From Proales similis (taxonomy: Eukaryota > Rotifera > Eurotatoria > Ploima > Proalidae), in the NCBI GenBank assembly GCA_019059635.1, contig JAGVRJ010000001.1, forward strand, positions 2,728,001 to 2,792,000: a DNA stretch of 64,000 nt, given 5' to 3'. Every line of letters begins with the position of its first letter. Within the stretch, counting starts at the first letter, position 1. The notes beneath the pieces are model-generated. The model was not told the DNA's origin and made no database searches. It saw only the letters and a list, made by a program, of their open reading frames with translations. A program made the position numbers and the translations under genes. Below, piece after piece: positions 1 to 64,000 of this stretch.

Positions 1-2280
1 GCCATTCAAATCATCAATGATCCAGATCTTATCGAGCCCATTACCAGCGTGTGCTTTCATCCGAAGAACTCTTCTTTAATTGCCGCTGCTTATCATTCCG
101 GTCAAGTTCGCCTGTATGAGACAAGCTCGGGAACAGCTAAAATGAAATGCCGGCCACATGACGCACAAGTGAACCGATTGAAATTCAGTTATGACGGATC
201 GTTCTTAATCAGCGCCTCTAACGACGGAACTTGCAGAGTAGTCGATACAAAGGACGGAGAAATCATGGCCAACTTGCTGGGCGATAGCTGTCCTGTTAAT
301 GCGATGGCGATTGACATGAGCGGAAATATACTTGCTGGAACAGAGGGCTGCAATATTCTTGTCTATGATCGGCTAATGATGAAAATTCGATCCAGCCGAG
401 AGAACGATGGCTTTTCAATGTTCGATTCTGAGGCTGATTCATCAAATCAAGACATAAAAGCTTTAAAACCAATGAGGATTCTGCCCGAGCACCAATCGCC
501 AATTACTGGGCTCGCATTCAATAAGAATCAAGATCAATTTGCTAGTGCGAGCAAAAATGCGCTTATCATAGTTTGGTCATTCGACTATGTAAACTTCAAG
601 GCAGAGGCACTGTTTCGAATTGAACATGCGCACGACGATTGGATTACAGACATTTCATGGTCTCAGAGCGCCGATTTCATCCTTTCGTGTTCTAACGACT
701 ACAAGCTTAAAATCTGGAAAGCGAAAAACGGCAAAGAAACTGCTTCGCTTGTCGGCCACTCGGCCAATATCAACTCATGTGCGTTCAACTATGGCTGTGC
801 TGTTTCGACCTGCTTCGATGGAACTGTTAAGGTCTGGTCTCATCGAGGCTATGAAGTTACAACCCTGCATGGCCATCAAGGTCGAGTGAACGCATGCGAC
901 TTGTTCATTCAAGGTGTAAGTACCGTTCCCATTGAAGAGGATATGGCTCTCGATTTATTCTGGGAGAACGAGACCGAGCAAGAGGCCTGTAGAAAGAACC
1001 TCCAAGCAAAAGCTGAAGAGATCAACGTCGAAGATATTTTCCTGGCCACGGTCTCAGATGACTCGACCATCAGAATTTGGAAACCAATGGAAACGAATCC
1101 ATTAATGTCAATGGAGTTTCATAGCGACAAAGTGAACGCCCTCGACTTGAGTGCAAGCGGAAATCTAGTTACGGCAGCCGCTGATTTTAGCTTGAATCAG
1201 ATTGAGCTTAAGCCAGTCGTGGATCAAGTGAAATCAGGCCAAATAGTGAGCATAAGCGATCAAAGACACAATGCCGAAGTGACCAGCCTATGTCTAACAG
1301 ACGACTCACGCTATGTGATTTCAGGTGACCGCCGAGGAGAAATGGTCTGTTGGCAGACAGCAACCTCCAATGCAACGCCAGTCTTCACCGAGCTCGTATT
1401 CGAAGCCAAAGTCAAATCTCATACAAATGCCGTGACCGGTCTGAAAGTTATCTCGGACAATACAAGCGCAGGAGTTCGACTTATCAAGCTTGTGTCCGCA
1501 TCACTCGACGGCAGTGTAAAGTTGTGGCAAATTGAGATTGGCATTCATGAATACATCAGATTTTGCTGGCTCTCTGACATAAGCCCGTCCAAGACGAACC
1601 CGGTTATTTTAATCAGCACTGCAATCATAAATAATAGCCGCGTGTTAATCTGGATAGAGAAAGGGCCGCTCGTTCACTTTATTAAAACGGCTCAAATCAA
1701 CCCAAATCAAATAATAGGCAAGCCAGAACTGTGCCATTCATTGGTAGAGGGTGTTTTGATTCACAGTGCCAAATTACATGGATCGAAGTTATATCTGCTG
1801 ACGGCCATGAGCGAGGCATTCGTGCTAGACCTGAGCGAGACAAACAATCAACGCAAAGTGCTTCGACTTGATAATATGACAAAGATAAATGCGCCATTGG
1901 ATTTGGACCTGAGTAACTCTGCCCGGTCATGGTTCACTTGCGTGGCTGCTTCGTTGAATGGTGAAAAACTAGTCGCTTGTGACTGGAAAGGGCAGGCATT
2001 CGAGATTCAAAATGGCCATGCGTCTGTCGGACGACGACTACACGACAAGCAAATCGTAGCGGCGGTGATCAAAAACAGCGGAACTGATCGGGAAAGGCTG
2101 CTAACAGCTGGTGCAGAAGGCTTAGTTAAAATCTGGAGTTCTGGAAGCAAATTGGGAGAGATAAACGTCCCAAGTACAATTACTGAGATGATTGAAGCAA
2201 ACGTGGATTCTTGCCGACTGGATTTTGTTTTTGGCACTCAAATGGGACAAGTCGGTCTGCTAAGATGGCACGATCTTTGA
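1..2280 (+). CDS. TEP1: TEP1-like WD40-repeat protein, C-terminal part (5' truncated by window)
   Basis: The frame is open from base 1 with no start in view, so this is the 3' part of a gene running in from the left; about 760 codons remain and no intron is visible. The protein is a series of WD40 repeats (repeat-end motifs such as LKIW, VKVW, IRIW, VKLW, VKIW). It aligns by eye with the C-terminal WD40 region of telomerase-associated protein 1: a DWITD..W.. segment followed by SCSND, then GH(S)A, then STCFDGTVKVW, and a terminus (..G..QVG.LRWHDL) like the vertebrate end. TEP1 family members are components of vault and telomerase ribonucleoproteins. The N-terminal TROVE and NACHT domains that would prove the assignment lie outside the window, so another large WD40/NACHT protein remains possible. 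Confidence 0.7.
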   Translation, partial: AIQIINDPDLIEPITSVCFHPKNSSLIAAAYHSGQVRLYETSSGTAKMKCRPHDAQVNRLKFSYDGSFLISASNDGTCRVVDTKDGEIMANLLGDSCPVNAMAIDMSGNILAGTEGCNILVYDRLMMKIRSSRENDGFSMFDSEADSSNQDIKALKPMRILPEHQSPITGLAFNKNQDQFASASKNALIIVWSFDYVNFKAEALFRIEHAHDDWITDISWSQSADFILSCSNDYKLKIWKAKNGKETASLVGHSANINSCAFNYGCAVSTCFDGTVKVWSHRGYEVTTLHGHQGRVNACDLFIQGVSTVPIEEDMALDLFWENETEQEACRKNLQAKAEEINVEDIFLATVSDDSTIRIWKPMETNPLMSMEFHSDKVNALDLSASGNLVTAAADFSLNQIELKPVVDQVKSGQIVSISDQRHNAEVTSLCLTDDSRYVISGDRRGEMVCWQTATSNATPVFTELVFEAKVKSHTNAVTGLKVISDNTSAGVRLIKLVSASLDGSVKLWQIEIGIHEYIRFCWLSDISPSKTNPVILISTAIINNSRVLIWIEKGPLVHFIKTAQINPNQIIGKPELCHSLVEGVLIHSAKLHGSKLYLLTAMSEAFVLDLSETNNQRKVLRLDNMTKINAPLDLDLSNSARSWFTCVAASLNGEKLVACDWKGQAFEIQNGHASVGRRLHDKQIVAAVIKNSGTDRERLLTAGAEGLVKIWSSGSKLGEINVPSTITEMIEANVDSCRLDFVFGTQMGQVGLLRWHDL

Positions 2281-2612
2281 ACAATTCGGTGTTTTAGTCG
2301 CAGCTGTTTGTAGTCTATTTTGAAAAGCTTAGTTTGCCATTTGGCATTAGAATAAAGTCGATTGATGCGAATCGTTTGAATTTTCACCAAGTCTGGGCTT
2401 GCCGATTCGATGAGATTCATTGGCGAGTTGACATTCGATTTTGGTTCGGTGATTGATTACTGATGAGGTCGGACGAGCAAGGAAGCAATTTAGGGAAGCC
2501 AGGCACAGATAAGTGTCAATTGAGCCTGATTGGGATTCTGTGTCCATTCAATTAGTCCAATTAAAGAGCACAGAGCAGAGTAAGGTAATGGAAACCAACG
2601 TGTCCTAATCAC

Positions 2613-2619
2613 CTATAAA
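2613..2619 (+). promoter_or_regulatory. Candidate TATA box of the T-box gene
   Basis: TATAAAT lies 45 bases before the ATG at 2664, in the 383-base gap after the TEP1-like stop. Spacing suits a short 5' UTR. Nothing else is evident in this gap. Inferred from motif and position only. Confidence 0.4.
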
Positions 2620-2663
2620 TCGGTCACTTTTCGCACTGTTCAACACAAGAACTCGAAAGCAAG

Positions 2664-3976
2664 ATGATTCAGAACTACCTAAATCCGTATCATTCGTCGT
2701 TGATCTACGATTCCGCTCAACCTGTCCACCAGGTTGAAAGTCCTCCGCTGGAGAGCATCACTATGGAGCTCGAGGATAAACAACTCTGGGAAAGCTTTCA
2801 TCAGTACACAAACGAGATGATATTGACCAAAGCTGGAAGGTAAGCTTCGCTTGCTTTACTGATTGGCGTTTGCTTTATTAATTAATTGAAACGATCAGAC
2901 GAACATTTCCTCTTATCAAGCTGAGAATATCGGGCCTCGATGAAAACTCCCTATACACGATCCAAGTTGAATTTCGCCTCTCGGATAATCTGAGGTATCG
3001 CTTTATCGGCGGCGAATGGAGAGCTTCGGTAAAAACCGAATCGGAGATCAATGCATCGCCATCTCTGGCGGTAACTTATGACCATTTGGATTCGCCAAAC
3101 TTCGGCCAGCACTGGAATCGCAATGTTATTTCCTTCACCAAACTTAAATTGACCAATAACGAGCGTTCCCGAAGCGCCGACTCGGTTTTCCTCAAGTCGC
3201 TGCACAAATATGACCCGGTCGTTCATGTGTATCGCCACGACAAGAACTGTGTTGACGACAAACATCTAATATACTCCCATTTCTTTAACGAAACTCAATT
3301 CATTGCGGTGACCGCCTATCAAAACGAAGAGATAACTAATCTGAAAATTCGTCATAATCCTTTTGCCAAAGCATTTCTAAACTCAAAGAATGAGAGCAGG
3401 TATGTTCTGGTGAATATTCTGGTGAATCGATCATAAGCTAACTTGTCCTCTCTCTCTTAAGTAACGGCCCGTCTCAATCTGTACGAAAAGCGGTCCAGCA
3501 GATCCCGATAGCAGAAATCAAGTCCCCCAATAACGACAGACACACTATGCAAATGACCAATTCGACGCTTAAAGACAACTCTTCGCCAATCATCAAGCAA
3601 GATGCAAGCCAGGAAGGTGAGTACTGCTTTTGATGCCACTGAAAGGAACTTTCAGACTTAAGCTTCTTTGTTTTCAGGATTGTGGATCAATAGCCAGTAT
3701 CCGTACTACTACTACAACCAAGCCTATTCGGGTCAATATTCGTATTTGAATGGAGAGCAATGTGCCCAACTTCCTTATCCTTATTCGCTCACAGGCTACT
3801 CGTACCCGTTGAGCTATGACTACAGAAACGTTTATTCAACCAACGATGCATATGCTTATTACACGCCCAGTTCGAAGCGTCCGGCCGAGGGTGAACTTGA
3901 AAGGTTGGGCAAGCGTAGTCTCAATTCAGATCCAAGCCAGTCTCCCGACTCTTCTTCCTCTTTCCTCTCAAGTTAA
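2664..3976 (+). CDS. T: T-box transcription factor, Brachyury-like, divergent
   Basis: Four exons are supported: 2664-2839, 2899-3399, 3462-3616 and 3678-3976, all with GT-AG borders, giving 376 residues. The T-box runs from about residue 32 (LWESFHQYTNEMI) to about residue 225. It contains the signature segments GRRTFP, LHKYDPVVHV, and FIAVTAYQNEEITNLKIRHNPFAKAFL; that last segment is nearly that of Brachyury. The DNA-binding core is therefore kept, but the usual HWMKAPVSF segment reads HWNRNVISF and the region following it is altered. The C-terminal part is only about 150 residues, rich in Tyr, Ser and Asn, without recognisable activator or repressor motifs. Brachyury specifies posterior mesoderm and hindgut in bilaterians. 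Assignment to Brachyury rather than another T-box class rests on the QNEEIT..K region. Confidence 0.75.
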
Positions 3977-4078
3977 TTTCGGCATATTTAATCTGTAAAA
4001 AAATTAATTAATTAAGAATCTTTTTATTCGAGACCGGCGGTCAGTTATCAAAAAAAATAAAATTTCTTTAATTAACAT

Positions 4079-6031
4079 CTATCTAACCACGAAAGGACTT
4101 GGGTGTGCCGTTATTTGAAAAACTCGAGGGGCGACCACAGTTTCCTGATCGAATCCTAAGCCTATTCCGTTGCTCCTCAGGTTGGTTTGGCATCGGCGTA
4201 TTCTGTCTACCAAGTCAAGGCGATATTCGATCATATTCTTAAGGTTGTTCCGCAGCTCGTTTCCTCCTCTCCAAGAGTGTTTCATATACTTGCTTAGACT
4301 AAATTCCACTTTAAAGGAACTTAAATAAAATGCACAGGTTGTTCGGTCCTACTTTTTACGATTCTCTAAATGATTCGGTTCGATCTCACTCAAATTGCAT
4401 TCTAGTTTGGTTTGCTCGACCTGACTCAGAATCTGACAGGTTTTCATTTTCTTTTGTGTTTGGTCGATCAGTTCATCCAGCTGAGCCAACTCTTCGGACA
4501 TCTAGAGCAAACGAATTTACTCAACGCATCAATGAATCGAATTGGTATTTTTAGAAAAATAATACTTGTTTTATCTCAGATACAAGGCCAGAATTGACTT
4601 CTAGGCCTCGCTCTACAGCCTCAACGGCATTTTTCTTGGTTTGCTGCCACTGGTTGGAGAGAACTGCGCTCTGTGACTGCATCTCATCGTTCAATGTTTT
4701 ATTAGATCTGTTCAAGCCATCGATGGTTTTTTTGGCTTTCTCTAGCTTAACTCTAGCAAGTTCAAGCCATTTCCTTGGCTCCATTGGACTTGATCAAAGA
4801 AAACATCCATTTTAGCTATTTACGCATAAGTAGATTTAAACTCACAGCTTTGGATCTCGCCGAATGTAACCGCTACTATCTCTTAGGTAGTACACTTCGT
4901 AATCGGCCGGACTTAATTTGCTCATGAACAAGACTTTGGCCTCGTCGACGACTTGATCGAGCTCAAAACGGACCAGGCGCTCGGCTTCGCTTAAGTTTTG
5001 CGACTGAGTCAACCAAAACGTTCGCTTCAGAAATGATCGTTTCTTTACTTGAGCAGTTTTTCTATTTGGCTCAACTTGAATTCACTGAACCGTTTAAAGT
5101 CATTGAAAGCTTTCTTGTCCTTCGGACAGGAACGAGGTTAAAAGGATTCTGGAGAAGGAATAGTGAAGGGTCCCAGTTTACTCTAAGCAATGAGAGATCT
5201 AAATTTGCGGTAAGCTTTCGCTCGTGAGATGGCCTTAGTTCTCGGTGCCATATATTCCTTTGAACTGTTTCTTGTCCGAACCCGCTTTCATCGTACATGT
5301 CTCTGAGCTCTCGAGCAGACCAGTACAAGTTGTTGTAAGCTTCCATCAGACTTGCCATTGTAGAAATCAAATCGTCAAAGCAGTGTTTGCTTTCGTCCAA
5401 GAAGCTGCCTGCCCGGCTGGCTGGCACTTGGCTAAATTTTCGCCGCGCTTCAACTTCAAAGCTTTTGTTGCGCATGTAATCGCATAATTCGGACATGTTC
5501 GCCTAGTAAACAGGATTTGAAGTTTTCGAAATAGAAATTGATTGAAAAAACAAGTTAAAATACGATTTTTTCGCGCATGCTGGTCAGCAGAGTCTTAAGT
5601 GGCAAGCTGGTTGTGAAATGATCATTTTGATAGTTGTTATTCACTTTTTGACGGTAAGCTTCTGCTGAATCGAACGAAGCGATGGGCGCAACCGGAGTAA
5701 GGTAAAAGTGCTCGACAGTGCTTTTTTGCGGCAAAGAAGAATAGCAGCGATGCAGAGTGTTCTCACCGCTGGTCTTGTAGTTTTTAAAGTAGTGATCGGA
5801 AAATCTGTTGTTCATTAGCACAGAATTCGTAACGTTTCGATAGGAAGGAGTTAGAAACGCCGACACAGGCGCTGGATGAGCTGAAGCGTTTCTTTTTGGT
5901 ATAAAGGCATCGTTGCCCGAATGAGCAATCGGATTGCCATGTCTGGCTCCTGAGCTTATTTCTGCCTGGTAAGTGCTGAATATTTTCTGCTCGTTTCCGC
6001 TTGTTTGAATTGGACTGCGAACTGGAAGCAT
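4079..6031 (-). CDS. Unrecognised coiled-coil protein
   Basis: I do not recognise the family. The first exon (6031-5564, 156 codons, phase 0) encodes a low-complexity Ser/Asn/Tyr-rich stretch ending SMREKI and joins at 5502 to ANMSELCDYMRNKSFEVEARRKF. Further exons encode mostly helical, heptad-like sequence: LSEAERLVRFELDQVVDEAK, then (exon starting 4788) ARVKLEKAKKTIDGLNRSNK, then a segment near 4540-4360 (ELAQLDELIDQTQKK), and a last exon with NMIEYRLDLVDRIRRCQTNL, stop at 4079. The 4846/4788 junction is in frame by inspection. Junctions between about 5140 and 5030 I could not settle. The general build (N-terminal disordered tail, long helical body) would suit a cytoskeletal or axonemal protein, but that is inference; BAR-type helical proteins are an alternative. 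Confidence 0.6.
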
Positions 6032-6154
6032 TTTAAATGGCTTGCTCTATTCGTTCTAATCGAAAATCCCAACTATGGCGTTTTAGTCGACAACTGAGCA
6101 GAGTTATGATGGAAATGTTCGTTTCTATAGAAATCCCAACTCCCCAAGTGCTCA

Positions 6155-6184
6155 AGTGTGTGTGTGTGTGTGTGCGTGTGTGTG
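6155..6184. repeat. (GT)n microsatellite
   Basis: An almost pure GT tract of about 30 bases with one GC interruption lies in the 349-base gap between the coiled-coil gene (minus) and CIAO2B (plus). This gap is a divergent promoter region; no further element is recognised in it. Confidence 0.9.
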
Positions 6185-6380
6185 GTTGAGACGGTGTAGT
6201 GCGCTTTCAGTTGGCAAAGAGCGGGCTAGTGCGCGCGCTCAGTTTATAATGCGTTCCAAGGAGCCGCTCGTCAAGACACTGATGCAAGCAGCGCAGTAAG
6301 AAGAAGCTAATTTTGAATGCGCGCCAAACGAGCTATAAGGCGAGCTCTTCGAAAATGCATTTTAGGCAATTCTGAGAAAT

Positions 6381-6851
6381 ATGACATTAGAGAACGCAAA
6401 TCCACTGGTGCATGAAAAGCTCGAGAAACGAGGCTTGACCGAAAATGATTTCAACGAATACTTGTACGACCAGTTCGACGAGCGCGAAGTGTTCGATATG
6501 ATTCGAAACTTGCAGGATCCCGAGCATCCATTGACGCTCGAAGAGCTCAATGTAGTCGACATCGACTCGATTTGGATTGACAACGACAAGCAAACGTGCA
6601 AGGTTGAGTTCACTCCGACCATTCCTCATTGCAGTATGGCCACTTTGATCGGACTCTCGCTCAAAGTGAAGCTTTTGCGTTCGCTGCCAAGCAGCTACAA
6701 AATAGAAGTTAGAATCAAACCGGGCACACACGCAAGTGAGGCGGCCATCAACAAGCAGCTGGCCGACAAAGAGCGGGTTGCTGCAGCCCTGGAAAATGTT
6801 CACTTGCTTCAAGTGGTGAACCGGTGCCTTGAAGACGAATACAACCGATAA
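6381..6851 (+). CDS. CIAO2B: MIP18 family protein, cytosolic iron-sulfur assembly (CIAO2B/FAM96B)
   Basis: A single-exon 156-residue protein matching the DUF59/MIP18 family over its whole length. The segment [20 protein letters not shown] contains the reactive cysteine of the family, and the C-terminal block [18 protein letters not shown] is diagnostic of the CIAO2B branch rather than CIAO2A. In animals CIAO2B forms the cytosolic iron-sulfur targeting complex with CIAO1 and MMS19 and delivers clusters to DNA polymerases and helicases. The start at 6381 is the first ATG in the frame and the length is close to that of human CIAO2B (163). A poly(A) signal follows 48 bases after the stop. Confidence 0.96.
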
Positions 6852-6898
6852 TAATTTATCTATGTCCACAGTTTAATGTTGCCATGTTTGCATAAAAT

Positions 6899-6904
6899 AA
6901 TAAA
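6899..6904 (+). terminator. Poly(A) signal of CIAO2B
   Basis: AATAAA about 50 bases after the CIAO2B stop, 110 bases before the convergent SmD1 stop. Motif and spacing only. Confidence 0.6.
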
Positions 6905-7016
6905 ATTGAAAAACTTTGCATTCATCTTCTAGCTGGGCTTTATTTGACACAAAGTGTGTGTGAGTCGATTAATTCAACTTTGAGTTGTTTACTACGGTGT
7001 CGATCTGAGGATTGAC

Positions 7017-7499
7017 CTATCTTCTCATGCCAGGCTTGCCTCGCGGAGCTCCTCGTCCTCGGCCACGTCCACGGCCGCGACCTCTTCCGCTTATTCTTGG
7101 CACACCTTGGTCATTCATTGACAATTTTGTTGAGAGTCACTCTTATCTAAAGCATAGTTTACCTTCGCGCTTCTTGGCCTTCGATTTCGGCGTATCATCC
7201 ACAAGAAGAGTGTCCAGCGGCAAGCTGTCTGGAAGAATAACATATCGAATGGTGTTTCCTCTGATTGTTATGGTGTCCACCGTGATGGGCTCTTTGTTCT
7301 TGAGCGTCAACTTGACCGCTTTCAAATGAGTGTTCATGCTCATGTCGACTCCTTCACGCTCATTCTTTAGAATTATCGCCTGTCAGTTGGATTTGGCCAA
7401 GAACTTACCGGTGATTGTGCCGTTTACTTGAACGCCGTTCTTGAGCTCGATTGTGACCGTCTCGTGAGAGAGTTTCATTAAAAATCTGACCAGCTTCAT
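7017..7499 (-). CDS. SNRPD1: Small nuclear ribonucleoprotein Sm D1
   Basis: Three exons (7499-7409, 7351-7163, 7105-7017) give a 122-residue protein. The N-terminus [20 protein letters not shown] and the core [19 protein letters not shown] are the Sm1/Sm2 fold of SmD1, followed by [20 protein letters not shown]. The last exon encodes the expected arginine-glycine tail ([12 protein letters not shown]), the target of symmetric dimethylation in SmD1, but it is short and ends GKPGMRR. SmD1 is part of the heptameric ring on U1, U2, U4 and U5 snRNAs. Length and domain order are normal for the family (human 119 residues). Confidence 0.96.
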
Positions 7500-7975
7500 T
7501 GTTTCTTGTTAATCTCTAAATTGCAGGACAGACGAATTTTTAAACGGCTCAGTTGGCAAACGGCAGCGCAGCGAAGCGTTCAAGACACACAACGTGAACT
7601 GCTAGAACGAGAGGGCAAGCCGATATAAGATTTGAATTGAGCGGAATCGCCATTGGACCTGCGCGTTAGAACAAACTTAACAATGCGGTGGGGCGAATTG
7701 TCGCTACTTGGAATGCTCGGCCGCAAAGCCACTTGACTTGACTCGATGTGCGACTTGGCCTTGTGCGAGATAAGAATCATGCGCTGCGTGTAAAATGAAA
7801 AGTAGGGAAACATTAAAACCGATCATCTTCTATGATGTTTATTTGGCACCAATATGGGACCGAGATTTCAGACATTTAAAATAGGCAGACATTTATTAAC
7901 ATTGATTCTGAAACTGGAAACAATTAAAATTAATTGGAGAAGTTAAATATCCACGATTGACTAGGCAAGAAAGAG
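7500..7975. other. Gap between SmD1 promoter and Myt1-family 3' end
   Basis: 476 bases without a supported gene. An open frame at 7580-7813 (minus) has no family resemblance and no splice partner. The left part is presumably the SmD1 promoter and the right part the 3' UTR of the zinc-finger gene. Confidence 0.6.
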
Positions 7976-9990
7976 CTAGTGGCCGCCCATTAATGTATTG
8001 AAAAAAGGCTTCGCAAGTTGACTAGACTGTGAGGGCTGCTGAGCCATCTGTTGTTGCAAAATTTGCTGCTGAAGAGTGTTGAAATGGCTGAGAATATTGA
8101 GAGGAAGATTCGAAGCCTGATATCCCATTAAAGAGTTTATAAACTGTTGCTGCTGCTGCTGTTGTTGTTGGTTCTGCCGCTGCAGTAAAGCCTGTTTCAG
8201 CACTGCATCGTTGGTTTGAAGTCCCAATGCATGCATTTGTCCAAAGTATTCGTTAAGGCCGGTGCGTTTTGCTCCCGTCGGCTGTCCATTTCCCAAAAGC
8301 GCAGCAAGGTTTATATGATTCATCATGCTCTTCAGTTCGTTCCATTTTCCGCTCACCTCTGAATCGTCATCGACCCGAGCCTTCTTATACGAGAGCAGTT
8401 CTTTGTCTTCAAGCGATCGTTTTGTCTCTGAATCAGACGAGTTGGATACCGAGGATAGAGGCGAGAGAGGCGACGCAGCTGATTGGCTCGTGTTCTTCAT
8501 TTCGCCTGACTTGTGTGTTTCGCTCTTGGCCCGACTTCTATTCGGCAAGCTCAAGTCAAGTGCTCCGCTTCGTAGCACTCCTGAATCGGCTCCGTTCGCC
8601 ATCATCGACTTGAGCATGCTTCCTCTCAAGTCAGGTGAGCAGATGTTTGAAAATTGACTCAAATAGTTATTCAGCATGTAATTGCTAGCAAACACACTGT
8701 TGGCTGTCTCACTCAGACTTGGATTAATGGGCGCGAACGGCGCTTTCTTTTCACTTTCAGTGTTGCCGGCCAAGAAATTCACGGAAAAGTTCGCACGGCT
8801 ATTGTCTGCCTCTGGTCTGGCGGACTGTCTCGAGTTATTTCTCGTCTTTTCTCCTGTTTTGTTCAGTCTCTTGACCTTTTCAGTGATCGATTTCACTGCA
8901 GGCAAGGATGTATGCGCCGACGGTGAATTATTATCCGAACGCGAGTCTGATGCCGCTGATTTGTTTTTCTGACTGTTTTGTTGCCGTTTTAGGCTATTTT
9001 TCAATTTTAACATGGCAACTATAGGACAGCCGGATACACTTCGATGAGAGCTTCGATTGCTGTTTACGTGCCCCTTTCCTTGGCAGCCGGGCGTCGGACA
9101 CTTCAGAATGGAGTCAGGCTCGGAGGCTTGGAGCACCGCGCTTCTATCTTTTCTCGGGCAGCCCGAAAGGCTGCGATGATGCGAATAGAGCCCAGTTACG
9201 TGGCCAGACCCATCGCAGCCAATCGAAGGACATTTCGAGTCCTTGGTTGGATAAGTCTTGATCTTTACGCTTCCACTGGTTTGCCCGCCGAGCCAAAATT
9301 TGTCCGGCAGTCTAAACTCAGCGTCCTCGGCGAACTGCTCTTCCACTTCCTTGAATAAAGCTGAAGTCATTGAGTCTTCAATTGCAGGCTCACTGCTGCT
9401 ACTGCTGCGGCTGTTGGTCATCTCTTTGACAAGCGTATCTGATTCACTTGATTTCTCTTCTTCTAACAAATTTAAACAAAAGTTAAGAGTCGTCCTTTTA
9501 AATAGCAGAGACAACAAGGTGTGTGAAAATGTGAACTTTTAGACAAAGCGTGCATGGAGTTGAGTGATAATTGAAGAGTTGCAAAATCAGCCACGTAATG
9601 GCACTAGAGTGCATTCTTGATTGGCTTCCTTTATCTTAGAAATAAGTACTCACCATGCGCAGCGGCGGTTTCGAAATGTTCGTCAGCTTTGAACTCGCTT
9701 GAACCGCACGAGTCAAGCTGCTCGGCAAAACTGCTTTCTTGTCCGTCTTCGTCGTCGTCGTCGTCGTTTAGTTCTTCTAGCTGCGCCATCACTTCTTCTT
9801 CCTCGTCGGCGAATTCGCCGCTCTTGTATGCCGTGTGCTCAATTTCCATGGCTCGCTCTTGATGCGACTTTGCATTTAATTCGCTTTCTAGCGAATTTTC
9901 TTCTTGCTCGTACTCTGCTCTATTTTGCGCAGATATTTCAAGCAGTTGCTGGGCCACTTGGCTCATTTGTTCCGAATCAATGCTCATCAT
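7976..9990 (-). CDS. Myt1/NZF-family C2HC zinc-finger transcription factor
   Basis: Two exons, 9990-9654 and 9462-7976, join in frame and give 607 residues. The N-terminal part is very acidic (runs of Glu and Asp, about residues 55-85). Two adjacent C2HC fingers of the Myt1 type, [23 protein letters not shown] and [23 protein letters not shown], lie at about residues 185-260. The rest is Ser/Asn-rich and ends in a glutamine-rich region including a run of ten Gln near the C-terminus. Myt1 proteins are neuronal-lineage repressors that bind AAGTT through these fingers. Vertebrate Myt1 proteins carry six or seven fingers in three clusters; only one pair is visible here, so the protein is short for the vertebrate family. 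A long gene-free upstream region suits a developmental regulator. Confidence 0.9.
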
Positions 9991-10709
9991 TCTAAATAAG
10001 AATTTTCATATGTTGCGTTCGTTATTGAAAATGCTGCCACGACATAGAGAAAAAGCGAAATGAAGAAGAAAGCGCGGAAACGGGATATTGATGAAAATGG
10101 CATGACAGAACTGATTGACGAATGCCAGCAAAAGAGAGTGCATCAAAGCAGCGAATGAAGAACAAGTTCTCTTGGACTAGAAGTGAAACTAACTAGAATT
10201 CGATTCGCTGCTGAGCCGAATATCGATTTTTCAGGTGTTCGACCCGCTTGAATTATGCTTCAAACTTGCTTGACAGAAGCTGAACACTGGCCAGATTGGA
10301 AGAAGGTTCGGATGCGGGGCCGGATTCAAACGAATGAATGATTAGAGTAAGAGAATTCTAAAGTCACACTTGGCTTCTTTCAATAGAAGCAAATAGGCTG
10401 CCCATCTTCATTAATTTCGAACGCATGCTAGTTTCTACCAGTGCTCTACCGTGCATCAATATTCCGCTAATTTGTTCGATGCGAACGCAGTCTAATTCTT
10501 CTAATTACAGTGCACCGAGTCGCTCGGCTTGTGTGGATGTGGCTGGTGTGGATGCGTGTGCTTGTGAGAAACACACACAAAAAGACTCGGCGTAGACAAG
10601 TAAACTGCTTGGCAGCCACGGTTCAAATACACGCCTCTTGTCTGCAAATAAGAAATCTAGAACTAATGCGTTCTCGCTTCCTTAATTAAAAGTGTAAAAT
10701 AAAATAAAA

Positions 10710-10724
10710 AGAGAGAGAGAGAGA
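10710..10724. repeat. (GA)n tract
   Basis: GA dinucleotide tract extended by purine-rich sequence to about 10750. Confidence 0.85.
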
Positions 10725-12826
10725 AAGGAGAAGGAAAGAAAAGAGCAAAAGAACAAGCTTATCGGCAATAGATCTCGTATTTCACTAAATGCCGTGGATG
10801 AATGAATGAGGAGTAGCAGCCTTAAAAAGTAGAGTTGGCTACAGCATTCCGACTCAATTTCAACAACCAATCGCGTCGGCTGCCGCAGAGTGGCGCTTCT
10901 AATCTAAGAGTGAAATGATTCCGAACCGTGGCACATAAAAGCGAGTGCCGACGCGCAAATACCTGTAAATTTGAAGAAGCTCCAAAAAATAAACACGGCC
11001 ACACGATGATGGGTGATAATGTCACTTATTTCGCTTGCCTCGCTCGCTAATTTCGCCGATAAGAGGCCGCTTGATTAGAAAGGAGAAACGGGAAAGAGAA
11101 AAGAACAAGGAGAGAGGCGCGCACTGACTTGAAGTTTGAGTGGTGCGTTCTTAATTAAGGAAGAGCGGAATGAGTCAAGCTATGTTTGAAAATTAATATT
11201 CATTATGCTCGAAAAGCGAATGGAGCGATGGCGCCCGGTGAGAGCGGCACATGCCCGCTAGGCGGTTTCTAGTGAAAGAACAACTCGAAATTCCAGCCAG
11301 TTCAATTAGTCGTTATACAGTTAGAACTCGCCTGACAGGTTTGTCTATGCCTTGCCAAGTGAGTCCTCTTTTCTAAATTATACCGCCAGAGCAACAAATT
11401 TTTCGAATGAACTGCGCGCTGCTGCTGTTGCTGCTGCTTGTAATCATCGCCGTCTTGTAAAATACGGTGGTGATCTGTCAGCGACATCATTCGACTTCCC
11501 TCATCGTCTACCTAAAGTGCTCAATAAAGGCAAACGCTTCCTGCACCGCGCATACGCACTCTCAGTTAGAGACACGTCTAACACAATAATTACAAACTCG
11601 CATGAGCGCCGCAAGTACCCGGTCGATTCTAGTGACAGTGCTTTCATTTGCCGCTTCCGATTCTTAATGCAAGCCAAAATAAAATGCTGATATGCTGGTG
11701 CCGAGCTGACCAAAGTGATTTGAAACGATTCTGCCAAACGCAGACACTTGCTCGCTTTAACCGTTCATTCGTCAGACGCAAACTAGTTTCATTGGCCCGA
11801 TAATGAATAGAGCAGAGCAAAAAGAGTGAATGGAGCAAGTTGATTTTTATGCAGTAAATAGCTCTTCTCTTTATTGATTGGCTGTCGACTTAACTTCTTC
11901 ATTGTCGACAAGCGCCCAAAAGGCGATTGGCTGAGAAGAGAAAATCGTTATTGTAAATGCACGCGCTCACGCACGAAACTTGCTATCCGGCGTCTATATC
12001 ACGATCTGCACACGAACCGTGTTGACTCGTTAAATTAAACTTAAAGCAATTTTCTTCTGCTTCTTGTTTTAGGATTCTGACTCGCCATGCCGAATTCAGG
12101 GCACTAATTTCGGCGAATTCTCAATTGCCTGACTATAATAGACGCAGAGTTCTACTCCGAGCGAACGCCTTTGCTCGTTCGCTGTTGAACAGGTCGATAA
12201 TTCTGTTAGTTAAGCACCAAGCACTTGAACCTGCGCAAATAATAGGCTCGAAAGCTAACGCTCGCGTTATTAGCTAGCAGAGCTGAACACACACATCGAA
12301 ATCCTACTTGTTGTTGACGAATTGGCGCAGTACTCCAGTGAAGACTGGGCCGGCTTTTATGCGGCTCAAGTAGATAATAATTAATGAATGAATGAGAAAA
12401 GTGAATGGGCAGGCAATATCGGTCTGTTATTAATACCTTGGCAATGGGCTCAAAAATTGATCGCTATAATCCAACTTGATCGATATGAATCTCCACACAG
12501 AGTCTGCACACAGAGTCTAATTTGAATGATACTCTGTTCGGAGCAAGTCAAGTACGAGTACTTGAGGCAGCGTGCGAGTTAAATATTTTCGCTACGGTTA
12601 TATTCCACTTTATCCGAAAATATTTTGCAACGCTCGAGCGAGCAGATCGATGCTAACTTGCGTCGAGTGTAATTTGCTTTCCAGAAGGCTTAATTAACGC
12701 TGCCGGCCGAGGCAAGGAAGGCACGTACACGACAAGTTAAGCGCGCACAGGCATAAAGCGCTTTTGCTTTTTGGCTCTCGTGAGTTTACAAGAGGCGCTA
12801 ATGTTGTCGTTCCCCCCAAATTTCAT

Positions 12827-12848
12827 GATGATGATGATCATCATCATC
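12827..12848. repeat. 22-bp perfect palindrome made of ATG/CAT triplets
   Basis: A run of GAT triplets turns into its own reverse complement around a central GATC, giving a perfect 22-base inverted repeat with no spacer. It lies in the gene-free region upstream of the Myt1-family gene. Confidence 0.85.
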
Positions 12849-14726
12849 TGCCGCGAATTAACAGGAACATAGAGGTAGGCAGGGGGCTTAGAACGCGTGA
12901 ATGAACGCTTAAAAATCACACGCTCTGACGCTTAAAATCCAACAGTTTCGTTTAGTTTACTTTACTTCCCGTCTTCCGCACATACGAAAACGGGTCGCAA
13001 ACACCGGGCCAACAACAGCCGGCTGGCCGGTAAGCCGACTACGAGCCAAGCAGGCTTCCGTTTCTAATCGGCCACTAATTCACGCCAGGCTTCATTTTCC
13101 ATCTGCGTTTTAATTTAAGGCGTTTTCTCTATTTAATCAATTTGACATAAATACAAAATAGAGGCAACAAAAGAAACGAGTTGGAAGCAAACTGAAACAT
13201 CTCCTGATCAATAATCGAACGAAAATGGAACTTTTCCGTTTAATTCAAACCGAAATTAAAAAAAAAAATAAAGCCGAGCGGTCAAAGAATATTCGCATGC
13301 CTAATGCCAACCGGTAAGCGAGTCAGAGGGAAAGAAGAACAAAGATATAGACGAGCTGAAATTGTGTCACACGGTGAGTGGCAAAATCAGATCGCAAAGC
13401 GCATTGTGAATTCCTGTTAAGTTAAGCCGCGACTTAGCAGGCTTTCAAGACACCTGCTCCGTGAGGCATTCAGCTTTCAATTTCCGTATTATTTAGTGAC
13501 ATACGACGATGTAGACAAGTTAGAAAGAGGGGTGCGACACCGGCGCCCTGGTGCGCTCTCGTTCGTCGAACAATGAATTAACTTGCTGGCTCTCTGCTTC
13601 GCTCCTTTCAACTATGCAGTGTCTTTGGTCGACTAATGAATATTGATTATTTTACTTAGAGTCGCAAATCGAAGGAAAGGGCGAATGTCTGTTCCGGCAC
13701 GCGATACAAGTCGCCTGAATCGATGCTGTTTGACGACGCAGCACATGGTTGGCCAACTAGACTTCTACTCAGCTCTAATTAAAACTTACATTTTGTTTTG
13801 CGGCAAAGCCTGGCTGATTCACCTCCGAAAGGAGTTGATTGCTATTAGTTCCCTGATGACGACGATGATCAGGTAGCTCTTCGTCTGACTAGGCTGATCA
13901 AGCCAATTAGAATAATACGCATTGACAGATGGCTATTTTGACTAGCCATTTCTCTCTCTCTCTTTCTGTCTTGGTGTCGGTCGGGCGTCTCAAGTTGAAT
14001 ATAAGATTTTCTCTCTTTTTTATAATGAACAATGCACGAAATGGCAACTCGTCATGAAAAAAAAAAAAGCTGTGCACCGAGTCAAAAATCCGCTTCCTTC
14101 ATTCGATACGAATATAATCTGCGTCGAGCACTGCTTTATTTAATTACCGTTAATTATAACTCATTAAGCTAGTCAGCATCGAACACCAGGCGATGAAAGT
14201 GTATATTTGAAGAAAGAAGAGAGTCGAACGCCAAAGGTAGAGAGTCCATATGAGCACGCAGATGTATATAATTGACGAGATTTAAGCCGACCGCTACTCG
14301 ATCGTAATTTATCCGTCTGCTCGGGCGTGCTTGGTAAAGGCGGCCCACGAGCCAACTACTTCAATATGATGAATAATGAAGCATACAGAACGCTAATCAA
14401 CGGCTCACTTTTTGGCTCACACTTCAAAAATCGAGTGTCACCTACGCCTATATAGCTTGCGCTCATACCCGTAGCAGCCAATCAGAAGGCGGCTATTTAA
14501 TGCGGTTCAACTTTTCATTCGTCGCCAAGTTGATTAAAAACGCTTTAGCCAATGCTAACTTGCTTTAATCTGCTCGAAATTAGACTGACATTTTTACGCG
14601 TGGCCAAGCCGGCTCTCATCCGAATCAATTTGAATTGGCAATCAATAAACAAGCCAACTAGGCAAGTGAATGCCAAGAAGCGTGCTCTCTGCTCCAAATT
14701 ACACTGCGAATGAAAGAAACTGAACG

Positions 14727-14762
14727 AAAGAGAAAGAGAGAGAGAAGAGAGAAAAAAGAGGG
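14727..14762. repeat. Purine-rich GA tract
   Basis: About 36 bases of almost pure A/G with GAGAGA cores. Confidence 0.75.
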
Positions 14763-15715
14763 GAAAATTATTAGAGAAATGATTAGAGAAAGTAATTAAA
14801 CGAATAAAAATGGACGCGCGAAAGAATTTGCCTGCTGGCTCTGCGTCAGGCAGGTTTTCTAAAAAGCGTCCCGCATATTTGCGTAGACATTTGCGGCGTT
14901 CTTCAATTTTATATCAGTTCCCTGGGCGGTAGCGAGCTCGTTCGAGCAAATCAGCAATTTTCAACAACTTATATCCGATTTGCTTTTCTCTTTGCTCTCG
15001 CGCCACTGAGCACCAACTAATCCAAGTGCCTACAGTAACGAGTAGTTTGATAATTCGCCCAACACCGACGACCAGGCTGACGGTAAAAATGAATCGATAT
15101 AAATTCGCTTCAAGAAATTGCAAACAAATAAACGAGTGGCTTAACTATCGGCAGATCAGAGGCAAGTCGCAGTCTCGCGGCTACACAATCTAATGAACTG
15201 TCTTGAGTAAAAATACTCATCCGAGCCCTTGGTGTGAAGAAGGGCCAAGATGTTGGCGAAATCAGAGCATCCGATTGACGGAAATAGATTTGAGTTGAAT
15301 TGAACAAATGAATAGACGAGGAATTATGTGTGCGAGCTCGGGCAGATAACAAACAAATAAGTGACTGCAAACCAAAAAGCAGTTGTTTCTCCGCCTTATA
15401 TGTTGTGGAACCTAGCGCGTTGCGGGAATTGATAGGACTGCACTTCATTTTCAATTCAATTCAAATTCTCCGCCCATTATTCGTACATAAAGCTTTCTTA
15501 AACACTTGAGGCCCGAGCGGGTGCCGAATAGAAATCGGAGCAAGAACAAAATGAAAGTGGAAGCCTCAGTGGATTCAAATCGATAATTAAGGTGCATTAA
15601 TAATTTCAGTTGAAGTGAAATTTGATGGAAATGGCCAATTAAAATTTCGTTTCACATTCCCTTCTGCTTGCTGCTTTTTTTGCTGCTTCACCATCTCCTA
15701 AATTTCTCTCTTCTT

Positions 15716-15751
15716 CTCATCTCTCTCTCTCTCGCGCTCTCTCTCTCTCGC
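15716..15751. repeat. (CT)n tract
   Basis: CT repeat of about 36 bases with CTCG interruptions. It creates a spurious Leu/Ser-rich open frame around it. Confidence 0.85.
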
Positions 15752-16490
15752 TGGCTTTATTTTCAAGTGAGACTCGAGCCAGTTTGTTATTGTGTCTTTA
15801 TCGATTTTAATCTGAATCAAAACCGCCCAAGTCTATTTGATCTACTCACAGAGCAAGCGAGTGCGCGAGCAGACTCAGAGGCGAGGCGAATGCATTCGCT
15901 AGTGACACTCAAATCGCTTTGCATCCGTCTTTTGGTATTATATTCAACACCTTCTCATTCCCTCCAGTGACTATAATCCCATCTTGCAGCCGGCTACTCG
16001 GCACCAGACTTGATTAATCTATTTTATTAAATTTCTCCGTCAACAATCTTCTGAATAAAAGAGATTTAAACCCATTCAAATCCAGACTAATAGGCCTCTT
16101 TGATTTTCTCACCTTTTATTTCCTTGCTTAGTTGATGCGAAATATGAAAGCAGCACTTGAGAAGCTCTTTTGCTCGCAGCGTCAAATCATTTCTCTCGTC
16201 GGTTTAGATCGACAGTAGTTGGCTGCGTTCAGAAAGCGAACGATATGTTTCTCATTTAGAAATTTTATTGGACTAGAGCATTCGCCAAAGGATGAATTAG
16301 ATTGGAAGGAAATTGCAAATAAATAAAAGTGAGACGGGCCTAAATTCTAGCTAGAATATAAATAAGAAGTAGTCAAAATAATCGCAAATTGGAAGATAGG
16401 ACTGCTAGGGCAAGATGTGAAGCTCATATCAAGCTTTAAGAAGTAAAATTGTCTGATATGTTGAATTGAGTGAGGAAGCAACACGCTTTC

Positions 16491-17745
16491 TCATTTCCAG
16501 ACCTGATTGAACAGTTGGATGAACTTGTCATAGATCATGAACGTAATGGCCACATCGAGACAAACGCGGCTGAGTCTTGGCACAGTTCCTTTGTAGAAAC
16601 TAAATTTTGAATAGCCAGTAAAAACAATCGGTTGAACAAGATGATCAGACAGAACACTTACGCTTTCGGCCCTTCGTTCTTGAGGATTTGCACCGCACAG
16701 TCAAACGTGTTTTTGTACTTGTGTGCCTCCAAACCCTTGTCAAGCGTGATTATGCTATTTTCAAAACGAGTTGTGTTGCGAGACCACACATACTTGCATT
16801 CGGGTTTTGACTACATCTACAGGCGTATTTCCAAACACGCTGGCTGCTCCAGCAATCAGGCCAAAAAGGCCGGTAAGCAGAACCGGCACTTGCGCATTAG
16901 CGTCTTTCTTTGACAATTTACGATACTCTGCCTTGAGTGTCTCCATCACATAGAAGCGGATGGCCTGGTTGGAACCCTGCTTGATTATGGTCGCAGTCAG
17001 GCCTTTGTAAACTCCGCCGATGCCGTATTCTTTCACGATATGCACAACACCATGCGCGAATCCTCTATATTTCGGATTGGCCGAATTTTGGTCGTGGATG
17101 AATTTTACTTTAACTGTCTCCATAGGTGTTACGGCAAGTATGGCTTCCGATACCTTGAATTAAATCAACGCCTTTAGAATGAAAAACATTCAAAATAAAA
17201 TGCGTTCTCTTACTCCTGCACCGAGGCCGCACAGGAGACGAGTGCTGGCTGTCAGCTGGCCTTTATCATTCACCATGTACTTTTTGAACTCTTCGAAGGC
17301 GCCAAATCTGTTTAAACATTCAAAGAAGGTAAAAGAGGTTTATTTTCGAAGCAAATTTCAATAGATTTTCACCTGACCGCACTTTTAGGTATCGAACCGT
17401 ACAACAGCACGCTAAGACCTCGATAAAGACCGAAGAAGCCCCTTTGCTGGATTGTCTTTCGTACGCAGTCCGCTGGACCGGTATACTTTCTGGCAGATCC
17501 ACTCTTGCTTGAACTTTCGTCTAGTTGAAGTTGGGTTTTGACAAACTCAGTTGGATAGGTGATTGAGATTTCTATTCCACCGGTAATGCCACCTTGTGAG
17601 AAACGTTGCTGTATTGTGATTGAACACATGTTAAAGCGTAAAACAGTGAGATACCTGCGATGATTCCTTTTAAGCCACCGGTTGCTTGTGCGGGAGCAGC
17701 AAGCATTTGTTCACTGTTCGGTCGTTTGAATTTGGCTTGGGACAT
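16491..17745 (-). CDS. SLC25A1: Mitochondrial tricarboxylate (citrate) carrier
   Basis: A mitochondrial carrier family protein in about five exons. The start at 17745 ([13 protein letters not shown]) leads to [21 protein letters not shown], with the first P-x-[DE]-x-x-[KR] type motif ([13 protein letters not shown]). The second repeat contains [21 protein letters not shown] and the third [12 protein letters not shown], followed by a last exon ending [14 protein letters not shown]. These are the specific features of the citrate/malate exchanger SLC25A1 of the inner mitochondrial membrane, which exports citrate for cytosolic acetyl-CoA. Six transmembrane helices are expected from the three tandem repeats. 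It is read toward the Myt1-family gene with which it shares no obvious function. Confidence 0.95.
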
Positions 17746-17922
17746 TTTGGTCTAGATTAGATCTTCCTAATAGGCTTAGGCTTTTGAATCTCTTCACAAG
17801 ATTTGCACTGTACTCGTATATTAAAGATCTGTGTTGAAAAATTCGAAATAAAATAAACGCCGATTGCGCTCTTTATCGATCAATACCGAATAAGAATGAG
17901 AGCAACAACGAATTAAGAACAC

Positions 17923-17947
17923 ACAGAGAGAGAGAGAGAGAGAGAGA
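17923..17947. repeat. (GA)n tract
   Basis: Uninterrupted GA repeat of about 25 bases in the 466-base gap between the citrate carrier start and the DNAAF5 stop; the gap holds nothing else recognisable beyond promoter and 3' UTR sequence. Confidence 0.85.
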
Positions 17948-18211
17948 AACGGACGGAGACTAGCAAAAAATGAGACGCGTCCAGGGATAGAAATACGGGG
18001 GCAAGCAAGACTGGATAAATTCAAGCCATTAGACGGACTCTCCTCTTTTTATTCAGATAAATAACAAGCTAGGCCGTCATGAATAATATCAATGCAAAAT
18101 TGCCAAATTGCAAACTGACGGGTCACATAAGCGAATGCGAGTCGCTCGATGGCATAATGAGACTTCAAGATCTACTTGATTTTAGTCTTGCGAAGCTGAT
18201 CGAGCGAGCGC

Positions 18212-21093
18212 TTAGCTATTGTAGTGACAGTGTTGTAGAAGCTGTTCACAATACTCTGCACTTCGATGCTTCTCTTTGACTTTCTCGATCTCTTTGATCA
18301 GTATTGAGCTGCTTAGCAAACTGGCGTGTTTGAGCAGGGCTTTATGAAGAAAAAGCAAATTGTTATCGGAGTCGACTGATTGCAAGGTTGGGCGTGATTT
18401 AAGTTTACCGAATACTTTTTGCTGAATGTCCAAATGAGAGTCGTCGAGATAAAGTAGCAAATTCTCGAAAATCGCCTGCAGGTGAGCTTGGTACAGAACT
18501 TGATCGTAGTCTCCATTGAGGCAATCCACATAGACCCAGAACACTTTGAGCACTTCGAATCGGATCTCATCGCTCTGATCGTCGAGACGTTTTATCAGTT
18601 CTGGATATAATTTATGCAGCTCGTCCTTGCCAAACTCTTTGCCGAAATTCTTCAGCACCCAAAGCAGAATATTGCAAACGTATAGACGAGATTGACGATT
18701 ATCATCGTCCAGGTTGGCCAATAATGTCTTGAACAGCGAGTCAAGAGTGCTCTTGGTGATCTGTTGTTTGATCGTTCAATCCATGCAACTCTATCTGACC
18801 AGATTAATGCTTAGACTTACCTTGAAATTCTGAACCAAATCGTTTTGCATTAGAATTGCTAGGGAAGCGATCGCTGTCATTCGAACGGCAGCCGCAGACC
18901 GGCCTGCTTTCCAAATCAGATTCGGAAAAATCATTTGATTAAGGATTTCTTCGAATGATTGCTCCAGGAAATTATTTTCGGCCACTTGGAATTGCGGCCG
19001 TTCTTCTTCTCTGTTGAATATCTCTGGAATGAGAAGAAGAAATTTGCTTCGAAGTTGAGCGTCTCGATTGGGATCTAACGATGCTTTGAGAACAAACAAA
19101 ACAAGTTCCAGAGTGTTTGTTTCGATGCCTTTTAAATTATAAGTCTTAGCAGCCATAAAGGCTAAATGATCTAAAGTGCAGTACCATAATCGCGCAAGAG
19201 TTTTGCAAATATAATTGGCTCAAGAGAATTGTCTGTCCACGACTCACAGTCCTCCTTCAGCTCTTGAATGAGTTTAAGGGTAAAATCGCTTTTAAATTTC
19301 TCTTGGTCCAGACTGCTTAGAATATTCTTGGCCTAGAATTGCAGAAAAAAACCGATTCTTTTTGAACCAAAACAGTTTTTACTTGAATTTCTCTACCTCT
19401 ACTCGTTTATCTTGGTCGTTTGTCAATGCACTTGTGTAAAAGACTATTTTAAATATAGAGTATTCGAGATCCGACTTGCTCTCGGCAATTTTTTCCAAGC
19501 CAGCCCTCAAAGTCGAGCAGCAGTCGAGAATTCGGGCCAACAAACGCTCCTGAAGAAAAAGGCTGCATTAACAGGTTTGATATTGAATGTAAGCGAGTTT
19601 ACGTCAACTGTGAGAGCGATCTCTTCCAGATATTGAAGACATTTTAGGAAGTTGTCTCGGTCCAAACAATCGCTTAGATGACCAATGACAAGACCGTTGA
19701 GTATGTGTACAGAGCCAGAATTGGCCGAGGCGAGTCGTTTAGCGTTGGCAAGGTGAATTTTAAGTGTCAAAGACGGATCAGTGAAGTGGCCCAACAGACG
19801 AGCAGAGTCGAACGCATATCGCTGAATAATATCCAATTCCTCTTGACCAGCTTTGAATAAGATGCTCATGACGTTGTCTAGATTCTGGGTGTTGTTCGCT
19901 TCAGACTGCCAGACTAGAACATACGTGAGCTGAATAGACTTGACACGTGTGGCTTCAACCCAGTCGGTGATGTCGTTCACTAGACCGGGCAAGATTTTTC
20001 CAGCATTCGACCGAATAAGCTCACGACAGCCAAGATTGGGTCTGCGCTCTTTAACTTTTGAAAAGGGTTGAAAAGTGAAAGCTGAAAGCCGCTCGGTAAA
20101 TGAAAGCTTACGTTCAGATGGATAGTTCGAGGGGCATTTGTCTAGAAAATTGGCCTTGTCTTTGAGCTCTTGGTCGTTTTCTTTCTCATATTTTATGCCA
20201 GCGTCCCACCACAAAGTTTCGGCCAGCTCGCGAATCTCAGGGCTCTCGTCGACAAAGCCTGTGAGAATAAGCGGGATCAATCGATGAAAAAAGGAGTATC
20301 TGTCCGGAAGTTCAATCAGCCAGCAGCCGACTAGTTTGATCACGGCGACGCGAACCATGTTTGCGTGATCGAACAGTCTCTGGGCCAAATGCGGAATGAT
20401 ATCCGGCACCGGCTTATTGTTGCCGTGGAGAATAACTTCGCCAATGCATTCGACCATATCTCTTCTCACTCTTGAGTGCTGGTGCGTTAAATTGGCCAGC
20501 AATGGCTTAACCATCGATTCAGACTGCATGTGGAAATTGGAGCCTGCCAGATTGCGGGCCAACAGTTGCGCACAGGCGCAGCCTTTCTTCTTCACTTCGT
20601 GGTAGTTGTCGTTGAAGCCATTGTTCAAGATCAATATCAACTCATGCAGATGAATTTCAAAGTCTTTTTTGCTCACAGAAGACCGCCAGTCAAGAAGCAG
20701 ATAAAGTAGATCATATTGGAGGAGGCGAATCTCCTCGCTGGGCTCTTTGACTTCACATTCGCCTAATCGCTGCTTCAGAGTCATAATCATCATCGAGCTC
20801 ATCTCAGAGTCCCATTGGCCACTTTTTTTAGCTTGCTCCAATATATTTTTCACCAGCTCACTTGACTTTTCTCGAATATTTTCCACAGGATCGAACCACA
20901 GGTTCAATGCTTGGCGGTAAACAAATTTTACTGCTTCTGGCGAGAATTGCTTGTCGAGGTCAGCACAAGTGAGCTGTTTCCCGATGCCTTCGACCGCTTT
21001 TTTTCGCTGAAATTTACTCTCTTCTTTGATGCCTTGAACAAAGCGGTTGATCGCTTGTGCAACGAACGGTGTTGCGTTTTCTACTTCGCTCAT
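18212..21093 (-). CDS. DNAAF5: Dynein axonemal assembly factor 5 (HEATR2), HEAT-repeat protein
   Basis: The long first exon from 21093 encodes HEAT repeats and then the segment CPSNYPSERK..RPNLGCREL, followed by GKILPGLVNDITDWVEATRV, which is specific for HEATR2. Later exons (about 19560-19360, 19156-18830, 18721-18212) continue the helical repeats and end with IEKVKEKHRSAEYCEQLLQH, matching the family C-terminus. The spliced length, about 850 residues, equals that of human DNAAF5 (855). The protein acts in the cytoplasm in preassembly of outer and inner dynein arms, so the organism should build motile cilia or flagella. Exon borders in the middle part were assigned only approximately. Confidence 0.93.
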
Positions 21094-21139
21094 TTTACTC
21101 TTTGATTCTGCTTGTCAGGCACATACACACACCCACAAA

Positions 21140-21229
21140 ATGTCTGGAACGGACAGTGAGGCCAACTTATGGACTACGGTTGCTATGGTTGCCACAACTA
21201 TGTCCCTGGCTATTTTTATTTTCTTTTAA
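21140..21229 (+). CDS. Possible 29-residue transmembrane micropeptide, sarcolamban-like
   Basis: A 29-codon frame with a favourable start context (cacaaaATGt) begins 47 bases beyond the divergent DNAAF5 start. The peptide has a short polar N-terminus, MSGTDSEANLWTT, and a single hydrophobic segment of about 16 residues ending in IFIFF at the very C-terminus. The S-E-A-x-N-L-aromatic-T-T pattern followed directly by one membrane helix resembles insect sarcolamban peptides, which inhibit SERCA; here one residue is missing between A and N. The resemblance is short and could be chance, and no transcript evidence is available. It is too short for usual gene finding. Confidence 0.35.
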   Translation: MSGTDSEANLWTTVAMVATTMSLAIFIFF

Positions 21230-21685
21230 GAACGAATTCTTCAATTTTTTGAGCCGAATACGAAGTTAGTTCTGTCATGTGAGCAAAATTTTGTGACTCG
21301 TGCCGGATCTTGCTTTGTCTGATCCAAATCTCAGGGATCCTATTTTGTTTTCAGAGTTCAGCCTTGAAAAATCAGACTCTCGAGTCCAGCCAGATCCAGA
21401 GCCCTTACAAAGCACTTAAACTCACTTGAAATGACTGCGGGAACAATGAATTTAATCAGAGTTCAAATCATCAGTCAAGAGGCTTGTCAATGAGCCGAGA
21501 GCGAGTACTAGGCCGGCTTCAAATTGCATGCGATCATTTTTCGTATTCAAAAAGTTTGTTATATGTGCGCTCAAGATTTGAAAGTCTGTTGCTTTGAAAA
21601 TGCTGAATACTGGTCGCTTGATTGATGACTTTGATTGCCTCATGCAGTTTAGACCACGCGACTCGCCTCAATCAGATAAGCAAAA

Positions 21686-22562
21686 ATGACCGAGAGATAT
21701 GGCTTCTCGCTGACTACTTTCAGTCCGTCTGGAAAACTCGTGCAGATCGAATATGCTTTGAACGCGGTGGCTGCTGGAGCTCCGTCTGTTGGCATCAAAG
21801 GTTTCCTTTTTGAGCTTTTTGTTTTTGCTTTGGTTCGGCAAGTTAATGAACCGATTCAATAGCTACCAATGGCGTGGTTTTGGCCACCGAAAAGAAACAA
21901 AAAACGTGCCTGAACGACGATCGAAGCTTGAACAAAGTCGAAGCCATTTGCGAAAACGTCGGCATGGTCTACAGTGGCATGGGGCCCGACTATCGTCTCC
22001 TGGTTAAATATGCAAGAAAGCTGGCGCAGCAATACAAAACCATGTACGATGACTCTATTCCGACCGTGCAGCTTGTAAAGCGAGTGGCTGATGTCATGCA
22101 AGAGTACACTCAGTCTGGGTAAGTGCAGACAAGAATCTGCTTTTCAACGGCTTTAAACAAATCCAAATAGTGGCGTACGTCCATTCGGAGTTTCGCTCTT
22201 GATTGCAGGATGGGACCACGACGAGGACTGTCCCTATTTGTACCAGTGTGACCCGTCGGTAAGATGAATATTAAACCAATTACCGAATGGACGGTGACAA
22301 TCTAGCTTGTTAGGGAGCCTACTTTGCTTGGAAAGCAACAGCGATCGGAAAGAATCACATAAACGGCAAGACATTCCTTGAGAAGCGTTACTCAGAAAAC
22401 TTGGGACTTGAAGACGCCATTCACACGGCCATTCTGACTCTGAAAGAGTCGTTTGAGGGTCAAATGACCGAAGACAACATTGAAATCGGAGTGTGCAATA
22501 AGGACGGCTTCAGAAAGCTCACACCGTCTGAAGTTAAAGATTACTTGGCCACCATCGGTTAA
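21686..22562 (+). CDS. PSMA2: 20S proteasome subunit alpha type 2
   Basis: Four exons. The first starts [20 protein letters not shown], the conserved alpha-subunit N-terminal helix and YxF-SP-GkLxQIEYA signature, and ends at a GTTTCC donor after GIK. The second starts after CAATAG near 21863 with [14 protein letters not shown] and contains [10 protein letters not shown]; the third has [14 protein letters not shown] and the fourth [19 protein letters not shown]. These blocks are those of PSMA2. The protein is a structural subunit of the outer rings of the 20S core particle. The C-terminus DYLATIG is of normal length (human 234 residues). Confidence 0.96.
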
Positions 22563-22658
22563 AATATGGCCAACTTGAATAAGTCTCTTTTGTCTAAAAT
22601 CGGAACTCAAGCAAATTTCATCTTATAAGGCTCGCAAGACGTTCGTCTATTTAATTCT

Positions 22659-22664
22659 AATAAA
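22659..22664 (+). terminator. Poly(A) signal of PSMA2
   Basis: AATAAA about 97 bases after the stop. The remainder of the 455-base gap up to the LMBR1 stop looks like convergent 3' UTR. Confidence 0.6.
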
Positions 22665-23017
22665 CACAATAAGCCAAATCCAAGCGGGGTTAATGAATCT
22701 TAATTTTATAGAAAAATCCCGACTAGTGTCCGATAAATGCCTTTGTTTTATTTCCAGCATAACAAATAGACAAACAAACAAGAAGTGGATGCCTGGTTGG
22801 ATCACTGTGCATTGGATAGGAAGAAATTGGAAAATAGTCGGTCGCTTATAACCAACTCAAGTTAGATTATCTAAAGCCCAACTGAAACTCGAAGATGGTC
22901 GTATTTACATGCGTTAGGGAAAAGAGCGAATCAGGATCCTACAACAGCAATACTTTTAGGTAACGTAGAGCATTAAAACTTTGATGGGTCAAAACGACGA
23001 TGAAAACACCTTGGCTC

Positions 23018-24896
23018 CTAGTCCTTGAGCTTGTGTGAGGACGAAGAGCTGATTAGAAATGACGGGCCAGGCTGACTTTTCGATAGTGCACTCTGAAATA
23101 GAACCAGAACCCGATGATAGAGTTCAGATCGGACTGTGACTGTAAACTTGGTGAACAATGATAGACCGGTGGCCGTGGCGAAACAGAAATTGCATGCGAG
23201 AATAATGTGAACGTTCTCTAGCCAATGCAAGTCGCCGTAGTGTCCGAGAAGGTCAAAGCGACTGATGCCGAGTATTTTGGAGGAGACGGGAAGCGCCGAG
23301 CTGAACACAAGCAGAATGGCACAGTTGAGTATCACCGTTCTCATTGAGGTCTGCTTGAATCTCGGCATTATCTTTCTGAAGTAAGGAATCGTGTAAAAGC
23401 CGACTAGTGATGCAATCAGGAAGTAGACAATCAGCGCAATCTCGCACATTGCCTGAAATATTCCGAAAGTGTGTGGATTGTGATGAGCTCCGATTCGAGC
23501 CAGCTTCTGCTCAATCTATTCCATTTAAGCTGGAGTTAGGGCGACTTGGCAATCACAAGACAGAATGCGTTACTTACATCGCTTGAAAAACGAGTGGTCG
23601 GCAGCTGGCCAAATATGACCAAGAATGTGTTCTTGGCCACCATCAATATGCCGAACATCTTGAAAGGAAGAGGAGATGTCTGGTGGAGAAAAAAATGCAA
23701 ATTTTGCAGTCTGCTCACGTTCAAGATCAGAAGGAACATCATTATGAATGGATAGCACAGGTTTCGGTAGACGGTTGAGCGTTTGGCCTCTTTCTCAAGT
23801 TGCCTGAGTTTGGCTTCCAAGACCAATTGCTTATCGTGCTGCTCATTTAAAGTTTGGCTCAAATCCGCCCTGGTTGTTTGTTCAACGCCTGTACGGAAAT
23901 GTTAGATCAAAAAGAGCTTCTCTTTTGCTTGCTTTAATTACGTTTTATGTGTTGTTTGACACAGTTGAGCTCGAATTCGGTGCTTTCGATCTCCTCTCGG
24001 ATGTCAACTCGAAACTTGGCCAAAATAAATTTTGTTTGCAGAGACAGGCGCCGCTCAGAGTGTCTTACCGAGCTGTTCATTATCAAATTGGAGACGAGTG
24101 TGAAGAGGCGAGCGAAGCCGAGTGGCGTGCAGATGAGAAGGAATATTACGCCGATGAAGGACACACAAGAGTAGAGAAAAGGCAGATGATAGTCGCTTAT
24201 GTCTATGTGAGCATTGAATAATTTTCTTGTTCGAAATAAATTAAGATTGCGTTGCTTACTGAATAAAGACTTGACTCGTGCGTTGTCGGCGTCGATGATG
24301 GCTGATATCACGAATGAGATGCCAATCATGCAAAAAGCGATCAGGAACAGTATTAAACAGGTTTCGACTATTCGTGATCGGATTCCTCGTTTGGAGCCCG
24401 GTAAGCCAATTGATTCGGCGAACAGGTGAGCGAACGGGATAAAGACGAACAAGGATAAATTGGAAAAAAGAAACACCGCGTTCCAGAGCAAATGGAGAAG
24501 CGAAGGACTGAGCCAATCGAGGTAAATGCTCGGCTTTCCGTCGCCTATAAGCTCGTTGGCCACGATTGACATTGGCAGAAGGAGCATGGCTCCGAAACAA
24601 GTGGCCAGGCTAAATGTAGATAGCCAAATGCTCACTCTATGCGCGATTGCGTCCTCGTAGTCAAGCACATACTCGTCGCTTTCCTTGCATCGCCTGAGCG
24701 CTCGCAGGCAAACGTAGGCGATTCCATACAGAATCAAGTAGATGAGCATGCAAAGAACCAGTTGACGCACGTATTCATGAAATTCCTCTTCTCGCTCGTT
24801 CATAAACTCCTGACTTGAGGACGAACTAGAGGGCGCACGGTCCCACGGCCATACTTGTGGCGCCTGTTGCTGCTGCTGCTGCTCTTGAGCCCTCAT
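23018..24896 (-). CDS. LMBR1: LMBR1/LMBR1L-family multipass membrane protein
   Basis: Three main exon groups (24896 to about 24240; about 24220-23880 with a short junction; 23862-23580; 23449-23018). The N-terminal region has a Gln run and then a first membrane helix (LVLCMLIYLILYGIAYVCL). The next block, MLLLPMSIVANELIGD followed by DWLSPSLLHLLWN and LFVFIPFAHLFAESIGLPG, is the LMBR1 domain core, as is YLYSCVS-like FLYSCVSFIGVIFLLICTPL. The last exon has RTVILNCAILLVFSSALPV and GISRFDLLGHYG, closely matching LMBR1. Family members are receptor-like endosomal or plasma membrane proteins with nine helices (LMBR1L binds lipocalin-1). I cannot separate LMBR1 from LMBR1L. Confidence 0.92.
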
Positions 24897-25330
24897 TATT
24901 TGCTTGCCGGCATTTGGTGGCGTCTATGCTGAGTAAGAAAACAATGTGTAAATTGCGATGCTCAATTCGTGCCCTTTTTCTCTTGGTCTGTTTGGCCTCT
25001 TATGCAATACTTAGCCAACTGTCAAAACGAATAATTATGTTTCCAGATTCTTTTTATATTTAATACAATCAGACTCAGTCAGACACCTCTCACCATTCCA
25101 TTAGGAGCATAATAAAGCTCACAAAGACAAAGTCAAGTCTTTGTAGCAATCAGCTTCTTTTTTCTTCAATCGAGTCGAGGAGGCGTGTTGTGCAATTCGA
25201 TTCGCTACGTTTGAGCTGCTCGTCGCTTCTGTTTGATTCTTATCAGACTTGATAAATACGCGCAGCTCACCAAAAGCTCGCCGCTTTTCCACGAGCAACA
25301 CTTTATAGGCAAATCTTCACATTTTCTAAA
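24897..25330. other. Divergent promoter region between LMBR1 and MTAP
   Basis: 434 bases shared by two genes reading away from each other. A small open frame at 24926-25063 (plus) would encode a 45-residue peptide with a hydrophobic stretch, but nothing else supports it. Imperfect short dispersed motifs only. Confidence 0.5.
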
Positions 25331-26241
25331 ATGTCATCGTTGAAATTGAAAATTGGAATTATTGGAGGCACAGGTTGGCGAACAGTTTGAATAGAACTAG
25401 AAAATTAAAAAAATGCGAAATGAATGACAATTGCTTTGTGAAAGGCCTCAGTAACTTGAATCTGCTCGAGGATGCTTATGAAATTGAGATGGACACCGTA
25501 TTCGGAAAGCCATCCGACAAGCTCAAATGCGGCAAACTGAACGGAGTCGATTGCGTTCTCTTGTCCAGACATGACAAAAACCACCTGACCGGACCGAGTC
25601 AAGTAAACTATCGCGCAAATCTGCTCGCATTGAAGAAAGCTGGCTGTCACATAGTTTTGGTGACAACTGCTTGCGGAAGTCTTTGCGAGGACTACGCACC
25701 AGGCGATCTCGTTATTTTGGACGACTTTATCGACAGGACCAATCAGCGAGTGCACTCGTTCTATGACGGAAGCCAGCCGTCTGAGTTTGCCAAGATCTGC
25801 CACATTCCGATGTATCCAGCCTTCAGTCCAGAGCTCAGAAGTCTGCTAATCGAAGAATGCGAGAAAGGAGGCTTTCGCTTTCACAAAACGGGCACTATGA
25901 TAACTATTGAAGGACCTCGCTTCTCCTCTCGAGCTGAATCGAAGCTCTTTCAGAGCTGGGGCGCTCACACCATCAACATGACAACTTGTCCTGAAGTCGC
26001 ATTGGCCAAAGAGCTCGGAATGCCATACGCTGCTGTGGCCATAGTCACTGACTACGATTGTTGGCGAGACAACATTGATCACGACCAGCATGTGCATGTA
26101 GAGTCTGTTCTCAAAGTTTTCAAGGATAACATTTCCAAAGTTACCGATCTGCTGGTGCGAGTCGTTGAAAGAGCACCCGCAATTGACTGGAAGCCAATTT
26201 TAGACGATCACGCACACCTTATCGCTTCTAGCCTTGTTTGA
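25331..26241 (+). CDS. MTAP: S-methyl-5'-thioadenosine phosphorylase
   Basis: Exon 1 starts at 25331 (MSSLKLKIGIIGGT) and is joined across a roughly 75-base intron to GLSNLNLLEDAY. The protein is about 275 residues. The phosphate and substrate site elements are visible: IGIIGGTG, LLSRHDKNH, TTACGSL, EGPRFSSRAES, NMTTCPEVALA and TDYDCW, which together identify MTAP rather than purine nucleoside phosphorylase. The enzyme cleaves methylthioadenosine to adenine and methylthioribose-1-phosphate in methionine and adenine salvage after polyamine synthesis. Length and order match the human enzyme (283 residues). It is followed 139 bases later by the CDIPT-like gene. Confidence 0.96.
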
Positions 26242-26379
26242 AATTATTGCATAAGTGGCTTGCATCCGCACGCGAGCACACACACACGTTCTAGTTTTAA
26301 ATTGCTAATAAAAGGTCGAGAAGAGAATAAAAAATGCCGTCAAGTGTTGCAAAATTGGATTGAAGTAAAGTGAGCGCAA

Positions 26380-27234
26380 ATGAAAAGGGCTTACATATCT
26401 CCTTTGCTGTATGTGGCCAACATCATTGGTAAGCTGTAAAATCGGTCTCAAATATGCATCTCGACTAACAGCTCTTGCAAACTCGGTCTAGACTATGCAC
26501 GTCTATTGCTGTTGGCTGTCGCATGGGCTTTCATTCAACAGCCCAAGCTGTTCATCTTATTCTACTTAACTCAAATATTTCTGGACTGTAAGCTTGCACG
26601 AAACGAAACAAAAGCATAAGCAAGCATTCGATCATTGTTTCTTTATAATTTTACAGTTTTCGACGGCGTTTTTGCCCGTCTTTTAGACCAAGTCAGCAAG
26701 ATAGGTGCCTGGCTCGACGTTGTTATCGATATTTTTTCTCGCTCTGTTGTCTGGTGTCATGTGAGCCAAGTAAGTACTCTATTAAAACGGACGATGCCCA
26801 ATTTTAAGAGTACAAAATCCCTTGATTCAAGTACGGGGTTTTAATCTGCTGCATTGAGTGGCTCACATTCTGCTGCACACAACAGCACGGCGCCAAGTGG
26901 AAAGAATTATTCGCTAATATGCCTTCCCTTGTAAGCTTAATATTCAAAAATAATTTCCGAACTCCGATTGGAGTCACCGCCATCGCTGCAGGTTTTCTCA
27001 AAAATTTGAACACTCCTGGCGATTCAAATCGAAAATTGCAATAAAGGTCTTCAGGGCTTGCCTATCTGGCTCTACATAGGCCAGTACTTTGGACAAGAGC
27101 TTGACTCACACTGGAGAATTGCTTATGATCTTATCCTTGCTTATTGCATATTTGGTCGATGTCTTTCACTTTTAGTCGAGGTTTGCCTTAAGATCTGTAT
27201 CTCGAAAAGAATATTATTAACCAGAAATGAATAG
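26380..27234 (+). CDS. CDIPT: CDP-alcohol phosphatidyltransferase, phosphatidylinositol synthase-like
   Basis: Five exons with GT-AG borders. The catalytic signature D-G-x2-A-R-x8-G-x3-D-x3-D is complete: DGVFARLLDQVSKIGAWLDV, then VID, in exon 3 (from about 26657). Exon 1 encodes SPLLYVANII and exon 2 a membrane helix region with FILFYLTQIFLD. The last exon joins best at 27045 (after AATAAAG), reading GLQGLPIWLYIG and ending in a basic tail, stop at 27232-27234. Layout and the position of the signature near the N-terminus match phosphatidylinositol synthase, which makes PI from CDP-diacylglycerol and myo-inositol in the ER membrane. Sequence outside the motif is divergent, so another class-I CDP-alcohol transferase is possible. 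The gene's exon 2 recurs as a relic at 33730. Confidence 0.8.
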
Positions 27235-27429
27235 ACTTGGATAATAGGACGTTATTTCAAGCAAATTTTAAATGAAGACATAAAGGCCCGAAATTGATAC
27301 CGCCGCCGGAAGCGTTGTAGAGAGAAAATAATCATGAGAAAAACCAAAGTGCAAAAATGAATTGGAATAAATATGAGTTTAGTGTGTTTGCGAGGTCCTT
27401 GATTGAGGGAAAAATTTTTACAAATGGGC

Positions 27430-27690
27430 TACAAAACTGACTTGTTGTAGAGGCTTTCGCCCGTCAGGTTCAAAACTGACCCCTCTTTAATAAAAATGCC
27501 AAAATTTGCTAAAAAATTCGGGTATTTAGGTTTCGACCGCTAGAAAGATAATAAACACTGTGCAACACTTGGCCATTCGTGCAATCAACATATTGGGCAT
27601 AAATTTGACAGTTTTTGATTTTTTGTAATTTGCGGAAGCATACTTGCTTGTATTGGTTTAGATTAATCGACTGTTTGATGATTCTTGAGA
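27430..27690 (-). pseudogene. Sulfotransferase relic with large internal deletion
   Basis: On the minus strand, 27553-27690 matches the 5' coding part of the sulfotransferase genes at 34009 and 35586 (signal-anchor-proximal part up to the segment MPNMLIAGM.KCG), with several substitutions and small gaps. Immediately downstream (27430-27552) is sequence matching the 3' flank of those genes, including the motif around gctttcgcccg and ctgacccctct. Thus about 760 bases encoding most of the catalytic domain are missing, and the frame is broken. It sits in the same place relative to CDIPT and RAB3GAP2 as the intact sulfotransferase genes do relative to the CDIPT and RAB3GAP2 relics further right. 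Confidence 0.8.
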
Positions 27691-27972
27691 GAAATAAAAA
27701 TATTGATTTGTATTTGGGTCAAATGTAAGAAGCTTGATTTGGCATTTCAGCGCACAAATTATAAAGCTTTTGAAAGAATCTGTTCGAATGCCCACTTGGA
27801 ACTGACAATTAATCAAATGCGCATACATTCAGCTGTTATTTGCCTTAACTTCATTCTAAATGCGAAATTTCGATTCGCTCTTTCTGAATTACGTCAAGTG
27901 ATGCGATTCACAGTGAAACAGTGAGATCATTGACTGTTTAAGATACACAGAACTATACAGATATTAAGAAAC

Positions 27973-30900
27973 ATGACTTGTTCATTGAACTCGTTCGGGA
28001 AAATTGTAAAACTCGACTCGATTCTTGAGAGTCTGGAACGCAAAGCCGAGCAGAGTTCGCGAGAGTCCTCAACTGTGAATCTTGCCGAATCGTCAGGTTA
28101 GTGATGAGAAAATCAACTATTTTTGTTATAAAATTGATCGTTAAAGAATTTAAAGAAAAGTCGTCGATTTCATCGGATACTGATGTAAGCAGACGTGAAG
28201 AAACAACGAAAGGATGCTGGCTCGACTCGTTGCGAGTTGGCGTGTCACCTTACGGAAATATGATTGCGATCAGTTCGGCCACTCAAATTTCACTTTTGAA
28301 TGGTAAATGCGACCAGAACGATCAGATGAACTTTATTGTATCGCACTGTATTGAGCCGGATCTTTCTCCTGGGTTGGTTTTGGCAAAAATTGAATTAAAC
28401 TGCCTTCTGAATTTGAACCCCGTTGTCTAAATAGAGAAATCATTACATCACTCATTCTATTGCCAATGGCCTCACAAAAAATGTAAGCTGAAGGCGCTCG
28501 CAATTAGGGTCCGAATTAGTCGAGCTTGATAGGTCTGGCGAGGACTTGCTTGAATGGACTTGTTTGGTTGTTGGATTTAATTCTGGAAGCATTCGCTTTT
28601 ATACAGAGGTGAGCTTCAAATAGCTTATTGGTCTATCATAACTTGTCTAATAACGCACATAAAGAACGGGACGTTAATCATGAGCCAAATATTTCATGAC
28701 GAAAGTGTGATCAAGTTCAAATGTCGAAGTTACGAAGCCGCCAAATACGTAGGCTGGATTGTGCAGGCAAGCAGATTGGATTCAATCTTGATGGATGCTT
28801 TCTCTCATTTGATTGAATAGCCCGAAGAGTTTGAGATTCTATATGCCAACAACGTGCTGGTTTGCATCGATGGCGCTGATCTATTTCATTACTTGCGAGC
28901 CGCTCGTAAATACACGGCGAACGGTAATTTGCCTTGTTTCTTGATCAGGCCTTTTCAATGATGCTAACGCTAAAATGAAAAAGCAGCCGGAGAACAAAGC
29001 GATTTGAGTGACGCGTTTGCCTCACTGAGTCTCGACTACAAAAAATGGAAGTTCACCAATCAAGAGCTGCTTAACGATTTCGTGAGTGCGGGTTCGACCA
29101 GCGAAAGTAGATTCGAGCAGCTGTTCTCAGCCTCGATGATCGGAGGCCCGAATGAACGCTTTGAATCTGTACCACCTGTCACCAATCGATACATTGCGTG
29201 TGGAAACTCTGCGTTTGTTTCATTCTATTACGCACTGGAAGTAACTGACTGACTATATTTTGAGTGAGAAACGCCAGTAAACACTCATTTACAAGGGCAG
29301 CGGTCAACCTGTGTTTGATGAAATGAAAGCAGTCGCTGGCAAAGTGACAAGTGCCCTGGCCAATGTAGCCAAGTGAGAATATGACTGAATTCTATTTTAA
29401 AAATTGAATGCAGAATTTTCAATTGTATTTAAGGGGCTGGATTAGCTTTGGAAAAAGCAGCTCAGCTAATCCACCGGTGAGGCCGAAAATTGAGCCTGCT
29501 ACCTCATTGGCTCCACGGTTCAGCCTGCGCGATTTGAGACGAACAGGAGAACGAATAATTATATCACCCAGCAACAGCTTGGCAGCTATTGCAGACAGCT
29601 TCGGTCGAGTTTTACTCATCGATGTTCAAAAGGGCATAGCGATCAGAATCTTCAAAGGCTACCGAGACGCCCAAATCGGTTGGCTTTGTGTAGACGATGA
29701 CAGCCAAGAGACGGCTAACCAGCGCTACGCACTTTATCTTGTCATTTACGCTCCGCGTCGAGGCCTTCTGGAAGTATGGGGCTGTCAGCAGGGCCTAAGA
29801 GTAGCCGCATTCAACGTCGGAAAGAACTGTCTGCTCATCAGTCCCGGCTATTTCATGCTATCGCTAAACGGCAGCCTCCTTAACCAACGTCGATGGTCGA
29901 GTCGTAGTTTACAAACAGCTCTCTTGACTTCAGACGGTCTCATTAAAACCATAAGCATTCCCTTTCATCTTATTTTAAGGTAAGCGCCTAGGTCTAGGCC
30001 AAAGACATTTACTCGACTGATTTCAAATCCGATTTTCAGCGACAAGAATAACCAGCGAGTCCGCGATACTATTCTCCTTAAGAATATTAAATCTCTGCTG
30101 AAAGAAAATGAAGAAGAAAATGGTAATCAAGAAGGAGTCCGATTTAAAGTGGCGACGCAGTTCGATTTTTACGTTTAATTAAGATGAATTGTGGAGAGAG
30201 CTGTCAATCCTCCTAAACGACATGGAGACACCGGTGTTGAAGCATCAGGTAAGAAAGACTCAAGGGTTTGGCTCTCGCCTCGGCTCAGGCTAACAAACTG
30301 AATCAAGGCGCTGGAAAGAGTTCTTTGTACCTCGTATCTGTCTCCCCAGAGGATCCGAGAGCTGTTGTTAACTGAAATGCGAAACATGGAGACAAAGGGT
30401 AACGCAGAAAAACCAACTGGTGCCTGAAAAGAAGACTAACTTGTCAACTCAAAGACGACTCGTCGAACAAGGACTTGGTCAAGCTGATGCAGTTCTGTCG
30501 GGTTAATGAAAGACTGATCGGCTGCTACATGTTCATTGAGTCGATTCCTTGCGGAAGCACAGACAACACATTCAGCAAGCATTCAAATGTAAGCGCATGA
30601 GGCTAAATACTAGATTCAATGAAAAAGAAAAGAGTTTAAGATCGATGAGCTGATCGAATCGCTCCAAGTGGCACAAGTTGACCTGCACACCTATTTCGAC
30701 CTAGAAGAGAGCCTGGAGCGCAAGCAGCCCACCCAGCGAATTATCAACTTTTTCGATCGCAACCGCGACTTCAACCTCGCAAAGTTCTTGTCGTCGTTTG
30801 AGATCGTCTACGATGCGGTCGACGAGAGCACACTGGGCGAGAACTCGAGCGATTACAGCAAAGCAGTCTATTTTCAGTTGAGCCGATACATGCATGGCCA

Positions 30901-33324
30901 TGAGAAACAAGCACTCGGCTACTTTCTGTTTATAAAGCTACTCAGACAGAATTACAATTTCGACCAGTTCGACGAATTCGTGCAAGCGATTCCATTGAAG
31001 AAAATCGATTTGCTTGACCTGCTCGTGAACGCTTGGATTTACCATCCGTACGAGAACATTTCCAATCTTTACAAGTTAATGTTCGCTTTGAGTGACTGCT
31101 CGCAATATCTGAAGCAGAATCCTCAGCTCAAAGAGAAAAGTGAGGCCAGTGAAAATGAAAGCCTAATGGTGAGAAACGCCAATGAGATGCAAGAGTTCGA
31201 GGCTTGTTTCGCCTACGAGTTCTTTTCCAAGTTCAAGAGCCGCTGCGAGAGCGCCGACAGTCTGATCGGGGCACTTTTGTTGAGCCTTATTTGTCGCTCG
31301 ATATTTAGCCAGGCTCAGATCAAAAGCTCGCAAGTCCAAACACTTGATTTACTCATCCAGCGCCTGATTGCTATGATCAAAGTGAAAATTCTGTTGCTGT
31401 GTGGTCACAAGTCAATATTGGACACGATCGAAATGGAGGCGTTTACGCTTCGCAACATGCTGGCATTTGGCAAAGGAATTTTGAGCGAACTTGTTGCCAA
31501 GCACATTGTGATAAACGAGTTTTCGCCCAAACTGGTCAGCTGCTTGGAATTGCCTAGCGAAGGCCAAGAGGCAGAAGAGGAATCGGAAGAAATGAAAAAG
31601 CTCATGGAAGATGAGTTAAACAAAGAATTTTTCGGTAGATACTTTAGGTCGTGCATTCGTTTGACTTGATTCGATTATCGAACTGCCAAAACTAAACTAG
31701 AAACCCTGCAAGAGACGAGGAAATTTCTCCCAAAAGCAATGGAGCCTGACACTCTGCTCTCTAATTGCGCATGGCAAGCGATCAAGATCTATGATCGAGA
31801 TGAGCACCATGACGTCAAATATTTGGAGGCTTCTCTAAGGTATTGCGGCGAAATCGGCAATGCCATTCTTCGTCAAGGCGTTCTCAGTATGATATGGCAC
31901 AAGCATATCGTTCAGCGCATATCAGCTTTGACCAAAGTGATCGATCAAGTAACTTGATGTGCTCATTCGTAAATAGACGGGCTAACTGCATAAAATCTGC
32001 AATAAACTTTGTAAAGAACGGACGGCTACCCAAAACGTTCAAAAAGGAAGTGTCAATTGATGAGCAAACTGTGATGGAGTTTTTACAGTCAACCATGACT
32101 TTGCTTGACTTGATCATGGATGCCAGTGCCAATCTAAATGAAGAGCCCATCTTCAACTACGACACTGTAAGCTGTTTCTTTAAGTCGAAGCATTAATTCA
32201 GCAGACGTGAAATTTATTTCTGGTTCAGTTCTGGACTAATCACGTGACCGAGTTCAATGAGATCAACTTGATTTCCACCAATATTATTTTGAGCCTTTCG
32301 TCTCTGGTCGACCACTCGATCGATCGCGGAATCGACGATCCGGCAACAACCCATTGCACGACGAGCTCAAGCAAGCAACTTGTCGAATTGGCGGTCGAGC
32401 AGAAACAAGTCAATTATCATCTTTGCTTGTTTCATTATCAGCTGATCAGAATCATTTATTTGATCGTCAAGTACAGAATGAAGTCGGCTCGGCCATTTTC
32501 TTTCTTCGATACCAAGGTGAGTGCAGCCGATTGATTGCGATTGCGGACATTTCCTAAGCTAATCCACCTCTAAACTGACAGGGCCAGGTGGCACTCTTTT
32601 CCGAGCTGCATTCTCATCCTTACTTTTCGAATGATGTAGATGTTAAGATCCTCAATGCCCGTAAACTGGTAAGCTGACCGTAAACAGCTACTCGAGTAAA
32701 CACGCCGCTTAAACTGTTGTTTATAATGAAAAGTTTTTGACGCGGGCCATGAATGCTGTGATGCAAAGTGTTGAGATTCCTTCGAGCACCAAAGAAAAAT
32801 TGCCTCGGACCGTAGCCGATCATTTGACCATGGTGTACAGTCTAAGCCAGGATTTGGGTGTCGATGCTGAATACATGAAGATTTACCACTGTTGTCTACT
32901 GTATGCCCTTGACTATCAAAGCGAGGCCGAAAAGATTCTTCACACAACCAAAGAGCCAGAGTTGATGGCCTCCCAGCTTTTGGTGGTTGCTGGCCACAAA
33001 GTCAATCTCATCATGCAATCCTGCTCAATTGATCGCAACTTGGTCGCTATTCTTCCTACAAATTTAAATTCATGGCTCAAATCACTCGTAATCCATTTCT
33101 GGCCTTTTCACCAATCTAGTCTGCTTCTAATGCTTCTATTCTGATAATTTTGTTTTCAGGGTCAGGCTGACTATCGCATTCACTGCACTAAGGCTAAGCA
33201 GGCCCTTCTCGAACTCATGGGCGTTGTTCTCAACAAACTACCCGAGTCGTTTTCAGAGTACAAGATTGCAGTTGAATTGTTCGAGTTTGTGGAGAACTCA
33301 CAGTTCAAGCTGAGCGCCGACTAG
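27973..33324 (+). CDS. RAB3GAP2: Rab3 GTPase-activating protein non-catalytic subunit
   Basis: A gene of many exons (probably 15-20) separated by short introns; the product should be about 1,400 residues, as in the family. The start at 27973 gives MTCSLNSFGKIVKL. Recognisable blocks in order: WLDSLRVGVSPYGNMIAI, AYKKW-like YKKWKFTNQELL, PVTNRYIACGNSAFVSFYYA, RRTGERIIISPSNSLAAIAD, IAIRIFKGYRDAQIGW, YLVIYAPRRGLLEVWGCQQG and FNVGKNC, all typical of the N-terminal propeller part of RAB3GAP2. The C-terminal half (30668 onward) is helical and ends with ASQLLVVAGHKVN and YKIAVELFEFVEN. With RAB3GAP1 it forms the Rab3 GAP and Rab18 exchange factor acting at the ER and on vesicles. Parts of the gene are duplicated at 36911-37567. 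Confidence 0.94.
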
Positions 33325-33477
33325 ACCGACACAAACTCGCTCACAAGAATTGTAAAAAATGCGCCTAAAGCCCGCTGAGCCAAAGTTAATCCTCATCTCT
33401 CTAGCGCAAACTTTTATCTCGCGTCTGCAAGTGGCATAAAAGCATATATCGAAGCCATTCATTTTGTTTACAAATAG

Positions 33478-33483
33478 AATAAA
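33478..33483 (+). terminator. Poly(A) signal of RAB3GAP2
   Basis: AATAAA about 154 bases after the stop; the same element and flank are repeated in the relic near 37441. Confidence 0.55.
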
Positions 33484-33616
33484 CCCATCTCAAGCACTGA
33501 GCTCTTTTTGCTAGGAATGCAACTAGTAGAGAGGGACTTATTATCGAAAAATTCAGCCAAGGGCACAGTCACAGTAGCTGCTCGAAGACAGTCATGCTAC
33601 GCTCAAAATTCTTTTT

Positions 33617-33729
33617 GCCGCCCATAGTATTGGCTCTATGAGCAAATGCCTTGAACTTGAATTTTACATTCAAAACCCCAACATTGTTGTGTACGCTAAA
33701 CGTCCGAGTTATATAAACAAGGAAGCATT
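33617..33729 (+). pseudogene. Fragment of a plus-strand sulfotransferase gene
   Basis: About 113 bases nearly identical to 38160-38273 within the plus-strand sulfotransferase gene (the part encoding MRLEFYIQNPNIVVYAKRPS-like sequence), with a few short differences. It directly follows the RAB3GAP2 3' flank, the same order as the RAB3GAP2 relic and the intact gene at 37842. No start, catalytic loops or stop remain. Confidence 0.85.
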
Positions 33730-33870
33730 CAACGTCCCAAAATGTTCATCTCATTCTACTTAACTCAAATATTTTTGAATTTTAAGCTTGCATGAAAAGA
33801 ACTTATCCAAGACAAAATATGCCCGAAGTTGATACCAGAGCCGTGAGCGTTTGAGAGAGAAAATAATCTT
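33730..33870 (+). pseudogene. Fragment of CDIPT-like gene (exon 2 plus 3' flank)
   Basis: 33730-33796 matches CDIPT exon 2 and its donor region (26537-26603, encoding QPKLFILFYLTQIF) with several substitutions; 33797-33870 matches the CDIPT 3' flank (about 27268-27340). The exons with the catalytic signature are missing between them. This shows that the sulfotransferase gene to the right arose in a block that once carried CDIPT as well. Confidence 0.8.
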
Positions 33871-34008
33871 GAAAATAAACTGATTTAATGATGGAACTAC
33901 TGACCTAAACATCCCCAGGCTTTCGCCCGGAAGGTAAGAAACTGACCCCTCTAAGATAAAAATTTGCTAAAAATTTCGGTTATCTAGGTCGGACAGCTGA
34001 AAAGATAA

Positions 34009-35007
34009 TCAAAGGTTTGGTATGAAACTAAACGTTCGATTCGCGAGCATCGGAAGTTCTCTTAGTCTCGGTTGAAAGAAATCACGGAGCGACTGCCGTG
34101 CCGAATCGCTGAATTGAAGGGGGTGCTCTCTTCCTTTTCCAGGACTCATGCATTTCCCATGGATGCCATCCTTCGTGAAGCAGAAGAACCCTTTCTGGTC
34201 AGAAAAAGTGAAATTGCGCCGATCGATTTCGATCGGGATTTTCAGGAAGCGCTGGAGGAGGATCATTTCTTCCCACGGCTCAGTTTTGAACCTGTCTCCG
34301 TCCGCTACGAAAACCTGATGAGGAGGAAAGTATTTGTACACGTTCTTAAGGTGTTCTTCCAAGTTGACATAGCTAAATAATACACCACGGTTATTTTGAA
34401 CGATTTCTTCAATTCTTGCTGAACCAGTTTCAATATCGTAAAAGATCTTTTCAAAATTAGCCTTTTCGGAAGCTCGAAATATTAGAGAATTGGCAATACG
34501 TGACTCGATCATGTCAATCGGATTACACATAATAATAACAATTCGCATATTCGGATTGAATTCGTAGATTCGCTTCAGGGATTTGTCATAGATGTACTCG
34601 GGACGTTTCGCAAACACAACAATGTTTGGATTTTGAATGTAAAATTGAAGATCAATGTCTGGCATCTGCTGATTGTACCATTCTTTTGAAGGCATTGGGT
34701 CTAATTCAAAATAGGGTATTTCCCCTTCTTTTGTTTCAAAAGAAAGCCGATGACGCGACAAGAACTTTCTGAGCGTCCCTGTGCCACACTTGCCCATTCC
34801 TGCAATCAACATATTGGGCATAAATTTGACCGTTTTTGCTTTTGTGTTATCTGCCGAAGCATATTTGCTTGTATTCGATTCGATTAAACGACTGCTTGAT
34901 GATTCTCGAGTGCAAGAACTGTCCATTTCAGTAAGAGTCTGCCAGAAGATCAGGCCCGATAGACAGACTAGGTTCACAAAAAGCAAAAGACCAAATTTCT
35001 TCTGCAT
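34009..35007 (-). CDS. Golgi-type heparan-sulfate-like sulfotransferase, copy 1
   Basis: An intronless 332-residue type II membrane protein: short cytoplasmic N-terminus, one signal-anchor helix (FGLLLFVNLVCLSGLIFW), a Ser-rich stem, then a sulfotransferase domain. The 5'-phosphosulfate loop is AGMGKCGTGTL (residues about 70-80), the acidic active-site segment EGEIPYFE, and the later block VFVADGDRF..EPWEEM and FSDQKGFFCF..GIHGKC..GKGREHP, which matches the C-terminal disulfide loop of 3-O-sulfotransferases (HS3ST). It should transfer sulfate from PAPS to a glycan in the Golgi. The 3'-phosphate loop reads MCNPIDMIESRI instead of the family's RDPxxRxxSxY, so two arginines are replaced. It forms a head-to-tail pair with copy 2. 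Confidence 0.85.
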   Translation of the reverse strand: MQKKFGLLLFVNLVCLSGLIFWQTLTEMDSSCTRESSSSRLIESNTSKYASADNTKAKTVKFMPNMLIAGMGKCGTGTLRKFLSRHRLSFETKEGEIPYFELDPMPSKEWYNQQMPDIDLQFYIQNPNIVVFAKRPEYIYDKSLKRIYEFNPNMRIVIIMCNPIDMIESRIANSLIFRASEKANFEKIFYDIETGSARIEEIVQNNRGVLFSYVNLEEHLKNVYKYFPPHQVFVADGDRFKTEPWEEMILLQRFLKIPIEIDRRNFTFSDQKGFFCFTKDGIHGKCMSPGKGREHPLQFSDSARQSLRDFFQPRLRELPMLANRTFSFIPNL

Positions 35008-35585
35008 AATAGATGCTCAATCTTATTTTGCGATTTTTGTACTATAGTAGAATGAATGTTTCTAAGGTAAATCTTAGCTTGTGATTTTATTAGTGCTTTT
35101 CAAGCCCAGTGAAGCATTTCATAAGCTAAAAAAATGTAGCAAGATCGGTCGTTTTTCACAAGTGGAAGGAGCAAGTCTCTGCAAATTATGTTTATGCTTA
35201 TTAAGTTAATTGAAGCAAACTACGAAACCGGCTTAGAGAGGCTCTATTTGAAGTAATAATCAGAAATACAAGCTGTAACTCCATAAAAAACATTAACCCT
35301 TTCTTAGAAATTTTCAACAATTAAATTAAAGAGTTTCAGTCCGAAATTTTGGCCGATTCAATTTATACATTTAAAAATTCGAACTGTTGAGACAACTCGA
35401 AGCCAGCGTCAATACGAAAACCAAGAAATGTTTTTTAATCTTTGTTTATTGCTTTCCATTGATTGATTTATATAGTTAAGTATTCTGAAGGAGAGAAAAA
35501 TTTGACGACAAAACTACGCTAAGAAGGGGTTAGGCCCAATCCGTAAAACATTTTGGGTATCTAGGTTGGACCGCTGAAAAGATAA
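35008..35585. other. Spacer between sulfotransferase copies 1 and 2
   Basis: 578 bases: the first 30 bases upstream of the copy 1 start are almost identical to those upstream of copy 2, then similarity fades but remains visible around the shared motif aagtctctgcaaat (35178 and 36748). The right end carries the 3' flank of copy 2. No gene seen. Confidence 0.6.
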
Positions 35586-36584
35586 TCAAAGGTTTGGTAT
35601 GAAACTAAACGTTCGATTCGCAAGCATCGGAAGTTCTCTTAGTCTCGGTTGAAAGAAATCACGGAGCGACTGCCGTGCCGAATCGCTGAATTGAAGGGGG
35701 TGTTCTCTTCCTTTATTACCCGGCATACATTTCTCATTTATTCCATCCCTTGTGAAGCAGAAGAACCCTTTCTGGTCAGAAAAAGTGAAATTGCGCCGAT
35801 CGATTTCGATCGGGATTTTCAGGAAGCGCTGGAGGAGGATCATTTCTTCCCACGGCTCAGTTTTGAACCTGTCTCCGTCCGCTACGAAAACCTGATGAGG
35901 AGGAAAGTATTTGTACACGTTCTTCAAGTGCATCACAAACTCGGTCAACAAAAACATTTTACCACCTTTCCCATTTGCAAGATCTTCATGGCTCAACGAG
36001 CCGTTTTCGATGTCACTATAAAATTTCTCAAGACGATCAATTTGATCTGGATCTCTGCTCAGAAATTGTGATGCTCGCGAGTCTAACAAGGTGATAGGAT
36101 TACACACAATAATAACAATTCGCATATTTGGATTGAATTCGTAGATTCGCTTCAGCGCATAACTCCTGATGTAATTCGGACGTTTCGCAAACACAACAAT
36201 ATTTGGATTTTGAATGTAAAATTGAAGATCAATGTCTGGCATCTGCTGATTGTACCATTCTTTTGAAGGCATTTGCCTCATTTCAAAATAAGCAACTTCG
36301 TCCTCCTTAGTTCTAAAAGCGAGTCGGTGATTGCTTAAGAACTCCATCAAAGTCATTGTGCCACACTTGGCCATTCCTGCAATCAACATATTGGGCATAA
36401 ATTTGACCGTTTTTGCTTTTGTGTTATCTGCCGAAGCATATTTGCTTGTATTCGATTCGATTAAACGACTGCTTGATGATTCTCGAGTGCAAGAACTGTC
36501 CATTTCAGTAAGAGTCTGCCAGAAGATCAGGCCCGATAGACAGACTAGGTTGACAAAAAGCAAAAAACCAAATTTCTTCTGCAT
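35586..36584 (-). CDS. Golgi-type heparan-sulfate-like sulfotransferase, copy 2
   Basis: Same build as copy 1: intronless, 332 residues, signal anchor, stem and HS3ST-like domain. The first 70 residues and several internal blocks (PSKEWYNQQMPDIDLQFYIQ; HLKNVYKYFPPHQVFVADGD; the last 30 residues) are identical to copy 1. Between them lie sharply bounded patches that differ strongly: the phosphosulfate loop is AGMAKCGTMTL, the active-site segment EDEVAYFE, the region after the 3'-phosphate loop (VCNPITLLDSRASQFL..GKGGKMF) resembles the plus-strand copy at 37842, and the disulfide loop reads GINEKCMPGNKG. The patches fall in loops that would contact donor and acceptor. Presumably active; substrate unknown. 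Confidence 0.85.
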   Translation of the reverse strand: MQKKFGFLLFVNLVCLSGLIFWQTLTEMDSSCTRESSSSRLIESNTSKYASADNTKAKTVKFMPNMLIAGMAKCGTMTLMEFLSNHRLAFRTKEDEVAYFEMRQMPSKEWYNQQMPDIDLQFYIQNPNIVVFAKRPNYIRSYALKRIYEFNPNMRIVIIVCNPITLLDSRASQFLSRDPDQIDRLEKFYSDIENGSLSHEDLANGKGGKMFLLTEFVMHLKNVYKYFPPHQVFVADGDRFKTEPWEEMILLQRFLKIPIEIDRRNFTFSDQKGFFCFTRDGINEKCMPGNKGREHPLQFSDSARQSLRDFFQPRLRELPMLANRTFSFIPNL

Positions 36585-36910
36585 AATAGATGCTCAATCT
36601 TATTTTGCGATTTTCGTTTATTTGTTATGAGGTTTATTTTAAAGTAATAGTAACTTCAAGTTCTTACTTCGTTCCAAACTCATTGAGCCATTTACTCAGC
36701 TTAAAACATTGAGCGAGATTGGTAGCTTTTCAACCGAGGAAGAACAAGTCTCTGCAAATAATTTTTTTGCATATTAAGTAAATTGGCGCAAATTTCCCAT
36801 CGGAGCATAAAAAAAGAATACAGATAAGCCAAGTCGTCCATTGAACATGAAGACTACCTGAAAAACAAAGGCCGTATTTAAACATTCTTTGATCATGAGG
36901 TCATGGTAAA

Positions 36911-37567
36911 TGTAAGATGAAGGCGCTCGCAATTAGGGTCTGAATTAGTCGAGCTTGAAGGGGCTGGCGAGTACTTGCAAGAGTTCGAGGCCTGTTTCGC
37001 CTACGAGTTCTTTTCCAAGTTCAAGAGCCGCTGCGAGAGCGCCGACAGTCTGATCGGGGCACTTTTGTTGAGCCTTATTTGTCGTTCGATATTTAGCCAG
37101 GCTCAGATCAAAAGCTCGCAAGTCCAAACACTTGATTTACTCATCCAGCGCCTGATTGCTATGATCAAAGTGAAAATTCTGTTGCTGTGTGGTCACAAGT
37201 CATTATTGGAGTCGTTTTCAGAGTACAAGATTGCAGTTGAATTGTTCGAGTTTGTGGAGAACTCACAGTTCAAGCTGAGCGCCGACTAGACCGACACAAA
37301 CTCGCTCACAAGAATTGTAAAAAATGCGCCTAAAGCCCGCTGAGCCAAAGTTAATCCTCATCTCTCTAGCGCAAACTTTTATCTCGCGTCTGCAAGTGGC
37401 ATAAAAGCATATATCGAAGCCATTCATTTTGTTTACAAATAGAATAAACCCATCTCAAGCACTGAGCTCTTTTTGCTAGGAATGCAACTAGTAGAGAGGG
37501 ACTTATTATCGAAAAATTCAGCCAAAGGCACAGTCACAGTAGCTGCTCGAAGACAGTCATGCTACGC
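36911..37567 (+). pseudogene. Internally deleted duplicate of RAB3GAP2
   Basis: Three pieces of RAB3GAP2 are joined: 36911-36978 matches 28480-28548, about 36979-37208 matches 31190-31420, and about 37209-37567 matches 33246-33605 (last exon, stop, 3' flank and poly(A) signal). Identity is nearly complete, so the copy is recent. The join at about 37209 keeps the frame, leaving about 104 codons open up to the native RAB3GAP2 stop, but no ATG heads the frame and the N-terminal 80 percent is gone. Most likely a pseudogene; a truncated product cannot be excluded. Confidence 0.85.
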
Positions 37568-37841
37568 TCAAATCTCTTTTTGCTTTTGTCTTACTTGCGT
37601 TGTTTTGCGTCAATCGATTTGAAAGAGGTCCTTATTATTTGGATCCTTTTAACTCTCGCACTGGGAGAAAAACGATCAATCATGCTTGACGCTTCGATTT
37701 GTATTTTATGCTTCACAGGTGCTCCTAAGAAATCTTACGCTTGATCAGGTCCAAATGGTAGTCTACCCATTAAAGGTCCAATATACTTTCAAAAATCGCA
37801 CATTTCAAAGCCTTATCTGAATTTAAGGAGCAGAGTCTGAA

Positions 37842-38843
37842 ATGGAAAAGAAATTCGGTATACTACTTATTTTAATTTTCATCTGCGTATTTTTCGTTTT
37901 GTTCTGGCAAAGTCTTATGGATTCCCATACCCCCGATAGCACAAAACCATATTCAGTCGAGGTTTTACCCCAGCCAGATTCAAGCAAAGTTGGCCTAGCA
38001 GAAGACAGCAAATCAAAAACAATCAAACTTATGCCCAATATGTTGATTGCAGGAATGGGCAAGTGTGGAACAGGGACTTTGGTTGATTTCTTAAGCCAGC
38101 ACTCACTCGCTTTTAAAACGAGACAGAAAGAAATTCCTTATTTTGAGAAAAGTAATTTGCCGCCCAGAGAATGGTTCTATGAGCAAATGCCTACTATTAG
38201 ACTCGAATTTTACATTCAAAACCCCAACATTGTTGTGTACGCTAAACGTCCGAGTTATATAAACAAGGAAGCATTGGCGCGTATTTACGATTTCAATCCA
38301 AATATGCGAATTGTTATTATTATGTGTAATCCTATCACAATGATGGACTCGCGCGCCGCACAGTCTTTGAACAAAGAGCCCGATAAAATAAATCACCTTC
38401 AAAAATTGTATTCGGCGATTGAAGATGGCTCGTTGAGCAATGAGGCTCTTGCCGCTGGAAAGGGTGGCAATATGTTTTTTATGGCTGACTTTGTGGCGCA
38501 CTTGAAGAACGTGTACAAATACTTTCCTCCTCATCAGGTTTTCGTAGTGGACGGAGAAAGGTTCAAAACTGAGCCATGGGAAGAAATGATCCTCCTCCAG
38601 CGCTTCCTGAAAATTCCGATCGAAATCGATCAGCGCAATTTCACTTTTTCTGATAGTAAACGCTTTTATTGTTTTACAAGCGATGGTGTCAATAAGAAAT
38701 GTCAGGGTGGTAATAAAGGAAGAGAACACCCCCTTGAATTCAGCGATTCAGCGCGCCAGTCGCTTCGTGATTACTTTCTACCAAAGCTCATTGAACTGCC
38801 TATCCTTGCAAATCGAACATTTAATTTTATACCAGACCTTTGA
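37842..38843 (+). CDS. Golgi-type heparan-sulfate-like sulfotransferase, copy 3
   Basis: Intronless, 333 residues, in opposite orientation to copies 1 and 2. It has a signal anchor (LLILIFICVFFVLFW), a stem, the phosphosulfate loop AGMGKCGTGTL, the acidic segment KEIPYFEK, 3'-phosphate loop MCNPITMMDSRAAQS, and the C-terminal block FSDSKRFYCF..GVNKKC..NKGREHP. It is more distant from copies 1 and 2 than they are from each other, but it shares the GKGG.MF..HLKNV cassette with copy 2 and the GTGTL loop with copy 1. The HS3ST-like pattern suggests a glycan 3-O-sulfotransferase of the Golgi; the acceptor is unknown. A fragment of the same gene lies at 33617. Confidence 0.85.
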   Translation: MEKKFGILLILIFICVFFVLFWQSLMDSHTPDSTKPYSVEVLPQPDSSKVGLAEDSKSKTIKLMPNMLIAGMGKCGTGTLVDFLSQHSLAFKTRQKEIPYFEKSNLPPREWFYEQMPTIRLEFYIQNPNIVVYAKRPSYINKEALARIYDFNPNMRIVIIMCNPITMMDSRAAQSLNKEPDKINHLQKLYSAIEDGSLSNEALAAGKGGNMFFMADFVAHLKNVYKYFPPHQVFVVDGERFKTEPWEEMILLQRFLKIPIEIDQRNFTFSDSKRFYCFTSDGVNKKCQGGNKGREHPLEFSDSARQSLRDYFLPKLIELPILANRTFNFIPDL

Positions 38844-39352
38844 TTTGCTTTTGTGCGATTTGAGTTTACTACTGAAGAAGCCTGACTTATAAGACCTTAT
38901 TTTTCATTCCCAATGCCTTAGCTCCTTTTTCCTACAAATTTAGCAAACAATTATCAAAGAGCAGGTAAAAACGCTCAATCTGTCAACAAAAATATGTATC
39001 TGTGCCGTATGCAACCAACTCGATTGGCCTTATTCGTTCAATAACTTGAAAGTTAAAAAGTTTATGACAGTCCAACTAGACCGAAACTTTAATTTTTCAT
39101 ATTTGAGTTAAAATAAATAGCAGCTGAGCTGCAAATAATTTTCCCTAGTCCAATATTCGCTTGATTAAAGTATGAAGTTGAGTTGGTTAATCTCAAGGTT
39201 TCAGAAAGCTTGGTGTAAAAAATTGAAATTTTATTCTAGTATTGATTCTTACAAAACATTTTTAGTTTGTTTCAGAGTTTTGTTTCAGAGTTTTGCCCTT
39301 ATTTACAACTCTAAACCCTTCCACTCAAACCTGATAAAAAGCCTTGAATGAA
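38844..39352. other. Gap after the sulfotransferase block
   Basis: 509 AT-rich bases with no supported gene; convergent 3' flanks of the plus-strand sulfotransferase and the minus-strand coiled-coil gene. A short direct repeat of ttgtttcagagttt occurs at about 39267-39292. Confidence 0.6.
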
Positions 39353-41785
39353 TTATTCAAGATTTAACGAGCAGTTGGACATATCCCCGCATGGATCGCT
39401 TAGACTGAGTCCTTCAATGATTTTACGAATGGTGTCTATGCTGCTCTGGATGCTGCTCTTACTGGCCTTTGCATTTTCCTTGTTTGAATCGTCTTGCAAC
39501 TTGTCCGAAATTCGGTTGTCTTGCAGAACTTTGCGCAAGAGTGCTCGGATTTCTCCGATTCTCTTTCGATAATTGTTGCATTTTTCATTTGACTTGTGCA
39601 ATTTCTCATCAAGACTCGAGTTTAGCTTCATGAGACTTTCAAGCTCGCATCTAAAATTGCCTATCTGATCGAGCAGCTGCTCGATTGACATTTGCTGCTT
39701 GCCATTTTTCTGTATATACTCATCGCGCAGCTGCTCCAACACTCTTAGCTGGGTTTTCAATTTGCTCAACTCTAGCTCGTGCTCTTCTTTCAGCTCTCTT
39801 TTCTGCCGATTTGAATTTTCAAGCGACTGTCGAAGCAAGCTAAGCTTGTCGCTTTTCTCTTTGAGCTCACTGTCCAGGCACTGGACCTTTTTGCGCAGGT
39901 CGCTGTTTGAGCGCGACAACTCTCCATTTCTATTCGAAAGCTGACTATTGCTTGCTTTAAGCTGCTCGAATTCTTTTCGCGCTTTCAGTTTCTGGTCCTC
40001 CAAATCGCTCTGATGCTTGAGCTGCCAGTACTTGACCTTTTCATTGCTCAGACTCAAAGACTGACGAAGTCTCTTCACTTCGTCTACTTTTTTCTGCGAT
40101 TGCTTGTCGGCTGTGTTGGCCTGCTTCTCCAAATCGCCCAGAAGATTTTTAATCTGGTTCTGCTGCTCAACGTTTTGCACACTCAACTCTTTCATATGTT
40201 TCATGTTCTTTTCGTTCTCCTTGCGTGCACTGTCAAGTTGCACTTCGAGCTCTGCGATCTGACTTTGAAGCTGTTCGACCGTGCCCTCGCTTTGTTCTTG
40301 AAGTTCTTTTAAATCTTCCATCAGAGCATTTCTTAACAATAAAATGTCAATCAGCTGGACTCGTGTTGTGTTCTACTTCGAATTCTGACCTGCTCTGAGT
40401 TAGACGAGCTACTGCGCGCTTCTTGTCCTGCAAATCCATTTCGTACTGGTTCATAATGGTCGAGAATTTCGCCTCTTTCTCGCTCAGAATCCGTCTCATT
40501 TTCTTAAGCTGGCCGTCCAATTTTTCGTTCGACTTAAGCCCAATTAACGTTTAGATATACATTCAGCTTGATTTCTCAATACTGCTTGTTTAAGCAAAAA
40601 CCTCGTAGTAGCGACTGTCGAATTCAATCGACTGCTTTCTCAGCTCGTCTTTGAGCAAATCTAGTCGGTCTCTCAAACCTTTGTTTTCAAGCTCTAGATT
40701 TAGCTTTTGCTCGAACAATGCCTCGAATTTGCCGTTTATGTCCTGTTCCAATATCTTTTTGAAAAGAGCAATAAGTTTTTAAGAACTTGCACCCGAATCT
40801 CACTCGCTCGTACTTTTTTCCTTTCGATCAACTCCACCTGTTTGTTGAGTTTGTCGAGCTCGGCACGCAGATATGAATTTAAGCTCTGCAGTTCTTCGTT
40901 TTCTTTCTTTAATCTGAACGAGCTCTCGCTCTGTGAATTGTATGGGTAGAGAATTTCCTTATATTCGCCCAGGAACGTGGCATCGATTCGCCTCTGTTCG
41001 ACAAGCTCTTTTTCAAGCTCCGCTCTTTTATTATCATTTCGTTTCATCTAGGCCAGGTTCGAAAAAGCCAATTCTTACATTCGATTACGGAGTGCCTCGC
41101 TTTCGGCTCTCTCTTTTTGTAGTTCCATTTTTGCACGCTCCAGTTCATTTCTGAGGGAAGAGTTCACTTCATCTGTCTGAAGTTGTCTCACAATTACTGA
41201 GAACGGCTAAAAATTAAACTCTAAAAGTTTGATCTTACCGATTGTATTCTGTTGGAGTTGGCTGCTTTTTCCAACTCGTCTATTCGCCTATCGCGTTTAT
41301 CTTTTAATTTGAGCAATCTTTAGCAAGACTGGAGCAGACAGGCAGGCAAGTTTAAGTATTTTACTTAATTCAACGTTCATGATCTCGACCGTTTTGAGCA
41401 GCTTTTTGACCGTTGTGTCTTTAGATTGATGCGTCAAGCTTTTAAACTTGGATCCAGTCGACGAGGCTCGGGAAACGGTTGAGGCGAAACTCGCCTCTTC
41501 GTCTCGTGCAGGCTCTTGATTCTCACGCTCGGCGAATTCCTGCTTCATATGGTCAAGCTTCTTTGAATATTTGTCCACAAACTCAATGACGCTTTTGTAG
41601 TTGCTCGGCTCATTTGCTTGCGAGAGAGCTGAGAGTTTTGTGTCATTGATCTCTTCAATGCGCTGTTCGATGAGCTCCTCTTCGAAGGGCGCAGGTGGCG
41701 GTGGAATTGTGGCATTGTATGCGTTCTCATCTGCGATCAGAGTGATAAACTCCTCTCGCTGTCCAGTCACGTCATGTTCATCCAT
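39353..41785 (-). CDS. Long coiled-coil protein, family not recognised
   Basis: About six exons. The start chosen is the ATG at 41785 (MDEHDVTGQREEF) because the frame further upstream runs into a CT microsatellite. The N-terminal 140 residues include a PPPPAP stretch and a Ser-rich segment (ASFASTVSRASSTGSKFKS). From about residue 150 to near the end the sequence is continuous coiled coil (for example LSNRNGELSRSNSDLRKKVQ, LDSELKEKSDKLSLLRQSLE), closing with a short non-helical tail SDPCGDMSNCSLNLE. This architecture fits centrosomal or ciliary scaffold proteins, but coiled coils give weak homology signals and I assign no family. Total length is about 680 residues, estimated because the middle junctions are approximate. 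Confidence 0.75.
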
Positions 41786-41857
41786 CTGAGCGTAGAATAC
41801 ATAAATGTGCGAAGCCCGTTGATTTTGCTCTCTCTGTCTCGCTCGCTCGCACACTCG

Positions 41858-41873
41858 CTCTCTCTCTCTCTCG
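41858..41873. repeat. (CT)n tract
   Basis: CT microsatellite flanked by CTCG repeats (about 41840-41873) in the 472-base divergent promoter region between the coiled-coil gene and PCMT; nothing else recognised there. Confidence 0.85.
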
Positions 41874-42257
41874 GTGGCCCGCTTGAGCAGAATCATGAAC
41901 GCATTGGCTATTCTCCTCATCCTGACAACCGAGTATAATAAAGCGAAATATGAAAGCCGAGCGAGAAAGCGGTCACCCCAATCAGTTCGTTTCGTGCCCC
42001 TGTTCGAGTCTTATGTCGCTTCTTTAAAACAGGGGTTTAGAATAACGTGCACAAATTGTGCTTCACTCAAGTCAAAGGTCTTAATGCGCGCATAGCAAGA
42101 GGTTGCAGCTATTTTTAAATAAATCAAACATATCTCCACATAGTTCAAGTAAACAGCTTCTCGTGTGTCTTGAGCTTAAAAATAACTCGCTGCTGAGCTT
42201 GCACGCAGACTTGAGTTCGCTGGCCCAATTTATCTTGTTCTAATCTAAGGAAGTAAA

Positions 42258-43296
42258 ATGGCTTGGATGTGCTCGGGGCGTAGTCATGCTGAACTCATTC
42301 AGAACCTTGTAGGTGAGTGATAATCGTCCATGTTGAAAGATGAACGAAAACGTCAGAGACTTGAATTCAAGCCGGAGGTATAATAAAAAGCGTAGAAGTT
42401 AAAAATGCGATGCTGGCCGTAGATCGCAAATTCTTCGCTCCCTATCATCCATACGAGGATAGCCCGCAGCCCATCGGCTCCGGAGCAACCATCAGCGCCC
42501 CGGTAAGAACCTTTATTGACTAGCCTCGATTCTCTGTTATATAATCTAGATTGAAATATAGCATATGCATGCGTATGCACTCGAGATCCTCAAGGACAAG
42601 CTTAAAGAGGGAGCTAAGGTTCTGGACATTGGTTCGGGTACAGGCTATCTCACCGCTTGCTTTTCGGTGATGGTCGGTTATCAACAATTTTTTGAGTTGA
42701 AAAAAATGCAATTAAATGAGATAAAATTTCACTTAAGGTCGGTCAGAGTGGCAAGGCGGTCGGAATTGAACACATTGAATCGTTAGTCGAGAGCTCAATT
42801 CGGAATGTCAATAACTGGAATCCGCATGCGATCAAAAGTGGAAACATAAAGCTACTAGGTAAAGTGAGAAAGGCAATTGATTGTCTGATTGCAAGCGATA
42901 AAGACCTAAACGTCAAGTTGGCGATGGTCGTTACGGATACAGTCAAGATGGACCTTACGATGCAATTCACGTTGGAGCTGCAGCTTCTGAACTTCATCAA
43001 TCGGTCTCTAAGCATTGCCTGTGCCTTATTCTCTACTTGTTCATTCTTGAATTTTAGCAGCTTATTGATCAGCTCGCGGTCGGCGGACGACTAATCCTAC
43101 CACTTGGTAAAAAGAAAAAACCCTTGACTTTGTTTGGAAGTTCGTTTAGAATCGCTTGACCAAAGAGGAACAGCTATCACGCGAGCAGTATTTTACTCAA
43201 GTGGACAAACAAGCAGATGGATCGGTGGTAAAGAAACCACTCATGGGCGTCATGTATGTGCCGCTCACTGATAAGGAAAAGCAGCTGCGATTTTAA
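42258..43296 (+). CDS. PCMT1: Protein-L-isoaspartate O-methyltransferase
   Basis: Six or more short exons. Exon 1 ([18 protein letters not shown]) is the characteristic PCMT N-terminus. Next come [20 protein letters not shown] with [16 protein letters not shown], then [10 protein letters not shown] and the SAM-binding motif [16 protein letters not shown], then [35 protein letters not shown] and the end [18 protein letters not shown]. The enzyme methylates L-isoaspartyl residues in damaged proteins using S-adenosylmethionine, starting their repair, in the cytosol. All motifs of the family are present and the length (about 230) is normal. A poly(A) signal follows 56 bases after the stop. Confidence 0.95.
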
Positions 43297-43351
43297 ACGA
43301 TCGATGAAGAAATTTATTTGAATTTAAATTCAATCGTACCAAAGATTTGTC

Positions 43352-43357
43352 AATAAA
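43352..43357 (+). terminator. Poly(A) signal of PCMT
   Basis: AATAAA within the overlapping run caataaataaaa, 56 bases after the stop. Confidence 0.6.
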
Positions 43358-43572
43358 TAAAATTGGACGCTAAATTGAACTAAACGACTAATGGAGAGAA
43401 AGGCTGCCCTTTTTTTCATTCGGTTGAATAAAACGAGAATCTGAACAAAATCTCAATTTCGCTCTTAGGTGTGAAAACATAATTATTTTGTTTTTTTTTT
43501 CTAGCATTTTCCCCTTGTTCTAGATTATATTCAAACACCTGTCTTAATCAAACGAGCTTGAGAATTTTCAAA

Positions 43573-45900
43573 ATGTTCAAATTGTCAATTCTCTATTTGA
43601 TTATATGCTTTCTGTTACGTTCATCTCAGGCGGCCAACTGCATTCTGAGGCTTCCAGTTCAAGACTTGATTTACATCGAAATGGGCAATGAGGAAAACTG
43701 CCCGATTAAGTATAGACCAGAAAATGCACCCAAGATCGCAAATGTCTATGCGGCGGGCGCCAAGTACACCATAGGCTCGGAACTGGCAAATGCGTTGAAT
43801 ACGACCTTTGACACGATCGGGTTCTCAGGTATGGCCGGAGTTGACTTGAAGGGCGAGCAGCTAACCGCAAAGTCAGTATTTTTTTACTATTCGGAATTTA
43901 AACTCTGGTTTGGAGAGCAGCCAGTTACTCGTCAGCTCTGCTCGTATCTGATTGGTCAAAATTTCAGCATGGCTTCATTGCGATCGGCAGAGTCGATTTC
44001 ATATTTCAAGTCTTGTCGCTTCTACCAGAATACGTGTCCAATTTTCTTGTCAAGTGAACTAGCCGCTTTGACTTTGAGTGGAATAGCCCGCTCGCTAATA
44101 AGCAGGAATGAGATTTCGTTTGCCGAATGGCAAGCTCGACTCAATGTGAGCCTCGTCAAGCTATCGATCAGCGGCTACCGTTTCAAGTTAGAGCCTCGGA
44201 CCATTTCATTAGCTCTTATGGAAAACACAAGCTCGCTGCTTATTGATGGACAGATTGAAACAATTCAAAAGGAACTGTTTAACAATTTCAGAAAGCTGCG
44301 AGTTGCCACATTTCGTCGAAACAACTTGGCCGAATTATTTCATAGAAATACACAGTGGATGGAGAGCTTCAATCGCAGTAGAGCATTCACTAATTTCAGC
44401 ATCGCTCTGTATGAAGAACAGCCAGATTTGTTTTTGTTCTTGGTTTTTTTCGAGGGAATTCTAGAAACTTGGGATGCTTTGAAATTAAATAACGTCTACT
44501 TGTATCCGGATGAAGATTTTTGCCTCTTTCGCAGTTTGTTCCAATCACCGCTAATCCTGCCAGTAATAATTATCCAGCCGCAACAGCAGCAGCAGAACTG
44601 CAGCTGCACGGCATATTTCCTTACCCAGTTCTCTAGTCAGATCCCGATCGATCCTTCTGACCTACCAGACGTACCTGATTGGTTTCATTGGCCAAGTTTG
44701 CAGCCGCTTTATTGCGACTCAGAGCAGATGGCAGTTGCGTGTAAGTTTGAAAAAATGGCCAACAACTGCTTCATCTCTCAAGTCGATGATGATCACTTTC
44801 TACTGCTCACATACACAGATCAAAGAGTGAAGCTTAAATTTGCTGAATATATAGCGACCGTGTACGTTCTGCCGACCAGTTGTCTTCTCGGCATAGTCAC
44901 TAACATACTTACACTGTCAATTATGAGGAATAAAGAAGTCTTCAAGGACCAGACAAGGCGTTTCATGACCATTTCTTGCATATTCAATCTTTCGCTTTCA
45001 TGCTTGCTGTTGTTCGAAACGCTCATATTGTGTATCGATGAACCGAGCATTTATTGCTCCACGGCAAGATCATCTGCTTGGACGCAATACCTCAAGATAA
45101 TTGGCCTGAATTTTGGCCGAAATCTACTCAAATTTTGTAATGAGGTCAGCTTGCTAGGCGTGTCTCTTGTACGCTATAGACTCGCTAGCGGCCGCCGACT
45201 CAACCGATTTTTTACTTGGTTGCTGAAGCTAAAATTGAAAAATTTTATTTGCGCTCTTGGGCTCCTCGGTACATTGCTGAGTCTCGTTAAAATCTTTCAA
45301 TTTGAATACATCCAGGTGAATAGGTTCCAAGTACCGGACGACGCAAGGGGCCTGCCTGCCATAAACAATTTCCTTATTTACTCGTTTTTCTCTATCGACG
45401 ACGACAAGCTAATATTCAAGTACGACTCGATCGCTCTGGGCTTTTACATTTTCTTCGACTTTCTCAATCTGGCCATCACCGATTTGACCCTTTTCATCTC
45501 AAATGTCTACTATGATTCACTGCTGGTTAAGGTTTGCCGTCAGAACGTCGAGTCCAAAAGACTGATGTTTCAGTCGGATCAAAGTAGCAGAAAAGAAAAG
45601 CAGCTACTTAAAGCAGAAGAGACGGCCAGTCGAGTGCTAAGTTCGGTGATGATCACTTCTATTGCTTCGTTCTCACTTCGCTTTCCCAGTGTGGCTTTCA
45701 ATACTTACTTCGATCTGACCTTTGGTATCTCGCACATTTTCGGCGGACAAGAAAACTCGATCTGTATGGCCAATTTTGCCATGTGCCGTTCAGTTATTGC
45801 CATCGTTCAGTCCATATTTTCATTTTCATTGTTCGTCAACTTTTTCATTCTGCTCAGATTCACGCCAAAGTTTAAAATCTCGCAGGCGTTCAAGATATGA
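43573..45900 (+). CDS. Intronless orphan seven-transmembrane receptor with LRR-like ectodomain
   Basis: The first ATG of the frame (43573) starts a clear signal peptide, MFKLSILYLIICFLLRSSQA. The 775-residue product has an extracellular part of about 400 residues and then seven hydrophobic helices from about residue 425 (LPTSCLLGIVTNILTLSIM as helix 1, with the LG..TN pattern of class A receptors). The ectodomain contains leucine-rich-repeat-like stretches (ETIQKELFNNFRKLRVATFR; NNLAELFH) and many N-glycosylation sites, plus a polyglutamine-CSC segment near residue 340. Helix 3 ends SLVRYRL, in the position of DRY. It resembles no receptor that I can name, but an LRR ectodomain on a rhodopsin-type core recalls relaxin/glycoprotein-hormone receptors. 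It is unusual here in lacking introns altogether. Confidence 0.75.
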   Translation: MFKLSILYLIICFLLRSSQAANCILRLPVQDLIYIEMGNEENCPIKYRPENAPKIANVYAAGAKYTIGSELANALNTTFDTIGFSGMAGVDLKGEQLTAKSVFFYYSEFKLWFGEQPVTRQLCSYLIGQNFSMASLRSAESISYFKSCRFYQNTCPIFLSSELAALTLSGIARSLISRNEISFAEWQARLNVSLVKLSISGYRFKLEPRTISLALMENTSSLLIDGQIETIQKELFNNFRKLRVATFRRNNLAELFHRNTQWMESFNRSRAFTNFSIALYEEQPDLFLFLVFFEGILETWDALKLNNVYLYPDEDFCLFRSLFQSPLILPVIIIQPQQQQQNCSCTAYFLTQFSSQIPIDPSDLPDVPDWFHWPSLQPLYCDSEQMAVACKFEKMANNCFISQVDDDHFLLLTYTDQRVKLKFAEYIATVYVLPTSCLLGIVTNILTLSIMRNKEVFKDQTRRFMTISCIFNLSLSCLLLFETLILCIDEPSIYCSTARSSAWTQYLKIIGLNFGRNLLKFCNEVSLLGVSLVRYRLASGRRLNRFFTWLLKLKLKNFICALGLLGTLLSLVKIFQFEYIQVNRFQVPDDARGLPAINNFLIYSFFSIDDDKLIFKYDSIALGFYIFFDFLNLAITDLTLFISNVYYDSLLVKVCRQNVESKRLMFQSDQSSRKEKQLLKAEETASRVLSSVMITSIASFSLRFPSVAFNTYFDLTFGISHIFGGQENSICMANFAMCRSVIAIVQSIFSFSLFVNFFILLRFTPKFKISQAFKI

Positions 45901-46156
45901 CCAGCGTTCTCACAAAAAGGGCCAAAGCTTTCTTTCACGAGTCGACTGTTAGCTTTCCAAAACTAGCTCATTCAAAGCAATCATCGTTCAAGACGGGCCA
46001 TTTTTCGACAATAATTATATGAATCGTCAGCCATATCAGTACATTCACACCGCATATAGAACACCTAACCTAAAGTGAACAAACTGTTACACAAGCGAAT
46101 CCTTTATCTTAAGTAAATTCATTCGAACAGTTGAATAGCACGTTTAGCCTTCAACA

Positions 46157-47982
46157 ATGGTAGGTTACGCTCAACTCGGGGCAATGATGTCAACTCACGG
46201 CCTAATTCGCTTGGCAGGCTTCTTTAGGAGGAATCAAAAACTGGGTTTATCAAAACTGGGCTGAGACGTTCACTTGCTCGCCCGAGTACTATTTCGAGCC
46301 GAAAAATGTTGACGAGCTGAAAGCAATCTTGGACTTGGCGCATCAGAACAAGAAAGTGTTGAAAATTGTCGGCGTGGGTCATTCGCCATCGGCAATTCCA
46401 TGCACCAAAGATTACATGGTTTCAATGAAGCATATGAACCAAGTTCTGGACGTATGTGTTTTTCACCTTCTACCGCTTAAGTTTTAACATCGTGTGTAAG
46501 TTGATTACAATTCGAAGATCGATCAAAACAAATGCCAGGTTAAGGTGGAGGCCGGCATTCGAATGGACCGGCTCAATGAAATTCTCCTGGATAACAAGAT
46601 GGCCTTTAGCGTGTAAGTGGATGTGCCTTTGAAATCGGCAGAATTCGACTCAAATAATTTTTGTTAGACTCGGCTCGATTTCAGATCAAACGGTCGGTGG
46701 TGTAATCGCTACCGGCTATCACGGAACTGGCAAAGAGTTTCCCATGTTCAACTCGTATTTGGTCGAGTTGGAAGTACTCCATGCCGACGGCCAGATAAAA
46801 ACCTACTCTCGTCAGCACAATGAAGACGAGTTTTTGGCTATGGCTTGCTCTGTTAGTTTGCTGGGAATCGTTTTGGCTGCTCGAATTCAATGCGAGCCTG
46901 CGTTCAAACTCGAGCAGACCAAATATGCGGCCAAATTAGAAGATGTAAACTGCTAAATGTGATTGAGCTTTTTCACTCTTTAATTAACGAGTCAAAATAG
47001 ATGCTCCAGTCGCTTGACGTCTATTTGTCAGGCTCTGACCACTTTCGAGCGTTCTGGTATCCACATACCGACGACGTGATTTGCTTCAGCGCCTCGCGAA
47101 CAAACCAGGTCGGTCAATTTTTCATAAGCGCTTTCTTCCTTGATCATCCTCTGTGCTTGCCACTCATTTCGAAAATTGATTTTTAAGCCTCTCAAACCTG
47201 AGCCTGTGAGCTGGCTGCGTGATCGATTCGTTGGTTTTTACTTGCTCGAGTTCGTCTACTGGGTGGCCACGTTCTTCACTTTTTTGATTCCAATTATAAA
47301 CCGAGTTTATTTCAAACTCTTCTCACAGCACACACATGTGGTCAATCAAAGCTTTAAAGTGTTCAATTTCGATTGTCTATTCAAACAATTTGCATTCGAA
47401 TGCGCCATTCCGATGTAAGCCCCACCAGAGGGACGCACCCTTTTCCCATAAATCAAAATAACCATTTTGTATCTCTCAAGTGAGGAAACCGCCAACTATT
47501 TGTTAAAATTGAAAGCTTGGCTTGAAAATAACCCCAAGATTCGAGTACATTTTGGCGTGGAAATTCGATTCGCCAAAGGAGACGACTTGTGGCTCAGTCC
47601 TGGCCACGCAAGGGACTCTTGCTGGATCAACATTCTCATGTACAAGTAAGTAAAATAGCTTCAGCAACTATTAGCACATGCCACTGCTACTGCCACTTGT
47701 AACAGGCCATACGGAAAGATCTATGACTACGAGGCATGGTGGCGAATAAACGAAAAGCTCATGATAGAGGCAAGGGGCAGGCCTCACTGGGCAAAGGTTT
47801 GGTTTAGTTTTGAGCAGAAAGAGATTGTCATTTTGAAACTAAACTTAAAGGCTCACAACCTGAAATGTTCGGATCTGAGAAAACTGTACGCCAACTTTGA
47901 CAAGTTTTTGGAGCTGCGCAAACGCCTGGACCCGAGCAACGTGTTCATGAACGACTTTCTTAGACCCCAGTTCATCGAATAG
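46157..47982 (+). CDS. GULO: L-gulonolactone oxidase
   Basis: At least eight exons. Exon 1 consists of just the ATG (46157-46159), followed by a 58-base intron; exon 2 begins at 46218 with ASLGGIKNWVYQNWAETFTC. The FAD-binding domain has GVGHSPSAI, whose histidine carries covalent FAD in the rat enzyme, followed by KVEAGIRMDRL and GVIATGYHGTGK. The C-terminal ALO domain shows FYLLEFVYWVATFF, GDDLWLSPGHARDSCW and GRPHWAK, the last being the conserved HWxK active-site motif. The enzyme makes ascorbate precursor from L-gulono-1,4-lactone in the ER. All family motifs are intact, so vitamin C synthesis is likely functional. The C-terminus ends FLRPQFIE at the normal family length. Confidence 0.94.
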
Positions 47983-47998
47983 ACTGTCTTGCCTTTTG

Positions 47999-48004
47999 AA
48001 TAAA
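47999..48004 (+). terminator. Poly(A) signal of GULO
   Basis: AATAAA only 17 bases after the stop. The following 300 bases to the MRPL12 start show no gene. Confidence 0.6.
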
Positions 48005-48303
48005 CCTTGAAAGCAGCCGATTTATTCAGACGAACAGAGGATTAGTTGTACCTTGATTGGAACGTTGGATTTTATTCGCGAGCGGGTTGTTAAGGTTAAA
48101 TTGCAACAGGTCGGCAAATAGACGGAGACTGAGGCAAGGCGCAGTTTCTTTCATGAACTAGACCAAGAAAGCGGGCCGTATGCAGCTTCTAAGCTTTCTT
48201 CTCTCATTCAATCCAGCAGTTTCGCACGTTGCAGTACTTTGTGTTTTTTAATTGCTGACTCTAGTCCCTGAGGAGACCGAGTTTTTTAGATAGAACTGAA
48301 ACA

Positions 48304-48900
48304 ATGATGCATGCAGTTGTTACCAGATCTATGTTTCAGGGTAGCCGTGTCGGCCTCACCGCTCGATATTTGTCCGGCACCCACGCACGGCTAGTAAATA
48401 AGACCAGCGTGGCCAAGAACGCCACTGCTCAGGCACAAAACCAAAGCGCAAGTCTACCACCTCAGTTTGACGGGCAAGATAAACAATATGCGCCGAAAAT
48501 TCAGCAGTTAGTCGAGCAAATATCAAAACTAAATTTGATCGAGGTTTCCGATCTCAACGAACTTTTACGCAAAACTTTGAACATCAAAGACGCGCCGGTC
48601 AGCTTCGTTGCGCCTGCAAGTGGACTTGGCGCACCAGCGGCGGCCGCAGAGCCTGAAGAGGCCGAAATGCCCAAAGCGACCAAGACCTCGTTTAAACTCA
48701 AAATAGTCAAGTACGACGAGGCCAAGAAAGTGGCGCTCATCAAAGAGATAAAAACGCTTGGTGAAAACATGAATCTAGTGCAAGCGAAGAAATTCGTCGA
48801 GTCGTGCCCTCAAGTATTCAAAGACAATGTGCTAAAGGAGGACGCTGAGAAGATTAAGGCTCAGCTGGAGAAAGTGGGCGCTGTTTGTGAAATAGAGTAA
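48304..48900 (+). CDS. MRPL12: Mitochondrial ribosomal protein L12 (bL12m)
   Basis: Single-exon protein of 198 residues. The N-terminal 45 residues are basic and hydroxylated, as expected for a mitochondrial targeting sequence. Then come the N-terminal dimerisation helix (APKIQQLVEQISKLNLIEVS), an Ala/Glu/Pro hinge (APAAAAEPEEAEMPK) and the C-terminal L7/L12 domain starting FKLKIVKYDEAKKVALIKEI and ending AEKIKAQLEKVGAVCEIE. It forms the flexible stalk of the mitoribosome that recruits elongation factors. Two tandem ATGs start the frame; either could be used. Confidence 0.95.
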   Translation: MMHAVVTRSMFQGSRVGLTARYLSGTHARLVNKTSVAKNATAQAQNQSASLPPQFDGQDKQYAPKIQQLVEQISKLNLIEVSDLNELLRKTLNIKDAPVSFVAPASGLGAPAAAAEPEEAEMPKATKTSFKLKIVKYDEAKKVALIKEIKTLGENMNLVQAKKFVESCPQVFKDNVLKEDAEKIKAQLEKVGAVCEIE

Positions 48901-48976
48901 GAAAGGAAATGGCTCGTTTCACACACACTCATTCGCTTCATTATTGTACTTTCCTGTTATTTCTGAGCAATTTTTG

Positions 48977-48982
48977 AATAAA
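48977..48982 (+). terminator. Poly(A) signal of MRPL12
   Basis: AATAAA 77 bases after the stop. Confidence 0.6.
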
Positions 48983-49134
48983 TCCAAGCCATGATCCGAG
49001 CCTGGCCGGGTTTTCACGTTCAATCCTTTTGCAAGTTGGCGTTGACTTGTCACACAGTCACAGGCCACCTCTTACTATCTTGTCATTCGCCTTTTCAAAC
49101 GTAAATCCGACCAGGCGTGCTCAAGCCCACGGCC

Positions 49135-50384
49135 ATGACATGGTTTGTAGAAGACAGTCGCACTTGGATTCAAAGACTGGCCGGTGATATTTTGAAACGC
49201 GGACCGCTGCCTAAACATGTTGGCCTGATTATGGACGGAAATCGGCGCTTCGCTCGCTCCAAGAACATCGCCAAAATTCAAGGCCACATGTCCGGCTTCG
49301 AGAAGCTTGTCGAGGTCTGAGCCATGTTTGAAATGTTTCTTCTTGATCGGTAAATCAGAATTGCTTAAAAAGGCGCTCAGTTGGTGCTTCTCAATGGACA
49401 TCAAAGAAGTAAGCGTTTACGCGTTTAGCATCGAAAACTTCAAACGCTCAAGCGATGAAGTCAACGGCCTCTTTGATTTGGCACGCGAGAAATTTGCCAA
49501 ACTCTTAGAGGAGAGGTTCGTATTTTTGCCATGTGCTAGACTATTTTTGCTTCAAACTGTTGGTTACTTGAAGAGCCAAGCTCGATCAACTGGGCGTTTG
49601 TGTTCGAGTATTTGGCGATGTATCGCTTCTGCCGCCTGATCTGCAGCAAATAATCGCCCGTGTCGTCGACATATCCAAACACAACCGCAATCTGTTTATG
49701 AACGTGTGTCTGGCATACACGTCCCGAGAAGAACTGACCATGGCCGCTCGATCCATTTGTGCAGGAGTGGCTCGGTCTCAAATCGAAATCCAGTTGGTTT
49801 TCACTTTTTTATTTCTATTAAACGTGGCCTAGATGGTCGCCTAACTTGCGCTCCGAAGAGACATTGACGAAGAGTTGCTTGATCGCTGTCTTTACACTTC
49901 ACACTCGTCGCCAGTCAATCTTATGGTTCGCACGTCCGGCGAAGTTAGACTTAGCGATTTTCTCCTCTGGCAGGTGAGTGCTCTAATCGGCCCAATCGTG
50001 ACTCTTCCCTGCTAATTTGGAATCGTTCAAAGAGCAGCGAAGCCACACTCACTTTCGAAAAGACAATGTGGCCCGAGCTGAATGTCTGGAACTTTTATGC
50101 TGGAATCTTGAACTACCAGCTGAGACCAAGTCAATCGAAGGTAGCTGACTGCCTTTGCCATACTTAACCCAAACGAAGCTTATGAATTTTTCTGTTTCGT
50201 TCAGAGCAAAGCAAAAGATAAAGAATCGCCAATCACAATGCAGTCAGATTCATTAAAGAGCAATCAACACCATCAAGTAAGCGGAAATGATCAGGCCGAA
50301 AGTGAGAGGCGAAAGCGCGCTTTTTTAGACAATCTGTACGAGTCTCGGCAACGCAGCTTCGGTCAGCTTGCGTCCTCTATTTAA
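49135..50384 (+). CDS. DHDDS: Dehydrodolichyl diphosphate synthase subunit
   Basis: Six or so exons. The first, from ATG 49135, reads [13 protein letters not shown] and contains [15 protein letters not shown] with the catalytic aspartate of cis-prenyltransferases. The next has [20 protein letters not shown], and later exons [46 protein letters not shown] and [12 protein letters not shown], all specific to DHDDS. With NUS1 (NgBR) it elongates farnesyl diphosphate to dolichol precursor on the ER for protein glycosylation. The charged C-terminal tail ([15 protein letters not shown]) resembles that of the human protein. A GTG start seven codons upstream is possible but less likely. Confidence 0.93.
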
Positions 50385-50451
50385 AAATGTCCAGTTTGAA
50401 CTGTTTTAGCTGTTAGTTGCGAATTCGTTCTCTTCCGTTTTCTACTGAAAA

Positions 50452-50457
50452 AATAAA
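50452..50457 (+). terminator. Poly(A) signal of DHDDS
   Basis: AATAAA 68 bases after the stop and only 72 bases from the minus-strand AATAAA of C1QBP (50524-50529), so the convergent transcripts end very close together. Between them and the C1QBP stop is a run of eleven G (50556-50566). Confidence 0.6.
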
Positions 50458-50635
50458 CATTCCACAACAGTCTGGGCTGTTGCTTGTTCAGCCTAGAGTG
50501 GACAACTACTTGAATGTTTCACATTTATTTTGATCAGAAGGAGGAGGGTATGGGAGGGGGGGGGGGCGTAGCGAAAAAGAAAAGTTCAACACAACAAATG
50601 AAATGAACATTTTAACGTTTAACAACGCTCGTGGC

Positions 50636-51541
50636 CTATCTTATGAATTTGCTCAAGTTCTCGAGCAGTCCGATGTACTGCTGATGCTCGTAAGCGGTGG
50701 TGAACTCAGCCAGCTCGTTAGCGAACTTTTCGCCCACTCCTCGCTCATCCAATAGGTTCAGCAGAATGTCGTACAGTTGCTAATTTGGTTCAAGTGTTTA
50801 GTGGGGCAAAGGGTTTCTTTCGTTGCAAATGATCTTACGCCGTCAAGGACTGTGCAGTCAGCAGTGTAGACGTTCTCGTCCCATTCGCCCGAGTGAATGG
50901 CGAACTCGTCGATCTGAAAGTCTTCAGCTATTGTCAAGCGCATTGAATTAAACTAGCGCAGAGCAGAGAACAGGCCAAAACTGACGTACCAACATCTTTA
51001 TCGCCTTCCTCAGCTGGCAGGAACGAGCAGCCGAATGAAAGCACCTGACCAGAGCGGTGGACATCGACAGAGAATGTGGGCCTTGATCTCATCTGTGGCG
51101 GCTCTTTGTCAGTTCGCTCTGTCTCTAGCGCCTCGTCCGCTGAATCGTTGCTGTCCAAAGAATGATTCACGTTGAATTTGACCTCGATTTTCTCGTCACC
51201 AAATTGCTTCTTCAACGTCACATTCGGACCTTCAGTTTTGACCTCAAAGCCGGTTATTGTCGGCAAACTGCTCTTGAATTTGGAAGCGTCCTTTTCCAGT
51301 TTGATCTCTTGCTCTAAGAAGTTGTTCAACTCCTTGAACACTAAAATTGACTTGGCTGGTAAGAGACGAACAAAGAAACGTTGATAGATGCTTATTAGCT
51401 ACCGCTTGATGACTGAAGGGCGCGCACAGATGTTTGAATTGAACGAGCTGGCACTTGCACAATATTGGGTCTAACTGCTTCGAGCCGCAAATTGGTTCTG
51501 CCAAGCGGTCTAGCGAGCATTCTTTGAAAAGATTTGGCCAT
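50636..51541 (-). CDS. C1QBP: Mitochondrial matrix protein p32 (MAM33 family)
   Basis: Exon 1 from 51541 encodes an arginine-rich mitochondrial presequence (MAKSFQRMLARPLGRTNLRL). It splices in frame to AKSILVFKELNNFLEQEIKL and continues with FGDEKIEVKFNVNHS, an acidic insert, and PTFSVDVHRSGQVLSFGCSF, all typical for the MAM33/p32 fold. The last exons read IHSGEWDENVYTAD and end LYDILLNLLDERGVGEKFAN, then YEHQQYIGLLENLKKFIR, matching the human C-terminus. p32 forms an acidic trimer in the mitochondrial matrix supporting ribosome assembly and translation. Its start lies head-to-head with the Ariadne gene region. Confidence 0.93.
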
Positions 51542-52349
51542 GAATCTTGACGCCATTCTAGCTCAACACTATCAGGGTTCTAAAAAAGGTCTACAAAAAA
51601 AAGAGATTAAAGTGAAATTATCTTCAAAGTGTGATTTAAATCGAAGCAAATTGCCAATGAGCGAATCGTTTCTATTTTGGAGAACGAACGAAATATTCTG
51701 GAACAAGAGAAGAAAAGTTGAAATATTACAAGCGAACGAGGCGCATGCGCGCACACACTCTCTGCCATACATTCAGATATGAAGGCATCGAATTGCGATA
51801 TACAAACGCCCGCTCGCATATTTATGTTCATCTTCCTACTCGGACTCGATTTCTGTGCCCATTCGATCTCGGTCCATCCGAATTATGGTCGAGAATTTTA
51901 CTTGTTCTCTTGTTGGCGAATGACTCTGTCGGTTGAAGCGAGTGGCACCTGAGAATGAGTCACATTTTGCTTCAGTTGCATGCGACCAGCGGCACGCGCT
52001 CTGACTGGTGCGAATGGTGATTTAGTTTTTTGAATGAGAATTTGCCCGAGTGTGTAGAGAGGGAGAGCAGGGGGTTGGGGGAGGGTGAAAAAAAGCAAGA
52101 GAAATATGAAAAGGCTTTCTGGCCGCAATATGCACATACACGAAGCCTATGATTGGATCGGATCGTGCAATTATTACTCACATAAAATCATCTCCATCAT
52201 CATAGATTTGCATTACGAACAAGGCAACTTGAAACAAGAAGCGGCGAAAAGTAAATTTGCCAAGCCAGTCAGAGCAGTTTAATAGACGATTGAGAAAAGT
52301 CGGCGTGAAATTAGCAAGAAGCAAAAAGGCAGATTGGGCAAAAGTGAGA
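51542..52349. other. 5' region between C1QBP and Ariadne-1
   Basis: 808 bases forming a divergent promoter region. Small frames occur (for example 51534-51782 plus, 51898-52137 minus) but have no recognisable content. The part close to 52350 is probably the Ariadne 5' UTR. Confidence 0.55.
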
Positions 52350-54167
52350 ATGGAAGATAAAGGCGCAATGGCGAATAGCACGCCGAGTGCAAGCAATGCT
52401 AAATTCGCAGCCTATTCAAACGATCGGCTGGAGGCCGACGACGACGACGACAATGAGTTCTACTACGACGAAGATGAAGACGATCTGAATGAGTATGAGG
52501 AGGATGACTACGAGAACGAAGACGACGAGTTTATGAACGAAGAAAACGATTCAAACCAGCCCGCCCAGACGATGAGCACACCGCACCACCTGTCGAATGC
52601 GGTGGCCATCAATCGCAATGAAAACTCGTTGAACTCAAGCGATGCGATGGCATTGAGCTACAATGCGGCTTCCCTTCTATCCACATCGGCCAAAATAAGC
52701 AGTAATCTACTGAGTGACGAAGAGTTCCATTACGAGGTGCTCACACCCGAGCGAATCGTGCAATACATGATCGCTTGCATTCGCGAAGTGAATCAAATAC
52801 TGCAGCTCTCGCCGACCACCACTCGCCTTCTCTTGCATCACTTTCGATGGGACAAGGAGAAATTAATGGAACGCTTCTACGACAGTGATCAGGAGCGTTT
52901 GTTCAAGGAGGCCAAAATAATATCGCCCTATCACAGATCCAATCAGGTAAGAGTTTTTTAGTTCAACTAGCTCTTTCCTAATTTGTCTAAATTCCGCATC
53001 TTGCTACAGAATTCGGCCAGTAGCTCACGGGACAAAGAGGTCTACTGCGAAATCTGCTACGTGCCGTATCCGGAAAAGTCGCTCACAGGTCTTGAGTGTG
53101 GCCATAAATTCTGCCGGCCGTGCTGGTGTTTATATCTGAGGACGAAAATCATGGACGAAGGAATGGGCCAGACGATATCGTGTGCAGCGCACAAATGCGA
53201 TATACTCGTCGATGACCAGACCGTGATGGCGCTCGTCGACGATCCGAAGGTAAAAATCAAATATCAACATTTAATCGCCAACAGCTTTGTCGAGTGCAAT
53301 CGACTGATGCGTTGGTGTCCGGCACCAGACTGTTCGAATGCGATCAAAGCGCAGCATTTTGACGCGCAGCCTGTATGCTGCTTGTGCTCGCATGTGTTTT
53401 GTTTCGGCTGCGGCGAGGCGTGGCACGACCCAGTCAAATGCAAGTGGCTGAAGAAGTGGATAAAAAAATGCGACGACGACTCGGAGACTTCAAACTGGAT
53501 CGCTGCCAACACCAAAGAATGTCCGAAATGCCACGTGACCATTGAGAAAAATGGCGGCTGCAACCATATGATTTGCAAGAATCAGGCGTGCCGCTCCGAA
53601 TTCTGCTGGGTGTGCTTGGGCGCGTGGGAGCCGCACGGCTCTTCTTGGTACAATTGCAACCGCTACAATGAAGACGACGCGAAGAAGGCGCGTGACGCTC
53701 AAGAAAAGTCACGTCACGCTCTGCAACGCTATTTGCACTACTGCAACCGATACATGAATCATCTTCAAAGCTTAAAACTCGAGAAAAAGCTCGTCGAGTC
53801 GATAAAGGATAAAATGGAAGAGATGCAGCAGCACAACATGTCATGGATCGAAGTGCAGTTCCTCCGCAAGGCGGTCGAGGTGCTCTTGCTCTGCCGTCAA
53901 ACTCTCATGTACACATACGCATTTGCATTCTACCTCAAGCGCAACAACCATTCGATGATATTCGAAGACAACCAGTCCGACTTGGAAATTGCGGTCGAGA
54001 AGCTGTCCGGCTACTTGGAGCGTGAGATAACTTCAGACAACGTGGTCGAGATTAAGCAGCACGTGCAGGACAAATACCGCTACTGTGAACAGCGTCGTAA
54101 GGTCCTGCTCGATCATGTCCATGAAGGCTACGAGAAAGATTATTGGGAGTACCAGGAAGACCTTTAA
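52350..54167 (+). CDS. ARIH1: RBR-type E3 ubiquitin ligase Ariadne-1
   Basis: Two exons, 52350-52946 and 53010-54167, give 584 residues. The N-terminus is highly acidic (residues about 25-70), as in Ariadne proteins, followed by a UBA-like domain ([19 protein letters not shown], about residues 130-180). RING1 ([20 protein letters not shown]), the in-between-RING domain ([20 protein letters not shown]) and RING2 ([20 protein letters not shown]) follow; the cysteine of GGCNHM is the catalytic one that accepts ubiquitin. The Ariadne helical domain occupies the C-terminal 220 residues and ends [12 protein letters not shown]1 works with neddylated cullin-RING ligases. Length and order are normal; no ATG precedes 52350 in the frame. 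Confidence 0.97.
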
Positions 54168-55238
54168 TAAACTTGATAGCCGACCCAACGACCGACCGAC
54201 CGACCATCTCATCGATCTAACGACTCCAACGCTCACGTTCTACTATCGAGACACCAAACATGCGACCAAGATTTATAAAAAAAAAAAATTCTCGAACGAC
54301 CGATCTTCACTGACCTCCTCAACTCGAGGTGCCTATTCAGAAACAGTTGTTTTTTTCGCATTCAATTGCGAATATGAGTTCAAATGAGAGCCAAGTCAAT
54401 TGAAACCTTTTCTAATGAATGCCGCTGGACCGAGATTGGCCATCCGCGGTCAGTTAAGTCTGATGCTGGCTGAGAGTGCAACTGCCCCATCAAAGCTCAA
54501 TGAGATCGAGGTCGATGCGCCAAAGCTATTTTCTTGCATGTAAACTTACATTTGGCTTAAAAACATTTCTTATTTCCTATTTAAAACCAAACTTCTATTA
54601 CTGGTCCTTCTTTACTTACGGTCTGTGCAATACATACTACTAATTCGCAATCTACGGACTTGAATCATCGGGCATTTGAAACCCGTTTCATCTCGCCTCG
54701 TATCAGTGGACATTCTATCAAGGCTTGAGCGCGACCAGCCTGTTCGCTTCATGCCGTCGGAAATTGCTTTTCATCTCCATCGCTCGACTTGAATATTTTC
54801 TTTCTTCGTTCCTCCTTTCTTCTTTTTATTTTGGTTCGATTCTATTTTCATTTCATATATATTTGCATTCATATTTAATCGGTATATCACGATCTTGGTT
54901 GACAGCTTTGGAATTCATCGAATTTATTTGCCTTTGAACCCACACCCACACACACACACACACATACTGATTCACACATGAGCACATTCACAAGCACTCA
55001 TAGACTTAGAGACTAAAAAATATTTAACCGAAACAAAAGCTTATCAAAGCAAAAAAAAAACAAGCAAACAAAATAAAGTTGAATTTATTTGAATTGATCG
55101 ATTTTAAAGCAGACCCATGTTTACTTTTCAATTCTAAACAGTTTTGCCTCTGTTTTGAGCGAAGCGCGCCCGCACAAAATCTAACCGAGCAAAGTTGAAC
55201 ATCTAAAGATTGACTCAGCTGTAAATACATCGGGCGCA
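54168..55238. other. Gap between Ariadne-1 and Senataxin-like gene
   Basis: 1,071 bases; the Ariadne stop overlaps an AATAAA (54166-54171). A (CA)n tract lies at 54941-54964. Several small frames show no homology. 3' UTR plus promoter is the likely content. Confidence 0.6.
54941..54964. repeat. (CA)n microsatellite
   Basis: CA repeat of about 24 bases with one CCC interruption. Confidence 0.85.
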
Positions 55239-58200
55239 ATGAGTCATGACCGAGTCTACTCCATATTTGAGTTGAATAGCCGAATAAAAAAGAACAGTCG
55301 CGCCAAGGCTGAAGTAGATGCGGCAAACGATGCCCAAAGTGATTCTGAGTACACCCAAGAGATTTGCTCGGATTCGTCTAACGACGCGCTTGAACCGCTT
55401 GACATGGCTCGCGAGTCGAGCGGTGAAGAAGACGACGAAGAGGTCGAGCTCTTGTATGACAGCAAGATCCAAAGTGACATGAAGTTCCTGGAGGAAATCG
55501 ATCAGAAGCTTAGAGAGAGCTTCATCGATCTCACCCAGGATGAAGAAGACGACGACCATGACAATCAGCTGGCGGGAAAAGGCTCCGCAGCAGAATCGCC
55601 TATTTTGACTTGCACCAAAGGACTCGTGAGTGGACTCGAAACGCAATCGGTCGACTCGCCCATAATTGTGGGCGCTGCAAATCGAGGAAATGCTGCCAGT
55701 GATGACGAGCCAGATGATGACATACTCAATGACTATCTAAATAAGTTTGAAAAATCCAGGTCGACTAGAAATCAAGCTCAGAATAGAATAGCCAAGAACT
55801 TGTTTCAGACAGCGGGGAAAAATTCCAAACGAAATCGCGATTTATGGGATAGTGAGGAAGAAACAGCCCCAGAGGGCTTGAGACGGGACTCGAGTCCAGA
55901 CGAGCCGTTGATAGTAAAAAAGTCGACCAAGGATCGTCCTGATTCGAATAACTCTCCGTACAATTTCAAGCCGCGAGCGCTATCCACTTTTGATTCAAAA
56001 TTGCTGAGAGGTCCGCTTGACGAAGATAGCTCAGACAGCGACTTGAGCTTTCCAGTTAGCAAACAAACGGCGAATATTGCGACAAATAACGAGTCGACCA
56101 ATGAGCAGCTATCAAACAGCTGTAAGAAGCGTAGAGTCGAGAATAAAAAAGAAGAGCAAACGGAAAAAGTGAAGCAACCGCTGACTGGGAAGACTGCAAT
56201 AAACGACACGTTCGAGAGGTTAATTCGAAATGATCAGTTGAATAAAGCGGCCAAGAAGACTAGCGGCTCGGTGTCTGATGTTGACGCAGAGGCCAGACGC
56301 AGAATGCTGAGCATTAAGAGACTCGACGCATTGAACAAGATAGGCACTGGCCTGTTGAAAAATTCCAAAGCCGGAATGGTGAGCAAGAAGAAAAAGGCAG
56401 CGATCGAGCCGGTGATAAGAGGCGCTTTGAGTCTGACGCAATCGATGAATTTGGCCAAAGTGCAGCAAATGGCTCGACTCCAGTCCTACAATCATACGAA
56501 GAAGAAAGCAGACAAGTGCGCAGCTGGAGAAGAGCCACCAGCTCCAGACGCTTTAAAATCCAAAGAGACTGCAGCCAAATGCAAATCTGCTCAAGCTGAA
56601 GCCCAAAGCTCGGCGATTAGCAAACAAGTGCCCAAACCAAAGATGGATTCGAAGCCTGCAAGAGCTGAGGCTGGCAAAGCGGCTCCGACTTGTGATAAGT
56701 TGAAAAAGACGAGCTCAAGCTGCGATGTGGTTGGCAAAATACTCAACGATATAAATTCGAAGAGTGCGCCAAGCAAACCGATCAATTTAGAAAAGACAGA
56801 TCCAAAATACGTGTTTGAGCACTTTCTGTACCGAATCCTGAAATGCAATTTCGACTGGCTCTACGAACAAGGTGAGTCAAGTTGGAAAAAGTGCAACTGT
56901 GCATTTGCGGACCGATCAAAGAAGAAATTCGATGAATTTAGAGAAAATTTCTAAACCGCCGCCGGTGGTTGTCGACAGCGAAGTGACACCGATCATTGAC
57001 AGCTATTTGTCGTTCGACGACTACTTCAATGCGATGTTTCATTTGCTGATTGCCGAAACTTGGGAGGAAATATCGCGCAGCTGGTCACAAGCCAAAAGCA
57101 AGAAAACGGGCACCGGGGAGCTGCGTCATCCCGTATGGATAAAATTGATCGGTAAAAACATGAACCATCCAGAGCTGATGGAACTCAATTGTCAAAGTGA
57201 GCCAGACACGCCTTTCTCTTACTGAAATCAGTTTAATATGTTCGAATTGATGAATCGTTTGAACAGCGGTCATCGATTTAAACGACAAGCAAATGTTCTA
57301 CGACGACGACCTCTTGTGTTTGAAGCTCCCCACTCAGGCAGACTCGGCCAAGCAGTGTGTTCAGAATTTCTTCGGCGTTGTTATCAAGCCGAGTCGTGTA
57401 AAGCCGGACGACCCGAAAATATTGGAGCCGGCCAAAAGTAATAGAAACTCATTCGTCTAGACTCTCAACTGACAAGCTTAATCTCACTCTCAATCGGATT
57501 CAAAGTGAAAATGAGAAAAATCTCGGAAAAAGAAGCAGGAAGCGGCAAAAAGCCCAGTCTGGCCGTTTACGAGTTCGTAATCTACTTGAGAAGACGCAAG
57601 TACAAAGCGGAGCCTGGCCAAGTGGTCGAATGTCAAGTAAAGTAGCATTCTATGCCTCTTGAGCGGAGAGAGACTGACCAGTTCGAAAAGGTTCTCACCA
57701 GCCTGTCGAGCACTTTCCGACGCGCCAAAGCCCTCGTGGAGTTTAAGCATTCTCCTTTGCAAAACACAATTCTCAAAGGTTGCAGTGACGATCGAACGTT
57801 TTGGACCGAGCAGAGACTGGTCGAAAATCAAGGCGAGCATCGCTTCAGCTTTGCGGAGGCAATTTTACCTCTTTTTTTTTGCAGCGATCTAAACCGATTG
57901 ATTTAGCGGCTGAATTTCAGATTGAGAATTACAACGAGTCGCAGCGCAGCGTCATCCTTGAAGCTTCGTCCATTTTCACCCATCAAGACGCCAAGATGTA
58001 TTTTGTGCAAGGTCCGCCCGGAACTGGCAAGTCTCACACCATAATCGGAATCATAAACGCCATGTATGCGGTAAGTGGCTATCGCCGGCGAAAACAAACT
58101 CTGCGCTAATCTTAAGAGTGCAAAAGCGCTACTCGATGATGATCAAGGCCGGCGAAAAGGTCAACCCACTCAAGCTGCTTGTCTGCTCTCCGTCGAACGG

Positions 58201-59882
58201 TGGATGCGACGAGCTCACCAGGCGTCTGATCGCTGAAAGTCAACGGAAAAATTCTTTTCTACGATTTAAGAATCGAAAGTTCAATTTGATCCGCGTGGGA
58301 AGAACAGAGAACATTCACAACGACTGTGATCAAGTTTGCCTGGAGAACTTGGTCAAGAAAAAAGTGGACGAGTTGATCAGAGCGAAACAGTGCGAAAAGT
58401 CGTCGAGCTTGGCCAAGCATCACCAAGAGCTGAGCACTCGCGAGTCAGTTCTAAACAAACGGATACAATCGATGAAGAGCTCGAGCGAAACAAACCAAAA
58501 CGCCATCCGAGAATGGGAAGAGCAGCTCGGCGAACTTGTAAAGAAGCGCAAAGAGTTTGAAGTTCAACTCAATCGCATCACCAAGGACATGAGCCACATA
58601 AGCGGTTTGGACAGAAAAAAGTTTGAGCAGCAGGCAAAGCAGATCTTGTTGACACAAGCGGACATTGTCGTTTGCACATTGAACTACTCGGGCAATCCGG
58701 TGATGAACTGCCTGGTTCCGGGCAAAAGCAAAGAGCAGCAGCAATCGTCAACGCAATCAGCGATAAGCGCCATCATCATCGACGAGGTAAAGTCTGACAA
58801 AGGCCGCTGATCCACTCTAAAACCTAATATAGCTCTAAAATCCTGCTCCCTGATAGGCTGCTCAGTGTTTGGAAGTCGAATGCCTCATTCCACTTCGATT
58901 CGGCTGCAACAAAATAATCCAAGTCGGCGATCCTGGTAGACTTTTGTCTGAATTGATTTATTTTGAAAAGATTTTCACGTTTGAAATAGAACAACTGCCG
59001 GCCACGGTGTTCTCCAAAATAGCCCAAGACTGCCGCTTCAACCAGTCTCTGTTCGAACGATTCTATCAGCGATTCAGATTCTCAGATCGCAGTCCGGTGA
59101 AAATGCTCTATGTCCAATACAGAATGAACGAGGACATATGCCGCCTTCCCTCCAAGCTCTTTTACAAGGGTCGGCTTGTTACGCATGAGAGTGCAGTCAA
59201 AGAGCGAGTTGTTAAAGATCTACAGCCGTACACTTTGGTGAATGCCCGAAAGAGCCAAGAGATTGGCGACGAGCTCACGGGGTAAGCGAGCTGATTTGAG
59301 GGCCAGACCAGATTTGGTGTTTACTTTATCGGGTCATTGAAGGTCGATCAGCAATCCGATCGAAGCCAGAATTGTTGTTCAGATCTGCGAGGAGACGAGC
59401 AAACGATTCAGAAATCTCAGCATCGGCATAATCACTCCCTATCAGCAGCAAGTGAAGCATTTGTCCGAAGTGCTGGCCAAAAAGTATTTACTCGACTAAC
59501 TTCTGGCCTCAATCGAATTTTAAAATCAAACCAAACAGAAAACTGTCGCACATCGAATGCGGAACTGTGGACGGCTACCAGGGCAGAGAGAAAGACGTGA
59601 TCATATTCAGCGCAGTCAGGGCTCGAAGCTCAAACGGATCGATTGGGTATGTGAATAGAAATGAATCATTTCAGCCGCAGTGAAGATTGAATTTTATCGG
59701 GTTTGTGAAGCTTCTTGAGCAACAGGCAAAGGTTGAATGTCTCGTTGACTCGCGCCAAGTACGCCATGTATATTGTTTGCCACGCCGACTCGCTGCGAGT
59801 CAACCAAGACTGGAGGGAGTGCATAGAGGACGCGAGAGCGCGAGGAGTGTTAAGGACAGTCGACGACTCATGGACCGACTGA
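55239..59882 (+). CDS. SETX: Senataxin/Sen1-family RNA-DNA helicase
   Basis: The first exon (55239 to about 56873) encodes an acidic, Ser/Lys-rich region of about 545 residues without recognisable domains, ending KYVFEHFLYRILKCNFDWLY, which matches the start of the conserved Senataxin segment. Subsequent short exons have TPIIDSYLSFDDYFNAMFHL and AETWEEISRSW. The SF1 helicase core follows: motif I FVQGPPGTGKSHTIIG, VCSPSNGGCDEL, IIIDE for motif II (AAQCLEVE after a junction), VGDPEQLPATV (split by an intron), LYVQYRMNEDIC, SIGIITPYQQQV, GTVDGYQGREKDV, and RQRLNVSLTRAKYAMYI. Senataxin resolves R-loops and aids transcription termination. Total size is roughly 1,300 residues, much shorter than human senataxin (2,677) and closer to compact Sen1 homologs. 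Stop at 59880-59882. Confidence 0.92.
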
Positions 59883-60675
59883 GTTATTGTATTGCCATTC
59901 CAAAGCCAGAGCCGATTTAAAAATTGTTTAAAATTATCAATTGCCATTCATTGCAAAGTGATCAATCAACAGTAAATTAACACCACGTAGTCCGTTATCG
60001 GCCTAAAGAATCTTCCACCTTTAAAAGAATCGCCAACCTAACAGGTGACAGGGTTCGAGTTTGATATTTATTGAGATGAACGATTGACGCAATTGTTTCA
60101 TTCGCTTTTAAATGAAAGTGAATTGCAGCCGCCTGCGGGTCCTAAGTCGATGGGAAAAGAGACTTGGCCAAATCTGCTCGATGTTTAAATACACTTGTTG
60201 AATGCGTTTATGCGTCAAAAATTAAATTGAGAAATTTTCAAGCGGCTCGTTAAAATGATTTAAGAGAGAAATTCGAATGAAAGAGAGCGTGTAAATATTT
60301 CAAGAGGAAATTAAAAGCGTTCTGGTCAAGGAGAGAAAACAGAAGCCAGAGGTTGGCCACTTTCGAATCATCATCGTGAATCTGCTGATTTCTTGGCTAA
60401 TTGTTGATGTGATGCTCATGAAACGAGGAAATTATATGCAATTACAAGAGCCGAACAGTGGATTTTCATGTCCAAGCTGCAAAATAATCAAGCATTGTCT
60501 TCTTTGGTTGCAATTCTAGACTCGAAGGCACTTGGTTCAAGCTGAATTAAGTCGGCATTGTGAAGCTGGATTGTTGAAGGATTGTTGCACTATGAGAGGT
60601 TCGCGTTAGTCTGCCTTGTCAAATATTTGGTTCGTGGGTTTTTATAGTCGTTGTCGATTCGATACTCGTCTGGTT
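59883..60675. other. Convergent 3' region of Senataxin-like gene and CERT
   Basis: 793 AT-rich bases between two stop codons facing each other. No gene or repeat recognised. Confidence 0.6.
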
Positions 60676-63600
60676 CTAGAACAACACCGGAAGCTTGCTT
60701 GTCTTCTTGATCACGTATTCGGTGAAGCGCTTAACAAAGCGCGGATATTCTCGTTTGTATACTGTCCTCAGTACGTTGGCCGGTATCCAGCCACCAGGGT
60801 TTACTGTCAAACAAAAGCGATTAGTTCATGAATCGGAATGTAGAATTGGCTCGGATCTTAAAAGAATGAGAAAACAATTCTTTTGAAATCGAAAAGCGTT
60901 AGCAAGGCCACATGTTTGTTTTGGTTTTGATTTTAAATTTGATTCTTTCAGAGGAGAAGCGGCTGCGAGAGAAATTTGCAAATAGATTTTGCTTACTAAA
61001 TGCTACATAGGTTAGCTTGCAAGTAAGTTTGCTCCGATCGAGCGATGAACTAACAGTCGAAGGATTAGACGAGTTGTTGACCAGAGTTTGGCAAATCATG
61101 GCTACGTTGAGCGAGACTCTCACTCTGTCAGCCGTCTAAAAAACTCTACTTGGTTAGTTTTGTGTGAGTTGGAGTGCGGCGGACAAGTGTGAGTGTGGCG
61201 ATGCTTTGAAAAAGCAAATCAAGACGAAGATGAAGCAACAAGAAGCGAGTGAAAGGAGTTTGGTTGTCAAACAGTGAAAGGAGTTAAAGGAGTTTGATTG
61301 CTCTAGAACTCTTAGTAGATCTATAGCCAACTTAGGCTTACTAAAGCTAACAAATTCAGAGTCTAGTCAAGACAGCTATTTTGCGATTCGACAAACTTGT
61401 GGCCCAGTCAACACTTTTGAGCATATTTTTCGCTCTTTTTCGCATCATTTAAATTACCAAACGCCACATAAGTTATGTTACAAATCAGATTCTGGCGCGG
61501 CACCGACTTGAGGTCGGCAAGTTTTTGTCTGTCTTTGACCCTTGTCTGGCAGATCATAGCCACATTTGCCCAAGCTCTTACCACCGGCTCTTTTGGCTTT
61601 AGAATGGTTTCATGTTCATTATTAGATTCTAATCGTCAGATTGCAGAGGAAAGACTGCTGGAGTGGAAATCAGATTGAAGTGAAGAGACAAGGAAGCGTG
61701 TGAATGCTGAATGAGTGATAAAGATTGAATTTACCGGCGCTGCCTCGTGATTAGTGGAATGGTTCACCACAATCCAGAGCGGGAACTCGCTTGTCTCGTC
61801 GCTCGCCTCACGAATGTGCGACCAGAAACAAGTGTCTCGTTGAGCTGACGGCCAAACGCGTTTATGCACTTGATGGAACACGAGCGTGTTGTCAGACAGG
61901 GCTTCAATCATTCTAGAGCTGTCCAATGTGCCCTCCCACTCCATTCTGACTGCGGGATCCCAGAAATACTTGCAAATCTCATGTCCCGTAACTCCCTTGA
62001 AAAAAGCGTTTCATGTTCATGCCTCGTCCAAAATAGGCCAACTATTCAACTCGAACTCTACCTTGACCGTGTGAACTGCCTTGAGCGGGTCGAGCACAAT
62101 GCCGTCCTCTTCCAGCTCTCGGCGGTAGATTTTCATCTCTCCGTCTTGACAGAGCAGCTCCCACACGTTTGAATTGAGATCATCTTGAAGGTCGTATTTG
62201 AGATGCTCTTGCACGATTCGTTCAATCTCCTCGCTAAGTCGATGCTGAGGTACAGACTTCATTTCAGACAATTGTGTCAGGCTCTCCAGGGCTTTCACTC
62301 GCTACAAATAGTCAAAATGAGATAAGCTAGACGCCGAGCAGAGGACATAACTCATATTTCTTCTCACCCGTTCCTCTTCTTGTTCAAGCGTGTCGAGCGT
62401 GCTGTCGATTGCGTCGAAAAATTGCTCTTCTCTTAGATTGCTATGCGGGCCCTCTTCAAAATCGGGCCCAGCAATAATTATCTGCGTTTTCTTGCTCTTC
62501 ATCAGCTCTTTGACTTGGTCTTCGGCTTTTTTCCTCTTTTCGATCTCCTGCATTTAATAGAGAAAAACAAAAAGGCGACAAATTGACTGAATTAATTTTG
62601 TGTGCGCGTGCATGCGTTTCGCAAGGCCTCCAACCTTATTCAGCTTTTTCTTGAGAAACTCCTCGCGTTGGGCCATCAGCTCGATGCAGTGTGATAGGTT
62701 GTGTAAAATGCCGGCTGTTGTCGCTTTAAAGGTGACCGCCTCTCCTTTGAAATCGAGTCTCATTGCAGCGTGGTCTTCAAGGCAAGCGCGATTGAAATCG
62801 CGCGAGAGCTTATCAACGGCACTTGACCCATTCTCTTGGTCGACCTTGTGCCCATTTCGCGACGACGACGACTTGGCCACATCGTTAGCGATCGTAGCGT
62901 CGCCGTCGTCAACGTCGTCTACATCGCTACTTTGCTCATACTCTTTGTGATATGGTTCAAAGCCTTTTGTTGTTGCATTTGCGCAAGCATCAAAATAGGT
63001 TTGAAGTGTTTCTACTTGACGACACAATATTTCCTTGAACGTTTCCATTTCGTTCAGCTTTTCTCTTAAACCGTGTCCACGCTTGGTCGAGCCGGTCGAA
63101 GTGACACTCAGACTTGCCGTCGAGTTAATGGACAGCATTGAGCCGTGTCTTTTTAAACTGCTCTGACTTCCATATCCAGACTCGCCCTTGATTGCAAGGA
63201 AATAATTTCAAATCAAATGTAACAGTTCTTTGATGCCCACCGACCCTGTGTTCATCGATGGCCTCAAGCCAGCGTTGCCGGTCTTGGACACTTTTCGCTC
63301 TCAAATACCAGACACAATCGTTAACTCTGACGTCGAAGCGACAATCGTCCAAGTCGTGCGGCTAATTAAGTTTCAAAACGAGTTAATCTACGCTTTACAT
63401 GAGGTGGTAGCCAATTAAAGTTGCTTACGATTATTTTGGACTGCTTGAGTGCGATTGCGCCTCGACAGCCGAAATGTGTCTCTTCCTCGCTCTTGTAGTA
63501 GCTGAGCACTCCGTCTTTCAGCACAATGTACCTCTCCTGCCAGCCGTGTATGTAGTTGGTCCACTTGAACAGTTGACTTGAGATCGAACTCGCGGCTTGA

Positions 63601-63704
63601 TTGGCCTTTTTGCCCCCGTTCAGTTGTGTTGAATCATCCTCGTTGCCGCTCAACTGGACCTCTTCCTCGTCAGAGATATTTATGCTCGCCGTTTCCGTAT
63701 TCAT
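60676..63704 (-). CDS. CERT1: Ceramide transfer protein (CERT, START domain) with two alternative START exons
   Basis: Starts at 63704 with an acidic N-terminus and a PH domain ([37 protein letters not shown]) that binds PI4P at the Golgi. A serine-repeat region ([18 protein letters not shown]) leads to a coiled-coil segment ([18 protein letters not shown]) and a FFAT motif (EEQFFDAID) for ER VAP proteins. The START domain begins [20 protein letters not shown]. Residues that contact ceramide in human CERT (E446, Q467, N504) are conserved in [17 protein letters not shown] and VVNHS; Y482 is Phe. The exon ending HEAAP can join either of two 139-base exons, and both join the last exon (60803-60676) reading VNPGGW or INPGGW and ending [14 protein letters not shown] carries ceramide from ER to Golgi. 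Architecture is complete. Confidence 0.95.
60997..61135 (-). other. CERT1: CERT START-domain alternative exon A (distal)
   Basis: 139 bases, preceded by TTTTTTAG and followed by GTAAGC, phase 0 in and phase 1 out. It encodes 46 residues beginning [19 protein letters not shown] and ending [10 protein letters not shown]. Joined to the last exon it gives YVAFINPGGW. It is the exon closer to human CERT ([11 protein letters not shown]). Confidence 0.85.
61458..61596 (-). other. CERT1: CERT START-domain alternative exon B (proximal)
   Basis: 139 bases between AAAG and GT borders, phase 0 in and phase 1 out. It encodes 46 residues beginning [18 protein letters not shown] and ending [10 protein letters not shown]. 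Joined to the last exon it gives YVAFVNPGGW. It contains the tyrosine equivalent to Y553 of human CERT. Confidence 0.8.
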
Positions 63705-64000
63705 TTGCAGAGTCGTCTGAGACTCGGATTTTGAATCTGAAATGTTCGATCTTTAGATAATTGTCCATTTAGTTTATCAAGTCCGATTTGCGATTCACAC
63801 GCACGCTCGGCGCGTTCATTCAAGCTGAATCAGAGTTTTTTTTTTTTCACGCGATTAGAAAAATGCAAGAGCCGTCGATAAGGAGAGCGGCATAAGAAAT
63901 CGAACGATAAGACTCTTGTTGAAAGCATAGGCCAATTAGATGCTCGAACATTAGTTCGATGTTTTCAAACAGTCGAGCAGGAGGAGGAGAGTGTTTTTGT
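63705..64000. other. Upstream region of CERT
   Basis: 296 bases up to the window end; probably CERT 5' UTR and promoter, with a run of T near 63838-63847. No coding sequence recognised. Confidence 0.5.

Follow-up and report, generated by a model that had tools for sequence, protein, structure and literature searches.

Can one gene for CERT, the protein that carries ceramide for sphingomyelin synthesis, encode two carriers that differ within the ligand pocket itself? The question is raised by two neighbouring exons in the rotifer Proales similis, which a preliminary description of the locus had taken to be mutually exclusive exons arisen by exon duplication. Exon assembly along an open frame places a complete CERT gene on the minus strand, running from 63704 to 60676 of the window (the whole 64,000-nucleotide stretch of DNA that was analysed). 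In order of transcription its features are:

63429..63704, minus: coding exon 1, start codon and start of the PH domain (open frame and PH match to human CERT)
63245..63361, minus: coding exon 2, end of the PH domain (open frame and human CERT match)
62635..63186, minus: coding exon 3, serine-rich motif and middle region (open frame, alignment)
62368..62547, minus: coding exon 4, with EQFFDAIDS, which we take to be an FFAT-like motif (open frame)
62062..62301, minus: coding exon 5, start of the START domain (open frame and human CERT match)
61735..61995, minus: coding exon 6, constant and preceding the switch, ending in phase 0 after ...HEAAP; holds the E446, Q467 and N504 equivalents and the W473 gate (human CERT alignment)
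61597..61734, minus: intron 5' of exon A, 138 nt
61458..61596, minus: alternative exon A, 139 nt, 46 aa, RAWANV type, with V as the junction residue
61136..61457, minus: intron between exons A and B, 322 nt
60997..61135, minus: alternative exon B, 139 nt, 46 aa, RVSLNV type, with I as the junction residue
60804..60996, minus: intron 3' of exon B, 193 nt
60676..60803, minus: last coding exon, NPGGW gate loop, C-terminal helix and stop codon

When the predicted protein was compared with PDB chains using phmmer, both its START domain (E 1.1e-82) and its PH domain (E 1.8e-40) matched CERT entries. Three protein searches for CERT relatives gave 1,915, 516 and 246 matches, the best 120 of which were listed in each case, from a database clustered at 90% identity, in which isoforms of one species may be merged. 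Most CERT homologues among the best 120 of 1,915 have both PF00169 and PF01852, and CERT is the name given to many of them; the best named match in that set is from Brachionus calyciflorus, at 68% identity. Alignment to human CERT shows that the Proales protein has the head-group residues E446, Q467, N504 and Y553 and the gate residues W473 and W562. By its PH and CERT-type START domains and these key residues the gene product is thus identified as CERT (STARD11), and ceramide transfer is predicted.

The gene is the only one for CERT found in the P. similis genome (32,716,893 bases in 15 contigs, with scores given for the best candidates only). Nine of the 12 genome matches to the CERT query are exons of this gene, and the remaining three are confined to the PH-domain part of the query. 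A second CERT gene was considered as the origin of exon B, and none was found in the genome.

Each of the two alternative exons is preceded by AG and followed by GT, enters in phase 0 and leaves in phase 1, and encodes 46 open residues. Spliced between 61995-61735 and 60803-60676, either exon taken alone preserves the frame and gives a protein of 630 aa ending ...PVLF. If both are taken in series the frame breaks and ends after residue 590, a short way into B, and if neither is spliced in a stop follows residue 542, at the junction. One coordinate in the preliminary description was wrong: the upstream exon ends at 61735 and not at 61745, so that the relevant junctions are 61735/61596 and 61735/61135. 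Once this is amended, the rest of its account of the exon pair is correct as regards sequence.

The broken frame of the double product also admits a different reading, in which the pair acts mainly as a control of CERT level, with joint inclusion being frequent, regulated and decay-prone and the single-exon forms being functionally equal. Both exon lengths are 1 mod 3, and the stop reached within B lies upstream of the last junction. In the excerpted text of the human exon atlas, moreover, 60% of mutually exclusive clusters hold exons not divisible by three, and exon-joining reads are reported for some clusters (PMC5740500). The joint-inclusion product was not seen in 21 proteins inspected, though decay would hide it.

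The two exons are clearly related. Their peptides share 20/42 identities (E 4e-9, BLASTP, single comparison), and either exon, joined to the flanks common to both, matches human CERT with 103.5 bits. When the exons are aligned codon by codon with gaps allowed, 27 of 41 codons agree at position 1, 27 at position 2 and 11 at position 3; the same residue is encoded in 20 of the 41 aligned codons, and just 7 of those 20 use the same codon. This pattern points to two coding exons that have both been under selection since an old duplication, rather than to a recent copy or a chance frame, and on this basis exons A and B are judged to be old copies, both kept under purifying selection. In a scan of the window (1,007 stop-to-stop ORFs, giving 159 same-strand pairs less than 2 kb apart with a blastp E of 10 or better) the A/B pair ranked by bit score just below a tandem duplicated gene at 34.0-36.6 kb and one mitochondrial-carrier ORF pair. 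The former consists of two minus-strand frames of 335 aa (34012-35016 and 35589-36593), 80% identical and matching the sulfotransferase family PF00685, and is a tandem gene duplicate. The latter consists of two adjoining minus-strand frames with the mitochondrial carrier domain PF00153 (16764-17710), which are probably exons of one carrier gene. A 20-nt match in the intron between A and B was considered as a third exon copy and was judged by eye to be due to chance.

Among the matches listed, the CERT proteins of the closest relatives split into two types over exactly the A/B stretch. Types were assigned by hand from alignments and then examined by tree, and P0010, P0012, P0125, P0180, P0184, P0190, P0192 and P0233 were left out of the counts. 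The A type is found in nine relatives (P0003, P0005 from Brachionus calyciflorus, P0006, P0007, P0008, P0013, P0014, P0027 and P0124), in which the stretch mostly starts RAWANV and mostly ends YVAQ followed by V at the junction. The B type comprises exon B of the window and three relatives (P0004, P0171 and P0194), the start being shorter in these three; it is marked by VAMIC or VALIC with ET or QT, and by DRN or DRS before the last strand. The 21 proteins inspected for copies of the exon core include the more distant outgroups P0015-P0018; none of them has two copies, 19 have one, and two (P0009 and P0011) have none.

Three comparisons suggest that the two types are alternatives within otherwise matching proteins. 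P0004 is a full-length, contiguous B-type protein of 615 aa, the constant part of which is 85% identical to that of P0006 and 84% identical to that of P0007, both of A type; in the exon its identity to either falls to 41%, whereas the exons of P0006 and P0007 are 78% identical to one another. The B-type fragment P0171 (104 aa) matches A-type P0006 (620 aa) at 18/18 positions before the exon and 41/41 after it, where the other eight proteins in the comparison reach at most 14/18 and 40/41. Similarly, B-type P0194 (134 aa) matches A-type P0014 (482 aa) at 29/31 positions before and 41/41 after, and the other eight proteins reach at most 16/31 and 38/41. P0171/P0006 and P0194/P0014 therefore look like isoforms of one species each, as judged from the flanking residues, although the two mismatches in the latter pair leave room for close sister species. 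The source of P0171 and P0194 is jgi assemblies, and either might be an assembly join, although a join would then need to coincide exactly with the exon borders. The frames of the relatives run unbroken across the exon borders seen in Proales, so that the contigs must represent either spliced RNA or intronless copies, and spliced RNA is far more likely. Related rotifers thus appear to make both exon versions.

Could the A- and B-type proteins of the relatives instead come from separate paralogous genes, unrelated to the pair in the window? The many Rotaria and Adineta entries do suggest that some rotifers have several CERT genes. In Proales, however, the genome search turned up one CERT gene, which has the two exons in tandem, and the identical flanks of P0171 and P0006, which differ only between the exon borders, would on a two-gene origin require gene conversion of all but this exon. 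Separate paralogues are accordingly regarded as a very improbable source of the two types, and a choice of exons within one gene is preferred.

Some sequences end at or near the exon. The ORFs of P0009, P0011 and P0041, which are without the exon, run into other sequence at or before it, and P0011 and P0041 look like retained introns when judged from their protein letters. In P0011 the tail VNIEINLFY directly follows ...AP; back-read from the protein, it would correspond to an intron starting GTAAAT, the same donor start as in Proales. Four proteins from another rotifer-like lineage (P0180, P0184, P0190 and P0192) end ...VSHVNPG and continue into unrelated tails, as if, a few residues past the exon border of Proales, the frame read on into an intron. 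P0010 and P0012 form a separate rotifer-like CERT pair with constant parts 70% identical to each other; the exon of P0010 resembles the A type by its start, and that of P0012 resembles the B type.

Phylogenetic analysis of the exon (46 columns, 29 rows; 13 of the 26 inner branches open) recovered a B clade of window B, P0004, P0171 and P0194 (96/88). A starred group (95/81) takes in window A among its 12 rows, which are the ten A-type rows together with P0125 and P0180. In the tree of the constant part, which does not include P0090, P0004 groups with the A-type proteins P0006 and P0007 (99/95). Conflict of this kind between the two trees is what a within-gene exon duplication older than these species predicts. 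When sister relationships were forced on the exon tree, P0171 with P0006 was rejected (p-AU 0.001), P0194 with P0014 was weakly rejected (p 0.042), and window A with window B was borderline (p 0.051). The presence of one type per protein, the B clade and the matching flanks together indicate that the pair predates the sampled species, and both forms are very probably expressed.

In the exon tree, window B sits on a long branch of 1.25 changes per column. This might be taken to mean that one exon, in Proales B, is decaying or barely used and that the other alone makes a working CERT. Yet B is open, its AG and GT borders are intact and its acceptor is T-rich; with its flanks it scores as well as A against human CERT, and its codon pattern is one of purifying selection. 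B-type exons also occur in contiguous monogonont-like proteins, one of them the full-length P0004. Decay of exon B is hence considered most improbable, and the evidence favours a pair in which both exons are in use.

What would the exchange of one exon for the other mean for the protein? By alignment, the A/B exon corresponds to human CERT residues 514-556. In the excerpted text of a study of CERT, R442, E446, Q467, Y482, N504 and Y553 hold the ceramide head group, and R478, V480, A521, I523, V557 and P559 are the residues whose contacts with ceramide are lost when the lipid enters; W473 and W562 are borne on the gate loops, the omega-2 loop makes membrane contact through R517, and the pocket, by its size and shape, sets a limit on ceramide length (PMC11228987). 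In agreement with the preliminary description, the equivalents of E446, Q467 and N504 lie in constant exons and Y553 is present in both A and B. W473 and W562 lie in constant exons as well.

The differences fall instead on the pocket wall. Proales A has Ala521, Ala523 and Val557, and Proales B has Val521, Leu523 and Ile557, so that the residue is larger in B than in A at all three positions. Of the ten A-type rows, nine have Ala at residue 523 and P0013 has Val; all four B-type rows have Leu, Met, Val or Ile there. As Val occurs in both P0013 (A) and P0171 (B), residue 523 is not perfectly diagnostic of type. Residue 557 is Val throughout the A type (nine of nine relatives and the window), and in the B type is Ile in the window and in two of three relatives, with Val in P0171. 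Residue 521 differs in Proales only, being Ala in the other three B types. The loop of the hairpin formed by the two strands is not of constant length either, with P0194 deviating most.

Residue 523 was also compared in 108 other proteins of at least 480 aa among the matches listed (P0010 and P0012 left out; two without the exon). It is Ala in all 20 bdelloid-like rows and M, I, L or F in all 86 remaining rows. From this distribution, B keeps the usual animal state and A has a small residue, as bdelloids do. Given Ala523 in 20/20 bdelloid-like CERTs of this length among the matches listed, bdelloids may have kept an A-like exon only.

The A/B differences at the ceramide-contact position, at the exon start and in the loop recur across species, which suggests a functional difference between the two forms and argues against a pair whose single-exon products are equal and whose main role is to set the level of CERT by joint inclusion. 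The latter is judged unlikely. For a switch between two working carriers, the candidate lipid-determining positions can be narrowed to the membrane-facing loop and two contact residues, 523 and 557, joined in Proales by 521; changes there could alter the choice of ceramide chain length or ceramide release.

The gene also holds indications of how the choice might be made. The five other CERT introns are 58-87 nt long, and the three around the pair, at 138, 322 and 193 nt, leave room for regulation. The acceptor of exon B is T-rich and its donor reads GTAAGC, whereas exon A has a poorer acceptor and a GTAATT donor. Its stronger splice signals make B look like the default and A the regulated exon, although most of the full-length proteins of relatives that were listed are of the A type, a poor fit to B as default.

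No specific exclusion device stands out. The three introns around the pair contain no U12-type donor or branch motif, and an Rfam search at gathering thresholds gave no match. In the excerpted account of OGDH, exons 4a and 4b are also mutually exclusive and retune a metabolic protein, and their exclusion depends on distant branch points, which lie close to the donor of the intron that separates the two exons (PMC7969005). In Proales, by contrast, a branch-like CTAAC lies 19 nt from the acceptor and ∼ 300 nt from donor A. The 322-nt intron has 11 YTNAY sites in all; those 19 and 30 nt from the acceptor would give no hindrance, and one lies ∼ 49 nt from donor A. Steric hindrance is therefore not supported by the acceptor-side branch-like sites, and a distant branch point is possible.

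In a crude duplex test (five region pairs, 60 approximate dinucleotide shuffles each), pairing of the middle intron with exon B and the following intron gave -102.3 against a shuffle mean of -83.9 (sd 6.5; reached by a fraction of 0.02 of the shuffles), and the other four region pairs, with fractions of 0.47, 0.23, 0.85 and 0.72, did not stand out. Of four weak pairs within 1.2 kb, one is a 24-nt inverted repeat linking the middle intron with the end of exon B (61344-61367 with 60995-61018). What is left as a safeguard is the incompatibility in frame, as for many of the human cases in the excerpted atlas text (PMC5740500).

Taken together, the claim of mutually exclusive exons arisen by exon duplication is supported: contiguous proteins of relatives carry either type, two protein pairs have identical or near-identical flanks, and the trees conflict. 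With the equal length and phases, two complete frames, separate conservation and the frame break, this leads us to regard A and B, with a probability of roughly nine in ten, as a true mutually exclusive pair in the only CERT gene found, the product of a duplication older than the sampled monogonont sources.

In the mechanism envisaged, each mRNA would take one exon by regulated competition. Because an mRNA with both would reach its stop as B begins, far ahead of the last junction, nonsense-mediated decay should eliminate it; skipping both would cost the end of the START domain. The switch would exchange a segment that begins at the omega-2 loop and takes in the last two strands preceding the gate loop, leaving the head-group residue Y553 and the W473/W562 gate constant and swapping wall residues 523 and 557. 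The outcome would be two CERTs with the same addresses (PH, FFAT) and a different pocket size and membrane-facing loop, perhaps suited to different ceramide chain lengths or transfer rates.

The arrangement resembles known ones in form. Human mutually exclusive pairs from tandem exon duplication are likewise neighbouring, similar, and equal in length and phase, and their joint inclusion breaks the frame; the Proales case differs from the pairs in the excerpted atlas in concerning a rotifer START-domain lipid transfer protein with the swapped piece in the ligand pocket, and the name COL4A3BP is absent from the atlas main text as excerpted (PMC5740500). Within the same family, human CERT1/COL4A3BP also yields two proteins by splicing, GPBP with and CERT without a 26-residue serine-rich exon, but according to the excerpted source this is a 78-bp cassette exon taken in or out, unlike the A/B swap (PMC11642137). 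Five Pecten CERT isoform entries (X2 to X6) are identical to each other over the A/B stretch. The human 78-bp cassette exon lies outside the START domain. Among open-licence papers, judged by titles and the starts of abstracts, no earlier description of an exon switch in CERT was found, in line with the preliminary description, and we know of no earlier case of a START lipid transfer protein whose cargo pocket is exchanged by alternative splicing. What is new, then, is the occurrence of mutually exclusive exons, a known kind of splicing, in a new protein family, monogonont CERT.

The repertoire of mutually exclusive exons consists mostly of ion channels, receptors and muscle proteins, and a lipid transfer protein is now added to it. 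At somewhat less than even odds, and so tentatively, the pair may be an ancient monogonont splice switch in the CERT pocket, by which one gene would give two carriers that differ in their pocket walls, that would prefer or release ceramides differently and that may serve in different tissues or life stages. A natural pair of pockets in an otherwise identical protein, found across several monogonont lineages, would offer a ready-made test of which wall residues set cargo and release.
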